NCBI GenBank assembly: GCA_945860955.1
Contig: CAMATH010000048.1
Span: forward strand, 1 to 56,847
Reading direction: 5' to 3'
Source of the DNA: Planctomicrobium piriforme
Lineage (GTDB): Bacteria; Planctomycetota; Planctomycetia; Planctomycetales; Planctomycetaceae
Length of the DNA: 56,847 nt
Each line of letters begins with the position of its first letter. Position 1 is the stretch's first letter. The notes under the pieces were generated by a model. It did no database searches, was not told the DNA's origin, and saw only the letters and a list, made by a program, of their open reading frames with translations. This document shows, in pieces, positions 1 through 56,847 of the stretch. The position numbers and the translations under genes were made by a program.

Positions 1-1
1 G

Positions 2-28
2 TCCCCCCCAGACCCCCCCTGGGATTTT
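2..28 (+). repeat. Dispersed C-run repeat, copy A (cut by window start)
   Basis: A run of seven C, then AGA, then another C-run followed by TGGGATTTT. The same unit recurs inverted at 594-644 and in direct orientation at 18113-18158. The window starts inside this copy, so its full length is unknown. Confidence 0.7.
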
Positions 29-593
29 CGAGGCATGGGTCCAGTGTCCAATGGGATGGGGGATGGGGGATTGGGGCGGGGGATGGGTGGTTGCACGTGC
101 GACGGTTGGCGGTGGTTGGCGGTGGTTTGTCGTCGTTTGCGGGTGTTTATTGAGTGATTCGTCTTTGTCGAGTCGTTCGGCCACGAACCGGATTTCGTCA
201 TGGAATTGTGTTGAGGCATTGCAGCGAGTGATCGGGAAACGCGGGGTTCGAGGAAGCCGGGACATGGAAGGCGGGACCGGGATGACATCTGACAGGTGTC
301 GGGGATTCGTATTCATGTTGGGCCGTTTCGCCGGCGCGATTCGCTGGGGATTCATGCGACATACGCCTGGGACCCCATCCGGCTTGGGGGCTGTCGGTTT
401 TGTAGCGACGACGCTCCGCGGCGTCGCTCTGGTTGTGGTTCCCGCGAAGCGGAACCACAACCGGCTGTGGCAAACACGCGTCCGAATCGACTCAATCGAC
501 AGCCACCTCGCGTGGAGGGTGAATCAGATCTTCGCTCGGTCGATCCCGTTTGACGTGTGTTGAATCCGCCCATTGGCCATCGGACCAATGCCT

Positions 594-644
594 TAAAAAA
601 TCCCAGGGGGGTCTGGGGGGACAGAGTCCCCCCAGCTTCGGCCC
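594..644 (-). repeat. Dispersed C-run repeat, copy B (inverted)
   Basis: On the minus strand this reads as an AAGCTGGGGGGA-like segment, then GTCCCCCCAGACCCCCC and TGGGATTTTT. It matches copy C at 18113-18158 over about 45 bases and copy A at 2-28 over its visible part. It sits just downstream of the sigma factor stop codon. Confidence 0.75.
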
Positions 645-677
645 AGCAGCGTCGACCTTGGCATCCGTTCCATCGAC

Positions 678-1445
678 CTACACCGTCGCGGTGTCTTCTT
701 CCGATTCTTCCCCCAGGTGTTCTCTCAACCACTCAATCGCATCACTCCTCCTCTGGTGAATGGTCGACTCGGAAAGATCCAACATCCCGGCGATCTCGGG
801 GTATTTCATCCCGTCGAGATAGCGGTACCGCAGCACGAGAGCCCATTCGCGTCGTACCTTGTCGCCGGTCTCGTACCAGCGTTCGATTTGTTTCAGAACC
901 CGCGCGTCGATGGGGAGCCCGGAAGTCTTTTCGAAGTGTCGGCTGAGTTCATCGAGCAGTGGCCCGAACTGTTCCTTGAGAATCTCGTTCCCTCGTTTTT
1001 CGCGACGGAGAAGGTCGCGAATCAGATTCGCGTTCGCGACCGACGCCCACTTTCGCAGCCGTTTGGCGGTCTTCGCGCGCCAGAAGGCGTCGGGGCGTTT
1101 TTCCAGGATCTTGACGAAGAAGTTTTGCAGAATCTCGGTGAATCGAACCGTCGCCTCCTGATCGCGGACCATGACCTTGGTCCCGAACAACCGCGCCATA
1201 ATCCCCGGCAAGACCTGGTGAAAGTACCCTTCGACAATCTCGAGCGCTTTGCCTTCGGCATCGACAATCGCCTGCTCCGACGGCGTGAGGGGAAGAGCTT
1301 TCCCGTTGTCGTCGCGCCGGCGAATGATGGGGGCATCGGGATCGGGGAGGGCTGTCCGCAGTTGCTCGATTTGATCGAACAACGCCAACAGCCGCTCTTC
1401 GTCTTTCTGGGAGAGTCGATACGGGTCGTCGCTGGCGATGACCAT
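678..1445 (-). CDS. ECF-type RNA polymerase sigma factor
   Basis: 255 residues. It should direct core RNA polymerase to a specific promoter set. Residues about 55-150 form a helical region with the aromatic/basic pattern of sigma region 2 (segment with RFTEILQNFFVKILEKRP and KRLRKWASVANANLIRDLLRR). The C-terminal 60 residues carry a region 4 helix-turn-helix (YRYLDGMKYPEIAGMLDLSESTIHQR split over two helices). The start at 1445 is preceded by AAAGGA eight bases upstream; an in-frame ATG at 1484 with a GGAG is a second candidate and would add 13 residues. There is an acidic tail. No anti-sigma gene is adjacent, so it may belong to the group of planctomycete ECF factors controlled in other ways (inference). 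Confidence 0.85.
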   Translation of the reverse strand: MVIASDDPYRLSQKDEERLLALFDQIEQLRTALPDPDAPIIRRRDDNGKALPLTPSEQAIVDAEGKALEIVEGYFHQVLPGIMARLFGTKVMVRDQEATVRFTEILQNFFVKILEKRPDAFWRAKTAKRLRKWASVANANLIRDLLRREKRGNEILKEQFGPLLDELSRHFEKTSGLPIDARVLKQIERWYETGDKVRREWALVLRYRYLDGMKYPEIAGMLDLSESTIHQRRSDAIEWLREHLGEESEEDTATV

Positions 1446-1906
1446 GGGTCTGTCCTTTCGGCGGGGGGATTTGATGGTTGGCATTCTAAACACTCCAGAG
1501 TGTGAGTACCTGTCGATGATCTTCTGAGGAACTCGGATATTCGCGGGGCGCGGGAACCAATGCGCAACCGCCAGCCAAACTACGTGAAGGGACAAAATCC
1601 GACGCAACGGGAGGGCGAACGTCCTCGTGAGCCGCCAGTGTGCGAACAACCGCCAAGCACCGCCCGATGGGGAGCGCTCGGCATCCAACCAAACCGTAGT
1701 GTCGACATGAACTCGACGATGTGGACACTCCGAACATGCGTTTGGACAATTGCGAATCCAGCGACGGCTTCCGAGGGAACGTGGGTCGATGGCTGCCCAG
1801 AGAACGGTTTCGCTTGGCGGAAACACATCGGCGGCTCAGCAGGCGCTTCGCCCTCCCGTGACCCGGTTCCTCGACACCACTGGGTTTGCGTTTCACCGTG
1901 TTGAGC
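1446..1906. other. Gene-free region with an imperfect inverted repeat
   Basis: No credible gene. Open frames on both strands are Arg/Ser/Pro-rich. The region contains two arms, at about 1607-1635 and 1831-1860, related as an inverted repeat built around GGGAGGGCGAA and GAGCCGCC. Confidence 0.55.
1607..1860. repeat. Imperfect inverted repeat pair, GGGAGGGCGA family
   Basis: Arm 1 (about 1607-1635) reads ACGGGAGGGCGAAC, then GTGAGCCGCC. The reverse complement of arm 2 (1831-1860) reads CACGGGAGGGCGAAGC, then CTGAGCCGCC. About 200 bases without a gene lie between the arms. A dispersed non-coding repeat family is the simplest reading. Confidence 0.6.
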
Positions 1907-2890
1907 CTATTTTCCTCGAATCTCAATCCGCACGTCGGCACCATTCAGCGTGGTGGTCGCGGTGTCGGCGGTCGGGGTGGTCGACTCGGTTGACGGGGAA
2001 ACCACTTCGGCGGAGGTCGGTTGCGGCACAGTCGCTCGTTCGGTGGTCTCCCCCCGGTTGTCGTCCTGCTTATCACGAATCGCCTTCAGCGCTTCCAGGC
2101 GATTCCACTGGCGGGAGATTCGATTCGAGCCGGTGGTGGTTCCTGCGGGGGCGTTCAAACGTCGGGCTTCGTTGCGAGATTCGATGCCGGTCACCTCATC
2201 CCGCAACCGGGCGACACTACCGGCGACCGCTTCGTCACCGAGCCGGGTGTTCCCCGAAACGGCTGCCGCCATTTCCAGCGTTTTCGCCTCGACCTCGGCC
2301 TGCGACCGACGAGCTACCAGAATGTCGACCTCCTGCTCGGCTTCATCGAGAGCGCGGCGCATGTCGGCGAGCGCTTCTTCTGCCTGCCGTTCGCTCTGTT
2401 GCAGGCGGTCGAGTCCCTGCTGCTTGATTGTCAGTTGCTTCTCCTCGCGCTCCTGCCGGGCGAGCAGGTCGTCGAGTTCGCGCTGAAACTCGGCGATCGG
2501 CATTTCCTGGTTGGCGAAGGTCACTTTCGTCAGGTGTTCCTGGGTGGCCCGTTCGAGAACGGGGTACGCCTCTGATAGAAGCCGTTGCCGGCGGTCAAGC
2601 GAGTCGGCCAGCAGAGTGAGGTCTTTGCGAAGCTGCGAGATCTGGTTCTTCGACTGAGTGAGCTGGACCTGCCGGTCGAGCAGTTCCTGGCGAATGGTCG
2701 CCAGCTCTTGCTCTCGTTTCTTGTCGTGGACTTCGCGGGGGAGTTCGCGCTGCAGATCGTCGAGGGCCACGTTGGCCGAGGCGCGGGCAAAGCCGAACAG
2801 CTCCGACAACTGCCGACCGGCGACGAGATACAGGGCGGTCGGTACCAGAACACTCAGCAGCAGGAAGGACTTGAGCGATTTGTTGTTCAT
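1907..2890 (-). CDS. Membrane-anchored coiled-coil protein, function unknown
   Basis: 327 residues from the ATG at 2890 (MNNKSLKSFLLL). One N-terminal hydrophobic segment (residues about 6-24, LLLSVLVPTALYLVAG) acts as an uncleaved anchor or signal. Residues about 40-240 are an almost continuous heptad-like coiled coil rich in Glu, Gln, Arg and Leu (for example RQEREEKQLTIKQQGLDRLQ). The last 80 residues are Ser/Thr/Pro-rich and probably disordered. The topology suggests an envelope or surface-spacing protein, but no family is recognised. A frame open further upstream has no coding character before 2890, so the shorter start is preferred. The gene is on the same strand as the sigma factor, 462 bases upstream of it. 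Confidence 0.7.
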   Translation of the reverse strand: MNNKSLKSFLLLSVLVPTALYLVAGRQLSELFGFARASANVALDDLQRELPREVHDKKREQELATIRQELLDRQVQLTQSKNQISQLRKDLTLLADSLDRRQRLLSEAYPVLERATQEHLTKVTFANQEMPIAEFQRELDDLLARQEREEKQLTIKQQGLDRLQQSERQAEEALADMRRALDEAEQEVDILVARRSQAEVEAKTLEMAAAVSGNTRLGDEAVAGSVARLRDEVTGIESRNEARRLNAPAGTTTGSNRISRQWNRLEALKAIRDKQDDNRGETTERATVPQPTSAEVVSPSTESTTPTADTATTTLNGADVRIEIRGK

Positions 2891-3316
2891 GATTCGTTGT
2901 TGAAGGGGGAGAGGGTGAAACGGGTTCCAGGTCGGGGGAAGATGCTTTCCCCGATTTCTGCGGCAATGACGATTGGCGGTGGAAAAACTCCGAAAAATCT
3001 GGAATCGGTGCGACACGGCGCATGCGTTTTTTGCTGTAAGTCGTTTGTGAACAATCTGTTGCGGCACGACGAATATTTTCAAAAAACAACGGGGCCTCCC
3101 GAGCTAGATTTTCAAGGAATGGCCAATCCGGTCCACGAGTTCAGGGCCGTCCTCCGCATGTCGAGGGAGGATGAAGGAACAGCCGGAACAAGCTCCGGCA
3201 TTCCAAACGCACCCGCTTGCGATCACGGAATTCCCGGTTTGCGAATCAGATGAACCCATGGCACCCATTCGCCAGGACGTAAACCCGTGTTCTGAATTGA
3301 CTGAAACAACGTAGGC

Positions 3317-3333
3317 GGCACTCTCTGAGTGCC
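3317..3333. repeat. REP-like palindrome, copy 1
   Basis: GGCACTC, loop TCT, GAGTGCC: a perfect 7-base stem, embedded in GTAGGCGGCACTCTCTGAG. Related copies occur at 3502-3518 and 8191-8207. Confidence 0.7.
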
Positions 3334-3501
3334 GGCCCCAGTGTGCGTTCGATGGGCCAGAAAGCGCACCGGGGCCATGCGAACGACCCGGGCGCTGCCG
3401 CCTTGTCAGCACGATCAACGCCGGCCATTTGCCGAATGGTTCGGTCGACGTCGTCGGCGGCCCCCAGTGCGTCTCTCGAATACCGCACGCCCAGCGGGCC
3501 G

Positions 3502-3518
3502 CGCACTCGGAAAGTGCG
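3502..3518. repeat. REP-like palindrome, copy 2 (inverted)
   Basis: CGCACT...AGTGCG stem. On the minus strand the flank reads GTAGCCCGCACTTTCCGAG then TGCGCGGCCCGCTG, nearly identical to the copy at 8186-8216. Confidence 0.7.
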
Positions 3519-3681
3519 GGCTACTTTGCTGTCGTGACTTTCATTGGGTTCAACCGGTTACCCTGAAAATCCAACGTCAGCGAACGTTTGACATCAAGAG
3601 GAGGCGGGATCATGAAGATTCCTCCGGGCAGGGTGTCCCGGTGGGGTGAATTGCAGCCTGGAGCGCGGATAGGGGGAACTG

Positions 3682-6600
3682 ATGATGGGTGTCACCCCGT
3701 GCGGCCGTTGCATGGCATTGTTGACAGTTGCAACGGCGCTGCTGGTGGGGGTGCCAGCACGCTGTTTCGCCGACCCCACGAAAACTGTCCCTGCCGATTC
3801 GTCGCTGTATTTGGCCGAGATTCACACCGACGAACCGCTCTGCTTCCTCGAATTCGACGATGCGGAATCGGACGAGGGTTCGATCGCACACAACTCGGCT
3901 CGGGGGGATCTGGTAGGCCCCGCTGGCGTGTACGCAAAAACGGTGCGACGGGAATCGGGACAATCCGCGGTCGCGCGACGAGCCGCGCTTTTGGGTGGTG
4001 CGGAATACGTCGAGATCCCCCACGACGCGGTGTTCGACACCAGGGAAATCTCGGTCGAATTCTGGTTTCGCAGCACGCAGAAATGGAATCAGAAATACTG
4101 GCCCGGTAGTGCCACGCTGGTGTCCAAATTCACCACGGGCTGGGCTTCCAGCGATTGGGGAATCCTGGGGGGTAGTCTCACTTCAGGCGTCGATGAAGGG
4201 CGAATTCTGGTCGGCGTCGGTCCACAGGGTGGAGGAGATGTCGTTCTCGCGTCGGGGACCGGGTTGAATGACGGGCGGTTTCATCACGTGGTATGGACCC
4301 GCACGCGAGAGGGGCTCAACACCCTCTATGTCGATGGCACGTCGTGCGCCTCGGTCCAGGATCGCGGTGGAAAGATCACCAATTCCCGTCCGATTCAGGT
4401 GGGGGGAGAACAGTATGAGCCGCAGGGGACGTACTTCCGTGGTTCACTGGCGGCGGTGGCGATTTACCCCCGCGTGTTGACGGAAGAGCGGGTTCGAATC
4501 CATCACGCCGTCGGCACCCTCGATCCACGACTGCCTCCATCGGCGAGCCGAACGGTCGACTTTGTCCGTGACATCCGACCGATCTTTCAAAAGCATTGCC
4601 ACGCCTGCCATGGTCCCGGAAAGGACCGGGGAGGGTTGTCACTCGCGAGAAAGGAACTCGCGCTCGACGGGGGGGATTCCGGGCGCGTGATCCTGCCGGG
4701 GCAGAGCGCGGTCAGTCCCCTGATTTCCCGTGTCGCCGGGCTGGACGAGGCCACGGTCATGCCGCCGGAAGGAGATCGACTCACCGCCGAGCAGGTGGGG
4801 CTGATCCGGGCGTGGATCGATCAGGGGGCGACTTGGCCGGCCGACGCGGATGAACCCGATCCCCGTGTCGCCCAGGGAGCCGACCATTGGGCGTTTCAGC
4901 CGTTGCGACGGCCTGCTCTTCCGGCACTCATTCACACCACGAACAGCAGTTGGATCCGGTCCCCCGTTGACGTGTTTGTCCTCGACAAGCTGGAATCCCG
5001 GGAACTTCAACCCGGTCCCCCCGCAGCAAAAAGTGCGCTGCTGCGACGAGTCACTTTCGACCTGACGGGACTGCCGCCAACACCACAAGCGCTTGAGGCA
5101 TTTGAACTCGATTCGAGTCCCGAAGCGTTTGCCACCGTTGTTGACCGGTTGCTGGCGTCTCCGGCGTACGGTGAACGCTGGGGTCGACACTGGCTCGACG
5201 TGGTCCGGTACGCTGACTCGGGGGGATTTGAAACCGACATTCTCTATCAGCAGGCATGGCGCTATCGTGACTATGTCATTCGGAGTCTGAACGACGATCT
5301 GCCATATGACCGGTTTCTGATGGAACAGGTGGCGGGCGACGAACTGTGGCCCGAGCAGTCCGAATCGATGCGCGACGCGATCGCGGTCTGGACTCTGGGG
5401 CAATGGCCGAACGCGCTGGACAAGTTCCCCGAGATGCTGGAGTCGGCCCGCCGCGTGGATCAGGTGACCACATTGGGCGAGTCGATGCTGGGGCTGACGG
5501 TCGGCTGCGCCAATTGCCACAAACACAAATACGATCCGATCAGCCAGCGGGACTATTTCGGTCTGGAGGCGATCTTCGCCGCCAGTGAAACCTGGGATCT
5601 GACCACGGGAAAAAAAGCCTGGGCGTCGGGGGAGCGGGAACACTTTCGCATCCTCCGGCACGCCCCGACTCCGACGGTGATTCGCCTCTTGGCGCGCGGG
5701 GAATTGTCTAAGCCCCGGGGACTGGTTTCACCCGCGCTCCCGGCGTTTCTTCCCGGAGGGGGAATGTTGCCGGGCGGGCCGCTCGAAAATCACAATCGCC
5801 GCGCTCATCTGGCGCGTTGGGTGGCCTCTCGGGACAACCCGCTCACCGCGCGGGTCATCGCGAATCGAGTCTGGCAGTGGCATTTTGGGAGAGCGCTGGC
5901 GTCGACCCCCAATGACCTCGGCACCAGGGGCCACCCACCCTCTCACCCCGAGTTGCTTGACTGGCTCGCCAGTGAACTGGTTGACGGCGGCTGGAGTCTG
6001 AAGCACTTGCATCGGGTGATTCTGCTGTCGGCCACCTATCAGCAAACGACCCGGCGTGAAGACCACGCGGTGGAGATCGATCCCCAAAACATCTGGCTGG
6101 CGGGGTTTCCCCGGCGGAGGCTGGAGGCGGAGGAGGTCTGGGACCATCTCCATGCGACCGCCGGCGTTCTGCAAGCCACCTGGTTTGGCACGCCGTTCGT
6201 CCCGCCTCTTTCGGATGAGGAACTTCAGGGACTCTACGACATCGAACAAAAGCCCGATAAGAAGTGGCCGGTCACCGAAGAACAGAATCGCCGGGCGATT
6301 TACATTCTGAATCGCCGGTCGTTTCGCTTTCCGTTCTTTGAAGCGTTTGATCCCCCGAGTAACGGCGTGAGCTGCCCGGTTCGACAGGCGACGACCGTTC
6401 CCTCTCAGGCGCTGACGCTGCTCAACAACCAGACGGTGTCGCGACTGGCGAGCGCGATGAGCGATCGACTGATACGCGAAGCGGGCGACGAACCGGTTCG
6501 GTGGATCCGTCTCGCCTGGCTGCTGGCCTACAGTCGCGAGATCGACGACGACGAGTTGCCGCTCGCGACGCGATTCCTCGCCGACTCCGAGGCGGCGCAT

Positions 6601-6693
6601 CGCGCGCTGGGATCGGCCGATCCCCAGCGAACGGCTCGTGTCGAGTTCTGCCTGGCACTGATGAACACTTCCGAGTTCATCGACGCTCACTGA
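3682..6693 (+). CDS. Secreted PSCyt1/DUF1549/DUF1553 cytochrome-like protein with LamG-like domain
   Basis: 1003 residues. An N-terminal signal peptide (ALLTVATALLVGVPARCFA, about residues 12-31) is followed by a concanavalin/LamG-like domain (about 115-280, with EISVEFWFRST and HHVVWTRT), a haem c site C306-HAC-H310 in the PSCyt1 domain, DUF1549 (about 425-640, with a second CxxCH at 609-613 in GCANCHKHKYDP), and DUF1553 to the C-terminus. The start ATG at 3682 follows AGGGGG. Proteins of this kind are abundant in planctomycetes and always sit beside a DUF1501 partner, as here with only 36 bases between the genes. The biochemical role is unproven; exported redox or glycan-related function is usually proposed from domain content. 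Confidence 0.93.
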   Translation: MMGVTPCGRCMALLTVATALLVGVPARCFADPTKTVPADSSLYLAEIHTDEPLCFLEFDDAESDEGSIAHNSARGDLVGPAGVYAKTVRRESGQSAVARRAALLGGAEYVEIPHDAVFDTREISVEFWFRSTQKWNQKYWPGSATLVSKFTTGWASSDWGILGGSLTSGVDEGRILVGVGPQGGGDVVLASGTGLNDGRFHHVVWTRTREGLNTLYVDGTSCASVQDRGGKITNSRPIQVGGEQYEPQGTYFRGSLAAVAIYPRVLTEERVRIHHAVGTLDPRLPPSASRTVDFVRDIRPIFQKHCHACHGPGKDRGGLSLARKELALDGGDSGRVILPGQSAVSPLISRVAGLDEATVMPPEGDRLTAEQVGLIRAWIDQGATWPADADEPDPRVAQGADHWAFQPLRRPALPALIHTTNSSWIRSPVDVFVLDKLESRELQPGPPAAKSALLRRVTFDLTGLPPTPQALEAFELDSSPEAFATVVDRLLASPAYGERWGRHWLDVVRYADSGGFETDILYQQAWRYRDYVIRSLNDDLPYDRFLMEQVAGDELWPEQSESMRDAIAVWTLGQWPNALDKFPEMLESARRVDQVTTLGESMLGLTVGCANCHKHKYDPISQRDYFGLEAIFAASETWDLTTGKKAWASGEREHFRILRHAPTPTVIRLLARGELSKPRGLVSPALPAFLPGGGMLPGGPLENHNRRAHLARWVASRDNPLTARVIANRVWQWHFGRALASTPNDLGTRGHPPSHPELLDWLASELVDGGWSLKHLHRVILLSATYQQTTRREDHAVEIDPQNIWLAGFPRRRLEAEEVWDHLHATAGVLQATWFGTPFVPPLSDEELQGLYDIEQKPDKKWPVTEEQNRRAIYILNRRSFRFPFFEAFDPPSNGVSCPVRQATTVPSQALTLLNNQTVSRLASAMSDRLIREAGDEPVRWIRLAWLLAYSREIDDDELPLATRFLADSEAAHRALGSADPQRTARVEFCLALMNTSEFIDAH

Positions 6694-6729
6694 CCGCGTT
6701 CCCGTCCGGTTCATGATCAATTTCCCTTG

Positions 6730-8151
6730 ATGCTCCCCTCTATGGAATCTCTCCCCATCACCCGCCGGGATCTGCTCGCCAATTCGGGAATGGGTCTCGG
6801 AGCGCTGGCGCTGTTGGATCTGATGACTCGCGAGGCGAATGCCGCCGGGAATCCGTTGGCACCGCGACCGGCGCACCACGCGCCGCGGGCGACCGCGGTG
6901 ATCTCGCTCTTTATGCACGGCGGACCGAGTCAGGTCGACACATTCGATCCCAAGCCGGCACTCGCGCGATTCGCGGGACAATCACTTCCCCCGAGTTTCG
7001 GCAACCTCAATCTGGAATTCACCAAGGCAAGCGAGGCGAAGCTGCTCGCCAGCCAGCGCAAATTTCGCAAGTGCGGCGAGTCGGGCGTGGAGATGTCCGA
7101 CATGTTCGAGCAACTTTCCCGTGTGGCGGACGAGCTGGCGGTGATTCGCAGTTGTCACCATTCGGAGTTCAACCACGCCCCCGCGCTCTACCTCACGCAC
7201 TCCGGTACCGGGATGATGGGACGCCCCAGCCTGGGTGCCTGGGCGACGTATGGACTGGGATCGGAGTCAGACAATCTGCCTGGTTACGTCGTCTTGCGTG
7301 ACGGTCCGCTCAAGGGGGGGCCGTTGACCTACGGAGGCGGTTTTCTGCCCGCTGTTTATTCAGCCACGGAACTGCGGTCGGTTGGCACGCCGATTCTCTA
7401 CCTCGACAGGCCCGCGTCGATCCGTGGGGACGATCAACGCCGAATTCTCGATTTCTCGCAACGGCTCAACGAACGGAATCTGAAGGAACAAAACCAGGAC
7501 GACACATTGTCCGCACGGATCGCGGCGTATGAACTGGCGTTTCGCATGCAGTCGGCCGCACCGGAAGCGGTGGATTTGACTCAGGAAACGGCACAGACGC
7601 ATTCGCTATACGGTCTGGACGACGATGTCGCCCGCCCGTTTGGAACACATTGCCTCACCGCCCGTCGGCTGGTCGAGCGCGGGGTCCGGTTCGTTCAACT
7701 TTATCACGGTGGAGGGGGCGATGGCTGGGACTCGCACGGCGAGAACGACGCCAAGCATCTTCGCAATGGTCTACAGACCGACAAGCCAATCGCCGGCCTG
7801 ATCCGCGACCTGAAGGCTCGCGGCCTGCTCGATTCGACCCTCGTCGTGTGGGGGGGCGAGTTCGGAAGAACCCCGACATCGGAAGGGTCGGCTGGCCGTG
7901 ATCACAACCCTTATGGTTACTCCGTATGGATGGCGGGTGGGGGCGTTCAGGGAGGAACGACCTTTGGTTCCACGGACGAGTTCGGTTTTCGAGCCGACGA
8001 GAACCGCGTCCAGGTCCGCGATCTGCACGCCACGATTCTGCACCTGCTGGGACTGGGCCACGACAAGCTGACGTATTATTTCCAGGGGTTGGACCAGCGG
8101 TTGACGCAAGTGGATGGTGAATGCCGGGTGATTGACGAGATTTTGCAGTAG
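6730..8151 (+). CDS. Tat-exported DUF1501 protein
   Basis: 473 residues. The N-terminus carries a twin-arginine signal (TRRDLLANSGMGLGALALLD) suggesting export as a folded protein. The body shows the DUF1501 landmarks FMHGGPSQVDTFDPKP near residue 60, GWDSHGEND, and VVWGGEFGRTPT with GRDHNPYGYS near the C-terminus; the family is structurally related to sulfatase/alkaline phosphatase folds. The ATG at 6730 is used; TTG at 6727 and ATG at 6742 are also in frame and no strong ribosome site decides. It directly follows the DUF1549/DUF1553 gene and is almost certainly co-transcribed with it. Confidence 0.92.
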   Translation: MLPSMESLPITRRDLLANSGMGLGALALLDLMTREANAAGNPLAPRPAHHAPRATAVISLFMHGGPSQVDTFDPKPALARFAGQSLPPSFGNLNLEFTKASEAKLLASQRKFRKCGESGVEMSDMFEQLSRVADELAVIRSCHHSEFNHAPALYLTHSGTGMMGRPSLGAWATYGLGSESDNLPGYVVLRDGPLKGGPLTYGGGFLPAVYSATELRSVGTPILYLDRPASIRGDDQRRILDFSQRLNERNLKEQNQDDTLSARIAAYELAFRMQSAAPEAVDLTQETAQTHSLYGLDDDVARPFGTHCLTARRLVERGVRFVQLYHGGGGDGWDSHGENDAKHLRNGLQTDKPIAGLIRDLKARGLLDSTLVVWGGEFGRTPTSEGSAGRDHNPYGYSVWMAGGGVQGGTTFGSTDEFGFRADENRVQVRDLHATILHLLGLGHDKLTYYFQGLDQRLTQVDGECRVIDEILQ

Positions 8152-8502
8152 GGTCCACGGAGCCGAGGCCGTCTTTCGGAGAATGTAGCCCGCACTCTCT
8201 GAGTGCGCGGCCCGCTGCGCGATCTCCGTCGCTCGAATCTCTGGATAATCCAGAAATGTCAGGAACCCGAACTCCCCAGCAACTCCTCCTCTCCCGCATG
8301 CTTCACCCAGTTCCGACATTGCTGCCAAGTGCCCGCCGCGTGACGATAAAAGACAACCCGGAGATGTCGATCGACGACATCCTTCTGAATGTGGTCGTAA
8401 GGCGGTCTTTACAGAACGGTCGCTGTGATTCGGCCTTCGGCGCCATTCGGCATTGCTCCAGCCGTTGGCGGAGTTGCGTATTCGACAGGTACATTGACCC
8501 TG
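8152..8502. other. Intergenic region between convergent genes, with REP-like palindrome
   Basis: No gene was found. The region separates two convergent DUF1501 genes and contains one REP-like palindrome (8191-8207). No T-rich terminator was recognised, although the palindrome may serve to end transcription from either side. Confidence 0.5.
8191..8207. repeat. REP-like palindrome, copy 3
   Basis: CGCACTC, loop TCT, GAGTGCG, preceded by GTAGCC and followed by CGGCCCGCTGCGC. It matches the inverted copy at 3502-3518 including the flanks, so the mobile or repeated unit is longer than the palindrome itself (roughly 40 bases). Confidence 0.7.
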
Positions 8503-9930
8503 TCACGCCAGAATTCCCTCAACCACCTCTCCGTGGACGTCGGTCAGCCGAAAGTCGCGACCCGCGTAGCGGTAGGTGAGTCGTTTGTGGTCCAGTCCCA
8601 GCAGGTGCAGGATTGTCGCGTGCAGGTCGTGGAAGTGGACTTTGTTTTCGACGGCGTACAAACCGTACTCATCGGTTTGACCGTAATTGAGGCCCCCCTT
8701 CACCCCACCGCCGGCGAGCCACATGCTGAACCCGTACGGATTGTGATCGCGCCCGTCGGCGCTCTCGGTGGTTGGCGTGCGTCCGAACTCGCCTCCCCAG
8801 ATCACCAGAGTCTCATCCAACAATCCCCGCTGGGCCAGATCGGCGAGCAGGCCGGCGATGGGCCGGTCGACCGATCGCGCCATGTTCGTATGGCTTTCCT
8901 TGAGCTTGGTGTGCGCGTCCCAGCCGTTACTGTTGCATTGAACAAAGCGGACTCCCCGTTCGGAATACCGTCGCGCCAACAAACACTGGAGTCCAAAGTC
9001 GGCGGTCGCCGGGTCGTCGAGTCCGTAGAGCGCCCGCGTGGCGGCAGTCTCCTGGCCAATCTCCTCCGCCTCGGGGGCGGCCATCTGCATCCGGAACGCC
9101 AGTTCAAACGATGCGAGCCGGGCTTCCAGTTCGTCGTCGGCTCCATCCCGTTCCAGTTGCCCCCGACCGAGCTGCTGAAGCAATTCCAGTTCCCGCCGCT
9201 GACGACGGAGCCTGTCGTCCCCGGAACCGATGTGCGGGAACTTCGCGTCGGCTGCCTTGCCGCCGGCTCCCAGAGCGGTCCCCTGATAGGAGGCGGGAAG
9301 GAACGCCGAGCCGTAGTTGTTCGCCCCCCCTTGCGACGTGGACTGACAGAGGGTGATGTACCCGGGCAGGTTCTGGTTCTCGCTTCCCAGTCCCCACGTC
9401 AGCCAGGAACCCATGCTGGGTCGAATGAACGCGTCGCTCCCCGTGTGCCATTCCAGCACCGCGCCACCGTGCCGGGGGTTGGAGCAGTGCATTGAACGAA
9501 TGACGCACAACTCATCCACAAGCCGGGCCGTTTGGGGAAACAACTCGCTGACCCAGGTTCCCGACTCACCGTGCTGCTGGAATGCGAACGGCGACCGCAT
9601 CAGTCCCCCCATTTTTTGGGGGAAGGAAATCACCCGGGGTTTCAGTTCTTCGGGGAGCGGCCGGCCGTCGTCCCGTTCGAGTGCCGGTTTATAGTCGAAC
9701 GTATCGAGATGCGACGGGCCACCAAACATGAACAGCACAATCACCCGTTTTGCGCGGGGGGCGAAGTGCGGGGGCTTGAGGGCCAAAGGTGGTTCGGTCT
9801 CGGCTCGTGCCTGTTCGTTCGCCAGGAATGTCGCCAGCGCCAAACCACCAAAACCGGCACCAAACTGAGCCAGAAACGCACGGCGGCTGGATGCGGTGTA
9901 CTGAGGAGTGGGCGAAAGACGCGAGTTCAT
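8503..9930 (-). CDS. Tat-exported DUF1501 protein (second paralogue)
   Basis: 475 residues. Twin-arginine signal SSRRAFLAQFGAGFGGLALATF at residues about 15-36. DUF1501 landmarks: FMFGGPSHLDTFDYKPAL, GWDAHTKLKESH, VIWGGEFGRTPTTE and GRDHNPYGFSMWLAGGG. It is homologous to the protein at 6730-8151 but clearly diverged. Unlike that one it has no DUF1549/DUF1553 partner next to it in this window: the gene upstream on this strand is absent, and lpxA is divergent 222 bases away. Confidence 0.92.
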   Translation of the reverse strand: MNSRLSPTPQYTASSRRAFLAQFGAGFGGLALATFLANEQARAETEPPLALKPPHFAPRAKRVIVLFMFGGPSHLDTFDYKPALERDDGRPLPEELKPRVISFPQKMGGLMRSPFAFQQHGESGTWVSELFPQTARLVDELCVIRSMHCSNPRHGGAVLEWHTGSDAFIRPSMGSWLTWGLGSENQNLPGYITLCQSTSQGGANNYGSAFLPASYQGTALGAGGKAADAKFPHIGSGDDRLRRQRRELELLQQLGRGQLERDGADDELEARLASFELAFRMQMAAPEAEEIGQETAATRALYGLDDPATADFGLQCLLARRYSERGVRFVQCNSNGWDAHTKLKESHTNMARSVDRPIAGLLADLAQRGLLDETLVIWGGEFGRTPTTESADGRDHNPYGFSMWLAGGGVKGGLNYGQTDEYGLYAVENKVHFHDLHATILHLLGLDHKRLTYRYAGRDFRLTDVHGEVVEGILA

Positions 9931-10152
9931 GGCGATTGAGGTGAGGACACTGCGGTTTCTGACGGGGTACGGTGTTGCGGAGAACTCCCAGGCAATTTCG
10001 TCAGCTCGCCGAACTCAGTATAGCGGTCGCGCAAAGCGCCCGAAAACTCGTGTTGTCTGAATTCGAATGGCGCGGTACCGTTCCCGCGACCATCGCTCCC
10101 TTCCAGTTCACCCAGTGGTCGCTTCCCCGACAGCGGCCGTCGCGATCGCTTC

Positions 10153-11022
10153 ATGTCTGCCGATCCAACCATTTTCCCGGTCCCCCAGCGACATTCGGTG
10201 CCACGAATTCACCCGACGGCGGTCGTGGCCGACGGGGCGGTGTTGGGGGCGGATGTGGAGATTGGCCCTTTTTGTGTCGTGGATTCCGGGGTGGTGCTTG
10301 GGGAGGGCTGCGTCCTGGGGCCACGTGTCACGTTGTATTCGGGTGCCACTCTGGGACCGCGCTGTCGGCTGCATGCCAACGCCGTCGTGGGTGATCTTCC
10401 CCAGGATTTGAACTACCGCGGCGGTGACAGCCAGGTAGTCATTGGCAGTGACTGTGTGATTCGGGAAGGGGTGACTATCCATCGCGGAACCATGCCTGGT
10501 ACCGCGACCGAAGTGGGTGACGGGTGTCTGTTGATGGCGTACAGTCACGTTGGCCACAACGCCCGGCTGGGAAGTGAAGTCGTTCTCGCGAACGGTGCCT
10601 TGCTCGCTGGTTACGCGGAAGTTGGCGACCGGGCGTTTATCAGCGGGAACTGTCTGATTCACCAGTTTACGCGCGTCGGTCGGCTGGCGATGATGTCGGG
10701 TGGCTCGGCCGCTCAGATGGATGTCCCCCCGTTTTGCATGACGCGCAGCGTCTGCGCCAACACAGTCACCGGCCTCAACATCATCGGACTGCGTCGGGCC
10801 GGTTATTCAGCGACAGAGCGACTGGCGATCAAGACCGCGTTTGACACTCTGTATCGGGGAAACCTGGGGGTCGCCCGCGCGCTGGAACTCATTGCCAGCG
10901 AGCCGATGACGCCTGCGGTGCGGGAACTGCACGACTTTGTCCGGCAGTCAAAGCGCGGGATCTGTAAGTTCGTGCGCGACCAGCAGATCAGCGACGAAGA
11001 ACGCCCGCCTCTCGCGGCGTGA
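10153..11022 (+). CDS. lpxA: Acyl-ACP--UDP-N-acetylglucosamine O-acyltransferase LpxA
   Basis: 289 residues. Cytoplasmic enzyme transferring a 3-hydroxyacyl chain from ACP to UDP-GlcNAc, the first step of lipid A synthesis. The N-terminal two thirds is a left-handed parallel beta-helix of hexapeptide repeats (HPTAVVADGAVLGADVEIGP onward). LpxA-specific segments are visible: IREGVTIHRGT, LLMAYSHVGHNARLG (with the catalytic His), HQFTRVGRLAMMSGGS and NTVTGLNIIGLRRAGYS. The C-terminal helical domain ends in QSKRGICKFVRDQ. No fabZ, lpxD or lpxB is adjacent. Its presence argues for an outer membrane with lipid A-like glycolipid. Confidence 0.95.
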   Translation: MSADPTIFPVPQRHSVPRIHPTAVVADGAVLGADVEIGPFCVVDSGVVLGEGCVLGPRVTLYSGATLGPRCRLHANAVVGDLPQDLNYRGGDSQVVIGSDCVIREGVTIHRGTMPGTATEVGDGCLLMAYSHVGHNARLGSEVVLANGALLAGYAEVGDRAFISGNCLIHQFTRVGRLAMMSGGSAAQMDVPPFCMTRSVCANTVTGLNIIGLRRAGYSATERLAIKTAFDTLYRGNLGVARALELIASEPMTPAVRELHDFVRQSKRGICKFVRDQQISDEERPPLAA

Positions 11023-11446
11023 TGAACCGGTTTCCAACCATTGGGTCGACAGCGGATCGTTATACTCCGCGCGGCGGGAAAACAGAAAATTCTGTACGCA
11101 GAGCCGCGTCCGTCAGGAAGCGGAGACAGCAACCGCAACACGGGCTGGTCGATCCCTAGAACGGCGACTGCGGGGACAAAATTCCACACGATCTGGAAAT
11201 TCTGTTCCAGATTGGGGAACTGTCGGCGGCAATGGGCGTCTATACTCCACGCGGCGGACGTTGCGAATTCGAACCCGAGCCGCGCCCGTCAGGAAGCGGA
11301 GACCGATTACCGCTTCCTGACGGGCGCGGCTCAAAGTCGTACCTCAACTGCCATCCCGCGCGATACAATCGCACCGACTCGTCCTGCGCTCCCGCCGACG
11401 ATCCCGGCACCTGCCGCCGCTGCCGTTCGACATTTCAGGTTTCTCC
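11023..11446. other. Gene-free repeat block before the giant gene
   Basis: No coding region. It contains two copies of a repeat (about 11053-11125 and 11237-11299) and an inverted arm to 11332. The leader and promoter of the large gene at 11447 should lie between 11333 and 11446; no clear -35/-10 was seen. Confidence 0.55.
11053..11332. repeat. Direct and perfect inverted repeats, GAGCCGCG family
   Basis: Copies at about 11053-11125 and 11237-11303 both read TATACTCC(G/A)CGCGGCGG, then GAGCCGCG(T/C)CCGTCAGG and AAGCGGAGAC. In the second copy the 23 bases 11277-11299 are followed, after a 10-base spacer, by their exact reverse complement at 11310-11332, giving a strong potential hairpin. Confidence 0.8.
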
Positions 11447-14400
11447 ATGCACCGAATTCGCACGCTGATGGTTCTCACACTCTTCGCCGCCGCCGCTCCC
11501 GCTTCCGGTGGGGAAATCGGATTTGTCGAAGACTTTGTTCTCGCCAGCGACCGGGCGAAAGCGCTCGAACAACTGGTCCCCGGCACCGAGGACTTCTATT
11601 ACTTCCATTCGTTGCACTACCTGGCGACCGAACAATACGCCAAGCTCATCGAAATGCAGCGGCCGTGGCTCGAACGGCACGGCGAATCGCAGCGGCTCTG
11701 GGAGATTCGCACCCGGCACGCGCTGCTGACCTACGACCGCGCTCCGCAGGCATCGCTCGACTATCTCATCCGGCGGACCGGGGTGCAGTTCAATCATCAG
11801 CGCGAAGATCTCAGCGCCGAACCAGATCTACCCACAAAACTCGATCCCGAGCTGATTTCGCGAGACCAGTTCCGGCAGCGGGCTGTGGGGATCTCGACCG
11901 ACCACGTCAACGGTTTCGAAAACGACGCGATCGACTGGCTGATTCAAACACCACTTCATCCCAATCAGCGCCGCGACCTGCTCGGTCGGCTCACCCGCCC
12001 CGATTATCCAAAACTGGTCGATCTGATTGTCGCCGATCTGAACCACGAGAACTCCGGCGGCTTCGGTTCGCTGGGAATTCACACGCAACTGCTGCTGCCT
12101 CAGTTGGAGGAGCTGGCGAAAAAGAAGCCCGAACTCCTCAATCATCAGGCGTTCGTCAACGCGTTTCTGAAGCGACTGCAACCCTCCGCGGATGAAGACT
12201 GGCGAAATGATCCCACGTTGCTTGGGGCCTATCTCACCCGACTGTCTCAATTCGCAAAACGCCTGGATCCCGTCCACAACTCACTCAAGGCGCACGTGTT
12301 GTATCACCAGCTTGTGCTGGACCAGCAACAGGGGAAGCTCAATCGCGAGCGGTTTCTGGCGTATCTCCAGCTTCCCAGGCCGGTGGGCTATGCGGCCGAG
12401 AGTTTTTTGAAGTCCGAATCGGTTCGTCGGTTTCCCTGCGACCTCTATCAACGCTTTGTCGACGAAACGCTGTTCCCGGTGATTGGGGATGACGAACCGC
12501 TGGTTCGCAGTCACCTGTTGCACTTTCTCAAGGAGCTGCCGAACGCGAAGGAATTTGAGCCGTTCGTCAACGACGTCTACCTCAAATACCTGCTCGCCGA
12601 GGCGAAGATCGTCAACGGACTGGGAACCCCGGAACAATGGGCGGCTCTCTTGCCCCCGGAAATCTACCAGCAGCTCAAGGAGCGAATCGACATCGATTTC
12701 GCTCCAACGAATCCGACGCAATTCGCCGTCGATCAGCCGGTGATACTCGACGTGGCGATCAAAAACGTTCCGACGTTGATCGTCAAAGTGTTCGAGGTCA
12801 ATACCGGGAGTCTGTATCGGGAGACACTGCGGGAGGTCAGTACCGATATCAATCTGGACGGTCTGATCGCCAACATCGAACAGACGCATGTCTTCAAAGA
12901 TCCCCCGGTGCGGCGGGTCAATCGACGGTTTGAGTTCCCGCAATTGAACAAGGCGGGGGTGTACGTGATTGACTTCATTGGAAATGGCCGCAGCAGCCGG
13001 GCGCTGATTCGGAAAGGTCGACTGAGTCCTGTCGTCCGGACAGGCCCGGTCGGCCAGGTCTTCACCATTTATGATGAAACTCAAAAACCGGTGAACGACG
13101 CGTCGATCTGGCTCGCCGGCCGGGAATACCCCGCCGACCAACAGGGAACAATCACCGTCCCGTTCAGCACCACTCCCGGAAGGCAACCGATTGTCATCAG
13201 TCGGGGGGACTTTTCCTGTCTCGACGCGTTTGAACACGAAGCCGAGAACTACACCCTTTCGGCAGGAATGTACGTCGACCGGGAGTCGTTGCTGTCGCGA
13301 CGGCAGGCGACGGTGCTGATCCGTCCGGGGTTGCGACTCAATGGTGCCCTGGCGTCGGTCCAACTGCTGACTCAGCCAAAGCTGTTGATCACCTCGACCG
13401 ACCTCGACGGAATCTCGACGAGTGATCAGATCAATGATGTGGCACTGTTTGACGATCGCGAAACAGTTCACGAGTTTCAGGTTCCCGCCCGGACGGCGTC
13501 GATTTCGTTCGTGCTGACAGCCAAAGTCAATCGCGTGAGCGTGGGAGGAGCCCCGTTCGATTTGTCGACGGTGACCGGCTTCACTCTGAATGGAATCGAG
13601 AAGAGTGACAAGACCGAAGATCTGCATCTGGTGCCCAGCGACACCGAGTACGTTGTCGCGCTGTTGGGGAAAACCGGAGAGCCGAAGGGGGGACGGGCGA
13701 TTCACCTGTCGCTCAAGCATCGCGACTTCCGCCTTCCGTTCCTGACCACACTGAAAACCACGCCGCAGGGACGGGTTGAACTGGGGGAGCTCGCCGACAT
13801 CACCTCCGTCACCGCGACTGGTCCGCAGGGAACGATGGAAACATGGCCGCTCCGTCCGGACAGAACCACCAGCAGCCCGCAGTTGAACGGGAAGGAAGGA
13901 GAACCGGTCGTCGTGCCGTTCGTGCCCCGTGCGGGGGGAGAACTTTCGCCCGCGGAGGTGTCGCTGTTGGAACTTCGCGGCAACGCCTTTGTCGCCGACC
14001 GTTTTCGGAATCTGAAACAGCGCGACGGCCTGTTGGTGATCGAAGGCTTGCCTGCGGGGAACTACGACCTGTGGCTCAAGTCGAGCGACACGCGAATTCA
14101 CCTGCGGATCGCGGCGGGGGCCAAAGATCGACGGTTTGTGTTGGGGAAGACGCGGATTCTTGAAACCCCCGCGATGCCTCCCCTGCAAGTCGCGGCGATC
14201 GAGACAATGCCCGAGGCGCTGAAAGTGAAACTGTCCAACGCGACAAAACTCACCCGCGTCCACGTCTTCGCTGACCGATTCGCTCCCGCGTACTCGGCGT
14301 TCGATTCACTCGCGTCCGTTGGCACGATTGAGCCGAAACAGTTTTCGCGTTTGATCGCCAGTAGTGTGTACATCACGGGGCGGAATATCGGCGACGAATA

Positions 14401-17400
14401 CAGCTACATTTTCAACCGCAAATACGCGGCGAAGCTCCCCGGAAACATGCTGGAGCGGCCTGCGCTGTTGCTCAATCCCTGGGGAGTTCGCGAAACCGAG
14501 ACGGGTGAACAACAGGCGAGCCAGGCGGATGACTTCGCGGAAGTCGACTCGCTCCGCCGCGAACTGGAAATGAGGGTTCCTTCCGATTCACCCGCGTCAC
14601 CACCTCCGCCTCCCGGCACCAGTCAGTTCTCCAACCTCGACTTCCTCGCCAGTGGTTCCACAGTACTGGTGAATCTGACGGCCGATGACGACGGCACTGT
14701 GACGATCCCGCTCGCCGAGCTGGGGGCGCACCAGCACATTCACATCGTGGCGGTCGACGCGTTGTCGACGGCGTATCGCAGCATCGCGTTGCCCGAGCCC
14801 GACTTGCTGGTGATCGATCAGCGGCTCTTGAATCCGCTGGATCCCGAGAAGCACTTTTTGCAGCAGAAACAGATGACGCTCATCGCGCCGGGAACCCCGT
14901 TTGAGATCGCCGACGTCACCACCAGCCGATTCGAGACCTACGACAGTCTGGCCCGAGTTTACGCCCTGTTCGCCACGTTGAGCGAAGATTCGCAACTGGC
15001 GGAATTCGGACCGATTCTGACGTGGCCCACCATGACCCCGGAAGCACGCCGTGCGTTCTATTCGAAACATGCCAGCCACGAACTCACCTTCTTTCTGGCA
15101 AAGAAGGATCCGGAGTTCTTTCAGACGGTGATCAAGCCGTACCTGGCGAACAAACGGGACAAGACGTTTCTGGACCTTTGGCTGCTGGAAGAGGATCTGG
15201 TGGAATATCTCAAACCGTGGAAGTTCGGGCAATTGAATGTGGTGGAGCGGATTCTGCTCGCGCGGCGGATCGAAGCCGATCGGCAGGCGACCGCCCGGCA
15301 TATTGCCGACCTGTACTCCCTGTTGCCCCCCGACCGGGACCGGTTCACGCGTCTGTTTGATACCGCGATCAAGGGGAGGGCGTTGAGTTCAATGGAGGAG
15401 CTGGTGGGGTTGATCGCGGAAACGGTGGAGCTGAAATCGTGGGAGTCTTTGGACGAATTCGCCACGGGCAACCGTTTTGGTGATTCGCGCATCATGTCGT
15501 CGTTCAATGCCAAGAGAAGCGCTGGACAAGGGGGAGGCATGGGAGGAGGGGGCTTCTTCGGAGGAGGAGCGAGAGGAATGATGGGGGGGATGCCCGGAAG
15601 TCCCTCCGCTCCCCGGGAAATGGAACAGCTTTCGAGGCAACTCAACGATGTGGAATCGAAACAGGAAAGCGTCGACGAGCAGGCGAAGAGTCAGCGCGGC
15701 GAGTCCAAAGATCGCTCGTCTCTCAGCTCCAAGAGCGGTGCCGCCCGACGAAAGATGCCACAGAAGAAATTCCTGAAAGAGTCCTTGCGCGATGCAGACG
15801 AATCGGACTCGGATGGCGATGAGCCGATCTCTGAAGAATATTTGGTAGGGATAGCGATAACCTCAGGAGGAATTCCCAGCATTCGGTCCCTCTACCGCCA
15901 ACCCGATCCCACCAAAGAGTGGGCCGAGAACAATTACCATCACCTGACGATCGATGAGCAAACGTCGGACCTGATCACCGTCAATGCCTTCTGGCGTGAC
16001 TTCGCGCAGCACGATCCCGCGCTGCCGTTCGTCTCGGCGCATCTCGCCGAGGCGAGCCGGAATTTCCCGGAAATGCTGCTGGCACTCGCCGTTCTTGATC
16101 TTCCGTTCGAAGCCCCGAAGCACGAGACGCAACTGGAGGGGACGCGGTTGACCATCAGCCCGGCGGGGCCTGCGGTGGTTTATCACGAGGAGATCCGCGC
16201 CGCCGACCCCGCTCCCGGACCCGCGAAGATTCTGGTCGGACAGTCGTACTTTAAGCACGGCGACCGCCACATGCAGGTTGATGGCGAGCAGGTCGACAAA
16301 TACGTCACTGACGAATTCCTGATTCATACCGTCTACGGCTGTCAGGTCGTGGTGACGAACCCCAGTTCCACCCGGCAAAACCTCAGTCTCCTGTTGCAGA
16401 TTCCGCAGGGAGCGATTCCGGTTCTGAACACCCGCCGAACGCGGACCCAGTTGATCACTCTTGAGCCCTACCACACGCAGACAATCGACTACCACTTCTA
16501 CTTCCCGGCGGCAGGCGAGTTTCAGCACTTCCCCGTGCAGGTCGCCCGGAATGCCGATCTTGCGGCATTCGCGGCACCCACCACGCTTCATGTCGTCGAG
16601 AAACCGGTGAAAGTCGACGCGGAATCGTGGGACCACGTTTCCCAGTTCGGCAGTTCCGAAGAGGTCGTCGCGTTTCTGACGAAGCAGAACTGCGACCGTC
16701 TGGATCTCGATCGGATCGCCTGGCGGATGAACGACGCCCGGTTCTTCGAGACGGTGACGCGGTTGCTGGCGAGCCGGCATGTCTACAATCAGACCCTGTG
16801 GTCGTACGCCCTCAAGCACGACACCGTACCGGCCATCAACGAATTTTTGCAGCATGCCGACCCGCTGGTGACCGAGTGCGGCGGTCGCTTGCGGTCGAGG
16901 CTGTTGACGGTCGACCCTGTCGCGCGGCGGAGTTATGAACATCTGGAATACAAGCCGCTGGTCAACGCCCGGGCGCATGCACTGGGCAAACGTCGGCAGA
17001 TTGTGAACGACCGCTTCCACCAGCAATACCACCGCTGGCTGGCGCAGGCCGCCTACGATCGGGAACTGTCACCCGACGACCTCCTGACGGCGACCTACTA
17101 CTTGTTGCTCCAGGACCGGGTGGAAGAGGCGCGGTCGACGTTCCTTCGGGTGAAGCCCGAACAGATCGCCTCCCGGATGCAGTACGATTACTGCGCCGCG
17201 TACCTCGACTTCTTCAACGCCGAGCCGGCGCAGGCGCGGGCGATCGCCTTGAAGTACACCGACCACCCGGTCGACCGCTGGCGAAACACATTCGCGGCGA
17301 TCGTCGCGCAACTCGATGAGGCGGAAGGGAAGGAGACGCAGGTTGTCGACGCCACCAGTCGCGACCAGCAACAGTCGCAACTGGCGGCGACAGAACCCTC

Positions 17401-17992
17401 GTTCGAGTTCAAAGTCGAAGCGAAAGAGATCGACCTGTCGTACCAGAATCTCGATCAGGTGCGGGTCAATTACTACCTGATGGATGTCGAGCTGCTGTTC
17501 AGCCGAAATCCGTTCGTGCGGCAGTTCCGGGGCCAGTTCAGCGCGGTCAAGCCGAATCAAACGGCACTCGTCTCGCTCAAACCGGCCGACGCTCCGGACG
17601 AAAAACCCGCGTCGGGAACAATTCGGATTCCGCTTCCCAAAGAACTGCTCAACAAGAACATCCTGGTGGAGATCACGGGTGCGGGCGAGAACCGCACGCA
17701 GGCGTACTACTCGCACTCGCTGGGTGTGCAGGTGATCGAGAACTACGGCCAGGTTCGCGTGACGCAGGCGACGACGGAAAAACCGGTTTCGAAGGCGTAC
17801 GTGAAAGTCTACGCCCGGACCGCCGGCGGAGAGGTGAAGTTCTTCAAAGACGGTTACACCGACCTCCGCGGCCGATTCGATTACGCGTCGCTGTCGACGA
17901 ACGATCTCGACGGAGCGGTGAAGTTCGCGATTCTGATCCTCAGTGACGAACACGGCGCGGTGGTGAAAGAAGCGGACCCGCCGAAACGGTAG
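11447..17992 (+). CDS. Giant exported protein, macroglobulin-like beta regions, function unknown
   Basis: 2181 residues. Signal peptide at 1-22 (TLMVLTLFAAAAPASGG). Residues about 30-400 look helical and repeat-like; about 400-560 contain beta-rich stretches resembling macroglobulin-type domains (VILDVAIKNVPTLIVKVFEVN, then PQLNKAGVYVIDFIGNGRSS). A glycine-rich and then charged, apparently disordered insertion spans about 1358-1465 (GGGMGGGGFFGGGARG). The C-terminus again has a beta-sandwich style segment (KAYVKVYARTAGGEVKFF). No catalytic motif or thioester signature was recognised. It stands alone, with lpxA 424 bases upstream. I infer a very large periplasmic or surface protein; alpha-2-macroglobulin-type assignment is only a suggestion. 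Confidence 0.8.
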   Translation: MHRIRTLMVLTLFAAAAPASGGEIGFVEDFVLASDRAKALEQLVPGTEDFYYFHSLHYLATEQYAKLIEMQRPWLERHGESQRLWEIRTRHALLTYDRAPQASLDYLIRRTGVQFNHQREDLSAEPDLPTKLDPELISRDQFRQRAVGISTDHVNGFENDAIDWLIQTPLHPNQRRDLLGRLTRPDYPKLVDLIVADLNHENSGGFGSLGIHTQLLLPQLEELAKKKPELLNHQAFVNAFLKRLQPSADEDWRNDPTLLGAYLTRLSQFAKRLDPVHNSLKAHVLYHQLVLDQQQGKLNRERFLAYLQLPRPVGYAAESFLKSESVRRFPCDLYQRFVDETLFPVIGDDEPLVRSHLLHFLKELPNAKEFEPFVNDVYLKYLLAEAKIVNGLGTPEQWAALLPPEIYQQLKERIDIDFAPTNPTQFAVDQPVILDVAIKNVPTLIVKVFEVNTGSLYRETLREVSTDINLDGLIANIEQTHVFKDPPVRRVNRRFEFPQLNKAGVYVIDFIGNGRSSRALIRKGRLSPVVRTGPVGQVFTIYDETQKPVNDASIWLAGREYPADQQGTITVPFSTTPGRQPIVISRGDFSCLDAFEHEAENYTLSAGMYVDRESLLSRRQATVLIRPGLRLNGALASVQLLTQPKLLITSTDLDGISTSDQINDVALFDDRETVHEFQVPARTASISFVLTAKVNRVSVGGAPFDLSTVTGFTLNGIEKSDKTEDLHLVPSDTEYVVALLGKTGEPKGGRAIHLSLKHRDFRLPFLTTLKTTPQGRVELGELADITSVTATGPQGTMETWPLRPDRTTSSPQLNGKEGEPVVVPFVPRAGGELSPAEVSLLELRGNAFVADRFRNLKQRDGLLVIEGLPAGNYDLWLKSSDTRIHLRIAAGAKDRRFVLGKTRILETPAMPPLQVAAIETMPEALKVKLSNATKLTRVHVFADRFAPAYSAFDSLASVGTIEPKQFSRLIASSVYITGRNIGDEYSYIFNRKYAAKLPGNMLERPALLLNPWGVRETETGEQQASQADDFAEVDSLRRELEMRVPSDSPASPPPPPGTSQFSNLDFLASGSTVLVNLTADDDGTVTIPLAELGAHQHIHIVAVDALSTAYRSIALPEPDLLVIDQRLLNPLDPEKHFLQQKQMTLIAPGTPFEIADVTTSRFETYDSLARVYALFATLSEDSQLAEFGPILTWPTMTPEARRAFYSKHASHELTFFLAKKDPEFFQTVIKPYLANKRDKTFLDLWLLEEDLVEYLKPWKFGQLNVVERILLARRIEADRQATARHIADLYSLLPPDRDRFTRLFDTAIKGRALSSMEELVGLIAETVELKSWESLDEFATGNRFGDSRIMSSFNAKRSAGQGGGMGGGGFFGGGARGMMGGMPGSPSAPREMEQLSRQLNDVESKQESVDEQAKSQRGESKDRSSLSSKSGAARRKMPQKKFLKESLRDADESDSDGDEPISEEYLVGIAITSGGIPSIRSLYRQPDPTKEWAENNYHHLTIDEQTSDLITVNAFWRDFAQHDPALPFVSAHLAEASRNFPEMLLALAVLDLPFEAPKHETQLEGTRLTISPAGPAVVYHEEIRAADPAPGPAKILVGQSYFKHGDRHMQVDGEQVDKYVTDEFLIHTVYGCQVVVTNPSSTRQNLSLLLQIPQGAIPVLNTRRTRTQLITLEPYHTQTIDYHFYFPAAGEFQHFPVQVARNADLAAFAAPTTLHVVEKPVKVDAESWDHVSQFGSSEEVVAFLTKQNCDRLDLDRIAWRMNDARFFETVTRLLASRHVYNQTLWSYALKHDTVPAINEFLQHADPLVTECGGRLRSRLLTVDPVARRSYEHLEYKPLVNARAHALGKRRQIVNDRFHQQYHRWLAQAAYDRELSPDDLLTATYYLLLQDRVEEARSTFLRVKPEQIASRMQYDYCAAYLDFFNAEPAQARAIALKYTDHPVDRWRNTFAAIVAQLDEAEGKETQVVDATSRDQQQSQLAATEPSFEFKVEAKEIDLSYQNLDQVRVNYYLMDVELLFSRNPFVRQFRGQFSAVKPNQTALVSLKPADAPDEKPASGTIRIPLPKELLNKNILVEITGAGENRTQAYYSHSLGVQVIENYGQVRVTQATTEKPVSKAYVKVYARTAGGEVKFFKDGYTDLRGRFDYASLSTNDLDGAVKFAILILSDEHGAVVKEADPPKR

Positions 17993-18112
17993 AGGGGCGT
18001 GAAGTCGCCGGCGACGTTCCCCCGTAATGGGGATTTCAATCCCCACGACAGTTCGCAATTTTGCGCTCATCCGGGAGGAAGCGTGCCATCCAACCGAACA
18101 AGCCGTTGGGCA

Positions 18113-18158
18113 GAAGCTGGGGGGGAATCTGTCCCCCCCAGACCCCCCTGGGATTTTG
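18113..18158 (+). repeat. Dispersed C-run repeat, copy C
   Basis: AGAAGCTGGGGGGGAATCTG, then the double C-run and TGGGATTTTG. It is nearly identical to the reverse complement of 594-644. Confidence 0.75.
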
Positions 18159-18170
18159 AACAACCACCCG

Positions 18171-18193
18171 CTTGAATACCAAAAATGGCGGCT
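18171..18193 (+). repeat. Imperfect direct repeat left of the Rpn-like gene
   Basis: CTTGAATACCAAAAATGGCG GCT; its partner at 19237-19258 reads CTTGGATACC AAATTGGCGGCA. The pair flanks the Rpn-like gene. Confidence 0.55.
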
Positions 18194-18258
18194 GTTCTTC
18201 GGCAGTCGAACGGCGAACTGTGGCACGACTTCCGGTGGTGCCGTAGAATCCGCGAATC

Positions 18259-19197
18259 ATGTCCAAACCGTATGACGCCACGCCCAAGCATTTGGAGGAA
18301 GTCTTTCCGCAAGACTGGGGGTTGTTCTTAGGTGTCAAGCAGCGCGTTCCAGTGACAGTCGTCGACGCTGACGTGTCGACCGTCACGGCGGCGGCGGATA
18401 AGGTGTTGCGCGTCGATGAACCGAACCCGTACATTTTGCATGTGGAGTTTCAGGCGAACTACGACGCGACGCTCAGCCAGAGACTACTGCACTACAACGT
18501 AATCCTTGGCGTGCGCCATTCGCTGCCGGTGCGCAGCGTAGTCATCCTTCTGCGGCGCGAGGCCGATGGAAAGACCATGACGGGCCACGTGCAGGGCAAG
18601 CTGGCCAGTGGCAAGGCGTACCTCGAATTCGAGTACGAAGTTGTCCGCCTCTGGGAGCTCTCGCCCGAGGCCATTCTGGCTGGAGGGATCGGCACACTTC
18701 CGCTGTTGCCGCTGACGAAGGTCTACCGCAGCAGATTGCCGCGTCTGATTCTCGAGATGGAGAAGCGATTCGAACGCGATGCGGAGCGGGCCGACATCGA
18801 CATGCTTTGGACTGCCACGTACGTCTTGATGGGGTTAGAATATGAGGAGGGGTTCGCCAGACAAATGCTGCAGGGAGTTCGTTCGATGAAAGAATCTGTG
18901 ACCTACCAGGCGATTCTCGAGGAGGGTCGCGTGCAGGGGGTGGTCGTTGGACGTGAGGAAGGACGTGAGGAAGGAAGACAGGAAGGAAGACAGGAAGGAA
19001 GACGGGAAGGGAGAGAAGAAGGGCGGGCCGACGAAGCCCGACGGATCTTGTTGTCTCTGGGAACGAAACGGTTCGGCAAGCCCCCGGTAAAGGTTCGTAG
19101 AAGGATCGCTCTGCTCGCCGATTCAGCCGTCCTCGAAGGCCTCGCCACACGCTTGCTCGACGTCGAAAGTTGGGCCGACCTGCTTGCCGGCTTGTAG
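18259..19197 (+). CDS. Rpn-family PD-(D/E)XK nuclease / putative transposase-like protein
   Basis: 312 residues. The N-terminal half has the look of Rpn/YhgA-like and DUF4351-associated proteins: a PD-(D/E)XK-type core with YILHVEFQANYD around residues 57-68, where the Glu-x-Gln replaces E-x-K. Residues about 230-255 are a tandem run of Glu/Gly/Arg (EEGRQEGRQEGRREG), typical of this family's linker, followed by a C-terminal domain ending in LLDVESWADLLAGL. Related proteins promote recombination or belong to mobile/defence contexts; the exact role is not established here. The start ATG at 18259 has only a weak ribosome site. Direct repeats flank the gene. No transposase DDE motif is present. 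Confidence 0.75.
   Translation: MSKPYDATPKHLEEVFPQDWGLFLGVKQRVPVTVVDADVSTVTAAADKVLRVDEPNPYILHVEFQANYDATLSQRLLHYNVILGVRHSLPVRSVVILLRREADGKTMTGHVQGKLASGKAYLEFEYEVVRLWELSPEAILAGGIGTLPLLPLTKVYRSRLPRLILEMEKRFERDAERADIDMLWTATYVLMGLEYEEGFARQMLQGVRSMKESVTYQAILEEGRVQGVVVGREEGREEGRQEGRQEGRREGREEGRADEARRILLSLGTKRFGKPPVKVRRRIALLADSAVLEGLATRLLDVESWADLLAGL
18951..19023 (+). repeat. Coding 12-base tandem repeat (EGREEGRQ)
   Basis: Purine-rich tandem units of about 12 bases (GGAAGGAAGACA and variants) encode the Glu-Gly-Arg-Gln linker of the Rpn-like protein. Copy number could vary between strains by slippage without breaking the frame. Confidence 0.7.
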
Positions 19198-19236
19198 GGT
19201 GCTGTGAGACCTGCGGCGATTCTTAACGACCCAGTG

Positions 19237-19258
19237 CTTGGATACCAAATTGGCGGCA
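19237..19258 (+). repeat. Imperfect direct repeat right of the Rpn-like gene
   Basis: CTTGGATACCAAATTGGCGG CA; it matches 18171-18193 with about three differences and lies 40 bases after the Rpn-like stop codon. Confidence 0.55.
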
Positions 19259-19364
19259 TTCCCAGTGGCAGCGCCCGTTGACGCTCGCACGGCCGACAGG
19301 TCTTCAAGGATTCGCTTGCCTCGGATCAACTCGATTCTGGATTATCTCCCCTCCCCGTCAACGC

Positions 19365-19394
19365 TTGCTGCCACCTAAACCCATGTGCTATAGT
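19365..19394 (+). promoter_or_regulatory. Predicted sigma70-type promoter of the ImmA-like gene
   Basis: TTGCTG at 19365-19370 and TATAGT at 19389-19394 with an 18-base spacer. Transcription would begin near 19401, about 40 bases before the preferred start codon at 19441. Confidence 0.5.
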
Positions 19395-19403
19395 AAACAC
19401 ATG
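19382..19403. promoter_or_regulatory. Palindrome over the -10 box (candidate operator)
   Basis: CATGTG at 19382-19387 and its exact complement CACATG at 19398-19403 enclose the -10 hexamer. A dimeric repressor bound here would block the promoter. The regulator is not identified; autoregulation or a XRE-type protein encoded elsewhere is possible. Confidence 0.5.
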
Positions 19404-19440
19404 AATCCTGACTGACATCACGATGATGGGAGTGGCGAAC

Positions 19441-20172
19441 ATGTGGCGAGACGCGGTGGAATCGGACGGATTGCGGGCGATTGATCAACTAGTGGCCGAG
19501 GTTCTCGCGCAGGCGGGCTGGACCGAGCCACCGATTGATGTAGTGGCTCTCGCGAAGAGGTTGGGAATGTCGATCGCCGTCGACAGTCGGCAGGAACCAC
19601 GGGGCAGACATATGCGAATTGATGGCCGAACCGCGATTTTCGTTCGCCCCGAGCCCCGCCCCGAACGACTGCAATGGACTGTGGCGCACGAGATTGGTGA
19701 GTCGCTCGCCCATCGGCTGCAAACGCGACAGTCCGCAAATGACTTGGCCGACGGTGAACGCGAACAGCGGGCGAATCAACTGGCGACCCGGCTGTTGTTG
19801 CCCAGAGGGTGGTTTGAACGCGACGCGCGTGATTGTCGGAACGATTTGTTCGAACTCAAAAAGTTGTACTCGACCGCCAGTCATGAATTGATCGCGTGGC
19901 GGCTGCTCGATGGGGACGAGCCCGCCGTCACCACAGTGATCGATCAGGGACGAATGACGCGCCGCCGGGGCAATCTGCCGGGGCGACTTCCCCCGTGGAC
20001 CACAGGAGAACGAGCCTGCCTGGTGGAAGTTCAGGCGACCGGTCGACCCGCCCGGCGGGATGAACGCGAGTTCCAGGTCACCGCGTGGCCGGTGCATGAA
20101 CCAGGTTGGCGCCGGGAGATCGTGCGGCTGGTTTGGCGCGGGGAAAACGTCGCGGCGGATTTTTCAGACTGA
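19441..20172 (+). CDS. ImmA/IrrE-family metallopeptidase-like protein with HExxE motif
   Basis: 243 residues. The N-terminal domain (about 10-150) matches ImmA/IrrE proteins: IDVVALAKRLGMSI, then VAHEIGESLAH with H83-E84-x-x-E87, then EQRANQLATRLLLP, which corresponds to the family helix carrying the third ligand. The usual second zinc histidine of HExxH is Glu here, so activity is uncertain; H91 is nearby and might substitute. The ATG at 19441 has GGGAG eight bases upstream and is preferred over ATGs at 19423/19426. Family members cleave repressors of mobile elements or respond to DNA damage. No XRE repressor gene is adjacent. A C-terminal extension of about 90 residues is unassigned. Confidence 0.8.
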   Translation: MWRDAVESDGLRAIDQLVAEVLAQAGWTEPPIDVVALAKRLGMSIAVDSRQEPRGRHMRIDGRTAIFVRPEPRPERLQWTVAHEIGESLAHRLQTRQSANDLADGEREQRANQLATRLLLPRGWFERDARDCRNDLFELKKLYSTASHELIAWRLLDGDEPAVTTVIDQGRMTRRRGNLPGRLPPWTTGERACLVEVQATGRPARRDEREFQVTAWPVHEPGWRREIVRLVWRGENVAADFSD

Positions 20173-20350
20173 CTGGGGAGGCCGGTCTTGATACAGCGCG
20201 GTCGCCATCGAGACTCGTGACGCATGGTGGATAGGAACAAAGAGGATCTACCGGGGGAGAAGTGGGATCCCTACAATGACGCGGGGTGGTTCGAACCGGC
20301 GAGACCTACTCACCGCCCAGTGTTCTTCGTGTTCTTCAAATTGTGACTTG

Positions 20351-21550
20351 ATGACTCCCGAACTGGCGTACTCTCTCATTTCGGCCGGAGAGTCGGAAAC
20401 CGTCGAATTCAAGGAAACGACGAACAGCACCTGTCGCCAAAAGGCGGCCGAGGCGCTCTGCGCTATGCTGAACCACAAAGGCGGGGTGGTCTTATTCGGC
20501 GTCTCCGATGATCGGCGGGTACTGGGTCAGCAGATATCGAACGGGACCATAAAACACGTAGTTGAAGAACTCCGGAAAATTGATCCGCCCGTATTCCCTT
20601 CGATCGCTCCGGTGGATCTGGGTGGCGATCGATTTTTGATCACGGTCAGCGTTGGTGCGGGTGCGAATGGCGTCCACACCTACAAGGGGGTCGCGTACCG
20701 CAGAACCGGAACCTCAAACTTCAAGCTATCACGGGACGAGTACAACCGATTGCTGCTCGAAAAACTCCATTCGCAAAGCCGTTGGGAGAACGAATTGGCG
20801 CAAGGCTGGACGGTGCAAGATCTGGATCTCTCGGAGGTGGCCCGGACAGTTGACGAGGGAATTCGCCGGGGACGAATCGAAGAGCTGGGAACGAGAGATC
20901 CATTGACCATTCTGGGGGGACTGCAACTCTTGAACCGCGATGGCTCCTTGACTCGAGCGGCGGCCGTCCTGTTCGGGAAACGCGAACGACTTGAACGCGA
21001 TTTCGCCCAGTGTTTGTTGCGCGTCGCCTGGTTTCGCACCGAGAGTTCAGACGAATTTCTGGACAACCAGCGATTCCACGGCAACGCCTTTGCACTGCTC
21101 CACGAAGCACAATCCTATCTGATGTCACGACTTCCAGTCGCGGGCCGAATTGTCCCGGGAGTCTTTGAACGTGAGGATCAGCCATTATTCCCCACCAGTG
21201 CGTTGCGGGAAGCTTTGGCCAACGCGATTTGCCATCGGGATTATTCGATCGGCGGGGGTGGCGTGCAGATCGAGATCTACCGGGATCGACTCGAGATCTC
21301 CTCTCCCGGCCCGTTGCACTTTGGTCTGACGCCCGCGGCGCTGCAAGATCGACATTCGTCGCTCCCCTGGAACCCACTCATCGCGAATGTGTTTTTTCGC
21401 CGGGGGGTGATCGAAGAGTTCGGCACCGGAACCTTGCGTATGGCAGAAATGATGCGCCGAGCGGGCTACGATCCGCCCGTGATCACCTGTGACGGTGCCA
21501 GCGTCAGGGTCTGTTTCCGACCAGAGCGGCAAGAGTTGGCCCCCTTCTGA
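20351..21550 (+). CDS. Schlafen AlbA_2-domain ATP-binding protein / transcriptional regulator
   Basis: 399 residues. Residues about 15-125 form an AlbA_2 (divergent AAA, Schlafen-related) domain: SETVEFKETTN, then AMLNHKGGVVLFGVSDD and GVAYRRTGTSNFKLS. Residues about 270-375 match the HATPase_c_4-type domain of the same proteins (SALREALANAICHRDY, RDRLEISSPGPL, GVIEEFGTGTLRMAEMM). Such proteins are annotated as ATP-dependent DNA helicase-like or transcriptional regulators, and are frequent in accessory and defence regions. ATG at 20351 begins at the domain; an upstream ATG at 20276 is in frame but adds Cys/Ser-rich residues without family resemblance. It follows the ImmA-like gene on the same strand after 178 bases. 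Confidence 0.85.
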   Translation: MTPELAYSLISAGESETVEFKETTNSTCRQKAAEALCAMLNHKGGVVLFGVSDDRRVLGQQISNGTIKHVVEELRKIDPPVFPSIAPVDLGGDRFLITVSVGAGANGVHTYKGVAYRRTGTSNFKLSRDEYNRLLLEKLHSQSRWENELAQGWTVQDLDLSEVARTVDEGIRRGRIEELGTRDPLTILGGLQLLNRDGSLTRAAAVLFGKRERLERDFAQCLLRVAWFRTESSDEFLDNQRFHGNAFALLHEAQSYLMSRLPVAGRIVPGVFEREDQPLFPTSALREALANAICHRDYSIGGGGVQIEIYRDRLEISSPGPLHFGLTPAALQDRHSSLPWNPLIANVFFRRGVIEEFGTGTLRMAEMMRRAGYDPPVITCDGASVRVCFRPERQELAPF

Positions 21551-21703
21551 CACGGCCCTCGTCACAGTCTATCAATCCCGCACAACCTGCCGGGAGTATC
21601 GATTTTGTCGACAAGGGCCGGCGCGCGTCATCTGGAGCCGCTCCTTGAGTCGATTCGATGGGGGTCTGTTTCCGCGTCGAGTGCTTCAAAGGACTCGGTT
21701 GTC

Positions 21704-22867
21704 ATGGCGATTGCGGCGTCCCCCCGAACCGTTGAACCGGCCCAGGAATTCCCGACGGTCTCTCCGTTGCGGATGTTGCTGGTGTGCGGCTCAGCGCTGC
21801 TCGTCGGTTATGGTGTGGTTCTGGGCTACGAAACAGTCCGCTTCGAGGAATTCACCGGTTACCTCCAGGCGACTTCCCAACTGATTGTCGCGGGGCGTGA
21901 GGCGACGCTGGAAACACTGCGCGTCGCTCCTGGCGATGAAGTCGCCACCGGCCGGCCGCTCGCCGACCTGACCGATGCGATGCTGGAACGCCGGGTGCGC
22001 GAGCAGCGTCACGACGTCGAAACCCGCGAACGGGAATTGGCCCGAATGGAGGCGGAACGGGACAGCCGCATTGAACAGGAACTGCTCGAAATCGACGACC
22101 GCATTTTCGATGCCCGCATTCGCGCCGCGGAGTTGAGCCGAAAGTCACGAGCGAACCGGTACGAGCCGTTCGCGTCGGAACGCTGGCCCGATCTGGCGCT
22201 TCCGGGAGACCATTACCCGTGGTGGAATGACGATCCGAAGCCGTTGAATTTCGACGTGCGGGACGCGAACTTGGTTCGGCAGATGCTGAACGAAGTGCCG
22301 GTGGCTCCGCAGGAAAAACGAGGTGGTCAGGAAGTCGTCGACAAAGAGGCGGCCGACCGGTTCTGTTCCGAACGTATTGAAGATCTCGAACAGCGAAAAC
22401 GCGATCTCCCCGCGAAAATCAGCCGTTCGATGCGAATCGATGCCGAACAGGCCCGATTGGATTTCGCGAAACGGGAATTGGCGTTGCTGGAAGCCGAACA
22501 GGCGCTGTTGACAGTGCGTGCCTCGGTTCCCGGCCGCGTGGGGGTCTTCTTCAAACAGGCGGGTGAGCGTGTGTTGCCGCAAGAAGCGCTCGTGCAGGTG
22601 TTTGACGAAGAACGGCCGTTCCTGGTGTTGCAGATTCCTTCCAGCCGGGTCGCGGACTTTGTCCCGGGAACCGAGCTGGAACTGCGGTTTCCCGGTGGTC
22701 GAACGGGTTCAGGTCGGGTGACTGAGATTCCTCCTCAGACCACGGGAGCGACGAACGAAGCGGGGCAACGCGGCGCGACTTATGTCGACGTGCATGTCGC
22801 TCCGCAGGGTGCGTTGTGGCCCGAGTTGCCGTTTGGTTCGCAAGTGACTGTTCGCCGGGCGCGATAG
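21704..22867 (+). CDS. HlyD-like membrane fusion (periplasmic adaptor) protein
   Basis: 387 residues. One transmembrane segment near residues 24-46 (LLVCGSALLVGYGVVLGY), a biotinyl-lipoyl-like half (LETLRVAPGDEVATGRPLADL), a long coiled-coil hairpin (about 90-275, interrupted by a Trp/Pro-rich stretch DHYPWWNDDPKPLNF), the second lipoyl half (ASVPGRVGVFFKQAGERV), and a beta-barrel region (GTELELRFPGG). Such adaptors connect inner-membrane transporters to the outer membrane or act in polysaccharide export. No ABC or MFS partner is adjacent; a glycosyltransferase follows after 35 bases, hinting at glycan export. AAAGGA precedes the ATG at 21704. Confidence 0.82.
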   Translation: MAIAASPRTVEPAQEFPTVSPLRMLLVCGSALLVGYGVVLGYETVRFEEFTGYLQATSQLIVAGREATLETLRVAPGDEVATGRPLADLTDAMLERRVREQRHDVETRERELARMEAERDSRIEQELLEIDDRIFDARIRAAELSRKSRANRYEPFASERWPDLALPGDHYPWWNDDPKPLNFDVRDANLVRQMLNEVPVAPQEKRGGQEVVDKEAADRFCSERIEDLEQRKRDLPAKISRSMRIDAEQARLDFAKRELALLEAEQALLTVRASVPGRVGVFFKQAGERVLPQEALVQVFDEERPFLVLQIPSSRVADFVPGTELELRFPGGRTGSGRVTEIPPQTTGATNEAGQRGATYVDVHVAPQGALWPELPFGSQVTVRRAR

Positions 22868-22902
22868 CTGTCGTCAATTCCAATCCGTGATGGACCACGA
22901 AA

Positions 22903-24342
22903 ATGCAGTTTCAAACTCCGCAATCGAGACGGCGTCTGGGAATGGAATCGAAGTCTGCCGACGGGGCACCGGTGGTGGGTTTCATCCTGGTCGGTGGAGC
23001 GCTGGTCGGGGCGCAGATTCGTGATATTCGCTTGGCCAACGAACTGGTTCGGCGGGGTTACCGGGTGCATGCGTGGTGGGCGTTTGACCGCCCGAATGTC
23101 TCCCCCCTCGACCCGCGAATCGAACAACGCTGGCTCTTCAGTTGGTCGCGGTACGCTCCCTGGGCCGGTCCGAGCGTCGCCGACGCCCTGGGCCGCTCGA
23201 TGCACCATCTTTCTTCCGAACGGTTTCGCAACTGGTTCGCACAGTCGGTACCGGGGTTCATCGGCCGACAAGTCCGGTTCGCCTTGCAGGCGGTTTGCAA
23301 TGGGGTCGAACTCGACCGCCGGCTGATTGCGCGATTCGCCCGGGAACTCGCCGAGACGCAGGTGACCCATCTGTTGCCCAACATTGAGATTCTGGGGTCT
23401 TTCGCACGGTCCGCACGGGATCTCGTGCCGTCGCGTCCCCGGTATTTGGTGACGTTTCAAGGCTACGAAGTCTACGGCAACTACGCGCGGGAAGCGGGCA
23501 TTGAACAGCGGTTCCACGACCGGTTGGTCGAGGTGGTGCGTCACTCGGATTGGCCCGCCGTCGTGGTCAGCGACGCGTACGGAGAGCGGATCGAACGGGA
23601 GATTGGCATACGCGCCAGGGAACTGGTGACGATCCCGCCCGGGGTCCCTGTGGGTGAACAAGTCGACAGTCAGGCGTCGCGCGCGATGATCGGGGCTCAC
23701 TTTCCACAATACCGCGCCGATCTGCCGTTGGTCACCTATTTGGGCCGGCAAGACGCGGAAAAAGGACTCGACCTGTTGATGTACGCGGTTCGGTTATTGC
23801 AGCGACGGGGTGTGAAGCTGCAACTGGCGATTTGCGGACCGACGGCGTTCGGGGCGACATACGCGAAGGCGTGCCGGCAGATCGCGGAACACTTGCGGAT
23901 CGATGTGCTGTCGGCCGGTTACGTTTCGAACGAACTGCGGTCGGCGTTGTTTCGGGCGAGTCGAACGGTGGTGTATCCGTCGATCCATGAAGAGCCGTTC
24001 GGGATGGTGCCGGTCGAAGCGATGGCGCAGGGAACACCGGTCGTGGTGCCCGATCTGGGGGGAATCGCCGGGGTGGTGGCGGCGGGAGGAGCGGAAGGAG
24101 GGCTGCGGTTTGACTGTTGGGATTCGGGGTCGCTCGCTGACCGGCTGGAGCAATTGTTAACCAGCGACGCCTGCCACGGTCGGCTGTCGCGTGGTGCGCA
24201 AACGGTCGCGGACTATTTTTCGATTGAAAAGTTGGGGGAACGGGTGCTGTCTCATCTGGAATTGCCGGCGTTTTCGCCGCAAACGGCTACGGATTCGGAA
24301 AAGCCTACCGAAACTGCCCAGTCCATCTCCCGGGCGGCTTGA
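22903..24342 (+). CDS. Glycosyltransferase family 4 (GT-B) protein
   Basis: 479 residues. N-terminal nucleotide-fold start VGFILVGGALVGAQIRDIRLA with the region RLANELVRRGYRVHAWW typical of acceptor-binding GT-B domains. The C-terminal domain has VTYLGRQDAEKGLDLLMYAV and the E-x7-E motif in EEPFGMVPVEAMAQGTPVVV (residues about 365-385), which holds the nucleotide sugar. The specific sugar and acceptor are not evident. An alternative start is the ATG at 22942. It is probably co-transcribed with the HlyD-like gene and may build an exported or cell-surface glycan. Confidence 0.88.
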   Translation: MQFQTPQSRRRLGMESKSADGAPVVGFILVGGALVGAQIRDIRLANELVRRGYRVHAWWAFDRPNVSPLDPRIEQRWLFSWSRYAPWAGPSVADALGRSMHHLSSERFRNWFAQSVPGFIGRQVRFALQAVCNGVELDRRLIARFARELAETQVTHLLPNIEILGSFARSARDLVPSRPRYLVTFQGYEVYGNYAREAGIEQRFHDRLVEVVRHSDWPAVVVSDAYGERIEREIGIRARELVTIPPGVPVGEQVDSQASRAMIGAHFPQYRADLPLVTYLGRQDAEKGLDLLMYAVRLLQRRGVKLQLAICGPTAFGATYAKACRQIAEHLRIDVLSAGYVSNELRSALFRASRTVVYPSIHEEPFGMVPVEAMAQGTPVVVPDLGGIAGVVAAGGAEGGLRFDCWDSGSLADRLEQLLTSDACHGRLSRGAQTVADYFSIEKLGERVLSHLELPAFSPQTATDSEKPTETAQSISRAA

Positions 24343-24477
24343 TCGAGGGTCGACAATTACGAACAATGGAGCAAGCTTGCGGGCCGGGGAGGCTACGTTT
24401 GAACAGCACCCTCGATCTCGGCGGACTCTTGTCTTCGTTCTGTCGGCCTCGTTCAACCACTTTTCCGGGAAATTGCC

Positions 24478-27435
24478 GTGATTCGCGTTCTCACAGGCTG
24501 GGCCAAAAACGCCTTTCTGCCCAAACGTCCTCGTCGTGTGATGTCGAATCGTTTCGGAGGGGCCGCCGAGGTTCTGGAATCGCGGCAGTTGCTGACACTC
24601 AGTTTCGGGACTCCGCTGGTCAACAGCGTACCCGCGGGGAAAGACGCGCTGATCGCCCTGCCGATCGTGAACAGCACGGCGAATCCGGTCAGCTACACCG
24701 TGCAGAGCGATACGGTCGGAGTCAGCGCGAGTGTCATCGCCCCGGGCAAAAGCGTCCTGATGCATGTCAGCGGGGTCGACAGCACGAATACCGCGTTCAC
24801 GGGCGATATCACACTGCGGCTGATCGACGACGGCAGTGTCCCCTTGACGCTGGCCCAGATCGAAGATCTGGTGAACACAGGCTTCTATAATGGCAAGACG
24901 TTTCACCGAGTCATCCCGGGTTTCGTCGCCCAGGGGGGGGACCCCAACGGGAATGGAACCGGCGGGAGCGGGAATAAAATTCCCGACGAATACAAGTCGA
25001 ATCTGACATTCACCGGCCAGGGAATGCTGGCGATGGCGAATTCGGGGGACGATACCGGTGATTCGCAGTTCTTCATCACGGCGATAGACGAAACGCTGTC
25101 GCAGCTCCCCCAAAATCTGAATTTCAATCACACGATCTTCGGGATTCTGACGAACGGTTTCGACACGTTCCGAAAGATGATGGCGACCCCGACCGGCGCG
25201 AACGACAAGCCGACAACCAACTTGGTGATCAACAGCGCGACCATCGTCAACGACACGCAATTCGGGGTACTGCGCGTCAGCCCGAGTTCCACCGCTGCCG
25301 CCGGGACGGCGAATCTCACCGTCACCGCGAACGATGGAAACGGCAACACGGCACAAAAAATCATTCCGGTTTCTGTCGTCGCCGACACGACCAACGATCG
25401 CGCCTTCCTGGGTTCCGTCAGCGATCAGACGGCGGTGCAGGGGAAACCGGTGCAGTTCACCGTGCAGGGCTTCGACAATGAAAACGACGCGTTGACGTTC
25501 GTGGTGAAGGACTCCGCCAGTTTCACAAGCAACAACGTCGGCAGCGCCCCCAGCAACGTGACGGTTCAAATTTCAACCGCGCCGGCGGCGAACGGAAATC
25601 CGTCGGTCGCGACGATCACGCTGACACCCGCCGTGACGTTTTCGGGAGAGGTGAATCTGACCGTCGCCGTTCGCGACCAGACGGCGCGGGATGGCACGTC
25701 GATCGACAGCCGGGTCAATTTCGACGGGCAGGCGATCAAACTGACGGTAACGGCAATCAATCATGCTCCGAACGCGCCGGGGGGTTCGGTTTCGACCCCC
25801 AGCAATACCGCCGTCAACATTCAGCTCCCTGGGGATGACGGCGACGCCGACAAGCCCCAGTTGCTGACGTATGAAATCGTCTCACAGCCGGCGACCGGAA
25901 CGATCTCGAACTTTGACGGAACCGCCGGCACTCTGGTCTATACTCCGGCTTCCGACACGTCGGGACTGGTGACGTTCACTTACCGCATCAAGGACAATGG
26001 CGGGACCGCCAACGGTGGCGAAGACACCAGCCCGATCGCGACGATGAATGTGAGCGTCGGGTCGATCACGCCGACCGCACTGGCGCTGACGGCCGGCAGT
26101 GACGACGGACTGTTCAACAACGACCGGGTGACCTCCGACGGAACTCCGACGTTCACCGCCAGCGCGCAACCCGGTTCGACCGTGACGTTCCGGGTGAATG
26201 ACACGACCAACGTCCCCGCGAGCGAAACGACCCCCGGCGTCTTCACCGCCACGCTCAATCCGTCGCAGTTGAAGGTGGGGGCCAACAGTCTGACAGCGAC
26301 CGCCACTTTGAATGGTTCAACCTCGATCGCGTCCACTCCACTCGCCTTCACATACACCCCCGACTACAGCCAGCTCTACACCGTCCCGGGCACGTTCGCC
26401 GCCTCGCAGCAACTCACGTTTCAACTGGTCGCGAAAAATTCCGCGTACCGCAGTGAGTTCGGATTGTACGTGGTCGATGGAGCCGGCGCTGTGGGTGGGG
26501 TCGCGGCCAGTTCGGGGGGCTATACCCAGGCCGCCCTTTCGAGCGCGACCCGGCAGGTGATCTTCGCTCCCGGCACCGCCCCGGGCGCGGTGAAGACCAT
26601 CACCCTCACTGGCGGTCAAATGGTGGGGTACTACCTCGCCGACAAAGCGACCGGCGCTGAGGCGCTCCGGTCCAATCCGAGCAACAAGGTGGGTGGCCCC
26701 AGTGTCTTCTTCAGCGTGGACGCCGCCAATCCCGACAAGATCGACCATGTGCACATTCTCGCCGACAATCAGTCGGCCCGCGCGCTGCTGTACTGGGAGG
26801 ACATGCGCGGGGGGGGCGATCGCGATTACAACGACATCGTGATCGGCGTCACCCCGGGAGCGACAGCGAGTGTGGGATCCGCCGAGGCGCTGCGACTCCC
26901 CAGTGCCGCCACTCAGACGGTCTCCACCTCGTTCAAGCTGCTCGCGGGTGACAACCCGACCAGCGGCGGGAAATCGAAGGCAGACGGTGAAATCGGACTG
27001 TTCTTCGTCACCGACGCGGGGGGGACCGTCAACGGGCTGGCCCCATCAGCCGCCGGCTACATCCAGGCGGTTCTGGGGAGCAACACCCGACAGACGCTGT
27101 TCAATACTGGGGACTCGCTGGGAACCCAGAAGACGCTTTCGTTGACGGGAGGTTCTCTGCTGGGCTGGTACTATATCCCAGGGGGAACGACCGCCAACGT
27201 GCTGGCGAACAACGCGACCAATGATCCCGCCAAGTCGCCCGTGGTCTTCATGTCGTTTGACGCAGCCAATCCGGATGATGCCTCGCACTTCCGTTGGTTT
27301 GGCACCGAGCGGAATGGGGTGACACACTCGGCAGGTGACGCCGAAGGCCCTTTGCGACTGCACCTTGTGGGTGGATTGAACACCGACACCGCCGCTCATG
27401 ACGATTACCAGATCGCGATCACACTGCCTGGCTAG
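24478..27435 (+). CDS. Secreted LEPR-xLL-like cyclophilin with Ig-like and DUF4114 domains
   Basis: 985 residues from a GTG at 24478. The N-terminus is basic (WAKNAFLPKRPRR) and contains VLESRQLLT at 32-40, a variant of the LEPR-xLL motif that marks many large exported planctomycete proteins. Residues about 95-260 are a cyclophilin-type peptidyl-prolyl isomerase domain (FYNGKTFHRVIPGFVAQGGD, GMLAMANSGDDTGDSQFFIT). Next come several Ig/cadherin-like repeats (with LVYTPASDTSGLVTFTYRI), then two DUF4114-like domains (about 640-790 and 800-980; the first with YWEDMRGGGDRDYNDIV, a Ca-binding-like Asp cluster). An ATG at 24541 is an alternative start. Surface adhesion or matrix folding is a plausible inference. 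Confidence 0.88.
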   Translation: MIRVLTGWAKNAFLPKRPRRVMSNRFGGAAEVLESRQLLTLSFGTPLVNSVPAGKDALIALPIVNSTANPVSYTVQSDTVGVSASVIAPGKSVLMHVSGVDSTNTAFTGDITLRLIDDGSVPLTLAQIEDLVNTGFYNGKTFHRVIPGFVAQGGDPNGNGTGGSGNKIPDEYKSNLTFTGQGMLAMANSGDDTGDSQFFITAIDETLSQLPQNLNFNHTIFGILTNGFDTFRKMMATPTGANDKPTTNLVINSATIVNDTQFGVLRVSPSSTAAAGTANLTVTANDGNGNTAQKIIPVSVVADTTNDRAFLGSVSDQTAVQGKPVQFTVQGFDNENDALTFVVKDSASFTSNNVGSAPSNVTVQISTAPAANGNPSVATITLTPAVTFSGEVNLTVAVRDQTARDGTSIDSRVNFDGQAIKLTVTAINHAPNAPGGSVSTPSNTAVNIQLPGDDGDADKPQLLTYEIVSQPATGTISNFDGTAGTLVYTPASDTSGLVTFTYRIKDNGGTANGGEDTSPIATMNVSVGSITPTALALTAGSDDGLFNNDRVTSDGTPTFTASAQPGSTVTFRVNDTTNVPASETTPGVFTATLNPSQLKVGANSLTATATLNGSTSIASTPLAFTYTPDYSQLYTVPGTFAASQQLTFQLVAKNSAYRSEFGLYVVDGAGAVGGVAASSGGYTQAALSSATRQVIFAPGTAPGAVKTITLTGGQMVGYYLADKATGAEALRSNPSNKVGGPSVFFSVDAANPDKIDHVHILADNQSARALLYWEDMRGGGDRDYNDIVIGVTPGATASVGSAEALRLPSAATQTVSTSFKLLAGDNPTSGGKSKADGEIGLFFVTDAGGTVNGLAPSAAGYIQAVLGSNTRQTLFNTGDSLGTQKTLSLTGGSLLGWYYIPGGTTANVLANNATNDPAKSPVVFMSFDAANPDDASHFRWFGTERNGVTHSAGDAEGPLRLHLVGGLNTDTAAHDDYQIAITLPG

Positions 27436-27509
27436 GGACGTGTCCTGCGAGTCGAATGACTTCCGTCGCGGGGACGGGAGGGATTGCGCATACCGGCTTG
27501 AATCGGATC

Positions 27510-27560
27510 CTTCTCCCCGCTCTCGGGGAGAAGGTGGCCGACAGGCCGGATTAGGGGAAT
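27510..27560. repeat. Dispersed hairpin repeat, CTTCTCCCC family
   Basis: CTTCTCCCCG at 27510-27519 pairs with CGGGGAGAAG at 27524-27533, followed by GTGGCCGACAGGCCGGATTA. It lies between convergent genes and may also help terminate transcription. This general sequence type is a common interspersed repeat in several GC-rich bacteria. Confidence 0.55.
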
Positions 27561-27700
27561 GCGGGGGAATTGCAAGTGGGGCCTCTTCCTTTTCCGCCGA
27601 ACTTCCTCAGGAAAATCCACAGGCATCACGGCAGGAATGGCGAGTGACCTCATCCTGTCCATCCCTTTCATCCTCTTCATCCGGTCAAATTTTCAATAAA

Positions 27701-28831
27701 TTACCGCACCCGCGAGCGGCGGCGCAGTGTGAAGATCGCGGCACCGGCGAGCGCGAACAACAGGAGCGAATCGCCGTCGCCGGTTGAGACGTATTGTATG
27801 ATCGGTTCCCGTTCGAGTGTCGACTGGATGGGACTGGGGGCGAACCAGAGGTCGTCGGTCCCCGGGCGGGGGGATGCGTGGTCTTCGAATTCGGTCAATC
27901 GCCAGGTTCCTGCGGGAGCCTCTCCTGGGAGTTTCAGGTTCGCGAGGATCTGGTCTCGTTGACCATCGGACAACGTGTTGGACCATTCCGCCCGGCCCGG
28001 CCAAGTGCCGTTCTCACCAATCGTTCCATTCACGCGGGCGTCCCCGATAAAGAAGACCCGCAAGAGTCGCGGAGTCCAGGGCTGAGGCTCGGGCTTGGGA
28101 GCTGCGGAATCGCCTGTCGCCCCTTCTGCCGCTGGTTCGCGATACGGGTAAAATGGCTTTTCCGTCTCAAACGACATGCAGACCGCCTGCGACTGAACTT
28201 GTGGTTCTCCTCCTTCGACTTTCGCGAACTTGAATGCCGTGATTTTCCAGCCCTGCGCGACGTAAGGCTTCATCCACTCGGTAAGTTTCGGAGTGGCCGG
28301 ATATCCACGCTCCTGAAGCCAGTTCGTGATCGCGTCGGCATCGTCGGCCGAGAGAACGACAGCGTCCTGGCCGGCGATTCGCTGTTCCGAATGAACGGTC
28401 ACACGGCGAGGTGCCGTGTCCGGGAGAGATGCGCTCCCCGGCGACGCTTTGTCCAGCGACATTTCGGCGCAACCGCAGCCTCCTCCCTGACTTTTCGGCT
28501 TTGGCTGATACACAATCCGCGGTTCGGTCAGCTTTGACAGTCCCGTGAACACCTCGGCGTTCACTTCCGTCAATTTTGGCACGGTCGGAGTGGGGACAAG
28601 GAACCCAAAGTCTTGGGCAGACGTTTCAAACGTCCCCCGCCGGACGAAGTGTTCTGTCTTGTTCGCGGCGTCCCATAAGATCAGTGCCGTTTCGCTGGCG
28701 ATCGAGACTTGCTCACCAGCCCGCGGGGCGGGGTAACAACCGTATCCTGTTGAACGGACGGCACCCAGAATGGTGATCGACGCGAGCAGAAACGTGGAAC
28801 TCCAGATCGCAGGTCGGTAGCGCGACGGCAT
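27701..28831 (-). CDS. DUF2330 protein, exported with C-terminal anchor
   Basis: 376 residues. Signal peptide at about 8-30 (STFLLASITILGAVRSTGYG), followed at once by CYPAPRAGEQVSIASETALILWD, the usual opening of DUF2330 proteins. Segments FETSAQDFGFLVPTPTVP and LPKL-like parts continue the family pattern, and a Cys-rich loop GGGCGCAEMS is present. The C-terminus has a hydrophobic helix and Arg-rich end (LLLFALAGAAIFTLRRRSR), resembling sorting or anchoring tails. The function of the family is unknown. It is a single gene, convergent to the cyclophilin-like gene and divergent from rpsF. Confidence 0.88.
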   Translation of the reverse strand: MPSRYRPAIWSSTFLLASITILGAVRSTGYGCYPAPRAGEQVSIASETALILWDAANKTEHFVRRGTFETSAQDFGFLVPTPTVPKLTEVNAEVFTGLSKLTEPRIVYQPKPKSQGGGCGCAEMSLDKASPGSASLPDTAPRRVTVHSEQRIAGQDAVVLSADDADAITNWLQERGYPATPKLTEWMKPYVAQGWKITAFKFAKVEGGEPQVQSQAVCMSFETEKPFYPYREPAAEGATGDSAAPKPEPQPWTPRLLRVFFIGDARVNGTIGENGTWPGRAEWSNTLSDGQRDQILANLKLPGEAPAGTWRLTEFEDHASPRPGTDDLWFAPSPIQSTLEREPIIQYVSTGDGDSLLLFALAGAAIFTLRRRSRVR

Positions 28832-29210
28832 GGCAATCTCCCGGGATGTTGTGACGGAATTGTTGGCGATTAGACGCGCGGAGGCTTGAATCTGTTCCCG
28901 GAATCAATCTTCATCACCCCACTCCGGGCAGGAATCCGCACCTCGCCCGACGCAATTCTTCCCCGGAATCTGAAGCCCGACCGGACCGCATGACGCAAAC
29001 CACTGCCCCATAATAGGATACAGCGCAACAGCCTTCCTCAGGCCCCGATCCATTCAGAGTTGCATTTCATCTACTCCTGCGAGATAATGCGGAGCTTGCG
29101 AATTTCGGTTTCGGCTCGTGCGCGGGGCGTTTCGAGTTGGGTCGAGTAGAAGAGTTCTGGGTACGTCGATCGCCGCGAGGGGTCGGGTACCGCGTTGAAG
29201 GAGAAGAGTT
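28832..29210. other. Divergent intergenic region and rpsF leader
   Basis: No gene. The region contains a predicted promoter for the rpsF operon at 29060-29088 and a leader of about 110 bases that could fold and carry ribosomal-protein autoregulation, though no known motif was confirmed. Confidence 0.45.
29060..29088 (+). promoter_or_regulatory. Predicted promoter of the rpsF-ssb-rplI operon
   Basis: TTGCAT at 29060-29065 and GATAAT at 29083-29088 with a 17-base spacer. It leaves a leader of roughly 115 bases before the rpsF start. Confidence 0.45.
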
Positions 29211-29630
29211 TTGCCTGCCGTGACGTACGAGGGGATGTTCCTGCTGGATAGCAACAAGTATGCGTCCAACCCGCAGGGGATGCTGGCGGAGGTGCAGTCG
29301 TTGCTCGAGAAGATCGGCGCGCAGGTGCTGGCGACACGTCCGTGGCAGGATGGGAAGTTGTCGTACGAGATTGAGGGGCACCGCAAGGGGCTTCACTATC
29401 TGACGTACTTCACCGCCGACAGTCGCCGGGTTCATGAACTGGACCGGATGGTGAAGTTGAGCGAGTCGATTCTGCGATTTCTGGTGATCAAGCTTCCGGA
29501 AAAGCTGGTGGGCCCGATGGTCGACATGGCGAATGGCCGGGGGGAAGTGATCACAACGTTCCACGACACCGACAGTTCGTCGATTCCCGATGGGATCCCG
29601 GCGGCGGTGGCGATCGAAACCGCCGGCTGA
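29211..29630 (+). CDS. rpsF: 30S ribosomal protein S6
   Basis: 139 residues. Primary binding partner of S18 in the platform of the small subunit. The sequence shows the S6 pattern: TYEGMFLLDSNK, a helix, then WQDGKLSYEIEGHRKGLHYLTYF, and FLVIKLPEKLV near residue 100. The start is TTG at 29211, because AAGGAG lies at 29198-29203, seven bases away; a GTG at 29220 would be 16 bases from it. A C-terminal tail of about 30 residues extends beyond the core. First gene of an operon with ssb and rplI. Confidence 0.95.
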   Translation: MPAVTYEGMFLLDSNKYASNPQGMLAEVQSLLEKIGAQVLATRPWQDGKLSYEIEGHRKGLHYLTYFTADSRRVHELDRMVKLSESILRFLVIKLPEKLVGPMVDMANGRGEVITTFHDTDSSSIPDGIPAAVAIETAG

Positions 29631-29671
29631 CGCGGCTGGCAGCACCTGCTTATTAGCCCAGAGGGCGAATG

Positions 29672-30184
29672 ATGGCCAGTTTTAACCGGGTCATTCTGGT
29701 GGGGAATATCACGCGCGACCCGCAAGTGAAGCGCACCCCCACGGGGATGGCGGTCACCGATCTCGGTTTGGCGGTGAATCGCTTCTGGTTTGACAAACAA
29801 ACGAATTCACGCAAAGAAGAAACGACGTTTGTCGACGTCACCTGCTGGGGCCGCGACGCGGAACTGGCGGGGGAATACCTGACCAAGGGGCGTCCGGTGC
29901 TGATCGAAGGCCGGTTGCAGCTCGACACTTGGGACGACAAAGCGACTGGCCAGAAGCGGAGCAAACTCCGCGTCGTGTGCGAGAAGATGCAATTCCTTGG
30001 CACCCGTGACGGTGGGGGCGGAGGGGGTGGTGGTTCCGGACGTGGAGCTCCCGCCCAATCCGGCGGGGACTCCTACTCGCCCCCCGGGGACGATTATGGT
30101 GGTCCCGAGCCAAGCTACGGTGGTTCTGGCGGTGGTGGCTACACTGCCCCGTCGGATCCCCCGCAAGACGACGTTCCGTTCTAA
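29672..30184 (+). CDS. ssb: Single-stranded DNA-binding protein
   Basis: 170 residues. OB-fold at 1-110 (ASFNRVILVGNITRDP, KEETTFVDVTCWGRDAELA, KGRPVLIEGRLQLDTW). A Gly/Pro/Ser/Tyr-rich linker (about 112-160) leads to the acidic tip DDVPF, the docking site for partner proteins in replication and repair. GAGGG lies six bases before the ATG at 29672; another ATG at 29669 is only three bases from it. Located 41 bases after rpsF. Confidence 0.96.
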   Translation: MASFNRVILVGNITRDPQVKRTPTGMAVTDLGLAVNRFWFDKQTNSRKEETTFVDVTCWGRDAELAGEYLTKGRPVLIEGRLQLDTWDDKATGQKRSKLRVVCEKMQFLGTRDGGGGGGGGSGRGAPAQSGGDSYSPPGDDYGGPEPSYGGSGGGGYTAPSDPPQDDVPF

Positions 30185-30203
30185 GACGGCGACCACTCAA
30201 CCT

Positions 30204-30266
30204 ACAGCGTCCACAATTCACAGCGTCCACAATCAACGGGGGACGCTGTGTTCGGTACACAGCGTC
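30204..30266 (+). promoter_or_regulatory. Direct/inverted repeat hairpin between ssb and rplI
   Basis: ACAGCGTCC occurs at 30204-30212 and 30220-30228, its exact complement GGACGCTGT at 30241-30249, and a shortened ACAGCGTC at 30259-30266. The mRNA can form competing 8-9 base-pair stems, which could affect processing or expression of rplI. No U-run follows, so it is not an intrinsic terminator. Confidence 0.5.
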
Positions 30267-30357
30267 GGTGAGACCGCGTTCTCCCGGCGAACCTCAAAAT
30301 TCTTCTGACACTCACTACGGACGCGGCGCTTCTCGTCGTCGCGAATGGAATTTGTTC

Positions 30358-30846
30358 ATGTCCACAACAACCAAGCAAACCGGCCGTCGCAACGTCGAAC
30401 TGATGCTCGCGGAAGATATCCCCACGCTGGGCAAGCAGGGAGAGATCGTTCAGGTTCGTCCTGGATACGCGCGCAACTTCCTGTTGCCTCAGGGACTGGC
30501 GACCGTCGCCACCGCCCACAACAAAATGATGGTCGAGAAGCACCGCGCCCGGATCGCCGAGATCGCGAAGAAGAAGCTGCAGGAGCTGCGGAAGCTGGCC
30601 GACATTGTTGGCAAATACAGCGTGACGATCGAGGCCCACGCCAACGAAGAGGGGCACCTCTATGGTTCGATCGGCGCTCCCGAGATCAGCAAGCAGCTCA
30701 AGACCGCCGGCTTTGACATCACCCCCGACATGGTTCGTCTCGACGGCCCACTCAAGGAACTGGCGATGTACACCGTCAAGATCCGCCTGCATGAAGAAGT
30801 TGAGACCGAATGCAAGGTGTGGGTGGTCCCGACCGCCACCAAGTGA
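30358..30846 (+). CDS. rplI: 50S ribosomal protein L9
   Basis: 162 residues. The N-terminal domain carries the L9 signature (VELMLAEDIPTLGKQGEIVQV, RPGYARNFLLPQGLA), followed by the long connecting helix (KMMVEKHRARIAEIAKKKLQ) and the C-terminal 23S-binding domain (LYGSIGAPEISKQLKTAGFDI). The ATG at 30358 starts the family core after a short N-terminal extension; an upstream GTG at 30268 adds residues without family resemblance. Last gene of the rpsF operon, 173 bases from ssb, and followed by a strong terminator. Confidence 0.95.
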   Translation: MSTTTKQTGRRNVELMLAEDIPTLGKQGEIVQVRPGYARNFLLPQGLATVATAHNKMMVEKHRARIAEIAKKKLQELRKLADIVGKYSVTIEAHANEEGHLYGSIGAPEISKQLKTAGFDITPDMVRLDGPLKELAMYTVKIRLHEEVETECKVWVVPTATK

Positions 30847-30920
30847 TTTTCAAGCGTCCGGAGGCCGGTTCGATACCAGCGTGATTCCTCGAACCCGTCG
30901 TTCCTTCGCAAGCGCTCGCG

Positions 30921-30955
30921 CAGGGCGGTCCAATTTGGGCCGCCCTGTTTTTTTT
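30921..30955 (+). terminator. Rho-independent terminator after rplI
   Basis: CAGGGCGGTCC (30921-30931), loop AATTT, GGGCCGCCCTG (30937-30947, one G-U pair), then eight T. Confidence 0.9.
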
Positions 30956-31133
30956 CATCGGTCCGCCCTGGAGGCGAAATTGGATGCCTCGGCCAGCGAG
31001 CGCAGCGAGTCGGCCGTGCGAACGTCACATGTCGATCGGGGTGTATTTGTCGCTCGGCCTCCATTCCGAGAACTCAACGAGCTGTGATATGATACTTGGC
31101 GGTCGTTCCGTTCAACGCTGTTGAGAGAATCTT

Positions 31134-31613
31134 GTGGCCGACTTCATCCAAAACCGACTCAAGGGATACAGCGACCGTTCGGGGCAACCGTTCGGGGACG
31201 ATCCTGCCAAGCGTCGGTCCGGGTCAGAGCCAGAGCTTCCCAGTGATTTCGGCAGGAACGGTGGGGACGGTGATTCGGACGACGGCGGTGAGGGGGGGGA
31301 CTCGAAAGGCCCAGACGACGGTCCGCAATCGAAAGAGACCAAGGAGTGGGACGCGGCACCGACCGAGGAGTTTCCCTACGTGAAAATCCCCAGCGTCGAA
31401 GCGCGCTGTGACGGGATTCTGGCATTTGTCGAACTCGATGCCCCACCCGCCTCCCGCCCGTCAGACTGGTCGACGCTGTCGGGAGAAATCCGCCGGGTGG
31501 TCAAGTCGATTCAAGACTGGTACCGGGCACACAAGTCGATCACAGTCTTTCAGGACTCGACTCTCGCGACAATCGAAATCCAGATTCAGGAGATCCGGGA
31601 ACTGGGGGGGTGA
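31134..31613 (+). CDS. Small acidic protein of unknown function
   Basis: 159 residues from a GTG at 31134 with GAGAGA a short distance upstream. Residues about 20-70 form an Asp/Gly/Ser/Glu-rich low-complexity segment (NGGDGDSDDGGEGGD); residues about 80-159 look folded and mixed alpha/beta (PYVKIPSVEARCDGILAFVEL, then IRRVVKSIQDWYRAHKSITV). No family was recognised. Codon use fits the neighbourhood and a frame this long with a coherent C-terminus supports a real gene. A TATGAT at 31087-31092 might be its -10 box, but no -35 was seen. Confidence 0.5.
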   Translation: MADFIQNRLKGYSDRSGQPFGDDPAKRRSGSEPELPSDFGRNGGDGDSDDGGEGGDSKGPDDGPQSKETKEWDAAPTEEFPYVKIPSVEARCDGILAFVELDAPPASRPSDWSTLSGEIRRVVKSIQDWYRAHKSITVFQDSTLATIEIQIQEIRELGG

Positions 31614-31773
31614 AACACACCCGTTTGTCTTTTGATTGTCCCACGGCTTGCGTCCTGACGCCGATAGTGTGCAATAGACACAGATTTCCCCCGCGTACAG
31701 ATTCAGCGGGCGGGAATCTTCGGAAGACTGACTGAAGAGCAAGCTGGTTACACCAGCCGGCTCGCTAGAACGT
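31614..31773 (+). ncRNA. Candidate structured RNA leader upstream of the PEP-CTERM gene
   Basis: No coding frame. Three stems precede a terminator: GTGT/ACAC around 31670-31684, a long hairpin pairing 31683-31694 with 31706-31716 (GATT-CCC-CCGC against GCGG-GGG-AATC with small bulges), and a clean two-part hairpin GAGC-AA-GCTGG (31737-31747), loop TTACA, CCAGC-CG-GCTC (31753-31763). With the terminator at 31774-31830 and the gene starting at 31860, the arrangement is that of an attenuator or riboswitch; an independent small RNA is the alternative. No known class was matched by eye. Confidence 0.4.
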
Positions 31774-31830
31774 AAACCGACGCAGCGGAATACTCCCCGA
31801 GTATTCCGCTGCGTCGGTTTTTTTTATTTT
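31774..31830 (+). terminator. Very strong Rho-independent terminator inside the leader
   Basis: A perfect 21-base-pair stem (31774-31794 with 31800-31820), loop CCCCG, then a T-rich tail TTTTTATTTT. It ends only 30 bases before the start codon of the ice-binding-like gene. Confidence 0.9.
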
Positions 31831-31859
31831 TTGATGTCCGCGACTTGAGGAGTTGAGCG

Positions 31860-32738
31860 ATGCGATGCCTGCCAGGGATTTGTTCGGTTTTCGCAGCAAT
31901 GACGCTGCTGACTTCACTCGCTCCTGCGGGACCGATTCTCGGTTCCGCCGGCAGCTTCGCGGTTCTCGGTGGCTCCACCATTACGAATACGGGTGCCACC
32001 ACGATTGATGGAAACGTGGGTCTTTCGCCAGGGTCGTCGATCACGGGATTCGGGTCCGTGACACTTGTGCCCCCGTCAGTCGTGCACAACACGGACGCCG
32101 TGGCATTGCAGGCGCAAATCGACAATACCGCGGCTTACAACGCGCTGGCGGGACTTGCTCGCACCGCGACCCTCACCGGGCAGAATCTCGGTGGGCTGAC
32201 GTTGGCACCCGGGATCTACTTTTTCGCCAGCTCCGCTCAACTGACGGGAACCCTGACGCTGGACGCCCAGGGGAACGACAACGCCTATTGGGTGTTTCAA
32301 ATTGGCAGCACGCTGACGACCGCCAGCGGCTCGGTAGTCACCATGATCAACACCGGGTCGAACAATGGCTCCGACAATGGCTTGTTTTGGCAGGTCGGAA
32401 GTTCGGCGACGCTGGGAACCAGTACCGACTTCGAAGGGAACATCCTGGCGCTCGCCAGTATCACCCTCAATACCAGCGCCACGATCCACAATGGCCGGGT
32501 GTTGGCGCAAACCGCCGCCGTGACGATGGATTCGAATACTGTCAGTATCCCGTCACCCTTCCCGAACATCGGGCCAGGGCTCAGTGGCGGCTTGGAATTC
32601 GACAGTCAGGGGCGTCTGGTCGAAGTCGTCTCCGGAAATCCGTTGCCGGTCGTTCCTGAACCGTCCACTCTGGTCCTGTCGGGTTGCGGGCTGGTGGGAC
32701 TGTGGAGCGTTCGAAGGCGAATTCGCCCTACGGTCTAA
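31860..32738 (+). CDS. Ice-binding-like (DUF3494) protein with PEP-CTERM tail
   Basis: 292 residues. Signal peptide at about 1-23 ([18 protein letters not shown]). Residues about 28-225 match the DUF3494 ice-binding-like beta-helix family: [52 protein letters not shown] and TFEGNILAL-like [15 protein letters not shown]. The C-terminus has the exosortase-type sorting signal: VPEPSTL at about 265, a hydrophobic helix, and RRRIRP. The protein should be processed at the cell envelope; no exosortase is in the window. AGGAG at 31848-31852 lies seven bases before the ATG. Many family members are adhesins rather than ice-binders, so the actual ligand is open. Confidence 0.9.
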
Positions 32739-32798
32739 TGCCGGGGACCTCGAAGAGGACAGCGTACGACGCGGTTGTGGTCTGGCACTTCGACGAAT

Positions 32799-34331
32799 TC
32801 ATTCCCCAGTCGCGGGTGCCAGCGTTCCCAATTTGTGTCCCCATTCCTCCAGCCGGGTCGCGATCAGCGAGGCGACGTTCTCTTGGACGGCTGGGGAATT
32901 GACTGAGGTCAGATTCAGCAATTTGCCTTCCCCGCGTGCGACACACGACGACTGTTCCGCGGATGGCGCAGGTTGAACCTCCGGTAGGGCCCGCGGATTG
33001 CGAGTATTTCTTGGAGTTGACTCCACCCGGACCGACTCCAGTGTCGTCACGGTGAGAGAGCGGGAATATCCCATCCGGCCAATCTGCCATCGGCAGATCA
33101 AAAGATCTCGCGTCATCTCGATTCGGATCCGCCCCCACAGCATGTACGCCCCCAGGGCCGGAGGGATCGTCCCTACCAGGATGAAGGGAGTCAAAAAGGC
33201 GAGTACACCGATTTTTCCCCAAAGGGAAGGAATGTGAAACGCCGCAACGACAAACGCGAGGAGAATCGAGTACCAGAACACGGCGAATGCAAACGCGAAG
33301 AGCGGCACGACGATTTGCAGAACCCGGTTGTCACAGCCGGCGAATGAAAACCGCAACTTCGCTGCGGAGTCCTCGTCGATCCGAATCGGCCCGTCGGCCG
33401 GGAGTTCCGAAGGGGTCAATCTCGCAACGGGTCTTCCCAGCCGCTCTTCTACGAGCGGGTGTGAAATCCCTCGGTATACAACTCCACATTGCGGACACGC
33501 GACGACACCCGTCACACTGGCGGGTAATGGAGCGGAACAGGTCGCGCAGTGCGTGGGAACGACGGTCGGAGTTTCTCCGTCCGCGGTCCAGACCGTGGAT
33601 CCTCCACTCAGTTCCCGCACACCGAGTTGTTCATTGATCCGATCGACCAGCCAGTCCTTTTCCGCATCCGACAGCGCCGATCCAAACTGCAGCTTTCGCG
33701 ACCCGCCAAGAATCACCACGCGATAGACCGGTACGTCGTTCTGTGAGTGCGAGACTTCCAGCGCGGCGTGTGTCCCTTCCGCGATTTCCGACTCGTCGCG
33801 CCGTTGTCGGCCAAACAGCATCTTCTGAACGACCGCCCGCTGGCGATCGACGTAGAGAAACGTCCGCTCGTAGCGCATTTTCAATGCGAGATATCCGAGT
33901 CCCAGTCCCACCACCCAAAAAAGCCCCACGACAGCAATCCCCAACAGCGGGCTGCCTTCGAACTTTCCCGTCCCAAAAAATACCGCGCTGACCATCAGCG
34001 TCGTGATAAACGCCATGAGACCATTCCAGGCGAGCGCAAACCAACCGAGACCTTTGGCCGACTTGGCCGCCGGCAGATAGACCACCAGCTTTTCGTCGGA
34101 CGATTCGATCAACCGCAGACCACAATTCGCAGGCGGAGCGGTGAATCTCGACGTCCCCGTCGAAACGCGAGTTTCCGGACTTGTCGCACCCGCGATCGCA
34201 TCAGCCCCGAGCAGCAGGTCGGCGACATTCTTCCCGCAAAACGGACAGACGTGCGCCCCCGTTTCACGCAACACGTCCCCATCCAGTCGCGCCAAACACC
34301 CGGGACAGGTCAATCCTTGAATCTCGTTCAC
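32799..34331 (-). CDS. Zinc-ribbon polytopic membrane protein, unknown function
   Basis: 510 residues from a GTG at 34331 preceded by AAGGTGGG. Two zinc-ribbon pairs are visible: CPGC at 9-12 with CPFC at 29-32, and CATC with CPQC near residues 275-300. Hydrophobic helices lie at about 97-120 and 128-150 (GLGWFALAWNGLMAFITTLMV, SPLLGIAVVGLFWVVGLGLG) and two more at about 360-415 (VVPLFAFAFAVFWYSILLAF, VLAFLTPFILVGTIPPALG). The architecture suggests two copies of a ribbon plus two-helix unit. No catalytic motif is evident. It is convergent with the ice-binding-like gene. Confidence 0.78.
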   Translation of the reverse strand: MNEIQGLTCPGCLARLDGDVLRETGAHVCPFCGKNVADLLLGADAIAGATSPETRVSTGTSRFTAPPANCGLRLIESSDEKLVVYLPAAKSAKGLGWFALAWNGLMAFITTLMVSAVFFGTGKFEGSPLLGIAVVGLFWVVGLGLGYLALKMRYERTFLYVDRQRAVVQKMLFGRQRRDESEIAEGTHAALEVSHSQNDVPVYRVVILGGSRKLQFGSALSDAEKDWLVDRINEQLGVRELSGGSTVWTADGETPTVVPTHCATCSAPLPASVTGVVACPQCGVVYRGISHPLVEERLGRPVARLTPSELPADGPIRIDEDSAAKLRFSFAGCDNRVLQIVVPLFAFAFAVFWYSILLAFVVAAFHIPSLWGKIGVLAFLTPFILVGTIPPALGAYMLWGRIRIEMTRDLLICRWQIGRMGYSRSLTVTTLESVRVESTPRNTRNPRALPEVQPAPSAEQSSCVARGEGKLLNLTSVNSPAVQENVASLIATRLEEWGHKLGTLAPATGE

Positions 34332-34476
34332 GAATTCCCACCTTTCCTGTTCGTCCCGGTCATCTTCTCGCGGATTGATGGAGAATTCAACGCAGATTCA
34401 ACCACGCTGTCGATTTCGGATTTTGGCAGTTAGACTTGGCTCGCATCGCATCACGATCCATGAATTGAGTTCCAGG

Positions 34477-35871
34477 ATGACACTGCCTCTCGCCGCGCGG
34501 CTTTCCGCGTACGCCTCTTCACTCCAATTCGAACAGCTCGACGAACGCACGATCCACGAAGTTCGCCGGCGGCTGATCGACTCGTTCGCCTGCGCCCTGG
34601 GGGCGTGGCCCGCCGGCGCACCCAACGTCGCTCGTGCTCTCTGCCGACGCGTGACCAGTTCCCAAGGCGCGTTTTACCTGGGGGGTGGGTCGCACGCCAC
34701 ATCTCCCGACCTCGCCGCCTTCGCGAATGGAATTCTGTTCCGTTATCTCGACTTCAACGACACCTACCTGTCGCTGGAGCCGGCTCATCCCAGCGACAAC
34801 TTCGCCGCCGTCCTCGCCGCCGCCCAGGCCGCGGGTCGTTCGGGACGGGACGTCATCGTCGCCGCCGTCATCGCCTACGAAATCCAATGCAGGCTGTGTG
34901 ACGCGGCCAGCATTCGCAAGAACGGCTGGGACCATGTCACCTATGGCGCATTTTCCACCTCCTCCGCCGCCGGCCGGCTGTTTGGTCTCGAAGGAGACCG
35001 GCTGACTCACGCGCTGAATCTCGCGGGGACACCCAATATCACCTTGAGGCAGACCCGCGCAGGGGAATTGTCGGAGTGGAAAGGTTGCGCGTTCGCCAAC
35101 GCCTCGCGCAACGGAGTCTTCGCGGCGATGCTGGCCGCCGAGGGACTCACCGGTCCCGCCCCGATTTTCGAAGGGGAGATGGGGTTCTGGAAGCAGGTCT
35201 CCGGTCCCTTCACGCTCGAAAAACTCGGGGGAGAGAAACCGGGGGACGTCGACTTCATGATCAACAAGACGTCGATCAAGTTCTGGCCCGCCGAGTATCA
35301 CTCGCAAAGCGCCATTCACGCCGCCCTGGAACTTCGACCGCAGCTCGCCTCCATCGACCAGATCGAATCGATTGACATTCACTCCTTCGACGCCGCCGTC
35401 GACATCATCGGCAAAGACCCCGAAAAATGGCGGCCCAAAACGCGCGAGACTGCGGACCACAGTCTGCCCTATTGTTTCGCTGTCGCGCTGATGGAAGGGG
35501 ACGTCACGCTTTCGTCGTTTGATGAGCAGCATTTGCGGGATGAACGGTTGCTGGGGCTGGTGGCAAAGATCAAGGTGCTGCGAGATTCGAGCCTGACAGC
35601 GCGGTACCCGCGTGGCATTCCGAATCGGATCACGCTCCATCTGACCGGTGGGAAAACGTTGATCGCCGAGAATGAGTTCCCGCGCGGCCATGACCAGAAC
35701 CCCATGAGCGACGCCGAGGTCGAGGCGAAATTCCGGCGGACCGCGTCCACGGTGATTTCCAGCTCGACCGCCGACCGGATTCTGGAGACCTGCTGGCAGC
35801 TCGAAAAGCTCACCGACATCGGCGGGCTGCTGGAATTGTTCCCAACCATTTCTCCAACGAGGAACGCATGA
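34477..35871 (+). CDS. MmgE/PrpD family protein
   Basis: 464 residues. The family includes 2-methylcitrate dehydratase PrpD and cis-aconitate decarboxylase. Characteristic stretches are RRRLIDSFACALGAWPAG near the N-terminus, FANGILFRYLDFNDTYLSLE with the conserved Asp pair, HPSDNFAAVLAAAQAAGRSG, WDHVTYGAFSTSSAAGRLFGL, and KFWPAEYHSQSAIHAALELR in the lid region. Neither prpB nor prpC is nearby, so the true substrate cannot be inferred from context. An open extension to 34375 lacks family similarity, so ATG 34477 is used. The stop overlaps the next gene's start (ATGA at 35868-35871), so the two are translationally coupled. Confidence 0.9.
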   Translation: MTLPLAARLSAYASSLQFEQLDERTIHEVRRRLIDSFACALGAWPAGAPNVARALCRRVTSSQGAFYLGGGSHATSPDLAAFANGILFRYLDFNDTYLSLEPAHPSDNFAAVLAAAQAAGRSGRDVIVAAVIAYEIQCRLCDAASIRKNGWDHVTYGAFSTSSAAGRLFGLEGDRLTHALNLAGTPNITLRQTRAGELSEWKGCAFANASRNGVFAAMLAAEGLTGPAPIFEGEMGFWKQVSGPFTLEKLGGEKPGDVDFMINKTSIKFWPAEYHSQSAIHAALELRPQLASIDQIESIDIHSFDAAVDIIGKDPEKWRPKTRETADHSLPYCFAVALMEGDVTLSSFDEQHLRDERLLGLVAKIKVLRDSSLTARYPRGIPNRITLHLTGGKTLIAENEFPRGHDQNPMSDAEVEAKFRRTASTVISSSTADRILETCWQLEKLTDIGGLLELFPTISPTRNA

Positions 35872-36731
35872 CAACTCATCGCATTTTGACGCTCTTGTGG
35901 CTCGTTCTGGTTTCGGTCCCGCTGGCTTCGGCCGACGAGCCGGCTTCGCTCGCGAAGTCGTTGACATTTCATGCGGGCTTCGACGGCGGAGTCGACGCCG
36001 GTTTTGCGCTAGGTGACCGCCGACTGCACACGGCGTCCAAACTCCCCCCCACCGATGGCAAGCCGGGCAATCACCGAACTGACGCGGTGATCGTCGCCAA
36101 CGGAGGGCGTTATGGTGACGCGCTCCGGTTTGAGAAGAATGGGAAAGGGGTGATCTATTTCCCGGCGGCGAAAAACATCGACTGGCGGCCGGATGACTGG
36201 TCGGGAACGTTGTCTTTGTGGATCAAGCTGACTCCGGAAGAAGATCTCCAACCCGGATTCGCCGACCCGATACAGATCACCGACAAAAAATGGGACGACG
36301 CGTCGTTCTTTTTCGATTTCTCGAAGGACGAAAAGCCGAGGCATTTTCGGTTCGGCGTGTTTTCGGATCTGAAAGTGTGGAACCCGAAGAACACACCGTT
36401 TGAACAGATCCCGGTCTTCGATCGTCCGATGATCGTAGTGGAGAAGCCCCCGTTCCGACGCGATCGTTGGACCCACGTTGTCGCGACCTGGTCGCACTAC
36501 AACACCGGCAGGGATGACGCCGAAGCGCGAATGTACCTTGATGGCAAACTGAACGGGAAGCTGAAAGGGAAGCAGACGCTGGGGTGGGATCCGGAAAAAA
36601 CGGCGATTTTGCTCGGACTCAGTTACATTGGCGATCTCGACGATCTGGCGATCTTCAACCGCGCGCTGAGTGATGATGAGGTTCGCACGTTGTCTGATTT
36701 GCCGGGTGGAGTGGCCGACCTGCTGAAGTGA
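35868..36731 (+). CDS. Exported LamG/concanavalin-like domain protein
   Basis: 287 residues. Signal peptide 1-22 (ILTLLWLVLVSVPLASADE). The remainder is one LamG_3-type beta-sandwich: LTFHAGFDGGVDAGFA at the start, RYGDALRFEKNGKGVIYFP, DDWSGTLSLWIKLTPEEDLQPG, RWTHVVATWSH and DLDDLAIFNRALSDDEVRTL at the end. Such domains bind carbohydrate or protein at the cell surface. It overlaps the MmgE/PrpD-family gene by four bases. Confidence 0.88.
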   Translation: MTTHRILTLLWLVLVSVPLASADEPASLAKSLTFHAGFDGGVDAGFALGDRRLHTASKLPPTDGKPGNHRTDAVIVANGGRYGDALRFEKNGKGVIYFPAAKNIDWRPDDWSGTLSLWIKLTPEEDLQPGFADPIQITDKKWDDASFFFDFSKDEKPRHFRFGVFSDLKVWNPKNTPFEQIPVFDRPMIVVEKPPFRRDRWTHVVATWSHYNTGRDDAEARMYLDGKLNGKLKGKQTLGWDPEKTAILLGLSYIGDLDDLAIFNRALSDDEVRTLSDLPGGVADLLK

Positions 36732-36837
36732 GTTCAGAACGGTGAGAGATCCGCTGATGTGCCGGAATCGCGCCCGTCACGAAACGACGATACCTCGATC
36801 GCATCACTTTCCGTTCCTGCTTGGCCGAATTGGATCC

Positions 36838-37317
36838 GTGACCGCCAAACCACCATTCTGGATTTTTGATTCCGCGAGCGAGTCTGATACGGAAGCGCTG
36901 GGAAAACGGCTGGCGGCCGCTCTGGAACCAGGGACGGTCGTCGCACTGGTGGGGAACCTGGGGGCCGGGAAAACTCGCCTGGTTCGATCGGTCGCGGCGG
37001 CCGCCGGCGTCGATTCCCGACAGGTGACCAGCCCGACGTTTGTGCTGGTTCAAGAGTACGAGGGGGAGTGGCCAATCTATCACTTCGACACCTATCGACT
37101 CGCCTCGAGCGGTGCCTTCGAGGATCTCGGTGTCGACGAGTATTTCGCAGGCGCGGGAGTCTGTTTTGTGGAATGGGCCGACCGGGTGGCCGACGTCTTG
37201 CCGGCCGATCATCTGCGGATCGAAATTGAAACGACAGCGGAGACAGGACGACGATTTCGATTGACCGCCACTGGAGCGCAGGGAGAGCGTGTGCTGGCTC
37301 GGATGGGGCAATTCTAA
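36838..37317 (+). CDS. tsaE: tRNA threonylcarbamoyladenosine biosynthesis ATPase TsaE
   Basis: 159 residues from a GTG at 36838, the normal size for TsaE. The Walker A is ALVGNLGAGKTRLVRS (residues about 38-53), followed by SPTFVLVQEYEG, the HFDTYRL box and CFVEWADRV. TsaE supports TsaB/TsaD in making t6A on ANN-decoding tRNAs. Open upstream starts (GTG 36742, ATG 36757) would add about 30 residues without family similarity. Convergence of motif spacing makes the assignment secure. Confidence 0.93.
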   Translation: MTAKPPFWIFDSASESDTEALGKRLAAALEPGTVVALVGNLGAGKTRLVRSVAAAAGVDSRQVTSPTFVLVQEYEGEWPIYHFDTYRLASSGAFEDLGVDEYFAGAGVCFVEWADRVADVLPADHLRIEIETTAETGRRFRLTATGAQGERVLARMGQF

Positions 37318-37408
37318 GTACCCGTCCAAAGACTGCCGGAACCCGATCAATTCGGCTACCATCAACTCACCTCGTTACGACCGTCCACCTTGACCGGAAC
37401 CTGAATTG

Positions 37409-39085
37409 ATGACTGCCGGACGTCCCATATTGTACTATGCGGTTGAAGACAAACACCTGACGTATGAGTGCGACGAGATCGTGACATTGGGACGCGGTCC
37501 CAACATGAAGATTTCTTTGCCTCAAGAGATACCCGGGATTTCGCGGCACCATGCCACAATTCGGCTGGAGGGATCCCGATGGATTATCGAAGACGCCGAC
37601 AGCCGCAATGGAACATATGTCGATCGCACCCGGGTGAAAACGCAGACGCTGCAGGATGGCTGCATCATTCACCTGGGGACATTTCCGCTGAAGTTCCATG
37701 CCCCACAACGGCAGGCGGCGACGGTCGAACTCGCGAATCCGGTTTCGAGTCGGCCCAGTGTCAGTTTCAGTGACACGTTCGACGTTCAGCCCGATGCGTC
37801 GATTAACATCAACGACTTTTCGATGAGCGCGCCCGTCCGCGGGTTCAGCGGGCATGACATCGCCGGTACGGTTGAATTCGATCAGGCGGAGTCATCGGAA
37901 TCGCGGGCGCGATGGTTTGGACCACAACAGGCGTGGTCGATCGATTTGTTCAGCGAGCTGGGCACAGGGTTGCAGGTCGCCACCAATCTCGACGAGATGT
38001 TGGAAAACGTGCTGACGCTGCTGTTTCATCAGATCAAGATCGCCGACTCGGCGGTGATTCTTAAGGTCGATCCGTCGGGCAAGAATTTCCAGACGCTGGT
38101 GCAGCGTTCCCCGACGGGGGAAGAAATCACGGTCAGTCGTACGGTCATGAACAAAGCGGTCGCGATGCGGTCGTCACTGCTGGTTCAGGACGCGGCGTCG
38201 GACCCTCAATACGAAACCGTCGAGAGTCTGCGGGGGAGCGATGTGACGAGTGTGATTTGCGCCCCCCTGTCGCATGAAAATCTGATCATTGGCGCGATTT
38301 ACATCGACGCTCGACAGCGCAAAAACCTGTTTGGGCAACGCGAGCTGGAAATCTGCACCGCGCTCTCCCGATTCACCGCCGTCGCCATGGACCTGTTCGA
38401 ACAGCGGAATCGGGTGCGGGAACAGGCGAAACATCGCGAACGGCTGGCACGCTATATCGGCCCGTCGGTTGTCGATCGAATCGTGGCGGCGGGCGATGAC
38501 AACAACATGCTCGCTGACAAGGAGGTCGTGACCGTCCTGTTCAGTGACCTGAGAGGTTTCACCAAGATCGCGGAGAATCTCCCCCCGCAGCAGGTCGTCG
38601 ATTTGCTCAACGGCATTTTCGGCCGTCTGACCGACGCGGTCTTTCGACACAACGGGACGCTCGACAAGTTCATTGGCGACGGAATGATGGCATTTTTTGG
38701 TGCCCCATTGAAGCTCCCCGACCATGCCCGACAGGCCGTTCTCGCGGCCCAGGAAATGCTGACCGCGATCGACGACTTCAATCGTGATCGCCGTCCCGAC
38801 GAGCAGATTGGAATCCGCATTGGTATCAACACCGGCGATGTGATTGTGGGAGATATTGGCAGCAAACTCCGCAAGGATTACACCGTCATCGGCGACACGG
38901 TCAACGTCGCCAGCCGACTGGAGTCTTCGGTCGCCCAACCAGGACAAATCGCTATTGGACCGAAAACAAAAATCGCGATTGGTGAAGAGTTTTATTGCGA
39001 AGAACTCCCTCCCGTGGTCCTCAAAGGACGCGTCGAGGCGATCACTCCCTTCCGCGTCTTCGGCAATCCCGCGTCGGGTGGGTAA
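37409..39085 (+). CDS. FHA-GAF-class III adenylate/guanylate cyclase
   Basis: 558 residues. FHA domain at about 25-95 (IVTLGRGPNMKISL, GISRHHATIRLEG, DADSRNGTYVDRTRV), a phosphothreonine reader. GAF domain at about 180-335 (LTLLFHQIKIADSAVIL...VICAPLSHENLIIGAIYIDA). A helical linker leads to the class III catalytic domain at about 370-550: metal-binding Asp in LFSDLRGFTKIAE, the second in DKFIGDGMMAFFG (with substrate Lys in LDKF), and the DYTVIGDTVNVASRLES motif with Asp and the Asn/Arg transition-state residues. The Lys/Asp pair favours ATP, hence cAMP. All key residues are present. The ATG at 37409 is chosen; a TTG at 37406 is adjacent. Confidence 0.93.
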   Translation: MTAGRPILYYAVEDKHLTYECDEIVTLGRGPNMKISLPQEIPGISRHHATIRLEGSRWIIEDADSRNGTYVDRTRVKTQTLQDGCIIHLGTFPLKFHAPQRQAATVELANPVSSRPSVSFSDTFDVQPDASININDFSMSAPVRGFSGHDIAGTVEFDQAESSESRARWFGPQQAWSIDLFSELGTGLQVATNLDEMLENVLTLLFHQIKIADSAVILKVDPSGKNFQTLVQRSPTGEEITVSRTVMNKAVAMRSSLLVQDAASDPQYETVESLRGSDVTSVICAPLSHENLIIGAIYIDARQRKNLFGQRELEICTALSRFTAVAMDLFEQRNRVREQAKHRERLARYIGPSVVDRIVAAGDDNNMLADKEVVTVLFSDLRGFTKIAENLPPQQVVDLLNGIFGRLTDAVFRHNGTLDKFIGDGMMAFFGAPLKLPDHARQAVLAAQEMLTAIDDFNRDRRPDEQIGIRIGINTGDVIVGDIGSKLRKDYTVIGDTVNVASRLESSVAQPGQIAIGPKTKIAIGEEFYCEELPPVVLKGRVEAITPFRVFGNPASGG

Positions 39086-39189
39086 CGGCGCGTGGGCGAA
39101 AACCCCGGCTTTCGGTTCGATGAACCCTGATATGGCCTGAAGTGTAACGAAGTACCGAGTCACGCGGTTCTTGAACGGAGCCGTGGCGT

Positions 39190-39882
39190 TCAGCTCCGAA
39201 TCAGTTCCAGGAGTTCGCCTGGAGAATCTATCACCCGCTCGGCACCATTTTCCCACAATTCGGCGACCGGGCGAAAGCCCCAACTGACGCCGACCGCGAA
39301 CATCCCCGCGTTCCGGGCGGTTAGCATGTCGACCGAAGAATCTCCGACGAAGGCGATTTCTCGCGGTTCCAGTCCCAGTTCCGCCGCGATTCGCAAAGCG
39401 CCGGCCGGGTCGGGCTTTTTGGGAATCTCTTCCCGCTGACCAGCAATGGCGGCGAATGGCCACGCATCACAAAAATGCGCCATGCACGTTTTGGTGAATG
39501 CGTCGGGTTTATTGGACAGCACCGCGAGTCGCAATGGACTCGCGCTCAAGGTATCGAGTAATTCCGAGACCCCGGTGTACAGTCGGGTCTGAACGTTCCA
39601 CGTGCGGGCATACGCCGAGGAGAATGCGCCCGCACAACGATTGACGATCGGGACGCTGTTCTGATCCGTCGGCAGCGCCCGTTCAAACAACGTTTTCACT
39701 CCATCGCCGACAAATGTGCGATAGCTGGCGATTGGATGAACGGGATAGCGGTTGTCCGCGAGAACGGAGTTGGCCGCTGTCGCGATGTCGGCGAGAGAGT
39801 CGATCAGTGTGCCATCGAGATCGAAAATCACCGCGCGATACGAACCTGATCGGATGGGCGAGGCCGCGGCGGAGTCACTCAT
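39190..39882 (-). CDS. gph: Phosphoglycolate phosphatase-like HAD hydrolase
   Basis: 230 residues. HAD motif I VIFDLDGTLIDS with nucleophile D21 and D23, motif II in AVLSNKPD, motif III KKPDP and motif IV VGDSSVDMLTARNAG are all present, with a helical cap between motifs I and II as in Gph/PGP-type enzymes. It should dephosphorylate 2-phosphoglycolate or another small phosphate ester. The ATG at 39882 overlaps the preceding gene's stop by eight bases (39875-39882), so the two are translationally coupled. Confidence 0.9.
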   Translation of the reverse strand: MSDSAAASPIRSGSYRAVIFDLDGTLIDSLADIATAANSVLADNRYPVHPIASYRTFVGDGVKTLFERALPTDQNSVPIVNRCAGAFSSAYARTWNVQTRLYTGVSELLDTLSASPLRLAVLSNKPDAFTKTCMAHFCDAWPFAAIAGQREEIPKKPDPAGALRIAAELGLEPREIAFVGDSSVDMLTARNAGMFAVGVSWGFRPVAELWENGAERVIDSPGELLELIRS

Positions 39883-40381
39883 GTTCTTTCGCATTCGGAT
39901 CGACGACCCCGTCACTCAACACCCAACTTTTGCCACCACTGCGAAATTCCACGCGAGGAACCTTCATTCCGAATTCGGTGATCACCAAATGCCCGGATCC
40001 CTTCGGGCCGTTGATGAAGTAGACCACGGTCTCCTCGTTCTGCTCGCGAAAGGTGGCGGGGAGATCGTAACCACCACGTTCAATTCCCCCCAGCACTTCC
40101 GTGATACTCTCGTCGTCTTTGTATTGCTGAATCCAGCGGTTGGCATCGGAGTCCATGACCGCGTGCATTCCCCAGTTGCCCACGCCGGCACACGCGATGA
40201 ACGCCAGCGTGATCCCAATGATGAATCCCCAAGACATCCACTTGGGATAGTTCGTCGGCTCCAACGGAACGTCACCGGTGTCGGCGGCGGCGGATGTCAG
40301 TTCCCCTGCCTCGATTCCCTCATCTAAATTGGCGTGCGGTGTCGCGGGATCAAGTGATTTCGCCTGTTCTTCGTCCGACAT
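39875..40381 (-). CDS. Single-TM protein, unknown function
   Basis: 168 residues. Cytoplasmic acidic N-terminus (about 1-45), one transmembrane helix (MSWGFIIGITLAFIACAGVG, about 49-68), and an extracytoplasmic domain (about 70-168) with KDDESITEVLGGIERGGYD, EETVVYFINGPKGSGHLVI and a final WVLSDGVVDPNAKEHE. A Coa1/cytochrome oxidase assembly-like architecture is possible but not shown. It lies 11 bases after the Rossmann protein and overlaps gph. Confidence 0.75.
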   Translation of the reverse strand: MSDEEQAKSLDPATPHANLDEGIEAGELTSAAADTGDVPLEPTNYPKWMSWGFIIGITLAFIACAGVGNWGMHAVMDSDANRWIQQYKDDESITEVLGGIERGGYDLPATFREQNEETVVYFINGPKGSGHLVITEFGMKVPRVEFRSGGKSWVLSDGVVDPNAKEHE

Positions 40382-40392
40382 CTCATTGACCC

Positions 40393-41430
40393 TTAAAACT
40401 GGCCACTGCGTGATTCAAAATGGGTTGGCTTTCCCAGCCAGGGTTGGTCCCGCTCGATCCAGTCGGCGACCCAGTCAATGAGCCGGCTCGCGGAAACGGA
40501 GGGAGAGCCAAAAGCGGCGAGCGACCGATCCACCCGACTGATCAGCGCGGTCTCGGACTCCGCTCCTGTGAACGTGACCGGGACTCCCCAACGGCTGCCG
40601 AACTGTTCGCACACCGTACGAACTGACAACAATTCGGGTCCAGTCACGTTGACAACCCACGGGGGCGCGGTCAAGTGATCGAACGCCTGTAGGGCCTGAG
40701 TATTGGCGTCCTGCTGCCAGATCGTGTTGAACCAACCCATCGCGAGATCGATCGGCTGTTTCAGACGGACCCTCCGGGCCAGATCGACCAGCACTCCGTA
40801 CCGCAGATCGCAAGCGTAATTCAACCGCACGATCGCCAACGGGATTCCCTCCCGCACGCAGCAATAGTGATAGATCCGTTCGCGGGCCAGGCAACTTTGC
40901 GCGTATTCCCCCGCTGGCTGGAGTGTGTCTGCTTCGCATGACCCTCCCGCCCCCACTGGCGACAACCCATAGACATTGCCCGTCGAAAACACCACCAGTC
41001 GACTCTTCGGAAATCGCCGGCAGACAATCGACGGAATCAAAGCGTTCATCGCCCAGGTGAATGGTTCATCGCCGGTCGATCCGAATTTCCGGCCCGTCAT
41101 CACCACCAGATTCTCAACGTCCGGCAGCGACGCCACTTGACATTCATCCAGCAGGTCGCAGGCGATTGTTTCCACCCCGCGCGATGTGAATTGGGCTTGG
41201 CCGCCCCTTGTGAAGCGCGAAACGCCGATGACGCGATTTGACTTGCCAGCCAGGTCAAGCGCCCGGCGGGCCATCACCGACAGCGACAGCCCCATCTTTC
41301 CCCCGACCCCCAGCAACATCAGATCGCCCGAGAGCCGGCTCAGCGCGTCGACGACGCCCGAAGAGGGCCGCGACAGGTGTTCCTCAAGAGCCGCGACATT
41401 CGGAATCGAATCGGGGAGAGATTCCGTCAC
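40393..41430 (-). CDS. NAD-dependent epimerase/dehydratase-like Rossmann protein
   Basis: 345 residues. The start GTG at 41430 overlaps the stop of the ketosynthase gene (GTGA at 41427-41430); longer frames upstream lie inside that gene and are rejected. The nucleotide-binding start is DLMLLGVGGKMGLSLSVMA, followed by NRVIGVSRF and VVFSTGNVYGLSPVG. In the position of the catalytic Tyr-x3-Lys motif it has EYAQSCLARER, so the Lys is replaced by Cys. This suggests altered or no redox chemistry. Its coupling to an OleA-like ketosynthase hints at a role on the beta-keto product. Confidence 0.82.
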   Translation of the reverse strand: MTESLPDSIPNVAALEEHLSRPSSGVVDALSRLSGDLMLLGVGGKMGLSLSVMARRALDLAGKSNRVIGVSRFTRGGQAQFTSRGVETIACDLLDECQVASLPDVENLVVMTGRKFGSTGDEPFTWAMNALIPSIVCRRFPKSRLVVFSTGNVYGLSPVGAGGSCEADTLQPAGEYAQSCLARERIYHYCCVREGIPLAIVRLNYACDLRYGVLVDLARRVRLKQPIDLAMGWFNTIWQQDANTQALQAFDHLTAPPWVVNVTGPELLSVRTVCEQFGSRWGVPVTFTGAESETALISRVDRSLAAFGSPSVSASRLIDWVADWIERDQPWLGKPTHFESRSGQF

Positions 41431-42473
41431 CAGTCGACTCCCAGCATCAGCGAATTCAGTCCGCTGCCAATCCCCAGCAAGGCGACGCGGTCTCCCGACT
41501 GAACATGTCCCTTTTCGGCTCCGAGCGCGGCCGTCATGGGAAGCGCCGCCGCCCCGGTATTCCCCAGGAATTCCACGGTGGAAAAGTCGATCGCCGGGTT
41601 GAGGCCGAGTCGGTCGTACAACAGTTTCCGATGCATCCTGCCGACCTGATGCGTGAACGCTTTGGTGATGTCTTCGACGCCCCAGCCCAGTGTTTCGAGA
41701 AACCGCCGCCACGTCTGTTCCGCCAGATTCACACCCGCGTGCAACAACGCTTCGGAATCGGTCTGCATCCGTGGTCGACCGTCTCCATGTTCAGCGGCCG
41801 TGACCCCGCCCGCACACAATTGATGACTGGAAGTGTCCGTGAGAAAGGCCCCGCCGAGCAGTCGGCGACCGGTCCGGCTGAGTTTTCGATCGCACAACAG
41901 CATCGCGGCCGACCCGGAGCCAATGGTCAACGACGCGAACGCGAGTTTGACATCCTGGCGGGTGATATCGGGAGTATCGAGAAGCGAATCGATTGTCCCT
42001 TCGACGAGATCACGTCCCATTTCGGTCCCCACGACGATGCCGGCGCGAATCTGCCCCAGTTCGATCATGTTGGCGATCAGCAGCATGCCATTGAGCAGGC
42101 CGAGGCACGCGTTGCTGAGATCGAGAACGCAAGCGGACTGTGGCAGCCCGACCGCGTGATGCACGCCGCTGGCGGTGGCGGGTTCGAGCTGGTCGCGACA
42201 GACCGAGCCATGAACGAGCGCCCCGACATGCCGACGATCGAAGCCCGACGACTCAAGGAGCGCGGCTGCCGTCTGGGCGCTGATCGTTCCGGGGAGGACG
42301 CCCCGCGACCAGAACCGCCGTTCCCGAATGCCGGTCATCAATTCCAGCCGGCCGGCGGGGAGACTCAAGCGGTCGTAGATGGGGGCGAGGCGATCCTCAA
42401 TCGCGGAGGACGCGACGATTTCCGGAGGCAGCGTGTACGCAAGCGCTTCCAGACAGACGTGCCGATAGCGCAT
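41427..42473 (-). CDS. OleA-like beta-ketoacyl synthase III (thiolase fold)
   Basis: 348 residues. FabH-type fold with the Cys-His-Asn triad C123 (DLSNACLGLLNG), H275 (THQVGRMH) and N305 (FLGNTGAAALPM). The segment RDQLEPATASG with E97 and the NACLG-LNG context resemble OleA, which joins two acyl-CoA chains head to head for long-chain olefin synthesis, more than housekeeping FabH. OleB and OleC genes are not in this window; the downstream Rossmann gene may be the reductase-like partner. The stop overlaps the next gene by four bases, and a small gene lies 31 bases upstream. Confidence 0.85.
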   Translation of the reverse strand: MRYRHVCLEALAYTLPPEIVASSAIEDRLAPIYDRLSLPAGRLELMTGIRERRFWSRGVLPGTISAQTAAALLESSGFDRRHVGALVHGSVCRDQLEPATASGVHHAVGLPQSACVLDLSNACLGLLNGMLLIANMIELGQIRAGIVVGTEMGRDLVEGTIDSLLDTPDITRQDVKLAFASLTIGSGSAAMLLCDRKLSRTGRRLLGGAFLTDTSSHQLCAGGVTAAEHGDGRPRMQTDSEALLHAGVNLAEQTWRRFLETLGWGVEDITKAFTHQVGRMHRKLLYDRLGLNPAIDFSTVEFLGNTGAAALPMTAALGAEKGHVQSGDRVALLGIGSGLNSLMLGVDW

Positions 42474-42504
42474 GCCGCTCAGGATTTCGTTGGAGCAGAG
42501 TGGG

Positions 42505-42714
42505 TCACGACTCGACGCGGACCGGAACCCGCGCGGACGGGTCGAGTTGCCCCATCAGCTCGGCGATCTGGCTCAGTTCGGCTTCCCGCTTCGCGTCGGG
42601 GGGGGCCAACGGGTCGCGGAACGCCAACCGCCGGGCGCTGCGGATGTACCGCAGTCCTTCCAGCACCAGGTCGCGTTGTTGTGTATTCAGTTCGAGGGCC
42701 AAGGAGTTGCTCAT
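42505..42714 (-). CDS. Conserved-looking small protein, unknown function
   Basis: 69 residues. MSNSLALELNTQQRDLVLEG, then LRYIRSARRLAFRDPLAPPD and a short acidic helix (REAELSQIAELMGQLDP). The frame ends at 42505, 31 bases before the OleA-like gene, and looks like a compact helical protein rather than a shadow. It would be the first gene of the minus-strand operon. Not recognised as a known family with certainty. Confidence 0.6.
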   Translation of the reverse strand: MSNSLALELNTQQRDLVLEGLRYIRSARRLAFRDPLAPPDAKREAELSQIAELMGQLDPSARVPVRVES

Positions 42715-43102
42715 GACCGAGAGGAAGCTCAATTCAAAGGGCGCGAACCGATCCCTGTTCCAGCGACGTCTTCACGACGACGCCTGCATTCGTTGGATAC
42801 GTTCGCCCTCATGACGAACCACGTCAGTCTCTATGTTACGCTGTCGGCGCGAGATTCTCAACCGGCCCGGGAACGGATCTTGTCGCCCGCCTCAAGCGGT
42901 CGCTGCAACCCATTCCTTCGGAACGGCTTGCGGTTCCGGTCACCAAAACACCCACCAACCGTCGATCTATCGGCTCGTTTTCCCCCCGCGCATTTCCGAA
43001 TCGACGCCCCCTCTCGCGATTGGAATAATCCGGGCGGTTGGCATTCGCATCTCCTCAATTGCGATGGAGCGCCGCCCGCGCGGCTGCTACCATTTCCCCA
43101 CC
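42715..43102. other. Divergent promoter region
   Basis: No gene. It separates the minus-strand OleA-like operon from pabA/moeA. A frame open from 42833 is the 5' extension of the amidotransferase gene and lacks coding character. No convincing promoter hexamers were seen. Confidence 0.45.
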
Positions 43103-43699
43103 ATGATCCTGCTGATCGACAATTACGATTCGTTCACCTACAACCTCGTCCAGCGACTGGGAGAGATCGATCCGTCGATCGACGTGCGGGTCCACCGCAA
43201 CGACCAGATTTCCCTCGACGAAATTGCCCGGCTCGCCCCCGAGCGAATCATCGTTTCCCCCGGCCCGTGCGACCCCGACAAAGCGGGTATTTCCAAAGAC
43301 GTCGTCGCCCGCTTCGGTCCCGAAGTCCCGCTGCTGGGAGTCTGCCTGGGGCACCAGTGCATTGGTGAAGTCTTTCACTGGACCGTCAACCGAGCCGACC
43401 GCCTGATGCACGGCAAAGTCTCATCCATCCACCACGACAACCAAGGGGTCTTCCAGGGACTGTCGAATCCGTTTGTCGCCACACGCTACCATAGTCTGGT
43501 GGTTCGGCCCGATGAAATTCACCCCGACTTGCAGGTGTGCGCCTGGACCGATGATGCCGGTGTGGGCCGGGAAGTGATGGGAGTTCGACACAAGACCTAC
43601 CCGATTCATGGCGTTCAGTTTCATCCCGAGAGCTTTCTCACGATCGAAGGGATTGTGCTGCTGAAGAATTTTCTGAATCTGCCGGCGAGGAGAGCCTAA
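43103..43699 (+). CDS. pabA: Anthranilate/aminodeoxychorismate synthase glutamine amidotransferase subunit
   Basis: 198 residues, class I glutamine amidotransferase. MILLIDNYDSFTYNLVQ at the start, oxyanion region SPGPCDPDKAG, nucleophile C81 in GVCLGHQ, and H174/E176 in QFHPESF. It supplies ammonia to PabB or TrpE; the two uses cannot be separated from this sequence alone, and neither partner is adjacent. The stop TAA directly abuts the moeA ATG, so the two genes form an operon. Confidence 0.92.
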   Translation: MILLIDNYDSFTYNLVQRLGEIDPSIDVRVHRNDQISLDEIARLAPERIIVSPGPCDPDKAGISKDVVARFGPEVPLLGVCLGHQCIGEVFHWTVNRADRLMHGKVSSIHHDNQGVFQGLSNPFVATRYHSLVVRPDEIHPDLQVCAWTDDAGVGREVMGVRHKTYPIHGVQFHPESFLTIEGIVLLKNFLNLPARRA

Positions 43700-44953
43700 A
43701 TGCTCTCGGTCTCGGAAGCGCTCGATTTGATTGAGCGAACGGTGAACCCGCTTCTGGAATTTCGGGTTCCCCTTGGCGAAGCGCTGGGACTGGTTCTGGC
43801 AGATGGGGCGGTCGCGGACCTTGATTCGCCTCCGTTCGACAAGGCGCTGATGGATGGATACGCCGTCCAGTCGACCGACCTCGCCCGCCTGCCGGTCGAA
43901 CTGACCGTGATCGAGGAAGCGCTCGCGGGTGTCGTTCCCTGGAAGGTGGTTGGTCCGGGGGAGGCGACGCGCATTATGACGGGTGCGCCGATCCCTCGAG
44001 GGGCGGATGTCGTGGTGCCGGTCGAACAGACGAGGCTGGTGGCGGGGTCATCCTGCCGGGTGGAGATTCAGCCGCCGTCGCTGGTGCCGGGAAAACACAT
44101 TCTGCGAAGAGGTGAGTCCACAAAAGCTGGCACAACGGTCATACCCGCGGGTCGACTTTTGCGCTGTACGGAGATCGGATGCTTGGCGGAACTCGGCCGC
44201 CAGACGGTGCGGGTGATCCGTCGACCGCGGATCGCCGTGCTTCCCACAGGCGATGAACTGGTTCCCGTTGGTGAAAAACCGGGTCCGGGTCAAATTCGCA
44301 ATTCCAACGAGGCGATGCTGGTTGCGCAGTTGCGCCAAGCGGGCTACGACGCCTTCCCTCTTGGAATCGCCCGCGACAACCGACACGACCTGCGAACGCA
44401 GATCGACCGGGGACTGGAATACGACGTGCTGGTCATCTCCGGGGGAGTCTCCGCGGGTAAAGTCGATCTGGTCCCCGTGGTTCTCGCCGAAGCGGGGGTC
44501 ACGCAGGTCTTCCACAAAGTGCGGCTCAAGCCAGGTCAGCCGCTTTGGTTTGGGGGGATCGATCGGGCTCAGCCCGAGTCCACCGCCCCGACCAATTTTG
44601 GCAAAATGGGAAAGTACTGCTATGTGTTCGGCCTGCCAGGAAACCCGGTCAGCAGTCTGGTCTGTTGCGAGCTGTTCGTTAAAACCGCGCTCCGACGCCT
44701 GGGGGGACTTTCGGAGGCGCGACCAAAGCCAATCTTCGCCCGTCTGGCGACTGCGTACCGCAACGTCGGCAATCGACCTACCTATCATCCCGCGCGACTG
44801 GAATGGACGTCGGACGGGGCACAGGTGACGCCGGTCCGCTGGATCGGGTCGGCCGACTTGAGTGCGACCGTCGAGGCGAATGCAATGATCGCGTTTGAGG
44901 AAACCGATCGGGAATACACGCCAGGTGAGCTGGTCGCGGTGCATCAATGGTAG
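43700..44953 (+). CDS. moeA: Molybdopterin molybdotransferase MoeA
   Basis: 417 residues. Inserts molybdate into adenylylated molybdopterin. Family landmarks in order: SPPFDKALMDGYAV (about 48-62), IMTGAPIPRGADVVVPVEQT (about 93-112), PTGDELVPVGE, QIRNSNEAMLVAQLRQAGYD, SGGVSAGKVDLVP, KVRLKPGQPLWFG and GLPGNPVSSLVCCELF. Full length with the C-terminal domain IV. Starts at the base after the pabA stop codon. Confidence 0.95.
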   Translation: MLSVSEALDLIERTVNPLLEFRVPLGEALGLVLADGAVADLDSPPFDKALMDGYAVQSTDLARLPVELTVIEEALAGVVPWKVVGPGEATRIMTGAPIPRGADVVVPVEQTRLVAGSSCRVEIQPPSLVPGKHILRRGESTKAGTTVIPAGRLLRCTEIGCLAELGRQTVRVIRRPRIAVLPTGDELVPVGEKPGPGQIRNSNEAMLVAQLRQAGYDAFPLGIARDNRHDLRTQIDRGLEYDVLVISGGVSAGKVDLVPVVLAEAGVTQVFHKVRLKPGQPLWFGGIDRAQPESTAPTNFGKMGKYCYVFGLPGNPVSSLVCCELFVKTALRRLGGLSEARPKPIFARLATAYRNVGNRPTYHPARLEWTSDGAQVTPVRWIGSADLSATVEANAMIAFEETDREYTPGELVAVHQW

Positions 44954-45138
44954 CCTCCACAGATCGAACCACGAGATTTTGGTCTACGGAGCAGATCGGA
45001 CCGACAACCGCGCCTTCGTTGAATTTCGTGATCCAAACAACCGCTGACCGCGTTGTCTGCGACCGTACCGGGAGGAGTGATCGCCCTCATTCCCGGCTGG
45101 ACCCGACCGTTCGAAACCACTGATGGGTGGCATTTGGC

Positions 45139-46428
45139 ATGAAACGCCCCAAGTCGTCGGACGATGATCCTGGCATTTTTGAACGCGATCGAGACGCGCC
45201 TCGCCCCATTTTGGAACACGGGGAATCCGCCGATCGTTCCGCCGACGAACCGGTGATTGACGCATCTCAGACCGCCGGTACCCCTACGTCCAACACCGGA
45301 CGGAAATTCCCCTGCCCGGGGTGCGGGTCGAAGCTCGATTTCAATCCGACGGCCCGGGAACTCAAGTGCGACTTTTGTGGCTATTCCGAAAAGATCGACC
45401 CCTCCGACGCGGCGGTCGTGGAACGGGACTGGCAAGAATACTGGGCGAACGCCGAGAGCCATGGGAAGACACTTCCCGGACGATCGAGCGAGGTCCAGTG
45501 CCGGGCGTGCGCGGCGGTGGTGTTGCTCGAAGACAAGATCGCGACCGAGCATTGCCCCTATTGCGGCAACGACCTCGAAAACAAACCGATCGCGGCACAC
45601 GACATGATTCTTCCGGAAGGGATTCTTCCGTTCAAGGTGGATGCGAAGCGGGCCGCCGAGTCGTTCAAAAGTTGGATCCGAGGACTGTGGTTCGCCCCGT
45701 CCGCCCTGAAGGACGCGGTTCAACTGGGGCATTTCGCGGGGGTATACGTCCCCTATTGGACGTACGATTCGCAGACCTACAGCCAATACCAGGGTGAGCG
45801 GGGAGACAACTACACCGAATACATCACGGTGATGGTGAACGAAACGTACTTCGAGTCGGACGGAAAGGGGGGGCAGGTGGCGCGGACCCGCATGGTGCCC
45901 CAGATCCAGCCTGTCGTGCGGATTCGCTGGAGCCCCGCGTCGGGTCGGGTGGATCACTTTTTCGATGACGTGCTGATTTGCGCATCGCAAAGTGTCCCTG
46001 CTGATCTGCTCCAGCAGGTTGGACCTTGGGATCTGAGCAACATCGAACCGTTTCACGATCGGTTTCTGGCGGGGTTTCAGACCGAACGTTACACGATCGA
46101 TTTGAAAGAGGGTTTTGGCTTGGCGCGGGGTGTGATGGATCAGCAGATCCGGAATCTGTGTCTGCGAGACATCGGGGGAGACCACCAGCGGCTACACAGC
46201 GTGCGGAGCCAGTACACCGCCGTGACGTTCAAGCACATTCTCCAACCGATGTGGTTGGCCCCGTATCAATTCCGCGACCAGACCTATCGGCTGCTGATCA
46301 ACGGTCGAACGGGCAAAGTCGCGGGGACGCGCCCCTACAGCTTCTGGAAGATCTTTTTGTTCGTGCTGCTGATGCTGGTGATCATCGGTGGCATCGTGGC
46401 GTTGGTCAGTTACTTCAATTCGCGGTAA
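45139..46428 (+). CDS. Zinc-ribbon protein with C-terminal membrane anchor
   Basis: 429 residues. Two zinc-ribbon pairs: CPGC with CDFC (about 58-80) and CRAC with CPYC (about 120-145), as in TFIIB/primosomal-type ribbons. A long middle region (about 150-400) with VYVPYWTYDSQTYSQYQGERGD is aromatic and mixed. The C-terminus has one transmembrane helix (FVLLMLVIIGGIVALVSYF) just before the end. Similar proteins are often misnamed PriA-like because of the ribbons; there is no helicase motif here. ATG 45139 is used (GGGTGG upstream); GTG 45127 is an option. Function unknown. Confidence 0.8.
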   Translation: MKRPKSSDDDPGIFERDRDAPRPILEHGESADRSADEPVIDASQTAGTPTSNTGRKFPCPGCGSKLDFNPTARELKCDFCGYSEKIDPSDAAVVERDWQEYWANAESHGKTLPGRSSEVQCRACAAVVLLEDKIATEHCPYCGNDLENKPIAAHDMILPEGILPFKVDAKRAAESFKSWIRGLWFAPSALKDAVQLGHFAGVYVPYWTYDSQTYSQYQGERGDNYTEYITVMVNETYFESDGKGGQVARTRMVPQIQPVVRIRWSPASGRVDHFFDDVLICASQSVPADLLQQVGPWDLSNIEPFHDRFLAGFQTERYTIDLKEGFGLARGVMDQQIRNLCLRDIGGDHQRLHSVRSQYTAVTFKHILQPMWLAPYQFRDQTYRLLINGRTGKVAGTRPYSFWKIFLFVLLMLVIIGGIVALVSYFNSR

Positions 46429-46528
46429 TTGCCCCTCGGATCATGGTGGAGATAGACTGCATGTTTGAAGCCCACCAGATCATCTCGGTACAACTTCTTC
46501 CATGACACATCATGAAGGAACCCTCACG

Positions 46529-47062
46529 ATGCGAATTCGAATTACCGTGCATCCTACTGAAGACCGGACGACCGACCTCCGCATTGCGGCGCGTGTTCGA
46601 CACGACCTGTGGAATCGCTCGCCCGTAGAGGTAGACCCTGACAATCCCCTGCACGGTACACACCGCGACTCGCAGGGACGTGCCTACTTGGAGTTGTCGA
46701 CCGACAATCTCGAGGAGGTGAGACGGGTCTTGCGCGAGGACGGCTACGCCGGTCGCGTGGACATTCGACAAGTACACGAGGCCGTTGGTGAAGCTTGCCA
46801 GAACTGCGGCAACATCGCCGGCCCCATCCTTCCGACGATCTGCCCAAACTGTAACTTTCGGGATATTTCCGCCTGCCCGGTCTGTCATAACGAGGTGCCG
46901 CGACAGAATTACGGACGTATCAGCGGCGAATTGTTCCGCTGCCCAGACTGCCGCAGCCGGGTTCGGCTCAGTTTTAACGAGCCAATGTTCCTAGGCGACG
47001 GGATCTACAACCAGCCACTGGTAGTGGTTGAGCAGGAAGAACATCATGAAATTCAAGTTTGA
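46529..47062 (+). CDS. Double zinc-ribbon protein, partner of a nucleotidyltransferase
   Basis: 177 residues. The N-terminal domain (about 1-85) is mixed alpha/beta without a recognised family. The C-terminal part has two zinc ribbons: CQNC with CPNC and CPVC with CPDC. The ATG at 46529 follows GAAGGA and is preferred to ATG 46502. The end overlaps the next gene by 17 bases, so the two proteins are probably made together. Base composition is noticeably less GC-rich than the surroundings, consistent with transfer. Confidence 0.65.
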   Translation: MRIRITVHPTEDRTTDLRIAARVRHDLWNRSPVEVDPDNPLHGTHRDSQGRAYLELSTDNLEEVRRVLREDGYAGRVDIRQVHEAVGEACQNCGNIAGPILPTICPNCNFRDISACPVCHNEVPRQNYGRISGELFRCPDCRSRVRLSFNEPMFLGDGIYNQPLVVVEQEEHHEIQV

Positions 47063-47807
47063 CGAAGAGGGCCACATAGTCTGGAAACCTAGAGAATTAT
47101 ACCAGATGGCGTTGGAGAACCCCCTTCGCCTCGTCAATGATTATCTCATGGGCGGCAGCACGCCCAAGGCGTTCGACGAATACGAGCGATACTGTGATTT
47201 CGTCGAAGCAGTCGCGGAGCGAATCGGCGTCCATCCCAGGAATTTGTATCTGCGCGGGAGTTGCCAAATCGGCTACAGCATCGCCCCACGAGCTGAAAAA
47301 GTCTGGACCGCGATGTCTGATGAATCCGACCTGGATCTTGTAATCGTCGACAGGCTTTACTTTGAGCGGTTCGAGAAGGAAATCCGGCGTTGGGAGGAGA
47401 GAAATCCAGTTCATGCTCTCCAAGGGCGAGAGTCGTCGGCGTTTCTTGATCGGCAACGAGACCGGCAGTTCTATTGCTGCCGTGACAAAGGGCTCCCGTC
47501 AGTCGTCTGCGTCCATCATCGTGACGCGATGGCTAAAGTCGCCAATCTTCAACACTGCGGGCGACGTCGTAACGTGAGTGCCTTCATGTATCCAGACTGG
47601 CTTTCAGCGAGAAAACGGTACGAGAGTGACATAAGTCTTCTTCGAAAGGGCATCGAACGCGGCGAGTTGACACCGCCGGAGGACACACCGTCCCCTACGA
47701 AAGCGAAGCTAGCGACGCGGGCACAGTCAGTCATTCACGCCCAATCGGGTGGCGACGCTGACGCGGCCAAACCGCCGTCCTCATCAATCGAACACTCGGG
47801 AAGCTGA
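47046..47807 (+). CDS. Pol-beta-type nucleotidyltransferase-like protein
   Basis: 253 residues. A nucleotidyltransferase-fold signature is present: G71-S72 in LYLRGSCQIGYSIAP, then D95-x-D97 in SDESDLDLVIVD, with the spacing seen in defence-associated NTases (the GS...G(F/Y)S...P...DSDhD pattern). The middle is Cys/His-containing (RQFYCCRDKG, CVHHRDAMAKVANLQHCG) and the C-terminal 60 residues are polar. The third catalytic Asp was not located. The ATG at 47046 has AGGAAG upstream and overlaps the zinc-ribbon gene. A toxin or signal-nucleotide synthase role is inference only. Confidence 0.65.
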   Translation: MKFKFDEEGHIVWKPRELYQMALENPLRLVNDYLMGGSTPKAFDEYERYCDFVEAVAERIGVHPRNLYLRGSCQIGYSIAPRAEKVWTAMSDESDLDLVIVDRLYFERFEKEIRRWEERNPVHALQGRESSAFLDRQRDRQFYCCRDKGLPSVVCVHHRDAMAKVANLQHCGRRRNVSAFMYPDWLSARKRYESDISLLRKGIERGELTPPEDTPSPTKAKLATRAQSVIHAQSGGDADAAKPPSSSIEHSGS

Positions 47808-47897
47808 AGATGCAAATTCGGTGAGCCCCTTGTGCTCGCGGGACACCCATCAGCAACACCTCGCGATCCTGTACTGCTTCCACGGAATTCGACGTAA

Positions 47898-48902
47898 CTA
47901 CTTCCGCGACAGCACTTCACGCACCGCCGCCAGCACTCGATCGTGAATCCGGCCATTGGTCGCCACGATGCCGGTGTTGTTCTCCAACTGCCGGCCGGCG
48001 GTCACGTCGAGCGGTTTGCCGTTCACGTCGGTCACCCGGCCTCCCGCTTCTTCTGTCACAATCACGCCGGCGGCGTGATCCCATACCTTTTCGATGTACG
48101 TCTTGCTGAGACTGTGCCGCAGGTACAGGGCCGCGTCTCCCCGCGCGACGGCGGCGTATTTCGCCTGGCTGTCGATCCGGAACGGTTCGTTGGTGATTCC
48201 GACCGCTGTGACGACCTGTGAAGTCACGTCGTGGTTCTTGTCACTTGATTCCACCCGTTCGACCCAGTTCAGCTTCGCGGGTTCCGTCTCGGTGGAGACC
48301 CGCAATGGCGATCGGCGGACAACCACGTCGTCCCGTCCCAGATCAATCCGCTCGGCTCCGCCGCCAAGTCGGGCGGCGTAAAGCTGGCCCCAGACCTCGG
48401 ATTCGGCGGTCCCCAGAACTGTCGGCAAATTCGGACAGGCAAGAACCCCCAGCAGAATCTTACCCCGCTCGACCAGCGCCAGGGCGATGGCGTACTGCTC
48501 TTTCCGAAGGAATCCCTTCGTCCCGTCGACCGGATCCAGCACCCAGTAACGCCGATTCGGGTCAATGGCATGCTGGCCACGCTCGACCCAGTCGGTGACA
48601 ATTAAGGGATCGGTCGCGTCGGCGCGAACCGTTCGCACATGGGACATCACTTGTGCCGCCAGGTCGGCGTATTCCGGTGACCGCAGTTCTTCCGAGCCTT
48701 CCTCACCCATCAACGCGTCGTGGGGAAACTGCTCTTGGAGCCCGCGCGACACGACCGCCTGCACCGCCAGGTCGGCCACGGTGACCGGGGTGCGATCCCC
48801 TTTGTCCCACTTTCCGACCTCAATCTGCCCCTGCACGCTGCGACAGATCTTCACGGCGGAGCGAACCGTTTCGACCGCGAACGCCAATTCCTCTGCGAGC
48901 AT
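47898..48902 (-). CDS. 3'(2'),5'-bisphosphate nucleotidase (HAL2/CysQ-like)
   Basis: 334 residues. Inositol monophosphatase superfamily with Li-sensitive metal sites: E67/E68 in GEEGSEE, the DPVDGTKGFLRK box, and KVWDHAAGVIVTEEAGG. The Lys and the insertion after GTKGF are as in HAL2-type enzymes that hydrolyse PAP to AMP, preventing build-up in sulfate assimilation. Its ATG at 48902 shares one base with the stop of the preceding DUF1080 gene (TAATG), so the two are co-translated. Inositol or fructose phosphatase activity is a weaker alternative. Confidence 0.9.
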   Translation of the reverse strand: MLAEELAFAVETVRSAVKICRSVQGQIEVGKWDKGDRTPVTVADLAVQAVVSRGLQEQFPHDALMGEEGSEELRSPEYADLAAQVMSHVRTVRADATDPLIVTDWVERGQHAIDPNRRYWVLDPVDGTKGFLRKEQYAIALALVERGKILLGVLACPNLPTVLGTAESEVWGQLYAARLGGGAERIDLGRDDVVVRRSPLRVSTETEPAKLNWVERVESSDKNHDVTSQVVTAVGITNEPFRIDSQAKYAAVARGDAALYLRHSLSKTYIEKVWDHAAGVIVTEEAGGRVTDVNGKPLDVTAGRQLENNTGIVATNGRIHDRVLAAVREVLSRK

Positions 48903-49870
48903 TATTCCTCGACGATCCAGATGTTGCGAAAGTGAACGGGGTTGCCGTGATCCTGCACGAAGATCGACCCCGATTGAGATTCATCGGCGAGTCCACCCCC
49001 GCCGTTGAACTTGGGAATCTCGTAGTTCTCGTGAATCACGACGCCATTCAGGCGAATGGTGGTGACGGCGGGTCTGGTCTTCACGCCGTTGGCATCGAAC
49101 CGCGCCATCGTGAAATCAACATCGTACGTCTGCCATGCGAGGGGGGGCAGGCACATGTTGAGCTTCGGTTTTGCGAAGGAATAATAGCCACCACACTCGT
49201 TGTTTTCACCGGCCAGCCCGAACGAATCGAGAATCTGGAATTCGTACTGATCATTCAGGTACAGGCCGCTGTTCCCCCGCGCCTGGCCCCGCGCGAAGGG
49301 CATAAAGGGAGTGCGAAACTCCAGGTGCAACGTGAAGTCCTTGAATTTTCGCTTGGTCCGCGTGCCAATCCCCATCAGCCCCCCTTCCACCAGTTTGCCC
49401 CCCTGCCACACGTCGACGTTCTTTCCGTCAAACAACACAATCGCACCTTCCGGGGCGGGCGCTCCCAACGTGGGAGACTGGCGTTCGATCTTCTTGTATT
49501 CGAGCGCGACCCCATCCAGGTCGGCTTTCATGACGCCCCCCTGAATCGTCCCGCGGAAATTGGTCCCAGTCAGCCTGACGACTCCGTCGACGGTCTCCCC
49601 CGTAAGTGCCAGTTTGGTCTTGCCATCCCAGCCAGCCCCCGGCAATCCCTTGGCATACAGCACGCCGGCGAATTTACCATCTCCCTGGGCGATGACGTGC
49701 AGGCCGCCAATCGACGCCGGCCCGGCGGCTCCCTGGTACTCCCCCTGAACGGCAAAGTCGGCCCCCGCCTTCGCGGCGTCGACGTACGTTTCCTGAGTGC
49801 GATCCTGCGAAAACGCGATCGCCGTCGCGGCCAACCACACGCCACACGCCAACGCCGAAATCCGAGTCAT
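48902..49870 (-). CDS. Exported DUF1080 (3-keto-disaccharide hydrolase-like) protein
   Basis: 322 residues. Signal peptide 1-22 (ALACGVWLAATAIAFSQ). Residues about 30-130 form an extra N-terminal domain (GGLHVIAQGDGKFAGVLYAKG), and about 140-322 the DUF1080 beta-sandwich: IVLFDGKNVDVWQGGKL, FKDFTLHLEFRTPFMP, ARGNSGLYLNDQYEFQILDS and HENYEIPKFNGG. The family is LamG/glucanase-like and some members act on keto-disaccharides. GGGAG lies eight bases before the ATG at 49870. One-base overlap with the bisphosphate nucleotidase gene. Confidence 0.9.
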   Translation of the reverse strand: MTRISALACGVWLAATAIAFSQDRTQETYVDAAKAGADFAVQGEYQGAAGPASIGGLHVIAQGDGKFAGVLYAKGLPGAGWDGKTKLALTGETVDGVVRLTGTNFRGTIQGGVMKADLDGVALEYKKIERQSPTLGAPAPEGAIVLFDGKNVDVWQGGKLVEGGLMGIGTRTKRKFKDFTLHLEFRTPFMPFARGQARGNSGLYLNDQYEFQILDSFGLAGENNECGGYYSFAKPKLNMCLPPLAWQTYDVDFTMARFDANGVKTRPAVTTIRLNGVVIHENYEIPKFNGGGGLADESQSGSIFVQDHGNPVHFRNIWIVEE

Positions 49871-49977
49871 CACAACTTCTCCCTTCAGGACGCGGGGTCT
49901 GCACACAAGCTCTTCACGGTAGAGAATAATGAATGTGCCATGCCGGGGCCATTGACGCACGATTTGAACCGGGTGGT

Positions 49978-50017
49978 AAAAAAAAAACAAGCCGTTCGAA
50001 CACGATCGAACGGCTTG
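49978..50017 (-). terminator. Rho-independent terminator of the DUF1559 gene
   Basis: Read on the minus strand, CAAGCCGTTCG (50017-50007), an 8-base loop, CGAACGGCTTG (49998-49988), then a run of ten T. It lies 36 bases after the DUF1559 stop. Confidence 0.9.
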
Positions 50018-50053
50018 GTTGGAATCTCAAACCATGTCCACCCCTCAGGCAGA

Positions 50054-51229
50054 CTAGAAGTTGTCGCTCAAGGGCTTCTGCTGACCGATGCCGGCCCGAC
50101 GGCGGGTGCCGCTGGGGGACATCAGCAGACCGTAGACCCGTTCATCCATCTGGGATGACAGGAACGAGACGTGTCCGTCGACGAACAGGAAGTTGCAGCC
50201 TTGGGGATGGAACGACGAAGGGAACGGCGAGCCACCTTCGAGGCCACCGGTCTGACCGTTGATCACACCGAGCTTCACCCCCGAAACGACAGGCAAAATG
50301 GGGTCGTCGTACGGATAGTACGAACCCGCTCCCACTCTCAAGGGATAAACAAAGGCGGCAGACCGCCAGTTGGGGTTCGACCAAGTGCGAATTCCCGTAG
50401 CCTCACCCGCGTTCACATTTTCGGTCGCCAGAATCGTCTGCGACTGTCCATCCCACACGGAATCCATTGTCTGGCTGTCAGAATCGACCTTGCTGGTGGT
50501 GCTGAAATTGACAGTGTCAATTTGGCGAATCGCACCGAACCACATCACCCCGGAATCGTTGGTCGCCTTATAGTCGTTGACGTCACCGTTGTTGATCACC
50601 TGGGTCGAAAGTAGCACGGAGGGATGCGCATAGCCGTTCACCGCCGAGTTGTTGTTCCAGTTGAAAAGCTGGGTGTTGGCACGCTGCAGGTCGTTCACAG
50701 ATCCCGCCGCGGCGGCCAGTGCGACCAAGTCATGGTAGCCCGCATTCACGACAAAGCTCGAACCACCGTCGAGCGTGTACGCGGTCGTATCGCTCGGGCA
50801 GGTGTACACCTTGATGTTCTTCTGGCCCAGGGACAGATTCGTTTCGCCGTTCGCCCCAGCCACACTGTTGTCGTTGAACGCCAGATCGCGTCGCCAACTG
50901 TCGGCGATGTCCTGCCGGCCAACATAGGCCAGCAGATCCACTTGCCAAGAGTACAACGGGCTAAAGGCGGGCGTGCCGGCGTTGCCGACAAAGTACACGC
51001 CGTACGCGGGGAGCTTCGAGGCCGTTGACCCCTTCGCTTGAACTCCAATTCCAATCTGCCGCATGTGGCTCATGCACTCGGTGCGACGCGCCGTCTCGCG
51101 GGCGTTCTGCACGGCGGGCAGAATCAGCGACGCCAATACGGCGATGATCGAAATCACCACCAGCAGCTCGATCAGGGTGAAGCCGGCACGGGCGGTCGAC
51201 CGCTGTGGCACACGACGAAGAGTTTTCAT
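50054..51229 (-). CDS. DUF1559 protein with prepilin-type N-terminus
   Basis: 391 residues. The start ATG at 51229 follows GGGAG. The N-terminus has a prepilin cleavage/methylation motif ([36 protein letters not shown]) given here in part: positively charged leader, G then FTLIELL, and a long hydrophobic helix. The DUF1559 body follows with CPSDTTAYT and a C-terminal H[15 protein letters not shown] segment. These pseudopilin-like proteins are strongly expanded in planctomycetes; the function is unknown. It lies 344 bases downstream of the PVC-type dehydrogenase gene and ends at its own terminator. Confidence 0.94.
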
Positions 51230-51573
51230 GAATCGGTCTCCCGTAAAACGAACGCCTGGGACAGGACTGGAATGAATTGTATCCGACAATCAGGGGCAGA
51301 AGAAACTGGAATACTAGCAGTTTCTGTGCCGACTTGCAAAAAGTGCGTCCCGGACCCGGAATCACGCGTTTTGCGGCTCAGCAGACCCACAACCGACTGT
51401 TGCGTTCTGCTCCAGTTGAGCGATTTCCCCCCGTGACCTGTTCAAGTGTTGCCGGTTTTTCCTGTGCTGCCACAAGCAACCGGTCGTTCGTAACTTGTCA
51501 GCGGGTGACAACAAGGAAAAACGCGAAGGTGAGGCAAGTCTCCACAGGGAATTCTACGAATTCTCACCGCCAC
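51230..51573. other. Intergenic region upstream of the DUF1559 gene
   Basis: No gene. It should contain the DUF1559 promoter and the end of the large gene's transcript. No clear promoter hexamers or T-tailed hairpin were found. Confidence 0.45.
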
Positions 51574-54500
51574 TCACGGTACCGCGGGAGTCAAACTCAA
51601 CTTGAAATCCTTGTACCGCACTTCAAACGGCCCCCCCGAGTGCAGTTGCAGGGCAACCACCCCCTGCTTCGCACCCTGCGGATCGTCCAGGTCGACACAC
51701 AGCTTTCCGTTGATGTACGTCCTCAGCCGGCTCCCGACCGCGACGATCTCATACGTATTCCATTCGCCGGGGCGGACGTGTTCCTCGCCCGACTTGTCCC
51801 ACAAAATCGCCCGGCCATGTTCCTCATACAATTTTCCCCACCAGCCCACCCCAATATCGGCCTGATACCCCTTCACCTCCCCCTCGGGCAAGGGCTGACT
51901 GCGGAACTGCACTCCGCTGTTCCCTTCGTTCGGAGTCAAACGCACTTCAAACGAAAGGGAAAAGTCGCTCAAAATCATCTGGCTGGTCAAAAACTCGTTC
52001 CGCTTCAGACCACCGCTTTTTCCCACAACCTCCCCCCCTTCGACCCGCCACAGTTCGGGATTCCCCTGCCAGCCGGCCAAGTCCTTGCCGTTGAAGAACG
52101 AAGCGATCGTGTCGGGAGTCCCCAGGAGCGCCACCTGCTTCGGACTGGCCAGATACGCCGCCAGCGCCCGCACGTCGTCTTCCGTCAACGGCTTCAGCAG
52201 GTCGTCCGGCATCATTGATTTGTCCGACGGCTTCATCTCCTCGATCTCATCCTTCGGCAACACGATCGTCTCATTCGCCGTCACGATCGTCAGCGCCTGC
52301 GAGGTCTCTTCCTTCACGAGACCGGTCAACACCCGGCCGCTGGTCGTTTCGATGATTCGCGGCGTGTACTCTCGGGCGAGAACCGCCGACGGATCGATCA
52401 CGTTCGACAACAGGTAGTCGAGATTCGCCCGATTCGACCCCGTCAGTTCCGGGCCGATTTTGGCACCCGTCCCGAACAATGTGTGACACTGCTGACACAC
52501 CTTGGCGAACACCGCCCGGCCCCGGGGCAGATCCTCTTCCTTAGCCGGGTTCCCCGCGATCAGTTCTTTGAAATGACTGATCAGCTTCGCCTTCTCTTCG
52601 GGAGTATCCCGCACAACCCCCCAGACCGCTTCGATCCGAGCGGTCAGTTCATCGTGATTGAGATTGCGCAACTGACGGACAAAGTCCCCCGTCAGATCGG
52701 TCGCGGGAACGCGCTTCGCCTCAATGGCTTCCAGCAGCGCCAGGGCATAAGTCGGACGCCCGGTGAGCGTGGCCAGAACATCGCGTTTTTCGGCTTGGGG
52801 CAGACCGCCGTAATTTTCCAACAGCAACTTGGGTGTCCCCGCGTCATCGTAACCCGCCAGGCCACGAATGGCGGCGGCCCGCAATGCCTCTTCGCCGACC
52901 AGTGTCCGCAAGACCGGGACCAGCTTTGGATCCTTCGCCGCCAGCAGCGATTCGAGGAAGCTCTTCCGTTCTTCGATCGGAGTCTTCGCGTTCACAATCG
53001 CATCGCGCATTTTCCCAAAGGCGGCGGGGTCGCCAAACTTCACCGACAGCCCGAACGCCAGCGTCTTGAGATCCTGAACTGGGCTCGCCTCCAGAGCGGC
53101 CCGGACATCGCCCCAGCTCTTCGGCATGTCGACCCGCCGACGCCCCTTCAGGGCCGACTGGAGGCCCGTGAGGTACAACTTACGCGTTTCGTCGTCCGTC
53201 GCCTTCTTTAACTCACTGACCAAAAGCTCCAGCGACTCGGGGGTGTCGAGCGAACCGATTCGCCGAACCATGAATTCGTGGATTTTGGGAAAATTCCCCT
53301 GCGATGCGAGCGCCAGGGCTCGCGCGGGGTCGACCTCGGCCAAAGGCTCGGCGGTGTACCAGTACATCAACGGCAGATTGTGGTCTTCCAGATCCTCACT
53401 GTGTGCCAACAGAGCCGCGACCACGTCCCACCGGCTCGCCGGGGGAAGTCGCAACAACGCCGAGGCGATGTACAACCGCACGAGGGGGGAGGCATCCCGC
53501 TTTGCCATCAATTCGAGTTCAGTGACGACCTTCGCGGCGTTCGCCGGCTCTTCACAATGGAGTTGAATTGACCACGCCCGCACGAATTCGTCGTCGTCGA
53601 CAGACAACCGCGCACGCACGTTCGGGTCGGCGGGCAATCCCCCGGTCACATGCAACGCCCACATCCCCCGCAGCCGCCGGGTCGCATCCGGATGCTTCCG
53701 CGCGATCTCCGCCAGTTTCTGTCGGGTGGTCGGCCCGAGTTTTCCCAGTGCGGCCCGCTCTTGCAACAGCCTGCGGGCCGTGCGGACATACCAGTCATTC
53801 GTGTGCAACTGATACTCCACCAGTTCGTCGTCGGTCGCCTTGTTCAGGTCCACCGGCTGAAACTTCACATCGCCGTAGCTGATCTTGAAGATCCGCCCGT
53901 TGGAGCGGTCATGCCCCTCGGTGTTGCCATGGTGGCACTGATTCCGGTCGTACCAGTCGATCATGTAGACCTGGCCGTCCGGACCGGAGCGGAGGTACAG
54001 GATCTGCGACCAGACGTCGTTCGTTTTGCAGAAGTCGGGGAGGCCGTCCCCTTCGTAGCCTGAACCGTTGCGGGTGAGCAGATCGACATTCAGCCGCGCG
54101 CCGTGAATGTTGTTCATAAACAACTTGCCGCGGTATTCCTCTGGCCAGGTGCCACCCAGATAAATCATCGCGCCAGCGTGGGCGTGACCACCGCCGTTCT
54201 CGTCCGATTTCGCACGGTCAGCTTCATTCCATTGATTCCCGACCCAGTGACGGTGATTGGCGATCGTGGGAATGTCGGAATAGGTGTGTTTCTGGAAGTG
54301 TTCGCCCCCCTGCCGATGGTAGCGCGCTCCCTGAATCATGTGGAACAGGTGGGGAATCACACAGCAGCTCAGAAAGCACTGTCCCTGTTCGTTGAAATCG
54401 ACTCCCCACGGATTGCTGGTGCCGTAGGAGAAGACTTCGAATTCGTGCCGGGTCGGGTGGTACCGCCAGATGCCGGCGTTGATCCGGGTCCGTTCGTCCT

Positions 54501-55644
54501 TGGGTGTCCCCGGTTTGCCGACGTTGGAGTGGGTGAAGACCCCGTGGCAACCATACAACCAGCCGTCCGGTCCCCAGATAAACGAATTCAGCGTCTCGTG
54601 CGTATCCTGATAGCCCCAGCCATCCAGCAGCACTTCCGGGGGGCCATCGGGAACATCGTCTCCATCGCGATCGGGAATGAACAGGAATTCGGGGGCGGCA
54701 CCCACCCATACACCGCCGAACCCGACTTCGATTCCGCTGACAAGGTTCAACTTCTCGGCGAACACCTTGCGAACATCGAATTTTCCGTCGCCGTTGGTGT
54801 CTTCGAAGATCAGAATCCGGTCACGGGCCTCTTCCTCCTTCACGCGGACGGGATACGCGTACGCCTCGGCGACCCACAGTCGACCCTGGGCGTCAATGGT
54901 CATCGCAATCGGCTGCATCACATCCGGGTCACCCGCGAAAGCCGTGACTTTGAACCCTTCAGGAACCGTCATCGCCTTGGCGGCCTCATCCGGCGAAAGG
55001 CCGGCGAACTCCAGAAGGTCGGCGGGCCGCTGCGGCGCGACGTACGGTTTCTCTTTGTAGAACCGGAAATCATCGAAGTTGAGATGCCCCCAGCCGTCCG
55101 AGCTGCGATCGACGAGACGTATGAAGATCTCGACTCCCTGGAGTTTGGTAAGATCGACGACCGACCGCTTCAGGTTTTCAATCTGACTTCCGACCGCCCG
55201 ATGAATGACTTCATTGGTATCTTTTCGAACGATTTCAACGCACGTCGTATCGGTGGTTCCCCCCGCGACCAGAAACGCACCCCAGGGATGAGTCACTTTG
55301 AAGGGGACGGAGGTAAGTGTCCCTTGCGGGGCATCTTCGGCAATCTCGTAAGTTCCGATCCAGAAGGTTCCGGTGTGTTCGCTCTTCATGTCGCGCCGGC
55401 GGGCGAACACCTTGTCCCCCTTGACCGGCTGACCTTCAAACGCTGTCCCGTCGGCGGTCCAGTCGGTTAGGTCGCCCGTTTCGAAATCAAGATTCAGCGA
55501 CCGACCGTCAGCGGCTTTGGGGAGCACACCAGGTTCGGGGGCCGCCGACTTTGCCGACTTGGACTTGGCCGGCTCGTCAGCGCACAGCGCGACAGAGGAA
55601 CCAAACAGGAGTAAGCACGCGAGCGGGCGCAGGAAGCGGGACAT
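51574..55644 (-). CDS. PVC-type membrane-bound dehydrogenase, haem c and DUF1080 fusion
   Basis: 1356 residues from the ATG at 55644. Signal peptide 1-22 (RFLRPLACLLLFGSSVALCA). In order: a carbohydrate-binding-like beta domain (about 50-200), the PVC-type dehydrogenase beta-propeller (about 230-600, with QGRLWVAEAYAYPVR, WGPDGWLYGCHGV, IDWYDRNQCHHGN), HEAT-like helical repeats (about 620-1000), a haem c site C1050-QQC-H1054, and a C-terminal DUF1080 domain (about 1150-1352, SFFNGKDLAGWQGNPELW). An open extension upstream to 55830 lacks a signal and is rejected. Likely a periplasmic oxidoreductase acting on a sugar-like substrate with electrons leaving via the haem (inference). Confidence 0.93.
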   Translation of the reverse strand: MSRFLRPLACLLLFGSSVALCADEPAKSKSAKSAAPEPGVLPKAADGRSLNLDFETGDLTDWTADGTAFEGQPVKGDKVFARRRDMKSEHTGTFWIGTYEIAEDAPQGTLTSVPFKVTHPWGAFLVAGGTTDTTCVEIVRKDTNEVIHRAVGSQIENLKRSVVDLTKLQGVEIFIRLVDRSSDGWGHLNFDDFRFYKEKPYVAPQRPADLLEFAGLSPDEAAKAMTVPEGFKVTAFAGDPDVMQPIAMTIDAQGRLWVAEAYAYPVRVKEEEARDRILIFEDTNGDGKFDVRKVFAEKLNLVSGIEVGFGGVWVGAAPEFLFIPDRDGDDVPDGPPEVLLDGWGYQDTHETLNSFIWGPDGWLYGCHGVFTHSNVGKPGTPKDERTRINAGIWRYHPTRHEFEVFSYGTSNPWGVDFNEQGQCFLSCCVIPHLFHMIQGARYHRQGGEHFQKHTYSDIPTIANHRHWVGNQWNEADRAKSDENGGGHAHAGAMIYLGGTWPEEYRGKLFMNNIHGARLNVDLLTRNGSGYEGDGLPDFCKTNDVWSQILYLRSGPDGQVYMIDWYDRNQCHHGNTEGHDRSNGRIFKISYGDVKFQPVDLNKATDDELVEYQLHTNDWYVRTARRLLQERAALGKLGPTTRQKLAEIARKHPDATRRLRGMWALHVTGGLPADPNVRARLSVDDDEFVRAWSIQLHCEEPANAAKVVTELELMAKRDASPLVRLYIASALLRLPPASRWDVVAALLAHSEDLEDHNLPLMYWYTAEPLAEVDPARALALASQGNFPKIHEFMVRRIGSLDTPESLELLVSELKKATDDETRKLYLTGLQSALKGRRRVDMPKSWGDVRAALEASPVQDLKTLAFGLSVKFGDPAAFGKMRDAIVNAKTPIEERKSFLESLLAAKDPKLVPVLRTLVGEEALRAAAIRGLAGYDDAGTPKLLLENYGGLPQAEKRDVLATLTGRPTYALALLEAIEAKRVPATDLTGDFVRQLRNLNHDELTARIEAVWGVVRDTPEEKAKLISHFKELIAGNPAKEEDLPRGRAVFAKVCQQCHTLFGTGAKIGPELTGSNRANLDYLLSNVIDPSAVLAREYTPRIIETTSGRVLTGLVKEETSQALTIVTANETIVLPKDEIEEMKPSDKSMMPDDLLKPLTEDDVRALAAYLASPKQVALLGTPDTIASFFNGKDLAGWQGNPELWRVEGGEVVGKSGGLKRNEFLTSQMILSDFSLSFEVRLTPNEGNSGVQFRSQPLPEGEVKGYQADIGVGWWGKLYEEHGRAILWDKSGEEHVRPGEWNTYEIVAVGSRLRTYINGKLCVDLDDPQGAKQGVVALQLHSGGPFEVRYKDFKLSLTPAVP

Positions 55645-56081
55645 CTGGTGGGCGCAACCAAAAAGAGAGACCGCAAATCTGGTCAAATCGACTCCGGATT
55701 CTACCGGTGCGGAACGGGGGGGGACAAGTTGCGGGCCAATTCGTCGAACCGACGATTTCGAGCCGAATGGGGCGGCACGAAAAGCGTGTTGTCCGTACCG
55801 TTCGGCGGGATCGACCAACTCGGCTTGCAATTCTCCGCCAGAACTGTCATAACCCGTTCACACGACGTGCAACCACACGGTGTTCGGGGGATTTCGTTTC
55901 CCGAGCGAGCTGAACTGGTCGCGAGCGAACCTTTGGAACCGGCACAGTGTCCATTCCAAGACGTTTGTGCGGCGACGAGTCGGCAGTATGAATGTTCCCC
56001 ACGTTCAAACTCCCCGTTTGGTTGTGCAAACTGGAGGAAGTCGTCGCGAGATCGTGAGTTTCGCGTCGAACCAATCCAGCT
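55645..56081. other. Intergenic region before tRNA-Pro
   Basis: No gene found; overlapping frames on both strands lack protein character. It should hold divergent promoters for the large dehydrogenase gene (-) and the tRNA (+). Confidence 0.5.
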
Positions 56082-56156
<75 letters not shown>

Positions 56157-56185
56157 CTTGACTTACGTCGATTTCGAGCGACGAT

Positions 56186-56206
56186 TGTCACCAGTTCTGT
56201 CACCAG
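56186..56206 (+). repeat. Short direct repeat between tRNA and integrase
   Basis: TGTCACCAG at 56186-56194 and again at 56198-56206, a 12-base period. Its place between the tRNA and the integrase fits an integrase or directionality-factor binding site, but that is inference. Confidence 0.4.
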
Positions 56207-56223
56207 AATCTGGAGCAATCGTC

Positions 56224-56847
56224 GTGAGAAAGCCGTTCTACGTGAAGCGCCGCGACACCTGGATGGTGTGGCTCAACGGTCGTCAGGAGACCCTCGGCAA
56301 GGGGATCTCCGAGGAAGAGGCATACGAACGCTTCCAGGAATTGATGGAATTCCGGGGGAAACTCCGCCCGTCGACGCTGGTGGCAATCCTCTTCGAAGCG
56401 TTCCTGGAAGATCTCGAAACGAACCGGTCAAAGGCGACCTACGAGTGGTACCGGAATTTCCTGTCGTCATTCGGCAGTGCCCACAAGTCGCTCTGCATCG
56501 TCGACGTCACCCCCTTCCACGTGACGAAATGGGCGAACAAGACCTACAAGGAAAGTTCCCCGTCGACGCGGCACGGCGCGATTCGGGCGGTCCAGCGGGC
56601 GTTCAAATGGGCTGTTGAGCAGAAACTGATCCCGCACAGTCCGATCGTTCGGGTGGAGAAGCCAACGCCGAATACCCGTGAGAAGATCATCGCGCCAAAA
56701 CTTTGGGGCGAGATCATGGAGAAAGAGAAGGAAGTCCCGTGGCGGGATTTTCTGATCTTCATGCGGGAAACGGGGTGCCGAGTGCAGGAGATCCGAATTC
56801 TCGAAGCGGTCCACTTCGACGCAGAACACCATCGGTTCATTTTGCCG
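56224..56847 (+). CDS. Tyrosine-type site-specific integrase (partial, runs off the window)
   Basis: At least 208 residues, open to the window end. The N-terminus (RKPFYVKRRDTWMVWLNGRQ) is an arm-binding-like domain, about residues 55-145 a SAM-like core-binding domain (FLEDLETNRSKATYEWYRNF, TRHGAIRAVQRAFKWAVEQ), and the catalytic domain begins with RETGCRVQEIRILEA, holding the first catalytic Arg. The rest (Lys, His-x-x-Arg, Tyr) lies beyond the window. GTG at 56224 has GGAG ten bases upstream. Directly downstream of tRNA-Pro, as expected for an element integrated into the tRNA. Confidence 0.88.
   Translation, partial: MRKPFYVKRRDTWMVWLNGRQETLGKGISEEEAYERFQELMEFRGKLRPSTLVAILFEAFLEDLETNRSKATYEWYRNFLSSFGSAHKSLCIVDVTPFHVTKWANKTYKESSPSTRHGAIRAVQRAFKWAVEQKLIPHSPIVRVEKPTPNTREKIIAPKLWGEIMEKEKEVPWRDFLIFMRETGCRVQEIRILEAVHFDAEHHRFILP

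Follow-up and report, generated by a model that had tools for sequence, protein, structure and literature searches.

The window examined here is a stretch of 56,847 nucleotides of Planctomicrobium piriforme DNA, and the question it raises is why a strong terminator should stand so close before a start codon. The gene-free stretch concerned (31614-31859) lies between a 159-amino-acid open reading frame (31134-31613), for which a Pfam search at E<=0.1 returned no match, and a DUF3494 gene with its ATG at 31860. As the original prediction had it, this gene (31860-32738) encodes an ice-binding-like PEP-CTERM protein, its product matching Ice_binding (PF11999, 3e-58) and the PEP-CTERM motif (PF07589, 2.9e-5), and the AGGAG ascribed to its start codon is present within GAGGAG at 31847-31852. 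The several hairpins noticed in the stretch are real: its fold of -102.9 kcal/mol compares with -70.6 +/- 4.8 kcal/mol for 200 dinucleotide shuffles, none of which was as good (z -6.7), and hairpins lie at 31682-31719, 31737-31763 and 31774-31820. The last of these is the terminator, a strong and perfect hairpin followed by a U-run, although with 22 uninterrupted base pairs, around a 3-nt loop, and not the 21 first counted. Its nearness to the gene also stands, the earlier figure of 30 bases being close to the distance to the ATG, which is 39 nt measured from the stem and ~27 nt measured from where the T-rich run stops. A separate strong terminator is found at 30920-30948, after the ribosomal protein L9 gene, so that this operon already ends ahead of the leader. 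The features of the leader, with the antiterminator strands as predicted, are as follows.

31648-31653, plus strand: -35-like TTGCGT, where the family promoter motif CCTTGCTTTTCC-N10-tG.TAtAAT fits best; a weak match
31670-31675, plus strand: -10-like TGCAAT of the family promoter motif, at spacer 16, with a predicted start near 31682
31682-31719, plus strand: 5' hairpin, from the predicted fold of 31681-31788; it differs among copies and is seemingly missing from some short leaders
31721-31729, plus strand: conserved CGGANGACU box, the putative antiterminator 5' strand, from alignment and fold
31737-31763, plus strand: inner hairpin GAGC-AA-GCUGGU...ACCAGC-CG-GCUC, from the covariation of helices 2 and 3 across the family
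31772-31780, plus strand: switch segment GUAAACCGA, the putative antiterminator 3' strand, from mutually exclusive pairings and the conserved CCG
31774-31820, plus strand: intrinsic terminator of 22 bp with a 3-nt loop and a T-rich run to ~31832, read directly and from the fold and family covariation
31847-31852, plus strand: Shine-Dalgarno-like GAGGAG, read directly
31860-32738, plus strand: the gene proposed as controlled, DUF3494 ice-binding-like with a PEP-CTERM motif (PF11999, PF07589)

Our answer is that the leader probably belongs to a family of cis-acting transcription attenuators of the Planctomycetota that is switched by a putative effector. A DNA search of 59 genomes, the window's own included, showed that a sister species (G002) has the same leader, 81% identical, before its DUF3494 gene, and that weaker copies exist at sites lacking such a gene. 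A first covariance model (R1), built from seven copies in which 16 of 34 pairs showed compensatory change, matched 37 of 149 genomes, again including the window's own, at E<=0.01; the best match was at E<=2e-9 in 26 of the 149. Raw R1 match counts contain antisense shadows, and copy numbers are given as non-overlapping places: 12 among the matches listed for the window's own genome, and at least 19 in genome G059. Scanning named genomes with a DNA pattern yielded at least 118 stretches; Planctomycetota titles are attached to 78 of the 80 listed and no taxon to the other two, and the taxa among the listed matches are Planctomycetaceae, Pirellulaceae, Phycisphaerae, Isosphaeraceae, Schlesneria and metagenome-assembled genomes labelled Kuenenia. 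An even sample of the phylum, under stricter filters, gave matches at E<=0.001 in 24 of 392 genomes, of which 14 reached E<=1e-8. The family is widespread yet patchy in the Planctomycetota. It is patchy even in the window's genus, where G001 has no match and G003 a single one at 7.8e-5, a distribution that counts against the attenuator reading.

The non-redundant set comprises 193 copies, left after near-identical ones were removed from 196. Manual curation took out antisense shadows of the palindromic terminator, weak matches and places fetched twice, and brought 170 matches down to 96; a second collection of 169 matches was reduced to 100 by dropping truncated matches and records already in the set. 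Among relatives, six further DUF3494 loci (L025, L026, L027, L028, L029 and L031) have no element at E<=0.01, L027 being short upstream, and the DUF3494 locus of G002 carries the element in the same test.

The copies share the CGGANGACU box, an irregular hairpin, AGUAAGCCGACG and the terminator, with a consensus of CGGANGACU ... URAA-GAGC-AR-CCCGG...CCGGG-RG-GCUC-GUUR ... AGUAAGCCGACG, followed by the upper terminator stem, where differences in sequence between copies are compensated. The original prediction had proposed a covariation search on homologous leaders, and the result is a conserved structure with strong covariation. Among 134 aligned copies, standard pairs occupy 91.6% of cells, and two-sided changes occur in 29 of the 34 modelled pairs, in each of the 11 pairs modelled for helices 2 and 3, and in 16 of the 20 of the terminator. 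None of 500 shuffles reached any of five covariation measures, and sliding the structure brought the paired cells down to 30.5-43.2%. Columns 15-17, which lie outside the model, pair with columns 88-86, with 20, 11 and 6 two-sided cells, respectively; an extension of the antiterminator into the bases just upstream of CGG was also tried, and no covarying pairs were found there. At the terminator base, C100, C101 and G102 are kept in 133, 134 and 134 of 134 rows, a near-invariance that, judged from the alignment, is beyond what a terminator alone requires. There are also conserved non-canonical positions, namely A4, G7 and the A.G oppositions at columns 18/85 and 23/79.

A point against the attenuator reading is that 101 of the 134 aligned rows are loci found by a DNA pattern that fixes the boxes, and the count was therefore repeated on the remaining 33 rows, which include the window and L034, both used in model building. 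In these rows pairs 10-94 and 15-88 covary, with 5 and 9 two-sided cells and 0 of 500 shuffles as good, and CGG/CCG is 91-100% paired.

The CGG of the 5' box is predicted to be able to pair with a CCG in the terminator's 5' arm, giving a long irregular hairpin, and since this CCG is part of that arm the two folds are mutually exclusive. For the window copy, the predicted pairing joins the CGG of the box to 31777-31779 and its AC to 31772-31773, and the switch segment from 31774 to 31780, which is all of it except the first two bases, is also the base of the terminator's 5' arm. In the alignment, CGG/CCG is paired in 98.8% of cells and ACU/AGU in 97.5%. A parsable switch segment is missing from 18 of the 193 copies, and the folding of transcripts truncated before the terminator's 3' arm used 171; their mean pairing probability is 0.94 for CGG/CCG and 0.87 for ACU/AGU, and 80 copies from non-pattern loci give 0.90 and 0.80. 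Once the 3' arm is included, the window copy is predicted to fold into the terminator, and the family medians are -34.6 kcal/mol for the terminator versus -23.9 kcal/mol for the antiterminator. The alignment has zero two-sided changes in CGG/CCG, so this pairing rests on near-invariance and folding. Such invariance would be expected when one CCG has two partners, a compensating triple change being improbable, although a protein or DNA site would give the same invariance. Also against the attenuator reading, the window copy is missing one ACU/AGU pair and has a weak promoter match.

That promoter motif, TTGC...TATAAT, lies ~60 nt upstream of the element, the median distance from the family's -10 to CGG being 61 nt. 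Of 70 strong -10 matches, 44 have a TTG at spacer 16 or 17, which none of the 9 in a control stretch has. Promoter matches scoring at least 14 bits number 92, and 77 of these precede an element, against an expectation of 0.7; the matrix was trained on the same copies as those tested. The match in the window scores 6.7 bits versus a family median of 11.8; the G002 copy has TATAAT at a spacing equal to that of the window's TGCAAT. A transcript start downstream of the terminator had been named as the finding that would speak against an attenuator, and the motif, found upstream of the leader instead, suggests a start ahead of the whole structure. Structure is on average stronger in the 50 nt that lead up to CGG (mean z -1.06) than in two control stretches (-0.26 and -0.07), and because the -10 of some copies lies just 17-25 nt upstream of CGG, the 5' hairpin seems optional. 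Strong matches to the motif are also present away from any recorded element (L103:7944-, L101:2038+ and L077:1088+), and these may mark further genes of the regulon without an attenuator.

Two rather different explanations of the leader depend on how the elements are placed beside genes. According to one, the elements would be stand-alone small RNAs that act in trans and merely sit beside stress genes, a view that the copy number in each genome suits, as does the presence of a promoter motif and a strong terminator, which would give a discrete RNA of ~120-170 nt. Orientation, however, is not independent of the neighbouring gene. Placement was counted wherever a neighbouring gene was called, on the downstream side for 179 elements and on the upstream side for 165. 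The element and the next downstream gene share a strand in 171 of the 179, against 273 of 558 in element-free gaps, and in 128 of 129 where the gene is within 300 nt; upstream, the strand is shared in 77 of the 165. Several called starts come 19-40 nt after the element, and pairs of elements are tandem (7) or divergent (12) and never convergent (0), which also speaks against RNAs acting in trans. We dropped a free small RNA family on these strand statistics and regard it as quite improbable, although a released leader could act in trans as a by-product of attenuation.

According to the other explanation, which we consider very improbable indeed, the leader would be the upstream gene's terminator and nothing more, or else a MITE-like repeat that has spread with no regulatory role. 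The copies are numerous and patchy, the open reading frame at 31134-31613 is co-directional with the leader, and 43 of 69 upstream genes within 300 nt share its direction, which is not quite random and also counts against the attenuator reading; the overall upstream count is at odds with this, as are the promoter motif upstream and the covarying hairpins that are not part of the terminator. In G002, moreover, the leader is found only at the DUF3494 gene, on a contig other than that of the 159-amino-acid open reading frame, and the sequence past the stop codon of that frame differs. There the leader remains next to the DUF3494 gene and the genes that follow, these genes being compared by eye, and it therefore travels with the downstream gene. 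Comparison of positions 31613-31626 of the window with L034 and L035 points to a likely rearrangement or insertion breakpoint between the two congeneric species. The sister-species gene (G002:C935:4098-4958) has one in-frame TAA, and may therefore be a pseudogene or contain an assembly error.

The neighbours were taken from an ad hoc codon-usage gene caller, which misses small open reading frames, such as a BON-like one in L059, and some distances are therefore overlong. L059 belongs to genome G098, which has two element places; there the leader comes before that small frame, an MpsC gene and another short frame, the two small ones being BON-like and hydrophobic in our reading. For 51 of 171 genes the called start is no more than 60 nt beyond the element's end, which leaves little space for a second promoter. 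Tandem copies 9-17 nt apart on one strand are seen at L072:3260-3484, L134:1318-1544, L121:6193-6423 and L181:7204-7428, an arrangement that resembles the logic of tandem riboswitches. Divergent pairs serve two genes from one intergenic region at L098, L105, L071 and L075. By sequence comparison, then, a family, its placement in cis, covarying hairpins and a promoter motif are established.

From this comparison we infer the transcription start, the switching, its polarity and the effector of the attenuator. Transcription would begin at the common sigma70-like promoter ~60 nt upstream of the CGG box, and the nascent leader would fold the antiterminator first, pairing CGG with CCG and, beyond a 3x3 internal loop (A-N-G/A-A-R), ACU with AGU, and continuing through a short URA/UUR helix and an A.G mismatch into the inner hairpin. 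By default the more stable terminator would prevail and the gene would be off. Under stress, an effector, whether protein or small molecule, would hold the antiterminator and let RNA polymerase read through. With many copies per genome, such a step would switch a stress regulon jointly, to which the window copy would add an ice-binding-like gene.

The regulon can be described from 124 downstream proteins, the 149 references minus 25 that are mostly long or truncated; omitting these underrepresents large PAS/CheB-like hybrid kinases, and the window protein was lengthened to the first ATG. Among the best 25 of 118 families are MpsC/DUF2294 (24 proteins), BON (6), response regulators (5) and KaiC (4), and the 124 also include three each of E1-E2 ATPase, CsrA, CsbD and Transgly_assoc, and two each of catalase, Ice_binding and MCRA, which we take to be the oleate hydratase family. 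Genes of the BON/OsmY type are thus represented downstream, and from the gene names we read the set as a stress regulon. A single-linkage cluster of proteins near elements spans 25 of 62 loci, and we read this recurrent cluster as hybrid sensor kinases with CheB-like starts. A leader specific to DUF3494 genes was dropped as a candidate, given the copies at loci without such a gene and the 2 of 124 downstream proteins with Ice_binding. The original prediction of an attenuator before an ice-binding-like PEP-CTERM gene is therefore supported by the sequence comparison as far as the attenuator goes, and fails in any specificity for such genes. Its other label, riboswitch, in the sense of a small-molecule sensor, is unproven because a protein effector fits equally.

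A protein effector would be an RNA-binding antiterminator in the style of BglG/LicT, proteins that act on RAT hairpins, in which an internal-loop hairpin overlaps the 5' arm of a terminator. The predicted antiterminator has this layout by analogy, and CsrA genes are among the targets (3 of 124), so that a protein is a tentative possibility to which we give somewhat less than an even chance. Every one of the 149 genomes has CsrA itself, with between 2 and 17 matches, seemingly many copies, so that it does not separate element-bearing from element-free genomes, and the consensus has one conserved GGA box. MpsC is found in 23 of the 26 genomes with a best E<=2e-9 versus 17 of the 123 others, but MpsC is a target gene and this co-occurrence therefore does not name the effector. 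The families profiled (MpsC and CsrA) offered no candidate for such a protein.

A small-molecule effector of the same attenuator, such as an alarmone or second messenger, would make the leader a new riboswitch class. Global second-messenger riboswitches precede many unrelated genes in a genome, as the leader does with its many unrelated stress genes, and a compact irregular hairpin with conserved non-canonical positions is consistent with ligand binding. On the other side, no ligand-linked enzyme or transporter dominates among the best 25 of 118 downstream families, and one irregular hairpin is in our judgement small for an aptamer; we give a small molecule a slightly lower chance than a protein. 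It is a little less likely still, and on balance unlikely, that a single stress second messenger frees the whole general-stress regulon through a new Planctomycetota riboswitch class; were it so, RNA would fill the role that a general-stress sigma factor has elsewhere. Under the attenuator reading with either effector, the leader copies, the shared promoter motif and a terminator to be overcome point to a global control step at the level of RNA, which would cover MpsC, BON/OsmY, KaiC, CsbD, catalase and ice-binding genes. To our knowledge, little is known about the control of stress genes in the Planctomycetota, and the analysis yields a covariance model, listed target genes and a basis for an effector search.

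That no known class fits, as had been judged by eye, agrees with the Rfam 15 scans: at the gathering threshold the window gave one match, a tRNA elsewhere, and 12 further loci gave none, while permissive scans of three copies gave sub-threshold matches only, mostly to miRNA models, and to some sRNA models, over the terminator stem. Terminator/antiterminator attenuators as such are well known from the BglG/LicT-RAT systems, the T-box and riboswitch expression platforms, and like these the leader would have two exclusive folds and one intrinsic terminator before the gene. It is unlike BglG/LicT-RAT and the T-box in preceding stress-type genes and not sugar-PTS or tRNA-related ones, and in being found in Planctomycetota in the scans made. 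GEMM (cyclic-di-GMP) riboswitches occur in many copies per genome before unrelated genes, tandem copies included. The leader resembles them in all three respects and differs in having no Rfam match. A literature search, in the titles and abstract openings ranked highest, returned no such planctomycete leader, many subscription papers being outside its scope. Although attenuators are known, there seems to be no earlier description of this leader family, of the genes it precedes or of how it is distributed across the phylum.

A term search of the main text of PMC11109978 found no planctomycete term. The Rhodopirellula-1 candidate motif of Weinberg et al. (2010) is given, in its table row, as from Planctomycetes and Proteobacteria, with 'y' for cis-regulatory and '?' for RNA, and with no Rfam accession (PMC2864571). 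Its listing in Planctomycetes and its cis-regulatory mark are in line with the leader, which is probably cis-regulatory; its listing in Proteobacteria differs from the titles among the pattern matches listed for the leader, and the leader family could be related to it or even identical.

The DNA pattern also had three matches in IMG/VR. Two of them overlap open reading frames on contigs judged phage-like and are probably due to chance. The third, on a contig classed as viral (L229, 2873-2934, minus strand), is an element before an MpsC-like open reading frame, perhaps in planctomycete DNA beside a prophage.
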